Shown here: in pieces, positions 1 to 32,254 of the stretch
Numbering within the stretch: position 1 is the first letter of the stretch
Layout: each line of letters opens with the position of its first letter
From: Paludibacter jiangxiensis
GTDB lineage: Bacteria; Bacteroidota; Bacteroidia; Bacteroidales; Paludibacteraceae
Direction: 5' to 3'
Length of the DNA: 32,254 bases
NCBI GenBank assembly: GCA_945870155.1
Contig: CAMBSB010000042.1
Span: 1-32,254, forward strand
The notes under the pieces: generated by a model
Told to the model about the DNA's origin: nothing
The model's database searches: none
What the model saw: only the letters and a program-made list of their open reading frames with translations
Position numbers and translations under genes: made by a program

Positions 1-55
1 AGTATGTGATAAAATTATAAAAAATCACGTAATTTATTAGTTTTTAATTGTTTAA

Positions 56-141
56 ATGTGGGGTTTTCTTGGTAAACCAAGCGGCAAAGCCGAGCGGCCC
101 CATACCCCACATACTTTTTTGTCTTGAAACAAAAAAGTATG
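56..141. repeat. Adjacent foldback repeats in intergenic DNA
   Basis: Two perfect inverted repeats overlap end to end. ATGTGGGG (56-63) pairs with CCCCACAT (105-112), enclosing smaller GC-rich palindromes. CATACTTTTTTG (110-121) pairs with CAAAAAAGTATG (130-141) around an 8-nt loop. The T-rich stem could act as a terminator in either direction, but no gene ends nearby on the + strand within the window. The open frames crossing this stretch are by-products of the repeats. Confidence 0.7.
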
Positions 142-171
142 CAAAAAAACACCTCACCCGTCCTGCGGACA

Positions 172-191
172 CCCTCTCCAACTGGAGAGGG
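172..191. repeat. Short palindromic repeat (8-bp stem)
   Basis: CCCTCTCC (172-179) and GGAGAGGG (184-191) form a perfect 8-bp stem with an AACT loop. It resembles the other GC-rich palindromes scattered between genes in this window. Confidence 0.7.
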
Positions 192-210
192 AAAAAGGTA
201 TAAAGTGTTT

Positions 211-371
211 GACTTCGTCCACTTTGCTCGAAAAACTTACGCTCGGTAGGCTCAAATCGTCCAAACTCATTCCGACGGAATACGTCGGAACTCAAACAAG
301 GACGATTTTTAACCGCCTACCTCACTTGTTTTTCGGCCTGCCTGCGGTAGGCAGGCTCACCGGACGAGGTC
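211..371. repeat. Large nested foldback element
   Basis: At least five complementary pairs are nested inside one another: 211-220 with 362-371 (9 of 10 Watson-Crick, the tenth a G.T), CGAAAAAC 229-236 with GTTTTTCG 328-335, GGTAGGC 245-251 with GCCTACC 315-321, AAATCGTCC 254-262 with GGACGATTT 300-308, and TTCCGACG 270-277 with CGTCGGAA 283-290. A side hairpin (336-356, stem GCCTGCCT with loop GCGGT) sits in the right arm. The element could be a MITE-like foldback or a structured RNA. It explains the spurious open frames on both strands. No gene is recognised in 1-477. Confidence 0.7.
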
Positions 372-477
372 GGTCCGTTTCTGAAAGTTACTTGTTAAAT
401 TACACATTTGAAATTTATCATGTTAGTGAAATCCACAAATTTTTGTTATGCAATAAAAAGATTTATTCCTAGAAAAA

Positions 478-1041
478 TCAACCAAAGAACCATTTGTGTA
501 GTTCACCATAGTGTTTTTTGTACATTTTAAAACTATTCTCCAAAATAATGAGAGCTGTTTCTTTGTCAAAAAACTTCTCAACCACCACAGTTTTGTTTTC
601 AAGTTTTGTATAATCTTCAAAGAAACTCATAATTTCGGTTGTCATATGTGGAGGTAATTCCGAAATATCCTCATAATGGTTAACACTTGGGTCCCCGGCT
701 GCAACTGCAATAATTTTATCATCTGCTTCGCCATTGTCCAACATACGCATTACACCAATTACCTTCGCTTCGACTATACACATAGGAACTACCTCAATTT
801 GTGATAGAATCAGAATGTCCAGGGGGTCATGGTCATCGCAATAACTTTGAGGTATAAACCCATAGTTATGAGGATAATACATTGAAGAATATAGCACTCT
901 GTCAAGTCGGAGCAAACCACTTTCTTTGTCTAATTCGTATTTTGCACGATCACCTTTTGGTATTTCTATAATACCTTTTACCACGTCTGCATTTTCGGTT
1001 TGTGGTACAACTTGATGCCAAGGATTAAAATTATTTCTCAT
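478..1041 (-). CDS. ppa: Inorganic pyrophosphatase (family I)
   Basis: Soluble Mg-dependent pyrophosphatase. It hydrolyses the pyrophosphate released by nucleic-acid, protein and cofactor synthesis to two phosphates in the cytoplasm. At 187 aa it has the usual bacterial length. The family signature D-H-D-P-L-D is at residues 70-75, with its metal-binding aspartates D70, D72 and D75. The N-terminal stretch [13 protein letters not shown] (26-38) supplies substrate-binding basic residues. It is the last gene of a probable three-gene unit, starting 26 bp after the upstream hydrolase gene ends. Identification is secure; operon membership is inferred from spacing and strand. Confidence 0.95.
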
Positions 1042-1067
1042 TTTATATTTGTTTAATTATTAGCAAT

Positions 1068-1676
1068 TTATTGTTTATTTGTGCTGAATTTATTTGCACC
1101 TAATATCATTCTCTCAATCTCAATAAAAACGTTTAACTCTTCAGTTTCGTTAAAATGTTTTCTGTCAGGATAAATTACAACTTCTGAGTTTATCTTTTCT
1201 TCCCATAAACGTTTATTTTTTAAATAATTAGTTGTAAAAGGGTCGTTGTTTGATAATATAAGTTTATTAAAATTTAATCTTTTTGAAATCAGGTTAAAAT
1301 CAATGTCATTAAAATCGAGCCAGGGTTTCAGCGTTTTCCATGGATTGTCAACTTCAAACCAACCTGCTACAAAAAGGCAACCTCCAATTTTTAAATCGCA
1401 ATTTTCTTCAAACTTTTTTGTTAAAAATCGAATTGTAGCTTGACAACCAACACTATGTCCTATAAAATAACATTGATTGTTAAGTTCTTTTACTTGATTG
1501 GATAAATACTCAAATGATTTTTCTATATTGGGTTCATTCCAATTCGGCATTTCAAGCCTTTCAATCGTGATATTATATTTATTTTTAATTAGCTCAAAAA
1601 TACTATCATACCAATCTGAATGAATATTCCCGGCCCATCTTGGAACCAGGTATATTTTTGGCTTTTCATAAATCAT
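1068..1676 (-). CDS. RBBP9/YdeN-like serine hydrolase (alpha/beta fold)
   Basis: Small alpha/beta hydrolase of 202 aa, the size of the RBBP9/YdeN family. The nucleophile elbow G-H-S-V-G is at 73-77 (Ser75). Probable triad partners are Asp145 in NNDPF and His174 in DRKHF, both at the spacing expected for the family. There is no signal peptide, so the enzyme is probably cytoplasmic. The substrate is unknown: family members are annotated as esterases or as uncharacterised serine hydrolases. It sits 18 bp downstream of bcp and 26 bp upstream of ppa on the same strand, so co-transcription is likely, though no shared pathway is evident. Confidence 0.75.
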   Translation of the reverse strand: MIYEKPKIYLVPRWAGNIHSDWYDSIFELIKNKYNITIERLEMPNWNEPNIEKSFEYLSNQVKELNNQCYFIGHSVGCQATIRFLTKKFEENCDLKIGGCLFVAGWFEVDNPWKTLKPWLDFNDIDFNLISKRLNFNKLILSNNDPFTTNYLKNKRLWEEKINSEVVIYPDRKHFNETEELNVFIEIERMILGANKFSTNKQ

Positions 1677-1694
1677 TTGTCAGCAAAAAATATA

Positions 1695-2147
1695 TTATAA
1701 AATTTGTGAAGCATGGGTTTTAGTATTCACTTCTTTTGGCAAGATAATGCGTTCAATCACACCATTTTCGTTTATTATAAAAGTAGTTCGAAACGTGCCC
1801 ATATACTGTCGTCCGTACATCGATTTCTCTCCCCAGGTGCCAAATTGTTCGGAAAGAGTTTTATCAACATCAGCAATTAACTGAAATGGTAAGTTTTGTT
1901 TTGAAATAAATTTTTGATGTGAACTTTCACTATTGGTACTGACGCCAATAACTTCATATCCAGCTTTTTGTAATTCTTCGTAATTGTCGCGTAAGCTACA
2001 AGCTTGAGCTGTACAACCCGGAGTGCTGTCTTTTGGATAAAAATAAAGTACAATTTTTTTACCCGCAAATTCCGACAGTTTTACTTCTTTTCCATTTTGA
2101 TTTAAGCCCAATATTTCAGGTGCTTTATCACCAACTTTTAATGCCAT
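1695..2147 (-). CDS. bcp: Thiol peroxidase, Bcp/PrxQ peroxiredoxin
   Basis: Thioredoxin-dependent peroxiredoxin that reduces H2O2 and organic hydroperoxides in the cytoplasm. The motif S-T-P-G-C-T-A-Q-A-C at 41-50 carries the peroxidatic Cys45 and the resolving Cys50, the spacing of atypical two-cysteine Bcp enzymes. The conserved active-site Arg is R120 in GTFRTTF. Its length of 150 aa is normal. It is the first gene of the bcp-hydrolase-ppa unit, and a -7-like element lies about 80 bp upstream. With the two glutathione-peroxidase homologues at 16.4-17.9 kb, it gives this window three peroxide-reducing enzymes. Confidence 0.95.
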   Translation of the reverse strand: MALKVGDKAPEILGLNQNGKEVKLSEFAGKKIVLYFYPKDSTPGCTAQACSLRDNYEELQKAGYEVIGVSTNSESSHQKFISKQNLPFQLIADVDKTLSEQFGTWGEKSMYGRQYMGTFRTTFIINENGVIERIILPKEVNTKTHASQIL

Positions 2148-2228
2148 AATTTTCTTTTTTTTATTAATGCGTTAAAAATAATTTCCAATAAAATTGAATT
2201 GATATTAAATTTGTAGTGCTTAAAAATG

Positions 2229-2236
2229 CAAAGTTA
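2229..2236 (-). promoter_or_regulatory. Candidate -7 element for the bcp unit
   Basis: The minus strand reads TAACTTTG, matching the Bacteroidota -7 consensus TAnnTTTG. No good -33 box is seen at the expected spacing, so this rests on the -7 alone. The 5' UTR would be roughly 75 nt. Confidence 0.4.
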
Positions 2237-2329
2237 CCGAAAATAATATGAAATTCATCTTAAATAAACAATAAAATTAAATTAATGTTTTCACCTATTC
2301 ATTCTATTTTGTAGTTTTCAATATAAAAC

Positions 2330-2360
2330 TTTACGAATTAGCATATTCTCTGTATCTTTG
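2330..2360 (+). promoter_or_regulatory. Promoter of the nitroreductase gene
   Basis: TTTA at 2330-2333, a 19-nt spacer, then TATCTTTG at 2353-2360. This fits the Bacteroidota arrangement TTTG-N19-TAnnTTTG with one mismatch in the -33 box. Transcription would start about 20 nt before the ATG at 2390. Confidence 0.65.
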
Positions 2361-2389
2361 CAAGCTGTTTCATTTAATTTCACTTAATC

Positions 2390-3133
2390 ATGTTAGAGTT
2401 TCTTAATAAAAGGCGTACCATCAGAAAATATTCTGAAAAAACGATTAGTAACGAATTGCTATCAAAGTTGTTACATGCCGCTGCACAAGCTTCAAATACA
2501 GGTAATATGCAAGCTTATAGTGTGGTCGTAAGTACTGATATTGAAATTAAAAAGCAATTGGCACCTACCCATTTTAATCAGGCTATGGTAACTACAGCGC
2601 CACTTGTTTTGACTTTTTGTGCCGATTTTAACAGAATTACAAAATGGTGTGAACAAAGAAATGCAATTCCGGGCTTCAATAATTTTCAATCGTTTATGGC
2701 TGCGGCGATAGATGCGGTGATTTTTGCTCAAACATTTGCGGTTGCTGCCGAAAGTGCCGGATTAGGGATATGTTATTTAGGAACAACAACTTATAATGCC
2801 GGTGAAATAATTGAGATTTTAAATTTGCCCAAACTGGTTGTTCCTATCACTACATTAACTATTGGATATCCGGTAGAAATGCCAATACTGACTGATAGAT
2901 TACCACTTGAATCGGTGGTGCATTTCGAAACTTATGCCGATTATACCAAGGATAGCATAGACGAGCTTTATGCCGAAAAAGAACAGCATGAAATTTATAA
3001 GAAATTTGCAGCAGAAAGCAACAAAGAGTTTCTGGCACAGGTATTTACCGATGTAAGATATACACAGAAAAATAATGAGTTTTTTAGCGTCAAATTTCTA
3101 AATGTGCTTAAACAACAAGGTTTTATGAATTAA
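2390..3133 (+). CDS. NfsA/FRP-like nitroreductase family oxidoreductase
   Basis: FMN-dependent NAD(P)H oxidoreductase of the nitroreductase superfamily. The length (247 aa) matches the NfsA/flavin-reductase group. FMN-binding features are the N-terminal R-R-T-I-R-K-Y-S at 8-15, A-S-N-T-G-N-M-Q-A-Y-S at 34-44 and the glycine-rich SAGLGICYLG in the middle. The C-terminal third is the extended region typical of the NfsA group, which clasps the partner subunit. The physiological substrate cannot be read from the sequence; quinones, flavins and nitro compounds are all possible. It is a single gene with its own promoter and ends 31 bp before the convergent gldB. Confidence 0.85.
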   Translation: MLEFLNKRRTIRKYSEKTISNELLSKLLHAAAQASNTGNMQAYSVVVSTDIEIKKQLAPTHFNQAMVTTAPLVLTFCADFNRITKWCEQRNAIPGFNNFQSFMAAAIDAVIFAQTFAVAAESAGLGICYLGTTTYNAGEIIEILNLPKLVVPITTLTIGYPVEMPILTDRLPLESVVHFETYADYTKDSIDELYAEKEQHEIYKKFAAESNKEFLAQVFTDVRYTQKNNEFFSVKFLNVLKQQGFMN

Positions 3134-3164
3134 TTCATCAATCTCAATCTTGAATTTTGATTCA

Positions 3165-4172
3165 TCAAGGTTTATAATTCGATTTTTCAAGTATTTTTGA
3201 ATAGTCATTATCCTTTATAAGTTCGTGAATATTAAGGTTTTTGTTGTTTTGCATATAGCTGTCTATTATTTGCCAACCTATCCAGGTTCCTAAACGTCCG
3301 GGCGATTCCTGCGATATTGGATTGGTAAATGGAGCATCGTTCATATATTTGCGTATAAGCATTAAATCGGTCGAAAACAGGTGTTTTTGATCAACAATAG
3401 CATTCCAGATTTCCTTTTCAAATTTCCGACTCCATTCCCATTGCATTTTAGTATAGCCCATAAGCGTATTCGGCATTTCGTCGGGCATAATTACTGATAA
3501 CATATACATAATTTTTCCTCGATATAGCATGTTGTCAATCAGTCTGTTTTGTGTTAAATCCGCAGTGAAATTACTAAACAAAATACTTGAAATAATATCG
3601 GGTGGAATACTGGAATACTGCATATTTGCTATCAAATAATCGTATGTGAATTCTTTGTATTTTTCATAATCACTACCCAAATAAAGATCTGTACCAATGC
3701 CAATTATGTTATTTTCAATTATGATTGATCTGTTAAATCCGGAAACAAAGAAGTAGATTTTGGGAAGTTTGATATTGGGATAAAAATAATTTATTCTACA
3801 ATATGATTCAGAAATAGTTTTTTCAATACTACTAATATCTTTAAAAGTTTCCAGCGATTTTTTATTTACCGAATTAAAAGTTTTATCGGTCAAAAACTTA
3901 TAAATAAATTCTTTTGTTTTCAAACTGTCATTTGGGTCTACTCCCATTATATCAGCAATATAGATATTTGTAAAAGCAGGATATTTTTTAATGAGTTTTG
4001 AAATTTCAATATCGAGTCTAGCGGTATCTAAATTGAGAAAATCGATATCAAAGCGATTGATTTTGATTTGTTTAGCATTAGTTGTATCTACACTGAATCT
4101 GCTATTTTTATTACAAGCAAATAAGCCAATAAACAGTATTGTTAGCAGTGTGTAATTTATAAGTTTTTTCAT
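3165..4172 (-). CDS. gldB: GldB-like gliding-motility-associated lipoprotein
   Basis: A predicted lipoprotein: the N-terminus MKKLINYTLLTILFIGLFAC has a lysine-rich start, a hydrophobic core and a lipobox ending at Cys20. The 335-aa length and the late motif SPGRLGTWIGWQIIDSYM fit the GldB family, as does the general pattern of a Bacteroidota-specific surface-associated protein. GldB is needed for gliding in Flavobacterium. In Bacteroidales the homologue is widely retained without gliding, so the present role is uncertain. GldE, another family associated with gliding, is encoded at 9907-11220; other gld genes are not in view. Confidence 0.8.
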   Translation of the reverse strand: MKKLINYTLLTILFIGLFACNKNSRFSVDTTNAKQIKINRFDIDFLNLDTARLDIEISKLIKKYPAFTNIYIADIMGVDPNDSLKTKEFIYKFLTDKTFNSVNKKSLETFKDISSIEKTISESYCRINYFYPNIKLPKIYFFVSGFNRSIIIENNIIGIGTDLYLGSDYEKYKEFTYDYLIANMQYSSIPPDIISSILFSNFTADLTQNRLIDNMLYRGKIMYMLSVIMPDEMPNTLMGYTKMQWEWSRKFEKEIWNAIVDQKHLFSTDLMLIRKYMNDAPFTNPISQESPGRLGTWIGWQIIDSYMQNNKNLNIHELIKDNDYSKILEKSNYKP

Positions 4173-4186
4173 CTTTATAATAATTA

Positions 4187-4204
4187 CCCCTAGCCCCTAA
4201 AGGG
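4187..4204. repeat. GC-rich palindromic repeat copy
   Basis: CCCCTAGCCCCTAAAGGG in the 348-bp gap between yidC and gldB. It belongs to the dispersed CCCCTAAAGGGG-type family also seen at 4484, 6671, 14304, 14388 and 18129. The same gap has a 10-bp inverted repeat (AAAAGCGCAA 4315-4324 with TTGCGCTTTT 4348-4357), which may be a weak terminator after yidC. A minus-strand -7-like TAACTTTG at 4329-4336 could serve gldB. Confidence 0.6.
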
Positions 4205-4483
4205 AGATAGAGATTGTTTTTTAATATCTATAATCATCTTCCGGTGTATCAAATCGCTATAGCTATCAATATATTTTAGTCATGTGTGTTTCATGTTTTT
4301 TGACAATGAAGAAGAAAAGCGCAAATTCCAAAGTTAGCCCTTGTGCATTGCGCTTTTTAGTTAATACCACCATTCCAATAGTAAAGAATATTGATTTCGA
4401 ATTGAACTTCTAACCAAAATAACATCTAATATCTCAAAAATTGCGATTTAATTATTTAGTTAAAATTAAATAACGATCTGGAA

Positions 4484-4512
4484 CTGCCCCCTTGGGGGGT
4501 CGGGGGGCTGAG
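4484..4512. repeat. GC-rich palindromic repeat copy
   Basis: A block CTGCCCCC-TT-GGGGGG-TC-GGGGGGCTGAG just beyond the 3' end of yidC. It has the same layout and orientation as the copy at 18129-18157 (CCCCC palindrome, a second G run, then GCTGAG). Confidence 0.65.
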
Positions 4513-4520
4513 TACTTACA

Positions 4521-6413
4521 TTATTTTTTATTTTTTATCGCTTTTTGTTGTTCGCGTTGCATTTTTTCCAACCTTTCCATAAAACCACTTTTTTTAGCCG
4601 GTTTCTTTGCATTAACACTTCGTTTTGCATGTAACTGAGCTAATAGTTTCTTTTCGTCAACTGTAGCACGTATAGCATAAGTTTGAACAATAGATATTAA
4701 TGTTGACAAGAAATAATAATAACTTAAACCTGAAGCATAGCTATTAAACATAAACATAAACATTACAGGCATTAAATACATCATCCACTTCATCATTGCT
4801 CCACCCATTTGGTCGTTGGTAGGGGTGTTGGCCATGTTTAATTTTGTATAAACTATACTGGTTACTGTCATTAAAAGTGTAAATAAGCTTATGTGGCTGC
4901 CAAATCCAAATGGAATTACGAATGGCAACTGCATGATTGAATCGTATGCTGAAAGGTCAGTAGCCCACAAAAAGCTTTCCTGACGAAGCTCGATGGCGGC
5001 CGGGAAAAAGCTGAACATGGCAAACAATATCGGCATTTGAAGTAGTGTAGGCAAACATCCACTCATAGGGCTTACACCAACTTTGCCATACAGTTCCATG
5101 GTGGCTTTTTGTCTTTCGGCAGGTTTATCAGCCGGTATTCTGGCATTTATCTCGTCAATTTCAGGTTTTAACACCTTCATTTTTGCACTTGAAATATATG
5201 ACTTGTAAGTAAGTGGAAATAGCAACAGTTTAATAGCCAGTGTCATTAACAGTATTATTATCCCAAAATTGGATATAAAATTACTGAAAAAATTAAACAT
5301 TGGAATAATCATAAATCGATTTACCCAACCAAATATGCCCCAGCCAAGTGGAACTAAACTTCTGAGCTGTAATTTATTATCCCCTTCCAGTTCTTTGTCG
5401 TATGCCGATAGTATTTTATATTGGTTTGGTCCAAAAAACAAATTGAAACCCGTTGGGATTTTTCCTGTAGGGTCAAATTCGACAGCTAAATCAGCATTGT
5501 ATGTTTTTAAATAACCACTTTGCTCATCTTCCATTTTGCTTTTCAGCTTGGTAGAAGTGAACGATTCTTTGGCAATTATTATACTACTAAAAAATTGATC
5601 TTTGAAAGCAATCCATTTTACTTTATTAGGTACATCTTTTTCATCGTCTTTCGATTCGCTTAAAGTTTCAACATCATTGGCCACAAACTTATAATGAATA
5701 TTTGAATAACGGTCTTCAAATACTCTACCTAATTCTTGCTGGCGAATTTTTGTTGTCCACTGCATTTCAAGGAAATTTGTACCGGCAGGCATAACAGTAT
5801 TCATTGCATTGGCTTTAACATCAAAACTTAGCATATAATTGTTTTTAGGCAAAGTATATATAAAGTCGAGATATGCTTCACCTACAGTTTTAAGTCTCAA
5901 AGTTAGGCTTTGGTTGCCCGCTTTGTCCGTTGTTATGTCGCTTAATTGGTCAAAATATAGATCAGAAGTATTAATTACGCGGTTTGTATTTGTAACCAAA
6001 GTGAAACTCATATTGCTTTCTTTGCCATCAAATAAAATTAATGGTAATGAATCGTGAGTTTGATAGTTTTTAAGTTGAGCAGCATAAATTCTACCACCTT
6101 TGTTGCTTAAAGTTAGCTTAACCAATTCATTTTCAAGAGTAATAAATTTTTCTTCTCCTTTGTTTGATGCGCTGAAATCACCAAAAGCATCATTGTTTAC
6201 TGAGTCGGTTACAATTGTTGAATCAATTTTTGCAACAATGGCCGTTTTTTCAATTAAAGCAGCTTTGTCCAGTTTCGCCTGCTCAACTATCGCAATTGAG
6301 TCATTCTGTCTTTTTTGTTGAGCTAATTCAGCTTCATTTGGTTTGTTTAATACTGAAAATCCTACAAGTATAAGTGCTATGAGCACAAAACCATAAATCG
6401 TGTTCTTATCCAT
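4521..6413 (-). CDS. yidC: Membrane protein insertase YidC/Oxa1
   Basis: Inserts and folds inner-membrane proteins, alone or with SecYEG. At 630 aa it has the full Gram-negative architecture: an N-terminal membrane anchor (about 6-23), a large periplasmic beta-sandwich domain (about 85-350), the conserved insertase core with several membrane helices (about 360-590), and a very basic Lys-rich C-terminal tail that would contact the ribosome. The core begins around NFGIIILLMTLAIKLLLFPL, where a charged residue sits in the hydrophilic groove helix. It is downstream of pyrG on the same strand, a pairing common in Bacteroidota. The 289-bp gap between them leaves co-transcription open. Confidence 0.97.
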   Translation of the reverse strand: MDKNTIYGFVLIALILVGFSVLNKPNEAELAQQKRQNDSIAIVEQAKLDKAALIEKTAIVAKIDSTIVTDSVNNDAFGDFSASNKGEEKFITLENELVKLTLSNKGGRIYAAQLKNYQTHDSLPLILFDGKESNMSFTLVTNTNRVINTSDLYFDQLSDITTDKAGNQSLTLRLKTVGEAYLDFIYTLPKNNYMLSFDVKANAMNTVMPAGTNFLEMQWTTKIRQQELGRVFEDRYSNIHYKFVANDVETLSESKDDEKDVPNKVKWIAFKDQFFSSIIIAKESFTSTKLKSKMEDEQSGYLKTYNADLAVEFDPTGKIPTGFNLFFGPNQYKILSAYDKELEGDNKLQLRSLVPLGWGIFGWVNRFMIIPMFNFFSNFISNFGIIILLMTLAIKLLLFPLTYKSYISSAKMKVLKPEIDEINARIPADKPAERQKATMELYGKVGVSPMSGCLPTLLQMPILFAMFSFFPAAIELRQESFLWATDLSAYDSIMQLPFVIPFGFGSHISLFTLLMTVTSIVYTKLNMANTPTNDQMGGAMMKWMMYLMPVMFMFMFNSYASGLSYYYFLSTLISIVQTYAIRATVDEKKLLAQLHAKRSVNAKKPAKKSGFMERLEKMQREQQKAIKNKK

Positions 6414-6670
6414 TAGTCATTATTTTTTCTTATTCCTTTTATTTCAAGGAATCAGGAATATTTTATTTGTTAATTGTATTTTTATTGAGTCAGTTTATTT
6501 TTTATTACCCGGCATCTAACTTGGTATGATTTATCATTTCAAAGGAAAAAATATTATTTAAGAATTATAAAAATTGGCCATATTGCGAATTTTAAAATCA
6601 AATTACAAAACAACCAAGTGTTTTTTTACAAGAATATATATTAACACTCCTCAAACTCCTCCTTATTATT

Positions 6671-6696
6671 CCCCCTTCAGGGGGCTAGGGGGCTTG
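6671..6696. repeat. GC-rich palindromic repeat copy
   Basis: CCCCCTTCAGGGGG followed by CTAGGGGGCTTG, immediately after the 3' end of pyrG. It is the same family as the blocks near 4484 and 18129. The rest of the 6414-6702 gap is AT-rich with no gene. Confidence 0.6.
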
Positions 6697-6702
6697 TAAT
6701 TT

Positions 6703-8310
6703 TTATTTTTCAATTGCAGCTTTCATAAAGCTTATAAAAAGTGGATGTGGATTTACAACTGTGCTGCTATATTCAGGGTGAAACTGCACACCTATATACC
6801 ACTTATGCGATTTTAATTCTATAATTTCCACCAAATCAGACTGTTCGTTCATGCCACTACAGCTCATTCCGGCATCTTCAAATTCTTGCTTGTAAGCATT
6901 GTTAAACTCATAACGGTGGCGATGTCTTTCGCAGATATTTTCTTTTTTGTAAATTTCAAAAACCTTACTTCCTTTTTTTAGCTTACATTTATAAGCGCCA
7001 AGTCGCATACTTCCTCCTAAATCAAGTACATTTTTTTGTTCTTCCATAATATCAACAATATTATGTGTAGTTGAAGAATCAATTTCAGTACTATTTGCAT
7101 CTGCATATCCCAATACATTACGGGCAAATTCAATACTCATGGTTTGCATTCCCATACAAATTCCCAAACAAGGTAATTTGTTTTCGCGGGCATATTTTAA
7201 TGCAGTAAATTTGCCTTCCATGCCCCTTTGTCCAAAACCGGGAGCAACGATTATACCGTCAACTTTACCCAGTTTACGTTCAACATTTTCTTCATTAATC
7301 TTGTCCGAAAGGATTAAATCGAGCTTCAACTTTTTGTTGTTGTAAGCACTTGCATGTATCAACGATTCAATAATTGATTTATAAGCATCGGGTAATTGAA
7401 CATATTTCCCAACGATTGCTATTTTAACTTCTTCTTTGGCATTTTCGAGTTTTTCAACAAAAGCTATCCATTTTTCCATATCGGCTTCAGGAGTTTTTGT
7501 TAAATCGTATCCCATTTTTGTCAAAACTACTTCATCCAGTTTTTCCAATTGCATATTCAATGGAACTCTGTAAATAGTTGGTACGTCAATGGATTGCATC
7601 ACTGCATTTTGTTCTACATTGCAAAAAAGAGCTACTTTTTTCCGCATTTCTGCAGGAATATTGTGCTCAGTGCGAAGAACCAAAATGTCAGCTTGTACAC
7701 CTTGTTCTTGCAATGCTTTAACAGAATGTTGTGTGGGTTTTGTTTTCAATTCTTTGGCTGCTGCCAAATATGGAACGTAAGTAAGATGGACAATTAAACA
7801 ATGTTTTCCAAGTTCCCAACGTAATTGACGTACACTTTCGATATAGGGCAATGATTCAATATCGCCCACAGTACCGCCAATTTCTGTTATTACAAAATCA
7901 AAATCACCTTTGCTGCCTAGTAATTTAATATTGCGTTTAATCTCGTCTGTAATATGTGGGATAATCTGAACAGTTTTACCTAAAAAATCGCCTCTTCTTT
8001 CTCGGTTTATTACATTCTGATAAATTCTTCCTGTAGTTACATTATTAGCTTTACGTGTTTCTACACCTAAAAATCGTTCATAATGTCCCAGGTCTAAGTC
8101 GGCTTCATGTCCATCAACCGTAACATAACATTCACCATGTTCGTATGGGTTTAATGTTCCGGGATCTACATTGATATAAGGGTCGAGTTTTTGGTTGGTT
8201 ACTTTAAAGCCTCTGGCTTGTAGTAATTTACCCAGAGATGCAGCGATAATTCCTTTGCCCAAAGATGAAGTAACTCCACCTGTTACGAAAATGTATTTTG
8301 TATCTTTCAC
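6703..8310 (-). CDS. pyrG: CTP synthase
   Basis: Converts UTP to CTP using ATP and glutamine, the last step of pyrimidine nucleotide synthesis. Full length at 535 aa. The N-terminal amidoligase domain (about 1-265) shows the P-loop region GGVTSSLGKG at 11-20 and the KLDPYINVDPGT segment. The C-terminal class I glutamine amidotransferase domain (about 295-535) has its nucleophile Cys385 in LGICMGMQ and the partners His511 and Glu513 in QFHPEY. All key residues are present. It is transcribed in the same direction as yidC; the region upstream carries only a poor -7-like match (8362-8369). Confidence 0.98.
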   Translation of the reverse strand: MKDTKYIFVTGGVTSSLGKGIIAASLGKLLQARGFKVTNQKLDPYINVDPGTLNPYEHGECYVTVDGHEADLDLGHYERFLGVETRKANNVTTGRIYQNVINRERRGDFLGKTVQIIPHITDEIKRNIKLLGSKGDFDFVITEIGGTVGDIESLPYIESVRQLRWELGKHCLIVHLTYVPYLAAAKELKTKPTQHSVKALQEQGVQADILVLRTEHNIPAEMRKKVALFCNVEQNAVMQSIDVPTIYRVPLNMQLEKLDEVVLTKMGYDLTKTPEADMEKWIAFVEKLENAKEEVKIAIVGKYVQLPDAYKSIIESLIHASAYNNKKLKLDLILSDKINEENVERKLGKVDGIIVAPGFGQRGMEGKFTALKYARENKLPCLGICMGMQTMSIEFARNVLGYADANSTEIDSSTTHNIVDIMEEQKNVLDLGGSMRLGAYKCKLKKGSKVFEIYKKENICERHRHRYEFNNAYKQEFEDAGMSCSGMNEQSDLVEIIELKSHKWYIGVQFHPEYSSTVVNPHPLFISFMKAAIEK

Positions 8311-8616
8311 TTTAAATTTTAACCTTAAAATTACGTTCTATTTTTTTGAATTTTAAGTCTGCAAATTTCGGAAAAAAAACTGAATAACGAAAATGTAAGT
8401 AGCAAATAATATTTTTTATTAATATATAAGCAATTACACATGTTAAAAATCTTATTTTGTATATAAAATATTGAAAGGTTTCAATATAATAAAGTGTTGT
8501 TTGATAAATATTTAAATTATTTTTTATAATAAGGTTTTAATTATTTCTAAAGTGATGATAATTCAAATCAAATTTTTGAAAAACACAAGTAAGAAATAAA
8601 ATTATTATATTTAAAA
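8311..8616. other. AT-rich intergenic gap, no gene seen
   Basis: 306 bp between the 3' end of the universal stress gene and the start of pyrG. It would contain the pyrG promoter; the best candidate is GAAATTTG on the minus strand (8362-8369), one mismatch from TAnnTTTG. No convincing ORF, terminator hairpin or RNA motif is visible. Confidence 0.5.
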
Positions 8617-9714
8617 TTACATATAAGTTACAAACAAAGGCGTATCCGAATTATTTACCATTTTATAAGCCAAACCGGGATTAAATAAACGTGAAAAGAA
8701 TTTACGTCGCCTGCTATTGAATGCAAGTAAATCAATATTGTTTGTTTTGAGGAAATTGTCAATTAGTTCAGGATTGTTATTCGAGCTTATAATGGCATAA
8801 TTTGTTTTTAAGCTGGGATAATGATTTTCGAAATAAGTTTTTATACCTGCCAGCATTATTTCATCCCATACCTGATTTTTCTCAGCTGCATGTATGAAAT
8901 ACATTTCCAACTTATTGTTTTTGAAAAGTTCAATACATTTATCAATGGCTATCAAGTCTTTTTGATCAAAATTTGTTAGAAAAGCAACTTTTCTAATCTG
9001 ATCGGGAGTGTTTTTTTTATCTTTTAGTGGAACGGCAAAAACAGGTGAAAGTGAAGACTCGATCACTTCGGCTGTTACACTTCCAATGTATTCGGTAGTA
9101 GATTTTTTTCCATGCGTACCCATTACAACCAGATAAGGTTTGTGCTTTTTACAATATTCAAGTATCTGATCTTCAGGCACTCCTTCGATTAATTCAAATT
9201 CAAATTTAATTTTTGGTAATTCGCCTTTTTCAATACGGTTGTTTAGTAAATTTTTCATGTTTTCAATATCAGCCTTTGCGCTGCTGAGTATTCTTCTTAA
9301 CAATTCGCTATCACTTAAATTATAGGTGCTAATGTCATTATTCACCGAAATAGTGAAAGCGGGGCTAAAATAAACATAAATAAATACGATTTCGGCATTT
9401 AAATTTTTAGCAAAATGAAAGCCATAATCAATCGAATTTTCAACTTGGTCGGCAAAGTCGATAGGAATAAGCACCCTTTTCGTTTCTACCTTCTCAGTTT
9501 TTACTTCCCATGCATTTTCTATTTCTTCTACAATTTTCAAGGCTCGGGGCAAATCCGACTCTTTGATTCGAATACGAACACCAACTGCCATTTCGGGATT
9601 TTCAATATTCAAATTATGAATCAATGTTTCGATACCATTATCTTCTAAAATGACTTTTATCATTTGAGCTCGTTGATAAGTACGGATAGCTAAAGTTACT
9701 AATTTGTCGTCCAT
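8617..9714 (-). CDS. DUF2007-universal stress protein fusion (two Usp domains)
   Basis: 365 aa with three parts. Residues 1-70 resemble DUF2007, a small signal-transduction-like domain (LVTLAIRTYQRAQMIKVILE). Residues 78-227 are a Usp domain. Residues 235-365 are a second, divergent Usp domain lacking a clear nucleotide loop. The first Usp domain keeps the ATP-loop pattern with G199, G202 and G211-S212, but with eight rather than nine residues between the second and third glycines. It is probably a cytoplasmic stress protein; no partner or ligand can be named. It is transcribed divergently from gldE. Confidence 0.8.
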   Translation of the reverse strand: MDDKLVTLAIRTYQRAQMIKVILEDNGIETLIHNLNIENPEMAVGVRIRIKESDLPRALKIVEEIENAWEVKTEKVETKRVLIPIDFADQVENSIDYGFHFAKNLNAEIVFIYVYFSPAFTISVNNDISTYNLSDSELLRRILSSAKADIENMKNLLNNRIEKGELPKIKFEFELIEGVPEDQILEYCKKHKPYLVVMGTHGKKSTTEYIGSVTAEVIESSLSPVFAVPLKDKKNTPDQIRKVAFLTNFDQKDLIAIDKCIELFKNNKLEMYFIHAAEKNQVWDEIMLAGIKTYFENHYPSLKTNYAIISSNNNPELIDNFLKTNNIDLLAFNSRRRKFFSRLFNPGLAYKMVNNSDTPLFVTYM

Positions 9715-9814
9715 AATGTATTGATTTAATTCATTAAACAGTAATTGAGAGTAGAAATCACGCTGTAAAAATAATATTTAAATCTGAATAAGAGCCAAAT
9801 CAAAATAAAATACT

Positions 9815-9822
9815 TAATTTTG
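9815..9822 (+). promoter_or_regulatory. Candidate -7 element of gldE
   Basis: TAATTTTG matches TAnnTTTG. It lies 84 bp upstream of the gldE ATG in the divergent gap with the Usp gene. The -33 box is not evident. Confidence 0.4.
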
Positions 9823-9906
9823 CACAAAAGATAATTTTTACAACAATAAATTCTGATTAAGATTAAGCAATTTTGCTCTCAGATCTCAGACTTTTTAATT
9901 CTTATA

Positions 9907-11220
9907 ATGACAAGCATACATTTCTTTCCTGTAACACTTTCTGCTTTAATATCACTTGTTTTAAGTGTTTTACTGCTAGGTGTATCTGCCATCATTTCAG
10001 CTTCGGAGGTAGCTTTTTTCTCACTTACTCCTCAAATACTTAGTGAAATTGATGAAAGTGATAGAAAAGCAGATAAAAAAATTATTCGTCTATTAGAAAA
10101 ACCACAACGATTACTGGCTACTATCCTGATTGGCAATACCTTTGTTAATGTTACTATCATTTTTTTATTGACTTATTTTACAACCTCAATTGTTAATTTC
10201 GATAATGCGCCAATTTTTGGTTTCGTTTTTCAAACTATAATAATCACCTTTTTGCTTTTGCTATTTGGCGAAATTATGCCAAAAATTTATGCAACACAAT
10301 CAACCAAAAAAGTTGCTTTAAATACTGCTCCATTTATAATATTTATCGAAAAAGTATTTGGTTTGGTTGTAAGTGTTATGGTTAATTCCACTTCTGTTGT
10401 TAATGCCCGCTTGGCCCGACATACCAAAAATAATATTTCGATGGATGAACTCTCACATGCATTGGAATTAACAACGAACAATAAAGACGAAGATACCGAT
10501 ATTTTGGAAGGTATAATTAAATTTGGAAATATACAGGTAGTTGATATTATGACTTCACGTGTCGATATGATAGATGTTGACATTAAAATAAATTACAGTG
10601 CATTAATGAGTATTATTATCAAATCGGGTTACTCGCGAATTCCAATATATTCAGGCACGCGCGATAATATTAAAGGAATACTCTACAGCAAAGATTTGCT
10701 TCCACATTTGGATAAGCCTGATAATTTCCGTTGGCAATCCCTGGTTCGCCCTGCTTATTATGTGCCCGAAACAAAAAAAATCGATGACTTACTCAATGAG
10801 TTTCAAACCAATAAAGTACATCTGGCCATAGTAGTTGATGAATATGGTGGAACTTCAGGTTTAGTATCACTCGAAGATATTTTGGAAGAGATTGTTGGCG
10901 ATATAAGTGATGAGTATGATGTTGACGAACAACTATTTACGAAGTTAGATAATCACACATTTATTTTTGAGGCCAAAATTCAACTGAACGATTTCTTTAA
11001 AATTGATGAAATTGATTCGTCAGATTTTATAAAAATAACCAACGAGGTTGAAACATTAGCCGGTTTAGTGCTCGAAATTAAAGGTGATATACCAAGTAAA
11101 AACGAAAGAATAGGTTACGATAAATATGTTTTTGAGATTCTGGCAGTTGATAACCGTAGAATCAAAAAAATTAAATTGTATATAAAAGATGATTTTGAAA
11201 AAGAGAACCGTTTAATTTAA
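9907..11220 (+). CDS. gldE: GldE-like CNNM/CBS/CorC transporter-family membrane protein
   Basis: 437 aa with the HlyC/CorC (CNNM) architecture: an N-terminal DUF21/CNNM membrane domain with about four hydrophobic helices (1-190), a pair of CBS domains (about 205-330; VVDEYGGTSGLVSLEDILEEIVGDI ends the second) and a C-terminal CorC_HlyC domain (about 345-430). Relatives export or regulate Mg2+/Co2+. The Bacteroidota branch is annotated as GldE. Assignment to GldE rather than another CNNM paralogue is from overall resemblance and phylum, not from operon context, since no gldD is adjacent. rpsO follows 150 bp downstream with its own promoter. Confidence 0.75.
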   Translation: MTSIHFFPVTLSALISLVLSVLLLGVSAIISASEVAFFSLTPQILSEIDESDRKADKKIIRLLEKPQRLLATILIGNTFVNVTIIFLLTYFTTSIVNFDNAPIFGFVFQTIIITFLLLLFGEIMPKIYATQSTKKVALNTAPFIIFIEKVFGLVVSVMVNSTSVVNARLARHTKNNISMDELSHALELTTNNKDEDTDILEGIIKFGNIQVVDIMTSRVDMIDVDIKINYSALMSIIIKSGYSRIPIYSGTRDNIKGILYSKDLLPHLDKPDNFRWQSLVRPAYYVPETKKIDDLLNEFQTNKVHLAIVVDEYGGTSGLVSLEDILEEIVGDISDEYDVDEQLFTKLDNHTFIFEAKIQLNDFFKIDEIDSSDFIKITNEVETLAGLVLEIKGDIPSKNERIGYDKYVFEILAVDNRRIKKIKLYIKDDFEKENRLI

Positions 11221-11257
11221 CCGTACTTTATTTCGTGAAAATTCTTTTTTAAAAAGA

Positions 11258-11289
11258 CTTGATTAATCGAAAAAAATATTCTATCTTTG
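11258..11289 (+). promoter_or_regulatory. rpsO promoter
   Basis: CTTG (11258-11261), a 20-nt spacer, then TATCTTTG (11282-11289). This is a strong match to the Bacteroidota -33/-7 pattern. The leader to the ATG at 11371 would be about 75 nt, which leaves room for S15 autoregulation, although no specific fold was worked out. Confidence 0.7.
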
Positions 11290-11370
11290 CAGCTCAAAAT
11301 TAAAAGTGAATATTGTGTTTAAAACAAGCATTACTTTTGGTTATTAATTATTCATTATTAAACATTTATC

Positions 11371-11640
11371 ATGTATTTAACAGCTGAAAAAAAGCAAGAA
11401 ATCTTTGGTAAATACGGAAAGTCTAACACTGATACTGGCTCGTCTGAAGGTCAAATAGCATTGTTTTCGTACCGTATCAACCATTTGACTCAACATTTGA
11501 AGTCAAACAAAAAAGATTATAGTACAGAACGCGCTCTGGTAATTTTGGTAGGAAAACGTCGTCGTCTGCTCAATTATTTGAAAGACACCGAAATTTCACG
11601 TTACCGTGCAATTATCAAAGAGTTAGGAATTAGAAAGTAA
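11371..11640 (+). CDS. rpsO: 30S ribosomal protein S15
   Basis: Primary 16S rRNA-binding protein that organises the central domain of the small subunit. At 89 aa it has the canonical length. The S15 signature region is clear: DTGSSEGQIALFSYRINHLTQHLKSN (about 21-46) followed by KDYSTERALVILVGKRRRLLNYL (48-70). It is a single-gene unit with a strong promoter upstream and an intrinsic terminator 24 bp after the stop. Confidence 0.98.
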   Translation: MYLTAEKKQEIFGKYGKSNTDTGSSEGQIALFSYRINHLTQHLKSNKKDYSTERALVILVGKRRRLLNYLKDTEISRYRAIIKELGIRK

Positions 11641-11663
11641 TTCTGGCTTTCACAACTTTTTAG

Positions 11664-11701
11664 AAAAGGCGTTTCAAAAGCTATTTTGAAATGCCTTTTT
11701 T
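11664..11701 (+). terminator. Intrinsic terminator of rpsO
   Basis: A 16-bp stem (11664-11679 with 11684-11699, one G.T pair) around a GCTA loop, ending in a T-run. It directly follows rpsO. Confidence 0.9.
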
Positions 11702-11789
11702 AATTTCCTACCTCTCAATGGTAGGGTTTTAGATATTAACATAATATACAATTAAAACAATTCTCCCTGAGGGGTTTGGATTTAATAAT

Positions 11790-13151
11790 ATGCAAAAACC
11801 ATCTATTCCAAAAGGAACACGCGATTTTACACCACCAGAAATGGCTAATCGCAACTATATTTTCAACACCATAAAAGATGTTTTTCGTTTGTATGGTTTT
11901 CAACAGATAGAAACGCCTGCGATGGAAAATTTATCAACACTGATGGGGAAATACGGTGAAGAAGGTGATAAATTGTTGTTTAAAATACTCAATTCAGGTG
12001 ATTTTTTAAATAGTTTAACCGAACAAGAAATATCTGACCGAAACAGTTTAAAACTTACTACCAAAATTTCTGAAAAAGGTTTACGTTACGACCTTACAGT
12101 TCCTTTTGCACGCTTTGTTGTGCAAAATCGTGATAAGATTAGTTTCCCATTTAAACGTTATCAAATTCAACCCGTTTGGCGTGCCGATAGACCTCAGAAA
12201 GGTCGTTATCGTGAGTTTTATCAATGCGATGTGGATGTGGTTGGGAGTGATTCTTTGCTCAATGAATTGGAATTGATTCAGATTGTTGATGAGGTTTATC
12301 GCAGACTTAAAATCAATGTTGTAATTAAAATTAATAATAGAAAAATTTTATCCGGAATTGCCGAAATTATCGGAGAAGCTGATAAAATTGTTGATATTAC
12401 GGTTGCCATTGATAAAATGGACAAAATTGGCTTGGAGAAAGTAAATGAAGAAATTGCATCTAAAGGAATTTCAGAAAATGCCATTGCAAAATTACAACCA
12501 ATTTTGAAACTAAATGGATCAAATTCTGAAAAGCTAAATATATTAAAATCAGTGCTTTCTCAATCTGAAGTTGGATTAAAAGGAGTTTCGGAATTGGAAA
12601 CCATTTTTGGATTTTGTGATATGATGCAAGTTCAGACTAAAATTGAGTTGGATTTAACATTGGCTCGTGGACTTAATTATTATACGGGTGCAATTTTTGA
12701 AGTGAAAGCGCTTGATGTAGAAATAGGTAGTATTACCGGTGGTGGTAGATATGATAATTTAACCGGTGTTTTTGGTATGGAAGGAGTTTCGGGCGTAGGT
12801 ATTTCGTTTGGTGCCGACCGTATTTACGATGTTTTAAATACTTTGAATCTTTATCCCGAAACATCTACCGAAAATACGCAGATTCTTTTTGTAAGTTTTG
12901 GCGACAAAGAATTGATATATGCTTTACCTTGGTTAAGTGTTTTGCGCAACAAAGGTATAAATGCAGAAATTTATCCTGAACCTGCAAAAATGAAAAAGCA
13001 AATGACTTATGCCGACAATAAGGCCATTCCTTATGTTGCAATTGTAGGCGAAACTGAAATGAATGAGAACAAAGTGATGCTAAAAAACATGAAATCAGGC
13101 GAACAAATTTTGGTTTCAGTTGATGAATTATTGCAGATTTTAAACAATTAA
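11790..13151 (+). CDS. hisS: Histidyl-tRNA synthetase
   Basis: Class II aminoacyl-tRNA synthetase charging tRNA-His. Length is 453 aa. Class II motif 2 is at 121-150 ([15 protein letters not shown]...REFYQCDVD). The histidine-specific peptide is [10 protein letters not shown] at 291-300. Motif 3 lies at about 317-345 (GGGRYDNL ... GISFGADRI). [11 protein letters not shown] (98-108) is the conserved histidine/ATP pocket. The C-terminal anticodon-binding domain covers about 363-453. A GAGGGG-type sequence 15-20 bp before the ATG is part of a palindrome-like block rather than a clear ribosome-binding site. It ends at a strong terminator facing the convergent pirin gene. Confidence 0.97.
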
Positions 13152-13188
13152 AATTTTAAAACTTACAGATATTTAAATACTTATAATC

Positions 13189-13228
13189 GAAAAAGCAAAT
13201 TAGAAACATGATTCTAATTTGCTTTTTC
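13189..13228. terminator. Bidirectional terminator between hisS and pirin
   Basis: A perfect 17-bp inverted repeat (13189-13205 with 13212-13228, loop ACATGA). It begins GAAAAAGC and ends GCTTTTTC, so each strand gives a hairpin followed by T residues. It lies between two convergent genes and can end both transcripts. Confidence 0.9.
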
Positions 13229-13252
13229 ATTTAAATATACTATTTGCTATTA

Positions 13253-13966
13253 CTAAATATTCATCGGTACTTCCATTAATAAAACTTCTGTATTATTTAT
13301 TGCAATCAGCTCTAATTCTGTAATTTCCCAAATTCCAAATCCATCTCTGGCTTTAAGTTCTTGATCGTTTATCAATAAACTTCCTTTTATGACAAATATA
13401 TAAACCCCGTTTTTTTCAGCATCGTGTAGCTTGTATTTTATGTTGCAGTTGGCTTCAAGTTTAGCAATATTAAACCAGGCATTTTGATTAATCCAGACCT
13501 TTTCCGAATCAAGATTAGGCGACAGTATCTCAGTAAGTTCATTTACTTTTAAACTATATTTCTGAATATCATAGCGTGGTGTTACATTTTTTACTTTTGG
13601 AATTATCCATATTTGTAAAAATTTGAGCGATTGGTCTTTGAGTTTATTATATTCGCTGTGAAATACTCCTGTACCAGCACTCATTACTTGTATGTCGCCG
13701 GGTTTCATAGTCATGGAATTATTCATGCTGTCGGTATGTACAAGTTCACCTTCGAGTGGAATGGATATTATTTCCATATTGTTATGTGGATGATTTCCAA
13801 ATCCTTTCCCAGGAGCAATAAAATCATCATTTATCACTCTTAAAGCACCAAAATTCGTTCTATTTGGGTCATAATAATCACCAAAACTAAAACTATGTCT
13901 GCTATGTAACCAACCCCAATTACTTGTTCCACGGGATTCTGTAGTATGTAAAATGCTTTTTGCCAT
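13253..13966 (-). CDS. Pirin family bicupin protein (YhhW-like)
   Basis: 237 aa, the size of YhhW-type pirins, which are Fe/metal-binding bicupins; some have quercetin 2,3-dioxygenase activity. The four metal ligands are in place in the first cupin: His59 and His61 (GNHPHNNME) and His103 and Glu105 (GVFHSEYN). The N-terminal SFSFGDYYDPNRTNFGALRV block (25-44) is also typical. The second cupin (about 150-237) lacks such ligands, as usual. The biological substrate is unknown. A second, distinct pirin is encoded at 14653-15531 in the opposite orientation. Confidence 0.88.
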   Translation of the reverse strand: MAKSILHTTESRGTSNWGWLHSRHSFSFGDYYDPNRTNFGALRVINDDFIAPGKGFGNHPHNNMEIISIPLEGELVHTDSMNNSMTMKPGDIQVMSAGTGVFHSEYNKLKDQSLKFLQIWIIPKVKNVTPRYDIQKYSLKVNELTEILSPNLDSEKVWINQNAWFNIAKLEANCNIKYKLHDAEKNGVYIFVIKGSLLINDQELKARDGFGIWEITELELIAINNTEVLLMEVPMNI

Positions 13967-14303
13967 TTAAATTTCTTGTGTTTTAATCATATAACAAAAT
14001 ACTTCCTATTTGGTTGATTCTTCTTGTTTTTTTAAAATCATTTCTTGTGTTTTCAAATATGCTAAATTCATAATATGACTTATTGTTATTCATAATATTT
14101 TTTTCTTTAATTTTGTAATACATAGATATACAGTGTTTTATGTTATAATTCTATGATGTTTTTTAAGTAATTATAATGAAATAAGGGAAAGACAAGAGGT
14201 GTAATGCTTACTCTTATGTAACTTGATTTTATTGAATAAAATATTAAGTCATTACAAATATTGTTTTTGAACATCGACTTTTAAATTGCTTCGAATATTC
14301 AAA

Positions 14304-14413
14304 CTGCCCCAAGCCCCTAAAGGGGATGTAAAGACGCAGTCGATATAAAAGAAAAAACAAACAAAGCAAACAAAACAATACTAATTCACATCCCCTTTAG
14401 GGGCTTGGGGCAG
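14304..14413. repeat. 26-bp perfect inverted repeat built from two palindromic repeats
   Basis: CTGCCCCAAGCCCC... (14304-14329) is the exact reverse complement of 14388-14413, across a 58-nt A/C-rich spacer. Each arm holds its own CCCCTAAAGGGG palindrome, so the unit is two head-to-head copies of the dispersed repeat family. It lies in the 686-bp gap between the divergent pirin genes, which otherwise has only a second inverted repeat (CTACTAAGGG 14459-14468 with CCCTTAGTAG 14499-14508) and no gene. Confidence 0.85.
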
Positions 14414-14652
14414 ATGTAAGTTATTTTTATTGGGGCTTATTTTTTATATATTGAGGGACTACTAAGGGCAAAGAATTAATTAAAATTAGGTATTTAAACC
14501 CTTAGTAGCAAAAATTCAATAAGCAAAACACCCTTATTTATATCGTCTTGAGATTCCATATCTAAACGGTAATGCATAATCATTATGGATTGTAGTGTTT
14601 TTTCAAATGAACTTAATGTTTTAAGTTTTTGTTTAAAGAACAAATAATAATT

Positions 14653-15531
14653 ATGAAGAATTTAAGAAGTATAGATCACGTTTTTGTACCACCACCTGCA
14701 CACATGGTGGGAGATGGTTTCAGGGTACATAATTTTTTTCCTGGAAATAGTCTCATGTCATTGAATAGAATGAGTCCGTTTTTTTTAATGGATTATGGTG
14801 CTAAAGTTGAATATACACCTACTGATACTCCACGAGGTGTTGGTGTTCACCCGCACAGAGGTTTTGAAACTGTAACTATTTCGTATCATGGGAAATTTGC
14901 GCACCACGACAGTGCAGGTAACAGTGGTGTAATTGGTGAAGGTGATGTGCAATGGATGACTGCAGCATCAGGTATTTTGCATAAAGAATATCATGAGAAG
15001 GAATGGAGTAGGAGTGGAGGTCTGATGCAAATGGTGCAATTGTGGGTTAATTTGCCTGCTCAGTTTAAAATGAGTCATCCTAAATATCAGGCTATTGCAC
15101 AAAAAGATTTTGGAATTTTCGATTTGCCCAATAATCAGGGACATATTGAAATTATTGCCGGTAATTTTAAAGGTGTAATTGGTCCTGCATTCTCATTTAC
15201 ACCTATTGAAATGTATAATATTAAACTGAAAAAATCAGTCAACTTAAATATCACATTTCCTGCAAATTATAATACCGGGTTTTTAGTTATTGAAGGAACT
15301 GTAATAATTAATGAAACCGAAATCCCAAGTGATAATTTCGTATTGTTTTCGAACGATGGCACTGATATTCAGATAGAAGCCTTGGAAAATACAATAATTT
15401 TAACTTTAAGTGGTGAGCCTATAAACGAAGCTATCTTTCCTTATGGACCATTCGTGATGAATACCAAACAAGAAATATTGCAAGCTTACGAAGATTTTAA
15501 TAATGGAAAATTTGGAGTACTTTTGGATTAA
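14653..15531 (+). CDS. Pirin family protein, long form
   Basis: 292 aa from the ATG at 14653. A longer frame from a TTG at 14629 has no support. The pirin metal site is present: His66 and His68 (GVHPHRGFETV), His110 and Glu112 (ILHKEYHE). The N-terminus FVPPPAHMVGDGFRVHNFFPG and the C-terminal motif FNNGKFG resemble the longer pirins of the RutD/PirA type. Pirins are redox-responsive nuclear or cytoplasmic proteins; in bacteria roles vary from quercetinase to enzyme regulation. The TPR gene follows 32 bp after its stop and may be co-transcribed. The peroxide-stress operon lies just downstream. Confidence 0.85.
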   Translation: MKNLRSIDHVFVPPPAHMVGDGFRVHNFFPGNSLMSLNRMSPFFLMDYGAKVEYTPTDTPRGVGVHPHRGFETVTISYHGKFAHHDSAGNSGVIGEGDVQWMTAASGILHKEYHEKEWSRSGGLMQMVQLWVNLPAQFKMSHPKYQAIAQKDFGIFDLPNNQGHIEIIAGNFKGVIGPAFSFTPIEMYNIKLKKSVNLNITFPANYNTGFLVIEGTVIINETEIPSDNFVLFSNDGTDIQIEALENTIILTLSGEPINEAIFPYGPFVMNTKQEILQAYEDFNNGKFGVLLD

Positions 15532-15563
15532 ATTAAAATACTTATTCACCTATAATTTTTTTA

Positions 15564-16307
15564 ATGAAAAATAAAAATCTTTATCTTTTGCAAGTTCTGT
15601 TTGTTTTATTTATTAATGCACTTCAGTTAAATGCTCAAACTGTCTCAAATCCTGTTATTTACAATGCGTATGTCAGTGGTGATATGAACAAGTGGGCTGC
15701 TGTAATTCATACTTTAGAAAATCAACAACCAAGCACCCTCGATAAAAAATTAGAATTAGCAAGTTATTATTATGGTTATATAGGCTTTTTGTTAGGAGCA
15801 AAAAAGCCCGATATAGCACAAAAATATCTAACTAATGGTTCTTTGTTAATTGATGATATAATCAAACATTGGCCTAAGAATGCAACTGCTTATGCTTATA
15901 AAGGTTCGTTTATTGGCTTCAAAATTGCGTTAAGTAAATTTAAAGCGTTAACACAAGGAGGGGAATGTGTTACAAATTTAGATAAAGCTTTGAAAATTGA
16001 ACCACAAAACATACAGGCTAATATAGATAAAGGAAATATGCTTTTTCATACTCCAAGGTTGTTTGGTGGCGACAAAAAATTAGCTTTAAAGTACTTTATT
16101 CACGGGGTGAATATTATTGAAAAGAATAAATTGACTGATAATAATTGGGTTTATTTATATGCACTTAGTTTAACAGCAAGAACTTATGAGTACTTAAATC
16201 AATTTGATAATGCGAAAATAACTTACGATAAGATTTTACGAATTGAACCCAATTATAAATGGGTAAAAAATGTTTTATTGCCTGCATTGAATACAAAAAT
16301 GAAGTGA
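15564..16307 (+). CDS. Secreted tetratricopeptide-repeat protein
   Basis: 247 aa with a signal peptide (MKNKNLYLLQVLFVLFINAL..., cleavage likely after the A-Q near residue 25) and no lipobox, so probably periplasmic. Degenerate TPR-like helical pairs can be seen at about 135-165 (LDKALKIEPQNIQANIDKG) and 200-240 (LTARTYEYLNQFDNAKITYDKILRIEPNYKWV). No enzymatic domain is recognised. TPRs usually mediate protein contacts, but the partner is unknown. It starts 32 bp after the pirin stop. Confidence 0.65.
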   Translation: MKNKNLYLLQVLFVLFINALQLNAQTVSNPVIYNAYVSGDMNKWAAVIHTLENQQPSTLDKKLELASYYYGYIGFLLGAKKPDIAQKYLTNGSLLIDDIIKHWPKNATAYAYKGSFIGFKIALSKFKALTQGGECVTNLDKALKIEPQNIQANIDKGNMLFHTPRLFGGDKKLALKYFIHGVNIIEKNKLTDNNWVYLYALSLTARTYEYLNQFDNAKITYDKILRIEPNYKWVKNVLLPALNTKMK

Positions 16308-16374
16308 CTTTTGATAAGCAGATGTTAATAAGCTATTTGAAATCATTAAAATAGCATAATAATTTCATTTAAAT

Positions 16375-16420
16375 ATATCGCACACGATATAAAATAGTAA
16401 TTTTGTATCGCAAACGATAT
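16375..16420 (+). promoter_or_regulatory. gpx-ohrR-gpx promoter with two OhrR-type operators
   Basis: Two copies of a palindrome: ATATCG-CACA-CGATAT (16375-16390) and TATCG-CAAA-CGATA (16406-16419). Their centres are 30 bp apart. Between them is TAATTTTG (16398-16405), a good -7 element. The first copy covers the -33 region and the second the transcription start. This is a natural repression layout, and the OhrR homologue encoded two genes on is the obvious candidate. That OhrR binds here is inference. Confidence 0.75.
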
Positions 16421-16441
16421 AATAAATTAAATGAACACAAT

Positions 16442-16927
16442 ATGAAACAAAATTTTTATGATTTTAAAGCCAACTCACTCAAAGGTAAAGAAACAAGTAT
16501 GGCTGACTACAAAGATAAAGTAGTGTTAGTAGTAAATACAGCAAGTAAATGCGGGCTTACACCACAATACGAAGGTTTAGAAAAACTCTATAAGGACTAT
16601 AAAGACAAAGGATTGGTTATAATTGGTTTTCCGTGTAATCAATTTGCAAAACAAGAACCTGGAGGAGATAAAGAAATAGCCGAAGGATGTTTAATCAATT
16701 ATGGAGTTACATTTCCTATGTTTTCAAAAATTGATGTTAATGGAAGCACTGCACATCCAATTTACAAATATCTAAAATCGGAACTTAAAGGAGGCATTTT
16801 TGGAAGCAGTATCAAATGGAATTTTACCAAATTTATACTTGACAAAAATGGAAAACCCTTTAAACGTTATTCTCCAACAACAACACCTGACAAGTTACGA
16901 AGTGATATTGAAAAATTATTAGCGTAG
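16442..16927 (+). CDS. Glutathione-peroxidase-family thiol peroxidase (cytoplasmic)
   Basis: 161 aa from ATG 16442. Upstream in-frame codons overlap the operator and promoter, so the longer 174-aa reading is rejected. It reduces hydrogen and organic peroxides, probably with thioredoxin as in other Cys-type bacterial GPx. The peroxidatic Cys37 is in [16 protein letters not shown], the Gln of the catalytic tetrad is Gln67 in GFPCNQF, and the WNF motif is at about 132-134. Cys83 (EGCLINYG) is in the usual resolving position. No signal peptide. First gene of a three-gene operon; ohrR starts 7 bp after its stop. Confidence 0.9.
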
Positions 16928-16934
16928 TTTAAGC

Positions 16935-17393
16935 ATGGAATACGAACAATTAAAACTTGAAAATCAACTTTGTTTTCCTTTTTATGCTGTTTCAAGGTTG
17001 ATTATAAGAGCATATCAGGAAGATTTAGATGCATTGGGATTAACATATCCTCAATATTTGGTTTTAATGGTGTTGTGGGAAAATGACAATGTAAGTGTTA
17101 ATACTATTGCAGAAAAATTGATTTTAAACACCAATACCATAACTCCATTACTAAAGCGTATGGAAGTTTCCGGTTTAATTATCAGACACCAATCTGCTGA
17201 AGATCAACGCAAAGTAATAGTGAGTTTAACAGCCAAAGGAACTGAATTTAAAGTTTTGGCAGCTGAAATACCTTATAAGTTGATTAAAAAACTCAAAATT
17301 GAGCCTCAAGAAGAACAAATTCAAGAAGCTTTAATTTTGAAGAAAAAACTTTATGAATTAATTAATTTACTAGAAAACATTGAAAAACAATAA
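16935..17393 (+). CDS. ohrR: OhrR-type MarR family peroxide-sensing repressor
   Basis: 152-aa winged-helix regulator. The N-terminal LENQLCFPFYAVSR carries Cys13, the conserved sensing cysteine of OhrR, and Tyr27 and Tyr38 stand where OhrR uses tyrosines to bond the reduced Cys. LGLTYPQYLVLMVLWE (35-50) is diagnostic of this branch. The HTH and wing cover about 52-95 (NTIAEKLILNTNTITPLLKRME ... SAEDQRKVIVSLT). In known systems oxidation of the Cys by organic peroxides releases the operator. Here it sits between two peroxidase genes, behind two palindromic operators, which argues for autoregulation. The gpx gene after it starts 3 bp past its stop. Confidence 0.88.
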   Translation: MEYEQLKLENQLCFPFYAVSRLIIRAYQEDLDALGLTYPQYLVLMVLWENDNVSVNTIAEKLILNTNTITPLLKRMEVSGLIIRHQSAEDQRKVIVSLTAKGTEFKVLAAEIPYKLIKKLKIEPQEEQIQEALILKKKLYELINLLENIEKQ

Positions 17394-17396
17394 ATT

Positions 17397-17945
17397 ATGA
17401 TTAAAAGAATTATTTTTACAGCTACATTGCTGTTAAGCTTTTTACTTATTTCGGCTCAAAATAGTAATGATATTTATAACATTAATGTTAAAACTATCGA
17501 TGGTAAAGACATGAAACTTGATAGTTTTAAAGGAAAAGTGGTTTTAATTGTGAATACCGCGAGTAAATGTGGCTTAACACCTCAGTACGAAGGTTTGGAA
17601 TTACTTTATAAAACATACAAAGACAAAGGTTTTGTGATATTAGGATTTCCTTGTAATCAGTTTATGGGACAAGAACCCGGAACTGCCGAAGAAATTGTAA
17701 AGTTCTGTACATCAAAATATAACATTACTTTTCCATTGTTTGAGAAAATTGAAGTGAATGGCGATAATACACATGCTCTTTATGTTTTTCTAAAGACAAA
17801 ATTACCGCTTGAAACCACCAAGAATGATATTCGTTGGAATTTCGAAAAGTTTTTGATAGACAGAGATGGTGTACCTGTAAAACGTTTCAGTCCTAAAGTT
17901 AAACCAGCTGAATTAAATGCTGAAATAGAAGCTTTGTTGAAATAG
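17397..17945 (+). CDS. Glutathione-peroxidase-family protein, exported
   Basis: 182 aa. It is a paralogue of the first gene of the operon, with an added N-terminal signal peptide (MIKRIIFTATLLLSFLLISA, cleavage near residue 20), so it probably works in the periplasm. The active site is intact: Cys58 in [16 protein letters not shown], Gln88 in GFPCNQF, Trp147-Asn148 in RWNFEKF. Cys104 (FCTSKYN) would be the resolving cysteine. The presence of one cytoplasmic and one exported copy under one peroxide regulator suggests protection of two compartments. A terminator follows 21 bp downstream. Confidence 0.9.
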   Translation: MIKRIIFTATLLLSFLLISAQNSNDIYNINVKTIDGKDMKLDSFKGKVVLIVNTASKCGLTPQYEGLELLYKTYKDKGFVILGFPCNQFMGQEPGTAEEIVKFCTSKYNITFPLFEKIEVNGDNTHALYVFLKTKLPLETTKNDIRWNFEKFLIDRDGVPVKRFSPKVKPAELNAEIEALLK

Positions 17946-17966
17946 AAATAATTAATTGAAAAAATG

Positions 17967-18001
17967 ATGCATTTGATATTTATTGTCAGATGCATTTTTT
18001 T
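17967..18001 (+). terminator. Terminator of the gpx-ohrR-gpx operon
   Basis: A 10-bp stem ATGCATTTGA (17967-17976) with TCAGATGCAT (17986-17995), one G.T pair, followed by a run of seven or eight T. It lies 21 bp past the stop of the last gene. Confidence 0.85.
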
Positions 18002-18128
18002 TGTGCCTACTAAACACCCTTCAAGAACTTATAGCAACGATTTTGTTATTAATAATATAGTTAAATTGTTGATAAATTTAAAAATAGTCATTCGATTTTT
18101 ATGAACTAACACTTAAAGATGCTCCAAA

Positions 18129-18157
18129 CGCCCCCTTTAGGGGGTTGGGGGGCTGAG
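18129..18157. repeat. GC-rich palindromic repeat copy
   Basis: CGCCCCCTTTAGGGGG followed by TTGGGGGGCTGAG. This is the clearest full copy of the dispersed family and has the same orientation as 4484-4512. The rest of the 518-bp gap before the ECF sigma gene holds the terminator above, the 12-bp motif at 18259 and the promoter at 18373. Confidence 0.7.
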
Positions 18158-18258
18158 TGGTTGACTTTTTTATTGTTTTCATAAATATTCGGGTCTGATA
18201 TTTCTGTAAATTCAAAAAATATTTAGAAAATAATATATTTGACACAATTTTTTTGAAA

Positions 18259-18270
18259 TGCATACGTTTA
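18259..18270 (+). promoter_or_regulatory. TGCATACGTTTA motif upstream of the ECF sigma gene
   Basis: The exact 12-mer recurs at 19179-19190, just before the small ORF after the sigma gene. In both places a run of T ending in G lies 3-4 nt upstream. It could be a promoter element read by this sigma factor, or a regulator site. Function is inferred. Confidence 0.45.
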
Positions 18271-18372
18271 ATGATATGCCAATTTGTGTTAAGGTAGACA
18301 CATAAACTGTAAATTAAGTATTAAAAAATGACTTTTTATACTTTAAAAGTTTTTCATTTAAAATACTATTCA

Positions 18373-18380
18373 TATATTTG
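18373..18380 (+). promoter_or_regulatory. -7 element of the ECF sigma gene
   Basis: TATATTTG matches TAnnTTTG. A TTTT tract at 18350-18353 lies at the right spacing for a weak -33 box. The leader to the ATG at 18464 would be about 75 nt. Confidence 0.5.
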
Positions 18381-18463
18381 CAGACTAATCATTCTTATTA
18401 ATAATTAAAATTTTAAAAGCCTATTGTCCTATTATTACTCTTAAACCCCTAAATTTAGAAGTA

Positions 18464-19057
18464 ATGAAAAATCTAAATCAATTTACTGATGAAGAATTGG
18501 TAAAATTGTATGAGAAAGGCAATAATGGAGCATTTGAAATTTTATTATTACGTTACAAATCAAAGGTATATTCATATATCTATTTGATTGTTCGGAATAA
18601 AGAACTCACCGAGGATATATTTCAAGATACATTTATTAAAGCCATTGCAACCATACAACAAGGTCGCTACATTGAGTCAGGAAAGTTTCTTGGTTGGATT
18701 AATCGCATTGCTCATAACCTGATTATTGATCATTTTCGTCGCGAAAAAAACGAGAATACATATTCGGCAAATGATTTTGAATACGATATAATTAACAACA
18801 CCAAACTTTCTGAGAAAAGTTTTGAGGAAACTTTGTCTAATGAGCAGGTTTTGAATGATGTTGTACGTCTTATTGATTTTCTACCCGAAAGTCAACGAAG
18901 CGTTGTACGTATGCGTTTTTTCGAAGATCTTAGTTTTAAAGAAATTGCTGAAAAAACCGATGTAAGTATTAATACTGCACTTGGAAGAATGCGTTATGCA
19001 TTGCTTAATATGAGGAGAATTGCTATAGAAAACGATGTTTATTTAGAAATTAAATAA
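18464..19057 (+). CDS. ECF-subfamily RNA polymerase sigma factor
   Basis: 197 aa. Sigma region 2 covers about 18-95, with the core-binding helix EDIFQDTFIKA (50-60) and the -10 recognition and melting segment WINRIAHNLIIDHFRR (78-93). Region 4 covers about 137-185, with the helix-turn-helix LSFKEIAEKTDVSINTALGRMRYAL (156-180). There is no adjacent transmembrane anti-sigma factor, which is the usual ECF partner. Instead a conserved-looking 60-aa protein follows. The regulon cannot be named from this window. Confidence 0.9.
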   Translation: MKNLNQFTDEELVKLYEKGNNGAFEILLLRYKSKVYSYIYLIVRNKELTEDIFQDTFIKAIATIQQGRYIESGKFLGWINRIAHNLIIDHFRREKNENTYSANDFEYDIINNTKLSEKSFEETLSNEQVLNDVVRLIDFLPESQRSVVRMRFFEDLSFKEIAEKTDVSINTALGRMRYALLNMRRIAIENDVYLEIK

Positions 19058-19178
19058 CAAATCAATAATTAATTAAAAACCAGCAAATCAACATTTTGCA
19101 GTTTTGTTTGATGAGTATTCACTTTTTATTGAAATAAAAATATAATATTTCGTATAGTTGAATATACTTTTTTGCCAT

Positions 19179-19190
19179 TGCATACGTTTA
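19179..19190 (+). promoter_or_regulatory. Second TGCATACGTTTA motif, before the small ORF
   Basis: Identical to 18259-18270 and 33 bp upstream of the ATG at 19223. Its position fits a promoter or leader element of the small gene. Confidence 0.45.
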
Positions 19191-19222
19191 TTATTTTATA
19201 AGTAATAATTTTAAAAGTGCCT

Positions 19223-19405
19223 ATGCAAAAAACTACTTCTTTTTTAAACAAAACTGATTTTCAAGAATTAAGTAAACAGTCGAAAGACGAAACAAAAATG
19301 TTGAGCCCAACAGATGCAACTTTGCAAAAGATTCTTCAATTTGCCGCTTCATACAGGGTACAACCAATAGAAAATAATCAGTATGTTGAAATGTTTTTAA
19401 ACTAA
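19223..19405 (+). CDS. Small conserved-looking protein paired with the ECF sigma factor
   Basis: 60 aa from the ATG at 19223. A GTG two codons earlier is possible but less likely. Sequence: a polar N-terminal half, then LSPTDATLQKILQFAASYRVQ, ending in NNQYVEMFLN. No enzymatic motif, signal peptide or membrane segment. It lies 165 bp after the sigma gene on the same strand and has a strong terminator right after its stop. I believe similar short proteins follow this sigma type in other Bacteroidota, but that is recollection and untested. It could be a small regulator of the sigma factor. Confidence 0.6.
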   Translation: MQKTTSFLNKTDFQELSKQSKDETKMLSPTDATLQKILQFAASYRVQPIENNQYVEMFLN

Positions 19406-19407
19406 AA

Positions 19408-19440
19408 AAAAGACTTCCAGAAATTGGAGGTCTTTTCTTT
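19408..19440 (+). terminator. Intrinsic terminator after the small ORF
   Basis: AAAAGACTTCCA (19408-19419) pairs with TGGAGGTCTTTT (19425-19436), one T.G pair, loop GAAAT. It is followed by CTTTTT. It ends the sigma/small-protein region directly before the tRNA fragment. Confidence 0.85.
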
Positions 19441-19442
19441 TT

Positions 19443-19482
19443 AAGAGCGGCAAGCGAGACTCGAACTCGTGACCCTCAGCTT
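19443..19482 (-). repeat. tRNA-Gly 3' fragment (left attachment-site repeat)
   Basis: 40 bp identical to 26038-26077. It covers the T arm, variable loop, 3' acceptor strand and part of the anticodon arm of tRNA-Gly(CCC). Beyond it the match stops at once (TTT against GGG), so it is not a functional tRNA. It is the displaced original 3' end expected after integration. Confidence 0.85.
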
Positions 19483-19710
19483 TTTAACTAAATTCAGCAA
19501 TATCACAGCCGCACTTATGAAAAGTGTGCAAGTGCAAATTTATCAAAACTAAAAGTTTATTTTCCATCTTGATAGTATTCTCAATTTATAGTTTTTGATT
19601 GTCATTGCTGAAAAATATGTCCAAACATTTTTTTAATTTTTATGTTGCTCAAAAAATTAAAAAAGAGAAGTTTACAAGTTAATTAAACTTTTCATTGTGT
19701 TTTAAAAAGA
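19483..19710. other. Left end of the island, non-coding
   Basis: 228 bp between the tRNA fragment and the sigma-like gene. It contains a small hairpin (CACTT with AAGTG, about 19514-19527) and the sequence GTGCAAATTTATCAAA, which loosely resembles the CTTGCAAATA repeats at the right end of the island. No gene seen. Confidence 0.4.
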
Positions 19711-20331
19711 TCATTTATTTAAAAAATTCTTATATTTATTCAATCCTCTTTCAACCTTTTTCCTTAATGTTGCCTCATTATATTTAGAATACTCATCTAA
19801 AACTACTATTTCTTTATACGATAAGTTATCAATAATACGAAGTTCCAAAAGTTTCAGTGTTTCAATTTCTTCTTTTAAATAGGCATCAATATTTTTGGTT
19901 CCATCGTAAATATCTTTTAGTAAAGTTTCGATTGAATTTTCTTCATTATCAGCATTATTTGAAGTGTCAACTATATCTTCATAATTTTCATAGTTTTCAA
20001 TATATTTAAATTTTGCCCTCCTGATAATTAATTCAAATACTTTTCGAATTGCAATTGTATACATAAACTTAAAGAGTTCACTTTCATTCTCAAATTTTAA
20101 ATCTTTCCTTTCAAAGATATAAATAAGCAATTTAGAAACAGCCTCATAAGCAGCATCTTCTGCTGTTTCTTTTGTTATTCTATACTTTGATTTGAGCAAA
20201 AATTGTATCCTAGTTGCTATCCGTTCCAACGACCAACCATATTTCAAATCAAATTTTTCAATTATTTCTGCTCTTCGGTTTTCGATTTCATACACAGAAG
20301 ATTCGAAATTAAAGTCATTATTTTCGGACAT
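19711..20331 (-). CDS. Sigma-70-like (ECF-type) protein
   Basis: 206 aa. Residues about 35-112 resemble sigma region 2 (TAEDAAYEAVSKLLIYIF at 56-73; FKFMYTIAIRKVFELIIRRAK at 87-107), and residues about 158-203 resemble the region 4 helix-turn-helix (LKLLELRIIDNLSYKEIVVL...ATLRKKVERGLNKY). The match is weaker than for the gene at 18464, and the linker is acidic and Asn-rich. It lies alone on the minus strand at the left end of the tRNA-Gly island, transcribed away from the ATPase. It could control island genes or be a divergent regulator without sigma function. A -7-like TATTTTTG is 14 bp upstream (20345-20352). Confidence 0.6.
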   Translation of the reverse strand: MSENNDFNFESSVYEIENRRAEIIEKFDLKYGWSLERIATRIQFLLKSKYRITKETAEDAAYEAVSKLLIYIFERKDLKFENESELFKFMYTIAIRKVFELIIRRAKFKYIENYENYEDIVDTSNNADNEENSIETLLKDIYDGTKNIDAYLKEEIETLKLLELRIIDNLSYKEIVVLDEYSKYNEATLRKKVERGLNKYKNFLNK

Positions 20332-20649
20332 AAATTTTTTTTGTCAAAAATACGAATATTTTCAGAACTTATGTCACAAAATTGTCCTCTTATTTATTTT
20401 ATTATGCCTACTAAATATTTTGAAATTGAAGATTTTGAATTGAAGATTTTGAAAATAATTTTTATTTAATGTTTTGGATAATTCAATTGAATTACATATA
20501 CTTGTATTTAGATAATATTTGAATTGCTACAAAAGCGCTCTTTGACATATTGGACAATCTCAATTTCTTTACAATCACAAAGTAACAACCCATCCATTTG
20601 CTATTTATCTGATTTTATGTTTTAAAACCAATAATAAAAATTCAGTTTT
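20332..20649. other. Divergent intergenic region with a 14-bp tandem repeat
   Basis: 318 bp between the sigma-like gene and the ATPase gene. ATTGAAGATTTTGA is present twice in direct tandem (20425-20438 and 20439-20452). TATTTTTG on the minus strand at 20345-20352 is a -7 candidate for the sigma-like gene. No convincing -33/-7 pair is seen for the ATPase. No gene. Confidence 0.5.
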
Positions 20650-22320
20650 ATGGAACACAAAACCCTCTCTTTTAATGTTTTAGAAACGATTTATAAAATT
20701 TCTACCGAACTTTTTGAATCCGAATTGAATCCCGAAACGACCGAAAAAATCAAAAATGAAAGTTTACAATTAGCTAGTTTCTTAGAAGTTACCGAGCAGC
20801 AAGCTTGGTTTTTTGCCATTATTTATGTACAGCAATCCATGTGTATTTCGTGCGACTTGAGCGATTTATTAAACGAACTAGCCATGAAAACCACCAAATT
20901 TGTAAAATACCGCGCTGACTTAATAGCTTTAATCGAAAAAAAAATAATCAAATCTGAGCTGGCACGCCGTAGTCGGAAGAAAACTCCAACGGCTAATTTC
21001 AAATTAATGATGATTCGTGAGAATATCTTAGAAGCCGTTTTACAAAACATTCCGATTGCCGAAGCCAATAAATTGGAAGAACTTGATATTTACGACTTTT
21101 GCATAACCGTATCAGACTTTATCGAAGAAAGAGCACACGATGCAATTACCACCGACCAGCTTTTAGGGGAAGTGGCTACATTGGAAATGCACAACTCACA
21201 CATTGTTGCTATTGAAAAATTAATGGATATGGAAATTTCTCTCCACGACCGTACTTTGCTATACGAAATATGCGACGACATGATTCGTGGTGGCGATACC
21301 GCTTTGGAAAGAACTATACGCGATATGTATGATTCTCAAAAACATCGCATTATAAAGGTAAAAGAAATGACCCAACAAACCAACAAATTGATAGAAACCA
21401 ATTTGATAGTGGTAAACAAAGCCAATTTTGTGGGCGATGTAAGTTTATCACTTACCACCACAGCTATAGAATTGTTGCTGGGGCAAGATGCTGAACTCTT
21501 TATCAAAAAACAAACCAAGAAAGATGTTATTTCGGCTGATGCCATTGCTGCCAAAGAACTATATTTTGAAGACAAACTACAAAAGCAAATCGACTTTTTC
21601 TCAACCAGTCTCACGCAAGAAAAGTTTACCGAAATGCAAATCCGATTAGAAGAAATGGCTATGCCTAAAGGCGTTGCAGCCGTATTTTATGGTGCTCCGG
21701 GAACAGGTAAAACCGAATCGGTGTACCAAATTGCCAAAGCTACAGGGCGTGATATCATGTATGTAGACATTAGCCAAACAAAATCAATGTGGTTTGGCGA
21801 AAGCGAAAAACGTATCAAGGCGGTGTTTAGCGATTACAACCGCTTGTGTCGTAAGAGTAAATTGAAACCCATTCTGCTTTTCAACGAAGCAGATGCAGTA
21901 CTTGGAAAACGCAAGGACGGCAATTCCTCCAACGTAGCTCAAACCGAAAATGCCATTCAGAATATCATTTTGGAGCAAATGGAAAAAAACGATGGAATAC
22001 TCATTGCCACCACCAATTTGGTTGACAATCTGGATGCAGCCTTCGAACGTCGCTTTTTGTTCAAATTAAAATTTGAACTACCAAGCGAAGAAGCTAAAAT
22101 ACAAATTTGGAAAAGCAAACTGAATTGGTTAGATAACGATAATTCGGCAACACTAGCCAAAAACTACCAATTCTCAGGTGGCGAAATCGACAATATCGCC
22201 CGCAAATCCATTATCAACGAAGTAATTACTGGTAACCCCTCCACCCTTGACGAACTCGTACAATACTGCGACGAAGAACGATTAATGAGCAAAAGAGGAG
22301 TGAAACTCGGCTATAAATAA
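20650..22320 (+). CDS. AAA+ ATPase with helical N-terminal region
   Basis: 556 aa. The N-terminal 320 residues are helical and of unknown function. The C-terminal AAA+ module has Walker A GAPGTGKT (348-355), Walker B ILLFNEAD (408-415), sensor 1 ATTN (453-456) and arginine-finger candidates R467-R468 in FERRF, so it should hydrolyse ATP as an oligomer. The core resembles FtsH/SpoVK-like classical AAA domains but has no protease or nuclease domain. Remodelling of a protein substrate is the likely activity; the substrate is unknown. It is an island gene, 153 bp upstream of the glycosylase-like gene. A short imperfect hairpin (22339-22365) follows the stop. Confidence 0.85.
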   Translation: MEHKTLSFNVLETIYKISTELFESELNPETTEKIKNESLQLASFLEVTEQQAWFFAIIYVQQSMCISCDLSDLLNELAMKTTKFVKYRADLIALIEKKIIKSELARRSRKKTPTANFKLMMIRENILEAVLQNIPIAEANKLEELDIYDFCITVSDFIEERAHDAITTDQLLGEVATLEMHNSHIVAIEKLMDMEISLHDRTLLYEICDDMIRGGDTALERTIRDMYDSQKHRIIKVKEMTQQTNKLIETNLIVVNKANFVGDVSLSLTTTAIELLLGQDAELFIKKQTKKDVISADAIAAKELYFEDKLQKQIDFFSTSLTQEKFTEMQIRLEEMAMPKGVAAVFYGAPGTGKTESVYQIAKATGRDIMYVDISQTKSMWFGESEKRIKAVFSDYNRLCRKSKLKPILLFNEADAVLGKRKDGNSSNVAQTENAIQNIILEQMEKNDGILIATTNLVDNLDAAFERRFLFKLKFELPSEEAKIQIWKSKLNWLDNDNSATLAKNYQFSGGEIDNIARKSIINEVITGNPSTLDELVQYCDEERLMSKRGVKLGYK

Positions 22321-22426
22321 ACCATTAAAAGCGAATGCGATAGCCTTACAAAGCCTAAGACTATCACATTACTAAAAATATTTTCACAAAAAATCAATTA
22401 AACTGTTTTCATTCCGAAGAAATGTT

Positions 22427-22434
22427 TAATTTTG
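22427..22434 (+). promoter_or_regulatory. -7 element before the glycosylase-like gene
   Basis: TAATTTTG matches TAnnTTTG, 40 bp before the ATG at 22474. It would put the start of transcription near 22441 and thus rules out the longer frame from 22432. Confidence 0.5.
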
Positions 22435-22473
22435 AGGGGTGAAAGAAAATACAAACTTTTAAAAACGAAAACT

Positions 22474-23052
22474 ATGCTAATCAACCATCAACTAAGTAAT
22501 GCGATTTTTTTTATTCCCAATTGGGACGTTAAGTATTTATTATTGGGAACCTTTAATCCTGAAGGAGGAGATCCAGTATCATATTTCTATGGGAGAAATA
22601 GAAATCGAGCTTGGGAATTACTTTCAGATATCTTCAATGTCGAATTACACCCAAATAACGAAAATTTCTTTGAATTAATTCAAACCTTAGGAATTGCATG
22701 TATGGATATGATTCAGCAAGTTGAAGTTGAAGATAATCAAGTTAATCATGTTATTGGTAAAGGGTATTCTGATTCTAAGATTATAAATGGTCATGTTTTC
22801 AGAATTTACAACACACAAAATATAATTGACGTTATTAATGCAAATCCAAAAGTTAAGTTATTCTCTACTTGGGGAACAGGTTCAAATCTAAATGAATGGC
22901 AACAACAGGTTTCTGAAATTAGACTTGTTAAGGAAATAATTCCATTAGTCTCACCGAGTATGGTTGCAAGAGTGCCCGCAGGGGTTGAAAAGTATCAATA
23001 CATGTTGAATGATTGGAGAAATAAATTTCAGGTAAATAATATTCAATTATAA
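22474..23052 (+). CDS. Uracil/hypoxanthine-DNA-glycosylase-superfamily protein
   Basis: 192 aa from ATG 22474. Three blocks fit the UDG superfamily, closest to the family 6 (HDG) type: LLLGTFNPEGG (22-32) with YFYGRNRNRAW (37-47), matching the first active-site loop and the downstream aromatic/Asn-x-x-W segment; GIACMDMIQQ (73-82); and PLVSPSMVARV (157-167), matching the terminal S-x-S-P-type DNA-binding loop. Members excise deaminated or modified bases from DNA. Located in the tRNA-Gly island and followed 26 bp later by an unknown gene on the same strand. A repair role or action on modified phage DNA are both possible. The family call is by eye. Confidence 0.6.
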   Translation: MLINHQLSNAIFFIPNWDVKYLLLGTFNPEGGDPVSYFYGRNRNRAWELLSDIFNVELHPNNENFFELIQTLGIACMDMIQQVEVEDNQVNHVIGKGYSDSKIINGHVFRIYNTQNIIDVINANPKVKLFSTWGTGSNLNEWQQQVSEIRLVKEIIPLVSPSMVARVPAGVEKYQYMLNDWRNKFQVNNIQL

Positions 23053-23078
23053 TCGTTCTTATAATAATAAATAGAAAT

Positions 23079-23660
23079 ATGAAAGCATCAAAATTAGTTT
23101 ATAATTCAAATGGTTGGACATCTCTAACTGGCTTAACAAGGGATGGAGTTAGATTAAATAATGGTTCAGCCTTTGGGTTTGAAGAGTGGTTAAATAATCC
23201 AATTTTAAAAGAACTCAAAGTTGGATACATTGATAGCTTTAGGTCAGCAGACGTTGATAATAGAATTGATAAAATTGTTTTATTTACTTTAGAAAACCGA
23301 GTTAATTATTACGTTGGTCAAATTATTGGCGCATCTCGTATAGATAATGTTGAAGTGTTAAATACCCGTGCTAGACTTATAAATAGAAATTGGTTAATTA
23401 ACGTCAATAATGAGCTTAACAATATATTCAACGATCCTAATGCATTTATCAAATATAATAGATGTTTTAATTCTAACAAAGTTACAGGCAACACTGAATC
23501 AACTTTTATATGCAATTTAAAATATGAAAGTATGGAAATATTTCAACGTGAAAATTGGATTAACATTAGCGAAATGGGTCAAAGAGTCAATTCTAGATGG
23601 AGACATTTGAGGAACCTATATGATGTATACGGCGATGACGAATTTATGTTTGAAAAATAA
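23079..23660 (+). CDS. Unknown protein paired with the glycosylase-like gene
   Basis: 193 aa, not recognised with confidence. The first 90 residues look like a compact beta-rich domain: SLTGLTRDGVRLNNGSAFGFEEWL, then VGYIDSFRS and KIVLFTLENRVNYYVGQI. The phrase FGFEEWL followed by a YVG-containing strand recalls the N-terminal part of some uncharacterised proteins near restriction-type genes, but this is a weak recollection. The C-terminal half is Asn-rich and helical (RENWINISEMGQRVNSRWRHL). No signal peptide or membrane segment. It starts 26 bp after the glycosylase-like gene, so the two are probably co-transcribed. Confidence 0.65.
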   Translation: MKASKLVYNSNGWTSLTGLTRDGVRLNNGSAFGFEEWLNNPILKELKVGYIDSFRSADVDNRIDKIVLFTLENRVNYYVGQIIGASRIDNVEVLNTRARLINRNWLINVNNELNNIFNDPNAFIKYNRCFNSNKVTGNTESTFICNLKYESMEIFQRENWINISEMGQRVNSRWRHLRNLYDVYGDDEFMFEK

Positions 23661-23684
23661 TACTAACTAAGCTTGATCATTTCC

Positions 23685-24348
23685 AAGGTCGTAGACCTTG
23701 ACTGTGCATAACCCCCAGTGCAAACTGGGGGGAATAAACAGTAAAACCCTAACTAACAACTCAGTAGGAGTTGACCAACAACCAACAACCAAAAACAAGA
23801 AACCATGAATAGTTACCGTCAATTTCTTTTCCACATCGTATTTTGCACTTACGAGCGCAAAAACACTTTGCCTACAGAACATCACGATGAACTTTACAAG
23901 TACCTCTGGGGAGTTATTAAAACTCACAAAGGTGTACTTTATCGAATAAATGGCGTTGAAAACCATGTGCATATTTTGTGCGATTTACATCCTACGGTTT
24001 GTATTTCAGATTTGATCAAAGACATGAAAGTTGGTTCCAATTTGTGGATAAAACAAACGGGCAATTTCCCAAAATTTGAATCGTGGGCAGAAGGATATTT
24101 TGCTGCAACCTACAGCAACAAAGACAAAGAAATGATTATCAACTACATAAAAAATCAGAAACAACATCACCATAACGTAACTTTTGAAGATGAATATCGG
24201 GCTTTGCTCGATGAACATGGAATAGCGTGGGATGAGAAGTATATCTTTTGATGGTGTTGGTGAACTCCTACGGAGTTCTATCGGTGTTTTAGTTCGTCAT
24301 TCCCCCAATTGCATTGGGGGTTATGCACAGTCAACACCTCTGGTGTTG
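23685..24348 (+). mobile_element. REP-type IS200-like transposase unit with three mirrored hairpins per side
   Basis: The transposase gene is enclosed by inverted ends. Left: hairpin AAGGTC-GTA-GACCTT (23685-23699), linker GACTGTGCATAA, hairpin CCCCCAGT-GCAA-ACTGGGGG (23712-23731), then CAACTC-AGTAG-GAGTTG (23757-23773). Right, in reverse order and orientation: GAACTCC-TAC-GGAGTTC (24262-24278), CCCCCAAT-TGC-ATTGGGGG (24302-24320), linker TTATGCACAGTC, CAACACC-TCT-GGTGTTG (24332-24348). Stem sequences differ between sides by paired changes. Such inverted ends fit REP-associated transposases rather than classical IS200/IS605, whose ends are not inverted repeats. Confidence 0.8.
23805..24251 (+). 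CDS. REP-associated Y1-type transposase (IS200/IS605-like TnpA)
   Basis: 148-aa HUH single-strand DNA transposase. The metal-binding HUH motif is H54-V55-H56 in ENHVHIL. The catalytic tyrosine is Tyr114 in NYIKNQ, with Gln118 four residues on, as in the Y-x-x-x-Q arrangement of IS608 TnpA. Both active-site halves are intact and the length is normal, so it may be active. No TnpB or IscB partner is present. It cuts single-stranded DNA at sites next to hairpins; the three hairpins on each side are its presumed substrates. It lies within the tRNA-Gly island, between the unknown 193-aa gene and the small HExxH gene. Confidence 0.9.
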   Translation: MNSYRQFLFHIVFCTYERKNTLPTEHHDELYKYLWGVIKTHKGVLYRINGVENHVHILCDLHPTVCISDLIKDMKVGSNLWIKQTGNFPKFESWAEGYFAATYSNKDKEMIINYIKNQKQHHHNVTFEDEYRALLDEHGIAWDEKYIF

Positions 24349-24493
24349 TATAATAGTGCAATTTAGCTTTGTGCCTAATGAACAAAGGGTAAAAGTTAGA
24401 GATGCATTGTTGAATACTTCGAACTTAACACCTTAGCCATGGTAATGATTTGGGAGTATTGAATCAATGAATCAATGAATTAAAATAAGCACT

Positions 24494-24817
24494 ATGGTAA
24501 TTATTATAGAACAAATCAAGCACTTAGGCATAGCTGGCATCACACTTTTTCCGTTTATTATTCTGCGTGATAAGGCTTTGAACCAAGACAAACGAATTAT
24601 GAATCACGAAAGGATTCACATTCGTCAGCAGTTGGTATTGTTGGTATTGCCGTTTTATGTATTGTATTTAATTGAGTTTGGTGTTGGACTTATCAAATAT
24701 AAAAACAGAATGGAAGCCTATATGAATATTTCATTCGAAAAAGAAGCTTATGAAAATGATGAAAATTTTGATTATTTGAATGATAGAAAATGTTGGGCAT
24801 GGGTGAAACAACTTTAA
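24494..24817 (+). CDS. Small membrane protein with HExxH motif (zincin-like)
   Basis: 107 aa. NHERIHIRQQ holds H38-E39-R40-I41-H42, the zincin zinc-binding pattern, followed by a hydrophobic helix LVLLVLPFYVLYLIEFGVGL (47-66) and then ISFEKEAYEND (79-89), where Glu82 or Glu84 could be the third ligand. The N-terminus also has a short hydrophobic stretch. I recall similar short proteins in Bacteroidota, annotated only as hypothetical. A minimal membrane metallopeptidase is possible, or a catalytically dead relative. A -7-like TAGCTTTG is at 24364-24371. Gene reality is good; function is inferred. Confidence 0.65.
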   Translation: MVIIIEQIKHLGIAGITLFPFIILRDKALNQDKRIMNHERIHIRQQLVLLVLPFYVLYLIEFGVGLIKYKNRMEAYMNISFEKEAYENDENFDYLNDRKCWAWVKQL

Positions 24818-24884
24818 GCTGATTTTTTCTTCAAAACTTATAATTAACAAAACGACCTAAGACCATAAAGATTAAATAGAACAA

Positions 24885-25487
24885 ATGAATAGAGAAACTT
24901 ACGGATTAATCCCCGAAAATCCGGTACAATTAAACAGCACAAAGGCTGCAATGGCATATTTGGATAGCCTTGTAACAAAAAAAGAGGCTCACCATTTTTT
25001 GTTTCATCGGCTTATGTCGTTCGATTTTAACATCTTTGATGGAATTGAAAAAACACTTGAGAATACAGTGGATATTTATGAGTTATGCACAAATAACGAA
25101 ACCTTTTTTACGCTTTTTATCAATATTCATTGCAATGAATGCTTGTGGATTCCCCCGGCGCCGTTCGATTTTGAATTTGATATGATTTATATTGTTGACA
25201 AAGAAATGACCGAGGAAAATGAAGCCGAATATAGTTTAGTTCCGGTTGATAAAGAATATGTCAGTAAAATAAGAGCAAATTGGGAAGTAGAAGACTTTGA
25301 TAAATACTACCTTGAAAATATGGATGATATCCTATTTCGTAATTGGGGAGTAAACTATAAAGTCACTCATTTTCCTTATGATCTTTGGGTGAGTTATCTG
25401 AAGGAAAATACTGTACGTGTGTCAGATATGACAAAAGAGGAGCTTGAAATGAGGGAAAAGGCACTTTCAGAATATGAAACAAACTAG
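24885..25487 (+). CDS. Hypothetical protein, island cargo
   Basis: 200 aa, not recognised. Acidic overall, with aromatic-rich segments (HHFLFHRLMSFDFNIFDG; CLWIPPAPFDFEFDMIYIVDKE) and a charged C-terminal helix (MTKEELEMREKALSEYE). The N-terminus MNRETYGLIPENPVQLNS is followed by a helix (TKAAMAYLDSLVTKK). There is no signal peptide, membrane segment or catalytic motif that can be named. It starts 67 bp after the small HExxH gene on the same strand and may be co-transcribed with it. Confidence 0.7.
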   Translation: MNRETYGLIPENPVQLNSTKAAMAYLDSLVTKKEAHHFLFHRLMSFDFNIFDGIEKTLENTVDIYELCTNNETFFTLFINIHCNECLWIPPAPFDFEFDMIYIVDKEMTEENEAEYSLVPVDKEYVSKIRANWEVEDFDKYYLENMDDILFRNWGVNYKVTHFPYDLWVSYLKENTVRVSDMTKEELEMREKALSEYETN

Positions 25488-25530
25488 ATTACTTCCAAAA
25501 ATCAAAAATAAACCAATGGTCAAATAATTC

Positions 25531-25538
25531 TAATTTTG
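25531..25538 (+). promoter_or_regulatory. -7 element before a broken small ORF
   Basis: TAATTTTG matches TAnnTTTG and lies 13 bp before the ATG at 25552. It supports a former or present transcript here. Confidence 0.4.
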
Positions 25539-25551
25539 TAGAATAAAAACA

Positions 25552-25710
25552 ATGAAGCCAGAAACTCAGAAATTAGTGGACAAACGCAACAGGGTAGCGG
25601 TTTAAGCAGTTCAAGAATTGCAGAAATTGCCATTCTCACAGGAACAGATAGACAAGCAAGTGGAGGAAATGTTCAAAGTGCACAACCATCCAAATCCAAA
25701 CAAAACTTAG
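25552..25710 (+). pseudogene. Small ORF interrupted by an in-frame TAA
   Basis: ATG at 25552 opens MKPETQKLVDKRNRVAV, then TAA (25603-25605). The same frame continues AVQELQKLPFSQEQIDKQVE and on through EMFKVHNHPNPNKT to a TAG at 25708. The composition on both sides of the stop is that of a small helical soluble protein of about 51 codons, and a -7 element precedes it. Alternatively the 17-aa piece or nothing here is translated. The remaining part of 25488-26040 shows no gene. Confidence 0.35.
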
Positions 25711-25995
25711 TTCAATCTTATAAATCCTTTAAATTCAGTTATGTAATCTAAAAGAGGATAAATCTAAAACGATAGTCCTTCAACAAACAGTACAAAATTG
25801 GTTTAATCAGGAAGAATAACAATTGATAATCGAGATATTTGATAATAAATGGAAAAATTAAGTTTATTTTTAAGTAGTAAGGTGAAATAAAATAGAAGAA
25901 ACTATTAAGCGAAATTTTTTAATATATGTGTGTTGAAATATAGTTAAAAAAGAGTGCTGTGTGATAGTTGTATGTGTATTGTATGTGTAAAAGAA

Positions 25996-26033
25996 AATCA
26001 ACTACTTGCAAATATACTTGCAAATAGTTGATT
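25996..26033. repeat. Repeats next to the right attachment site
   Basis: TACTTGCAAATA is present twice in tandem (26003-26014, 26015-26026), enclosed by a 9-bp inverted repeat AATCAACTA (25996-26004) with TAGTTGATT (26025-26033). It lies 5 bp from the 40-bp att repeat. Such short direct repeats next to a core site could be recombinase arm sites. As the tRNA is read on the minus strand, the hairpin also lies directly at its 3' side and might help end its transcript. Confidence 0.6.
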
Positions 26034-26040
26034 ATCAAAG

Positions 26041-26113
26041 AGCGGCAAGCGAGACTCGAACTCGTGACCCTCAGCTTGGGAAGCTGATGCTCTACCAACT
26101 GAGCTACTGCCGC
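26041..26113 (-). tRNA. tRNA-Gly(CCC)
   Basis: 73 nt on the minus strand, no encoded CCA. The acceptor GCGGCAG pairs with TTGCCGC (one G.T), the D arm has AGCTCAGTTGGTAGAGC, the anticodon stem TCAGC/GCTGA encloses the loop TTCCCAA with anticodon CCC, and the T arm has GAGTTCGAGTCTC-type sequence with the TTCGA core. The discriminator is T. The gene is intact and is the target of the candidate island, whose 40-bp core covers its 3' half (26041-26077). Confidence 0.95.
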
Positions 26114-26160
26114 AATATTTTTATTTTAGAACAAAGAATAAAGAACAAAGACTTTAAGCC

Positions 26161-26369
26161 AAAGTTTTTGATACGAAACTCGAAACGCAATACTCACAAA
26201 TTTCAAACTTTTTTCTTTAAGTCTGGCAGAGTCGGAACTCTGTCATCCCGAAGACCCCCAACCTCCAAATGGGGGCTTTAAGGCCAAGTGTTTATATCAT
26301 GAAACGCAAAACTCTCAAATTTTCAAACTTTTTTCTTTAAGTCTGATAAAATCGGAATTTTATCATCCC
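26161..26369. repeat. Two copies of a 120-bp-spaced repeat with compensating hairpins
   Basis: 26161-26250 and 26281-26369 are related copies offset by 120 bp. Each has a stretch like TTTCAAACTTTTTTCTTTAA, then GTCTG and a hairpin. Copy 1: GGCAGAGT-CGGA-ACTCTGTC (26225-26244). Copy 2: GATAAAAT-CGGA-ATTTTATC (26345-26364). The loops are the same while most stem pairs differ on both sides, so the structure is kept. Between them is CCCCCA...TGGGGG (26255-26275). The block lies 3' of rnfA on the transcript side, so it may act as its 3' end. Confidence 0.75.
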
Positions 26370-26380
26370 TGAACTCGCAC

Positions 26381-26956
26381 TTACTTCACTATTCCTGCAA
26401 ATCCCATAAAGGCCATTGCCAATAAACCGGCAGTTAGTAACGAAATAGGTGTTCCTTCCATACCTTTGGGTAATTTCATCATGCTAAGTTGCTCACGTAT
26501 ACCTGCAAAAAGCACCAAGGCTAGTCCAAAACCCAACGCTGTAGAAATGGCAAATACTACACTCTCAATTAAATTTAGATCTTTTTGTACAACCAAAATT
26601 GCTACCCCCAAAATTGTACAATTGGTTGTAATCAATGGTAAAAATACTCCTAAAGCTTGATAAAGCGCAGGTGAAACCTTTTTTAGAATAATTTCAACCA
26701 ATTGTACTAATGCCGCAATAATTAAAATAAAGGTGATAGTTTGTAGAAAACCAATATTAAACGGCTCTAAAACTGTTTTTTGAATTATATAAGTAAAAAT
26801 GGTGGCGATTGTCATTACAAATGCTACTGCACCACTCATACCCAGTGCTGTGTCTATTTTTTTTGATACACCTAAAAATGGACAAATTCCCAGAAATTGT
26901 GACAATACTATATTATTTACAAATACTGCACTGATAAAAATTAAAATATATGTCAT
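26381..26956 (-). CDS. rnfA: Rnf complex subunit RnfA
   Basis: Integral membrane subunit of the Rnf ferredoxin:NAD+ oxidoreductase. 191 aa, six predicted membrane helices. Cys25 (LGICPFLGV) and Cys113 (TTNCTILG) are the conserved positions that, with the equivalent cysteines of RnfE, hold a membrane Fe-S centre. RnfA and RnfE are homologous with opposite topology. Last gene of the operon; it starts 75 bp after rnfE ends. Confidence 0.95.
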   Translation of the reverse strand: MTYILIFISAVFVNNIVLSQFLGICPFLGVSKKIDTALGMSGAVAFVMTIATIFTYIIQKTVLEPFNIGFLQTITFILIIAALVQLVEIILKKVSPALYQALGVFLPLITTNCTILGVAILVVQKDLNLIESVVFAISTALGFGLALVLFAGIREQLSMMKLPKGMEGTPISLLTAGLLAMAFMGFAGIVK

Positions 26957-27031
26957 ATTAATATTATTTACAATTAATTCATTTACAATTTACTAATTCC
27001 TTAATCATCAAATCATCTCATCAATACATCA

Positions 27032-27625
27032 CTAAGCTTTTTTAAATTTGTTCATTATCGCAATTAAATAACCCAATGCTATAAATGCTCCGGGTGCCAA
27101 AACGAAGATTAACATGCCATATTTATCTGGAAAAAGAGTAAAACCAAATGCTTTACCGGTACCTAAAACTTCCCGAATAGTTCCCAACATGGTCAATGCC
27201 ATCGAAAATCCAAAACCCATTCCCAAACCATCCAATGATGATTTAAATACAGAGTTTTTAGCAGCAAAAGCTTCGGCACGACCTAAAACAATACAGTTAA
27301 CCACAATAAGTGGAATGAAAATTCCTAAACTATCGTACAAAGCCGGTAAATATGCCTGCATACTCATTTCCACAACACTTACAAAGGTTGCTATAACCAC
27401 TACATAGGCCGGTATACGTACATTATCAGGAATTATATTTTTCAACAATGAAATAACAACATTGGAACCTAAGAGTACAAAAGTTGTTGCCAAACCCATA
27501 CTTAAACCGTTGATAGCCGATGATGTGGTGGCTAATGTTGGACACATGCCCAGAATAAGTACAAATGTAGGATTTTCATTTATAAATCCATTCAGGAATA
27601 CTTTCAAATTAGAATTTTTACTCAT
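27032..27625 (-). CDS. rnfE: Rnf complex subunit RnfE
   Basis: Membrane subunit, 197 aa and about six helices, paralogous to RnfA. Cys28 (LGMCPTLAT) and Cys111 (VVNCIVLGRAEAFA) are the conserved Fe-S cysteines. The LGRAEAFA stretch is typical for RnfE/NqrD. It follows rnfG by 12 bp, so the two are surely on one transcript. Confidence 0.95.
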   Translation of the reverse strand: MSKNSNLKVFLNGFINENPTFVLILGMCPTLATTSSAINGLSMGLATTFVLLGSNVVISLLKNIIPDNVRIPAYVVVIATFVSVVEMSMQAYLPALYDSLGIFIPLIVVNCIVLGRAEAFAAKNSVFKSSLDGLGMGFGFSMALTMLGTIREVLGTGKAFGFTLFPDKYGMLIFVLAPGAFIALGYLIAIMNKFKKA

Positions 27626-27637
27626 GATTTTTTCCTT

Positions 27638-28264
27638 TTAATTTTTAATGTTAATATTTGTAGAGTCAGTAGATGCAATAGCTTTATCATCTAAATTTAT
27701 GCTGTAAGCATGATAAGCATTGCGAATAGTGAAAAGAAATGCTCTGGAGCTAATTGTGGATGCAGTAATGGCATCAATTTCGCCTCCATCTTTACTTACA
27801 GTTAAATTTGTAGTCGCAGGGTTTTTCCCTTTAATATTTTGATTTTCTTTATCGGTTTTAAACCATTCCACCATTTTGGTTCCTAATCCGGGTGTTTCTT
27901 TTTGCTCAAGAACTGAATAGTTTACAATAACACCATCTTTATCAAAACCCACCATCACATTTATTTTTCCGGCAAATCCATTGTTTGAAGATGATTCTAC
28001 AGCAGCACCAACAAATTCATTTTTAGCATTATACGCTTTGTGAACTGTAAGGTTTTCAACACCATCTTCAATTTTTATTGGTTCAGCTAAATGGTCAAAC
28101 GGAGGTAAAACTTCTTTGATAGCATTTTGTTGTTTAGCTGTTTTTGAGGCTGCGATTGGTTCTTTGGTAAAGGTATATACCGAAGCCAATGTGACCGCTG
28201 CAAATAATGTTATTCCTGAAAGGACTAACACCATGTTTTTAAAACTCGATTCTAATTGTGCCAT
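27638..28264 (-). CDS. rnfG: Rnf complex subunit RnfG (covalent FMN)
   Basis: 208 aa with a single N-terminal membrane helix (about 11-30) and an outer FMN-binding domain. The flavinylation motif reads D-A-I-T-A-S-T-I-S at 164-172, matching the D-x-x-S-G-A-T consensus with Thr170 as the FMN acceptor. GYxxE-type segment ETPGLGTKM (123-131) is also conserved. An ApbE-type flavin transferase is needed, and none is encoded in the window. It sits between rnfD and rnfE. Confidence 0.93.
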   Translation of the reverse strand: MAQLESSFKNMVLVLSGITLFAAVTLASVYTFTKEPIAASKTAKQQNAIKEVLPPFDHLAEPIKIEDGVENLTVHKAYNAKNEFVGAAVESSSNNGFAGKINVMVGFDKDGVIVNYSVLEQKETPGLGTKMVEWFKTDKENQNIKGKNPATTNLTVSKDGGEIDAITASTISSRAFLFTIRNAYHAYSINLDDKAIASTDSTNINIKN

Positions 28265-28271
28265 TTTTAAT

Positions 28272-28316
28272 TTTGACGTTTGAGAGTTTGACGTTTGAGA
28301 GTTTGATGTTTAAGAG
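28272..28316. repeat. 15-bp tandem repeat between rnfD and rnfG
   Basis: Three consecutive units: TTTGACGTTTGAGAG (28272-28286), the same again (28287-28301), then TTTGATGTTTAAGAG (28302-28316) with two changes. It sits within the 68-bp gap just upstream of rnfG, so it becomes part of the operon mRNA. Copy number may vary between strains. Confidence 0.85.
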
Positions 28317-28332
28317 TTTAAATGATTGTAAA

Positions 28333-29304
28333 TCAATTATTAACTTTTACTTTTTCACCAAAGCGTTTTGGCTTAATATATGTGTTAATCAATGGAGTAA
28401 AGGCATTCATAATTAAAATTGCAAATGAAACGCCTTCGGGATAAGCTCCAAAAGTACGAATTAAAACAGTGATTATGCCAATACCCACACCAAACACCAA
28501 CATGCCACGCGGGTTCATAGGTGAAGTTACATAGTCTGTTGCCATAAATACCGCTCCAAGCATTAAACCTCCTGAAAACAAATGAATTACAGGTGATGCA
28601 TATTGCTCCGGATTGGCTAAATTCAAAATACCTGCAAAAATAAATACCGTTACCAATATACTAATAGGTATATGCCAAGTGATAATTTTCTTAATCAAAA
28701 GATAGATTAAACCAATTAAAAGTGCGAGTACTGAAACTTCACCGAGCGATCCACCCATATTGCCCAAAAATAAATCCAAGGTTGTTGGAAGTGTGCCAAA
28801 ATGACTTTTCATCATGGCCAAAGGCGTTGCGGCTGTTTCGGCATCTAAATAGGATGGATTGAAAGGAATTGGTTTTGGCCAGGAGGTCATTGCTACCGGA
28901 AATGAAATCAATAGAAATACACGTCCAATCAATGCCGGATTAAATGGATTATTTCCAAGTCCACCAAAACTCATTTTTGCTATTCCGATGGCAACTAATG
29001 AACCTATTATTACCATCCACAACGGAATGTTTGAAGGTAAATTCAATGCCAATAATAGACCTGTGAGTGCTGCAGAGCCATCCATTATTGAATTAGTGCC
29101 TTTTAAAATGTATTTTTGTATCAGGTATTCGAATAAAATACACGATATTACAGCTGTAAGTGTAACAATGATTGCACCAAGTCCGAAATAATATAGCCCC
29201 ACTAATAATGCAGGTACTAACGCTACTATTACAGTGGTCATATTTTTCGAAACCGAATCACCTCCGTGAATATGTGGAGCGGGTGAAATTACAAGTTTAT
29301 CCAT
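28333..29304 (-). CDS. rnfD: Rnf complex subunit RnfD (covalent FMN)
   Basis: Large membrane subunit, 323 aa with about nine or ten helices. The covalent FMN site is in A-E-T-A-A-T-P-L-A at 155-163, with Thr160 as the acceptor. GGLGNNPFNPALIGR (114-128) and DYVTSPMNPRG are other family blocks. It carries electrons across the membrane with RnfG and forms part of the ion path for Na+ or H+; the coupling ion cannot be read here. It starts 97 bp after the end of rnfC. Confidence 0.95.
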   Translation of the reverse strand: MDKLVISPAPHIHGGDSVSKNMTTVIVALVPALLVGLYYFGLGAIIVTLTAVISCILFEYLIQKYILKGTNSIMDGSAALTGLLLALNLPSNIPLWMVIIGSLVAIGIAKMSFGGLGNNPFNPALIGRVFLLISFPVAMTSWPKPIPFNPSYLDAETAATPLAMMKSHFGTLPTTLDLFLGNMGGSLGEVSVLALLIGLIYLLIKKIITWHIPISILVTVFIFAGILNLANPEQYASPVIHLFSGGLMLGAVFMATDYVTSPMNPRGMLVFGVGIGIITVLIRTFGAYPEGVSFAILIMNAFTPLINTYIKPKRFGEKVKVNN

Positions 29305-29401
29305 ATTTGATATTTACTATTTAACTAATTACAATTTACAATTGAGTTTAATCAACGATTTAAAAGTTTTGTCGACCTAAGGAAATCGTCAATATGAATT
29401 A

Positions 29402-30733
29402 TTATTTAACAGCGCGATTGCGAATTATGCCACCAACGGTAGTTTTTCCAAAACGAATATAATCCAATAATGGTCTGTTTGATGGACAAGTATAGCTGCA
29501 ACTTCCACATTCAATGCAATCCATGGTACGATTTGCTTCCATTTCGGGCCACATATTACGTTCACTTTGGTTCATAAGTAAGAAAGGCTCTAAGCCCATG
29601 GGACAAACTGTAACGCATTTGGTGCAACGTATGCAATTTTGAATGGGTTTACGTATTGATTCTTGTTTTTGAATATACAAAATTCCTGCGCTTCCTTTTG
29701 CTGTAGGCACATCAAGTGTCATGAGCGATCGTCCCATCATGGGTCCTCCACCTACAATTTTTCCGGTATCTTCGGGTACACCTCCTGCATCTAAAGCAAG
29801 TTCAGAAAGCATAGTGCCTATACGTACACGATAATTCCCGGGATTTGGCGCCGATTTACCTGTAACTGTAACTATACGCTCAATCATAGGTTTGTTTTTT
29901 TGCACGGCTTCGTAAATTGCAAAAACTGTACCTACATTTTGAACTACTGTACCCACTTCAATTGGAATTTTTCCACTTGGTACCTGTCGTCTTAAAATTG
30001 CGTCAATTAATTGTTTTTCACCACCTTGAGGGTATGAAACTTTTAGAGGAACTACTTCAATTCCGGTATAGTTTTTTGCTAAATTACTTAATAGTTTAAT
30101 AGCATCAGGTTTATTAGCTTCAATGCCGATAAATGCTTTTTTTACATCCAAAACCTGCATAATAATTTTGATACCAATCAGAATTTCCTCTGCTTTTTCG
30201 AGCATCAAGCCATGATCGTTTGTAAGATATGACTCACATTCTACTGCATTGATAATAACACTTTCAGCTTTTTTGCCGGGAGGAGGCGTAAGTTTCACGT
30301 GTGCGGGGAAAGTTGCACCGCCAAGTCCTACTATACCGGCATCTTGTATTCTACGTAGAATTTCATCTTTTGGTAGAGTGCACTCACGAACGATATCACT
30401 GCTTTTATCAATATTTTCGAGCCATTCATCCCCTTCAACATCAATAAATACTGCAGGGCGTTTGTAGCCGGTTGCATCCAATTGCACATCAACCTTAGTT
30501 ACTTTGCCTGAAACAGACGAGTGAACATTGGCTGATATAAATCCATTGGCTTTTCCAATTAATTGCCCTACCTTTACCAAATCGCCTTTTTTTATGACGG
30601 CTTCGCTTGGAGTGCCAATATAATGCGATAATGGAATGACTACTTGTTTAGGAAGTTCAATTGTTTGAATTTTTTTTCCTGCCGAAAATTTGTTTTCTTT
30701 TGGGTGTATTCCACCTATTCTGAATGTTTTCAT
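29402..30733 (-). CDS. rnfC: Rnf complex subunit RnfC (NADH/FMN, two 4Fe-4S)
   Basis: Peripheral NADH-reactive subunit, 443 aa. It has a glycine-rich nucleotide/FMN segment GIVGLGGATFPAHVKL (133-148) and two cysteine clusters for 4Fe-4S centres: C367, C370, C373, C377 and C406, C409, C412, C416. The length is that of the short RnfC form without the long C-terminal repeats of some proteobacteria. It lies between rnfB and rnfD. A CCCC-AAT-GGGG palindrome (30747-30757) is in the 87-bp gap to rnfB. Confidence 0.96.
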   Translation of the reverse strand: MKTFRIGGIHPKENKFSAGKKIQTIELPKQVVIPLSHYIGTPSEAVIKKGDLVKVGQLIGKANGFISANVHSSVSGKVTKVDVQLDATGYKRPAVFIDVEGDEWLENIDKSSDIVRECTLPKDEILRRIQDAGIVGLGGATFPAHVKLTPPPGKKAESVIINAVECESYLTNDHGLMLEKAEEILIGIKIIMQVLDVKKAFIGIEANKPDAIKLLSNLAKNYTGIEVVPLKVSYPQGGEKQLIDAILRRQVPSGKIPIEVGTVVQNVGTVFAIYEAVQKNKPMIERIVTVTGKSAPNPGNYRVRIGTMLSELALDAGGVPEDTGKIVGGGPMMGRSLMTLDVPTAKGSAGILYIQKQESIRKPIQNCIRCTKCVTVCPMGLEPFLLMNQSERNMWPEMEANRTMDCIECGSCSYTCPSNRPLLDYIRFGKTTVGGIIRNRAVK

Positions 30734-30820
30734 AAGAAACCCCTAACCCCAATGGGGAATTAAGTTAGTTTTGATTATATAAAAAGTTAAATACCTTATT
30801 GTAATTGCAATAATATTGTT

Positions 30821-31684
30821 TTAAGAAACCAATTCAGCTTCTGAGCTTATGGGTTCTTTAATTTTTCGGGGTGGAAAATTCAATTCCACGATGGCGTTTG
30901 TAGGACAAACTTCCACACATTTACGGCAAAGTGTACATTTGTCATCGTGTATAAATGCCAGGTTATTCGTAATTGTTATTGCTTCGTGAGGACAAACTTT
31001 TTCACATTTTGTACAAGCAATACAGCTTACATCGCACGATTTTTTAGCAATCGGGCCTCGTTCTTCATTGCGGCAACTTACATAGATTCGGCGCGATTTC
31101 GGACCTTTTTTGCGCAATTCAATCAGCAATTTAGGACATGCTTTAACACAAGCTCCACACGATGTACATTTTTCTTCATCAACTTCGGGGAGTTTTGTTG
31201 CAGGATTTATATGTATAGCATCGAATTCGCATGAAACCTCACAATCGCCCAGTCCTAAACAACCAAACGAGCATCCTGATTCACCACTAAACAAATTGTG
31301 TGCTATAAAACAATGCTTTACGCCATCATAATCACTTGTGCGTGGTCTGTGGTCGCAAGTTCCACCACAGCGTACTACAGCAACAGTAGGAGCTGCTTCA
31401 GCAACAGTTTTTCCAAGTATAGTTGCTACTTTCTGCATCGTTTCGTTTCCTCCTACGGGGCAGTTTAATTTTTCTAATGATTCGGCTTCAACACAAGCAA
31501 CTGCAAAACCTCTACAGCCAGGGAAACCACAACCACCACAATTGGCAGCCGGTAAAGCAGCTTCTACTTCATCATAACGAGGGTCTTCGTAAACATGAAA
31601 TTTTTTTGCAACAAAAAATAGAATAATGGCCGAAACAGCACCTACAGCGCCCAGCGTGATTAGCGATATTAAAATTAAATTCAT
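30821..31684 (-). CDS. rnfB: Rnf complex subunit RnfB (ferredoxin-side polyferredoxin)
   Basis: Electron-entry subunit, 287 aa. An N-terminal membrane helix (about 4-26) is followed by a Fe-S domain (C49, C52, C57, C75 in NCGGCGFPGC...NCP) and then several ferredoxin-like clusters: C173-C176-C179-C183, C221-C224-C227-C231 and C250-C253-C256-C260, plus C138, C142, C148 and C152. This many-cluster form is typical of anaerobe-type RnfB, longer than the E. coli protein. It takes electrons from reduced ferredoxin. rseC lies 54 bp upstream. Confidence 0.96.
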   Translation of the reverse strand: MNLILISLITLGAVGAVSAIILFFVAKKFHVYEDPRYDEVEAALPAANCGGCGFPGCRGFAVACVEAESLEKLNCPVGGNETMQKVATILGKTVAEAAPTVAVVRCGGTCDHRPRTSDYDGVKHCFIAHNLFSGESGCSFGCLGLGDCEVSCEFDAIHINPATKLPEVDEEKCTSCGACVKACPKLLIELRKKGPKSRRIYVSCRNEERGPIAKKSCDVSCIACTKCEKVCPHEAITITNNLAFIHDDKCTLCRKCVEVCPTNAIVELNFPPRKIKEPISSEAELVS

Positions 31685-31738
31685 TTTAATGGAATTACAA
31701 ATTATACTCAGTTATATTCAAAAAAGAAAAAAGAAAAA

Positions 31739-32158
31739 TTAAGTAGTTTCTTTTTCAATATGAAACTGAAATTTATTTTTTAATTTAGTATTGAATTGGG
31801 ATAATATTAAATAATACGGAATTAGAACTGACAAAGCAATGATGCCCGAAAGTGCTTCATTGTCGGTATATAATCGTAAAACAAATAAACTTAGAAGTAT
31901 GAGTAGGAAAGGAATTACAAAAGCAAGCAGTACAGCAAGAAATCCCATCGAGCTTTGACCGATTAAGAGAACATTATCACCTACTTTGTATGAAGTGTCG
32001 GTTGTTGCAACATCAATAATTTTTTCGTCCATATCCGATGCTGAACAAGCACCTTTGGCATGGCAATCACTACAAGCCGATTTTTGGATGATCGAAACTT
32101 GCACATTTTTTTCATTAATGTGAATAATTTTTCCAGAATGTTCGATTTTTTGGCTCAT
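31739..32158 (-). CDS. rseC: RseC/MucC family protein, first gene of the rnf operon
   Basis: 139 aa from the ATG at 32158; an upstream TTG frame start at 32179 is not needed. The N-terminal half has the cysteine pattern C-S-D-C-H-A-K-G-A-C (27-36 from this start). Two membrane helices follow (GFLAVLLAFVIPFLLILLSL and LSGIIALSVLIPYYLIL). RseC homologues are found in E. coli with the SoxR-reducing Rsx (Rnf-like) system, and in Bacteroidota stand before rnfB as here. The role is probably in the assembly or redox function of the Rnf complex. Confidence 0.88.
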   Translation of the reverse strand: MSQKIEHSGKIIHINEKNVQVSIIQKSACSDCHAKGACSASDMDEKIIDVATTDTSYKVGDNVLLIGQSSMGFLAVLLAFVIPFLLILLSLFVLRLYTDNEALSGIIALSVLIPYYLILSQFNTKLKNKFQFHIEKETT

Positions 32159-32187
32159 TTTGTAATGTAGACATTGCAATTTGGGTG

Positions 32188-32219
32188 CAAATGTAATTAT
32201 AATTTGCTATTAGTTCAAA
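32188..32219 (-). promoter_or_regulatory. Promoter of the rseC-rnfBCDGEA operon
   Basis: On the minus strand TTTG (32219-32216), a 20-nt spacer and TACATTTG (32195-32188). Both boxes match the Bacteroidota consensus fully. The start of transcription would be near 32181, about 23 nt before the rseC ATG. Confidence 0.75.
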
Positions 32220-32254
32220 TCTGTAATGTGAAAAAACAAAAAAATCGAAGGACA

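Follow-up and report, generated by a model that had tools for sequence, protein, structure and literature searches.

A tRNA-Gly(CCC)-Bounded Island without an Integrase in an Uncultured Bacteroidales Bacterium: A Candidate Remnant of an Integrative Element

The window (the whole stretch of DNA analysed, 32,254 nucleotides) contains an island bounded by two copies of a 40-bp tRNA-Gly(CCC) sequence, the likeliest reading of which is a decayed mobile element of an ordinary kind. On balance, the evidence tips toward the remnant of an integrative element that has lost its integrase and now resembles a cis-mobilizable element (CIME). Positions 19483-26037 would be what is left of that element, possibly a temperate phage or a phage-like island, whose tyrosine integrase would have recombined, within tRNA-Gly(CCC), a 40-bp core stretching from the anticodon loop to the 3' end. 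The tRNA would thereby have been rebuilt with a 3' half and hairpin presumably supplied by the inserted element, and the original 3' half displaced to 19443. An integrase gene would be expected immediately beyond the tRNA 3' end; it would have disappeared later, leaving the cargo between two intact att copies, and an arriving integrase of the same specificity could in principle still act on both cores. We infer the ancestral integrase, its loss, and the phage origin. The findings suggest that tRNA-Gly(CCC) is an integration site for phages and islands in Bacteroidales, and that in two species of the same genus this gene contains inserts lacking an integrase. The genome is a metagenomic assembly of an uncultured Bacteroidales bacterium in 339 contigs with 2.95% contamination.

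Island ends and the missing integrase

A repeat search of the window reproduced, at exactly the coordinates given in the original prediction, a direct repeat of 40 bp with 100% identity at 19443-19482 and 26038-26077 (spacing 6595 bp); the chance expectation of such an exact repeat in 32 kb is practically nil. The sole tRNA that ARAGORN finds in the window is tRNA-Gly(CCC) at 26040-26113 on the minus strand, confirmed by Rfam within 18000-27000 (RF00005, 63.2 bits). From the anticodon loop of this tRNA the repeat reaches 2 nt beyond the 3' end, with one copy, 26038-26077, lying within this target gene (attL-type) and the other, 19443-19482, being an orphan 3' half (attR-type). ARAGORN, Rfam, and the repeat search thus agree with the predicted layout of a complete tRNA at one end and an orphan 3' piece at the other, and an intact tRNA with a displaced exact 3' piece at the far end is the arrangement expected of tRNA-integrating islands. 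When all 339 contigs were searched with window positions 19430-19495, just two sites matched, these being the two repeat copies; the assembly holds no third copy of the 40-bp core, and the second element using the same core that had been sought in this genome did not come to light. A terminator-like hairpin of 17 pairs (25996..26033, minus strand) lies immediately past the tRNA 3' end, and a further terminator-like hairpin (19408-19436) lies 8 nt from the orphan half. The GC content of the insert (32.6%) is not distinct from that of its flanks (31.7 and 35.7%).

Pfam, tblastn, and HMM searches bear out the claim that no recombinase other than an HUH (Y1) transposase is present inside. The Y1/IS200 transposase (23805-24251; PF01797, E=1e-22) is the sole recombinase between the repeat copies, so that the island has no site-specific recombinase of its own of the kind carried by tRNA-integrating islands. 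Tblastn with integrases of the same genome and of phages, together with HMM searches run with --max, gave nothing better than E ~1 for an integrase in the window, and none of the 14 Phage_integrase profile matches in the genome (12 over cut-off) falls on the island's contig. Elsewhere in this genome, integrase reading frames start 72 bp past the end of a tRNA-Phe and 115 bp past the end of a tRNA-Asp, both distances being measured from the first possible start codon. The corresponding place in the island is a non-coding or degenerate stretch (25488..25995) whose longest stop-free run is 69 codons and which gives no integrase signal. Because two other tRNA genes have an integrase just past their ends and this place is non-coding here, deletion of the integrase fits best; since the non-coding sequence from 25488 to 26037 holds no recognisable integrase remnant, the loss is deduced from position. 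The tRNA-Phe element (contig C2, 20774-32420) is likewise an insert between two tRNA copies in the same genome; it differs in encoding an Arm-DNA-bind_5/Phage_int_SAM_5/Phage_integrase protein and a BT4734-like/DUF3987 protein, and in that its second tRNA copy is complete. On contig C65 an integrase lies next to tRNAs; it was not counted as mobile, since it adjoins EF-Tu-like and ribosomal-protein-like genes, as in the relative G016, and is tentatively read as XerC/D.

Phages and other elements at the same tRNA

The tRNA-Gly 3' half has been found beside tyrosine integrases in phages. Bacteroides phage BS-TP2 (PQ571275.1) carries an orphan 3' half with an annotated tyrosine integrase 155 bp off, and the 11.9 kb scanned contain no tRNA gene. 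MT838459.1, a faecal phage contig that ends 5 nt from its copy of the half, has a tyrosine integrase 102 bp away from that copy; over 408 aa this enzyme shares 51% identity with the tRNA-Phe integrase of this genome. Both share with the island a tRNA-Gly 3' half with a hairpin (judged by eye) at the tRNA end, and both differ from it in having the adjacent integrase. The earlier attribution of the repeat to a tyrosine recombinase is supported in this respect, and deletion of the integrase remains the best fit for a gene of which no remnant was found. The island hairpin at 25996..26033 agrees with the BS-TP2 flank at 17 of 25 ungapped positions (p 0.0013, 20,000 mononucleotide shuffles), a similarity that is suggestive only, both flanks being AT-rich hairpins.

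Two of the four phage-collection matches that were opened (H27-H30) have an integrase beside the tRNA half. MT835944.1 was rejected as attP evidence since it holds a complete tRNA-Gly among chromosome-like genes, as was the plasmid match H21 for the same reason, and no integrase occurs in 4 kb of MT837568.1. The IMG/VR contig L268 has two integrase fragments, one flanking the tRNA half at its anticodon-loop side and the other more distant, indicating that a position past the tRNA end is not universal; the equivalent place in the window, on the inner side of the orphan half, holds no integrase.

CIMEs are described in PMC5704250 as decayed ICEs or IMEs. They share with the island att sites at both ends, the absence of integration genes, and the 3' end of a tRNA gene; the island differs in having phage relatives for part of its cargo and in showing neither a tandem element nor mobilisation. 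Both attL and attR are retained in the island, and integration and transfer genes are absent from it. No relative encoding an integrase or conjugation proteins was found.

The locus in relatives and alternative origins

Relatives were compared using one genome per species. The tRNA-Gly occurs without this insert in 21 of 21 relatives, and the two flanks seen in the window are joined in none of the 21. It adjoins rnfA in 11 of the 21, the window counterpart (26381..26956, minus strand, named from gene order) being a chromosomal gene on the tRNA-side flank outside the island, and in 8 of the 21 a helix-hairpin-helix gene follows the tRNA on its 3' side. The outer flank of the island differs from this usual 3' neighbour and holds a chromosomal sigma factor (18464-19057) and a small gene (19217-19405), both on the plus strand and outside the island (18464..19405). 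The original prediction of an empty site, with the tRNA and rnfA directly beside the sigma/small-protein region, was not realised in any relative: the sigma/small pair lies elsewhere in them, indicating that a rearrangement took part. No tRNA was found near the sigma gene at 29 sigma loci of relatives (L004-L032, flanks up to 1.5 kb) or in six longer sigma stretches (L287-L292), and the sigma stretches of G004 and G015 (L121, L122) gave no match in blastn with tRNA-Gly only, a search narrower than ARAGORN.

Relatives lacking the insert had been expected to lack the duplication as well. None of the copies seen without an island is the 40-bp repeat, and to that extent the expectation stands; it gives way for shorter copies, found by searching each relative's stretch with its own tRNA end. 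The tRNA 3' end recurs 61-78 nt downstream as a copy of 18 nt in G016 and of 17 nt in G014, neither gene nor island intervening, and G012 has a 13-nt copy with one mismatch. Among the 16 relatives for which at least 5 kb past the tRNA was fetched, a half-tRNA-sized copy is present in one (G004) and absent in 15. G004 carries, in the same tRNA, a different 1.9-kb insert without an integrase before a 54-nt tRNA piece (94%), and the one gene called in it has no relative in the window gene set. Blastp with nine integrase sequences of this genome, which may miss diverged ones, detected no integrase at the relatives' tRNA-Gly loci, the only trace being a 105-aa Arm-DNA-bind_5 fragment in G022. The island genes do not lie beside this tRNA in the relatives fetched, and neither a related island carrying an integrase nor a copy of the whole island gene set elsewhere was found.

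The orphan half and its neighbours might alternatively have been joined by a chromosomal rearrangement, or by metagenomic misassembly at the tRNA, with no 6.6-kb integration, an origin that we consider unlikely. The sigma gene keeps the same upstream neighbour in nine of nine relatives and the same next conserved downstream gene in seven of the eight whose contig shows that side, and the genome under study has those two neighbours on contigs C102 and C199. Contig C62 holds the gene that usually adjoins the tRNA on its 3' side, and the 14 kb retrieved from that contig contain no tRNA. The tRNAs of G022 and G061 are identical to that of the window, and the number of contigs, the level of contamination, and the short tRNA-end copies without an island in two relatives point the same way. 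However, the repeat has the extent of an integrase core, from anticodon loop to 3' end, a usual sequencing read is longer than 40 bp, and the absence of the island genes beside this tRNA in relatives also speaks against such a joining.

A satellite that never had an integrase, keeping att sites and cargo and relying for its movement in trans on an integrase of matching specificity from a phage or island, is a rather improbable alternative. It would accommodate two different integrase-less inserts in the same tRNA-Gly of two species of the genus (the window and G004), the existence of phages with integrases beside this tRNA half, and the intact, identical att copies of the window. Against it, no helper element using the core was found and the assembly lacks a third core; Pfam, NCBIfam, and PHROGs searches recognised no packaging, capsid-hijack, or mobilisation gene in the insert, leaving it without the combination of integrase and packaging or capsid-hijack genes that marks phage satellites; and the G004 gene has no relative among those of the window, no full copy of which was found elsewhere. 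It is very improbable that the entire island owes its mobility to the Y1 transposase, its sole recombinase, as this gene has its own 33-nt inverted flanks (23698-23730 and 24302-24334) tight around it, IS200/IS605 transposases are not known to leave 40-bp tRNA duplications, and in G022, G061, and G007 the gene for p107 comes straight after another cargo gene with this IS200-type element absent; the element (23698..24334, plus strand; PF01797) is probably a later passenger.

Returning to the decayed integrative element, the points counted in its favour are the repeat and tRNA geometry, the tRNA half beside integrases in BS-TP2 and MT838459.1, the integrase positions at tRNA-Phe and tRNA-Asp, the non-coding sequence at 25488-26037, the phage homologues of p107, the place of p107 and p200 relatives before terminase-like genes in G007, the G004 insert, and the lack of a half-tRNA copy in 15 of 16 relatives. 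Counted against it are the lack of a recognisable integrase remnant, the L268 integrase position, MT835944.1 and MT837568.1, the want of a related island with an integrase and of an empty site, the short tRNA-end copies without an island, an insert GC near that of the flanks, and the occurrence of related cargo in G022 without tRNA-Gly.

Cargo of the island

The cargo includes an AAA+ ATPase of a defence-associated kind (20650..22320, plus strand; PF00004, E=6.1e-24) followed by a uracil/hypoxanthine-DNA-glycosylase-like protein (22474..23052, plus strand). Residues 296-538 of the ATPase match PADLOC IetA (E=1.6e-25), the N-terminal ~330 aa being unassigned. It differs from IetAS in scoring 85 bits against an NCBIfam cut-off of 510 and in that no IetS occurs among the seven island proteins scanned. 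Loci with related ATPases include a WYL homologue in 30 of 80 and a GmrSD homologue in 8 of 80; plasmids gave 879 matching records for the ATPase, all below 60% identity, and no match for the glycosylase-like protein or p200. The glycosylase-like assignment rests on TIGR04274 (E=3.4e-6, below cut-off), a profile match to PDB 2l3f (E=5.6e-10), and the same entry as Foldseek top match (E=1.1e-3) from a low-confidence model (pLDDT 57); Pfam gave no match.

The pair recurs in G022 and G010 of the same genus, where the ATPases are 72 and 68% identical to that of the window and the glycosylase-like partners 23 and 24%, and in a fourth close case (G034) a WYL gene adjoins the ATPase instead. In G022, the ATPase, glycosylase-like, and p107 genes stand together before chromosomal genes and no tRNA-Gly was found there, so that the cargo may have a history separate from that of the att site. 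Judged from sequence, the pair is possibly a defence module; if so, phage defence based on glycosylases would gain a two-protein form in which the recognition part can be exchanged. A UDG-superfamily protein in a likely defence setting recalls the Brig1 DNA glycosylase (PMC11078745), a likeness at the level of description, and no AAA partner is mentioned in the excerpted text of that source. More speculatively, and with a small chance of being right, these genes could represent an undescribed anti-phage module of a conserved AAA+ ATPase, a fast-diverging UDG-like protein, and a variable third gene, spreading in tRNA-borne integrase-less islands; a single motor would then work with a range of base-recognising heads directed at differently modified phage DNAs.

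The remaining genes include two with phage connections. The putative HExxH metalloprotease p107 (24494..24817, plus strand; phrog_15610 'protease' in PHROGs) has homologues in 44 phage records, one of which adjoins a holin gene in Riemerella phage RAP44. Pfam and PHROGs revealed no phage structural gene in the island. The 200-aa p200 (24885..25487, plus strand) belongs to no known family; its relatives were found only in G007, whose phage-like contig encodes two of them (52 and 54%) and places relatives of p107 and p200 just before terminase-like genes. The predicted structure of p200 (pLDDT 40) was not used. No confirmed relative of p200, p193, or the sigma-like gene was found in viral contigs. 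Pfam, PADLOC, NCBIfam, and PHROGs searches assign p193 (23079..23660, plus strand) to no known family; it has weak matches at other places in its own genome and in a single further genome among 393 of the order. At the orphan end, a sigma-factor-like protein (19711..20331, minus strand), matching phrog_1740 only (E=0.0024), is encoded in an AT-rich stretch (19483-20649, 24.9% GC).

The tRNA-Gly repeat and the content of the island

The island had been described as lying between a complete tRNA gene and an orphan 3' piece of it, and this structure was confirmed. The 40-bp direct repeat (19443-19482 and 26038-26077) is exact at the coordinates originally given, and the sole tRNA of the window, tRNA-Gly(CCC) at 26040-26113 on the minus strand, is complete at one end of the island, with the orphan 3' piece at the other. 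The repeat starts at the anticodon loop and continues 2 nt beyond the tRNA 3' end, and the orphan copy, searched against the whole genome of 339 contigs, matched at the two repeat places only. The island indeed contains no recombinase except the transposase; the 14 Phage_integrase matches in the genome (12 above the cut-off) all lie on contigs other than that of the window. It encodes, in order, a sigma-like protein (minus strand), an AAA+ ATPase, a uracil-DNA-glycosylase-like (UDG-like) protein, p193, a Y1 transposase, p107 (a putative HExxH metalloprotease) and p200, after which a gene-free stretch of about 550 bp forms the tRNA end. Outside the island, between the tRNA and rnfA, a 52-nt intergenic repeat (26198-26249 and 26318-26369) has copies that are 85% alike, and the window segment 26192-26327 was also matched on five other contigs of the same genome (C129, C94, C145, C99 and C4).

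The tRNA-Gly locus and the flanks in relatives

The genus is an uncultured one. Complete tRNA-Gly genes from 21 relatives, all with anticodon CCC, formed the comparison set. As in the window, rnfA adjoins the tRNA in 11 of the 21, and a helix-hairpin-helix gene lies on the tRNA 3' side in eight; in relative G004 this gene comes after an insert and one further gene. The G004 insert (1.9 kb; L085:2512-4521) differs from that of the window, is located at the same tRNA-Gly, encodes a Fib_succ_major protein and is followed by a 54-nt half-tRNA copy with 94% identity to the window tRNA; no integrase was found in it. Sixteen stretches extended 5 kb or more beyond the 3' end of the tRNA, and each was searched with its own tRNA end. 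Exact copies of 18 and 17 nt were present 61-78 nt downstream across a gene-free interval in G016 and G014 (L089, L144), and the remaining 13 long stretches held none above 10 nt. Among the five shorter stretches, that of G012 (L086) showed a 13-nt copy with one mismatch. A 24-nt blastn match (88%) to the tRNA 5' part was found in G001, and the matches listed for 48 genus genomes included no further clear 3'-only piece. In G008, one contig ends inside tRNA-Gly and another ends at most 7 nt from a match to the tRNA 5' part, a hint of a repeat there. The tRNA of G022 is identical to that of the window, with the helix-hairpin-helix gene directly behind it and no tRNA-end copy past it; 186 bp before it lies a 105-aa Arm-DNA-bind_5 fragment (L083:3632-3949), possibly an integrase relic.

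An empty site with the sigma and small genes (18464-19405) beside the tRNA, as originally predicted, was not recovered: none of the 29 sigma loci of relatives had a tRNA in the fetched flank, nor did six longer stretches that were scanned. The upstream neighbor of the sigma gene is the same in all nine loci compared (G004, G015, G017, G025, G024, G019, G027, G030 and G012), and the downstream conserved gene is the same in seven of the eight whose contig shows that side (the exception being G012), with two extra genes intervening in G004 and the small gene called in between in five of the seven. In the window's own genome one of these two neighbors sits on C102 and the other on C199. The gene usually found 3' of the tRNA lies on C62, where the 14 kb fetched contain no tRNA; gene order has therefore been reshuffled in this lineage, either before the insertion or together with it. 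A terminator-like hairpin begins 8 nt past the tRNA end of the orphan copy, and since hairpins, judged by eye, often follow the tRNA shortly in relatives, the orphan side could be the former tRNA end. Against this reading, DNA homology with G015 around the small gene continues up to 19440 and takes in the hairpin.

Integrases beside tRNA halves and the proposed route of insertion

Bacteroides phage BS-TP2 carries a 39-nt tRNA-Gly 3' half with an annotated integrase 155 bp off, and no tRNA in an 11.9-kb stretch. MT838459.1, a contig of a faecal phage, stops 5 nt beyond this half and may or may not hold a complete tRNA; its integrase (Arm-DNA-bind_5, Phage_int_SAM_5 and Phage_integrase domains), 102 bp from the half, shares 51% identity over 408 aa with an integrase at a tRNA-Phe of the window's own genome. 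The frame of the latter starts 72 bp past the tRNA, a second complete tRNA-Phe follows 11.5 kb on, and at a tRNA-Asp of the same genome an integrase frame begins 115 bp past the end, with no second tRNA-Asp copy in the stretch fetched (tRNA-to-integrase distances were counted from the first possible start codon). The integrase-bearing element between the two complete tRNA-Phe copies occupies 20774-32420 of contig C2 (L295, L296). The other two phage-collection matches examined, MT835944.1 and MT837568.1, gave no support for an integrase beside the half. The position of the integrase relative to the half varies, because L268, an IMG/VR contig with an orphan half and no tRNA, has an integrase C-terminus 484 bp off on the anticodon-loop side and an N-terminus about 3.4 kb off on the opposite side.

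Neither expected place holds an integrase in the window, and that past the tRNA end (25488-26037) is non-coding, which favors integrase loss. In the most likely mechanism, which we consider somewhat probable, a phage-type integrase would have inserted the element at the 40-bp core, the element would have restored the tRNA, and the integrase would then have been lost and the cargo kept; such a remnant would resemble a cis-mobilizable element (CIME) as defined in PMC5704250. Rearrangement or misassembly is the foremost alternative and an improbable one. Mobilization in trans from the outset is rated slightly lower. That the Y1 transposase drove the island is highly improbable, and the small remaining probability is assigned to none of these readings. 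Among the papers listed on integrase-less tRNA islands (12 of 302, with subscription journals mostly outside the collection), none treats the present case, judged by title or abstract opening.

The ATPase and its UDG-like partner, and the possibly phage-derived end

The ATPase gene is followed by the UDG-like gene in the window (20650-23052) and in G022 and G010 (L103:233-2621 and L104:689-3310), the only two of 80 AAA loci with this partner by a profile built from the same three proteins. The ATPases of G022 and G010 are 72 and 68% identical to that of the window and their UDG-like partners 23 and 24%, in what are few cases (three). In G034, whose ATPase is the fourth close one (67%), a WYL gene takes the partner's place; across the protein group, WYL homologs occur in 30 and GmrSD homologs in eight of 80 related loci, and a paralog on contig C65 of the window's genome has GmrSD genes on one side and a WYL gene on the other. 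The UDG-like protein matched TIGR04274 below the cut-off, its profile matched PDB 2l3f (E=5.6e-10), and Foldseek, given a weak input model, ranked 2l3f first and thymine-DNA glycosylases next. A conserved AAA+ ATPase with a very divergent UDG-like protein may possibly constitute a two-gene defense module. The comparison with Brig1 draws on PMC11078745, and further comparisons on PMC3146451 and PMC11389934; among the papers listed on uracil-DNA-glycosylase/AAA pairs in defense islands and on IetAS, none matched the present case by title or abstract opening.

At the other end of the cargo, p107 occurs in nine of 48 genus genomes, own included (two weak or partial), and has homologs in 44 phage records; in phage RAP44 its relative adjoins a holin gene. 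The G007 locus places p107 and two relatives of p200 before a PLD-type endonuclease, with which two terminase-like proteins are found (phrog_309, E=1.6e-4; phrog_2, E=1.5e-7). This suggests a phage source for the p107/p200 end of the island.

The G007 stretch concerned (L284, contig C57) is phage-like, with p414, two p200 relatives and p107 ahead of the terminase-like genes. Several genomes carry a changing gene set that ends in p107.
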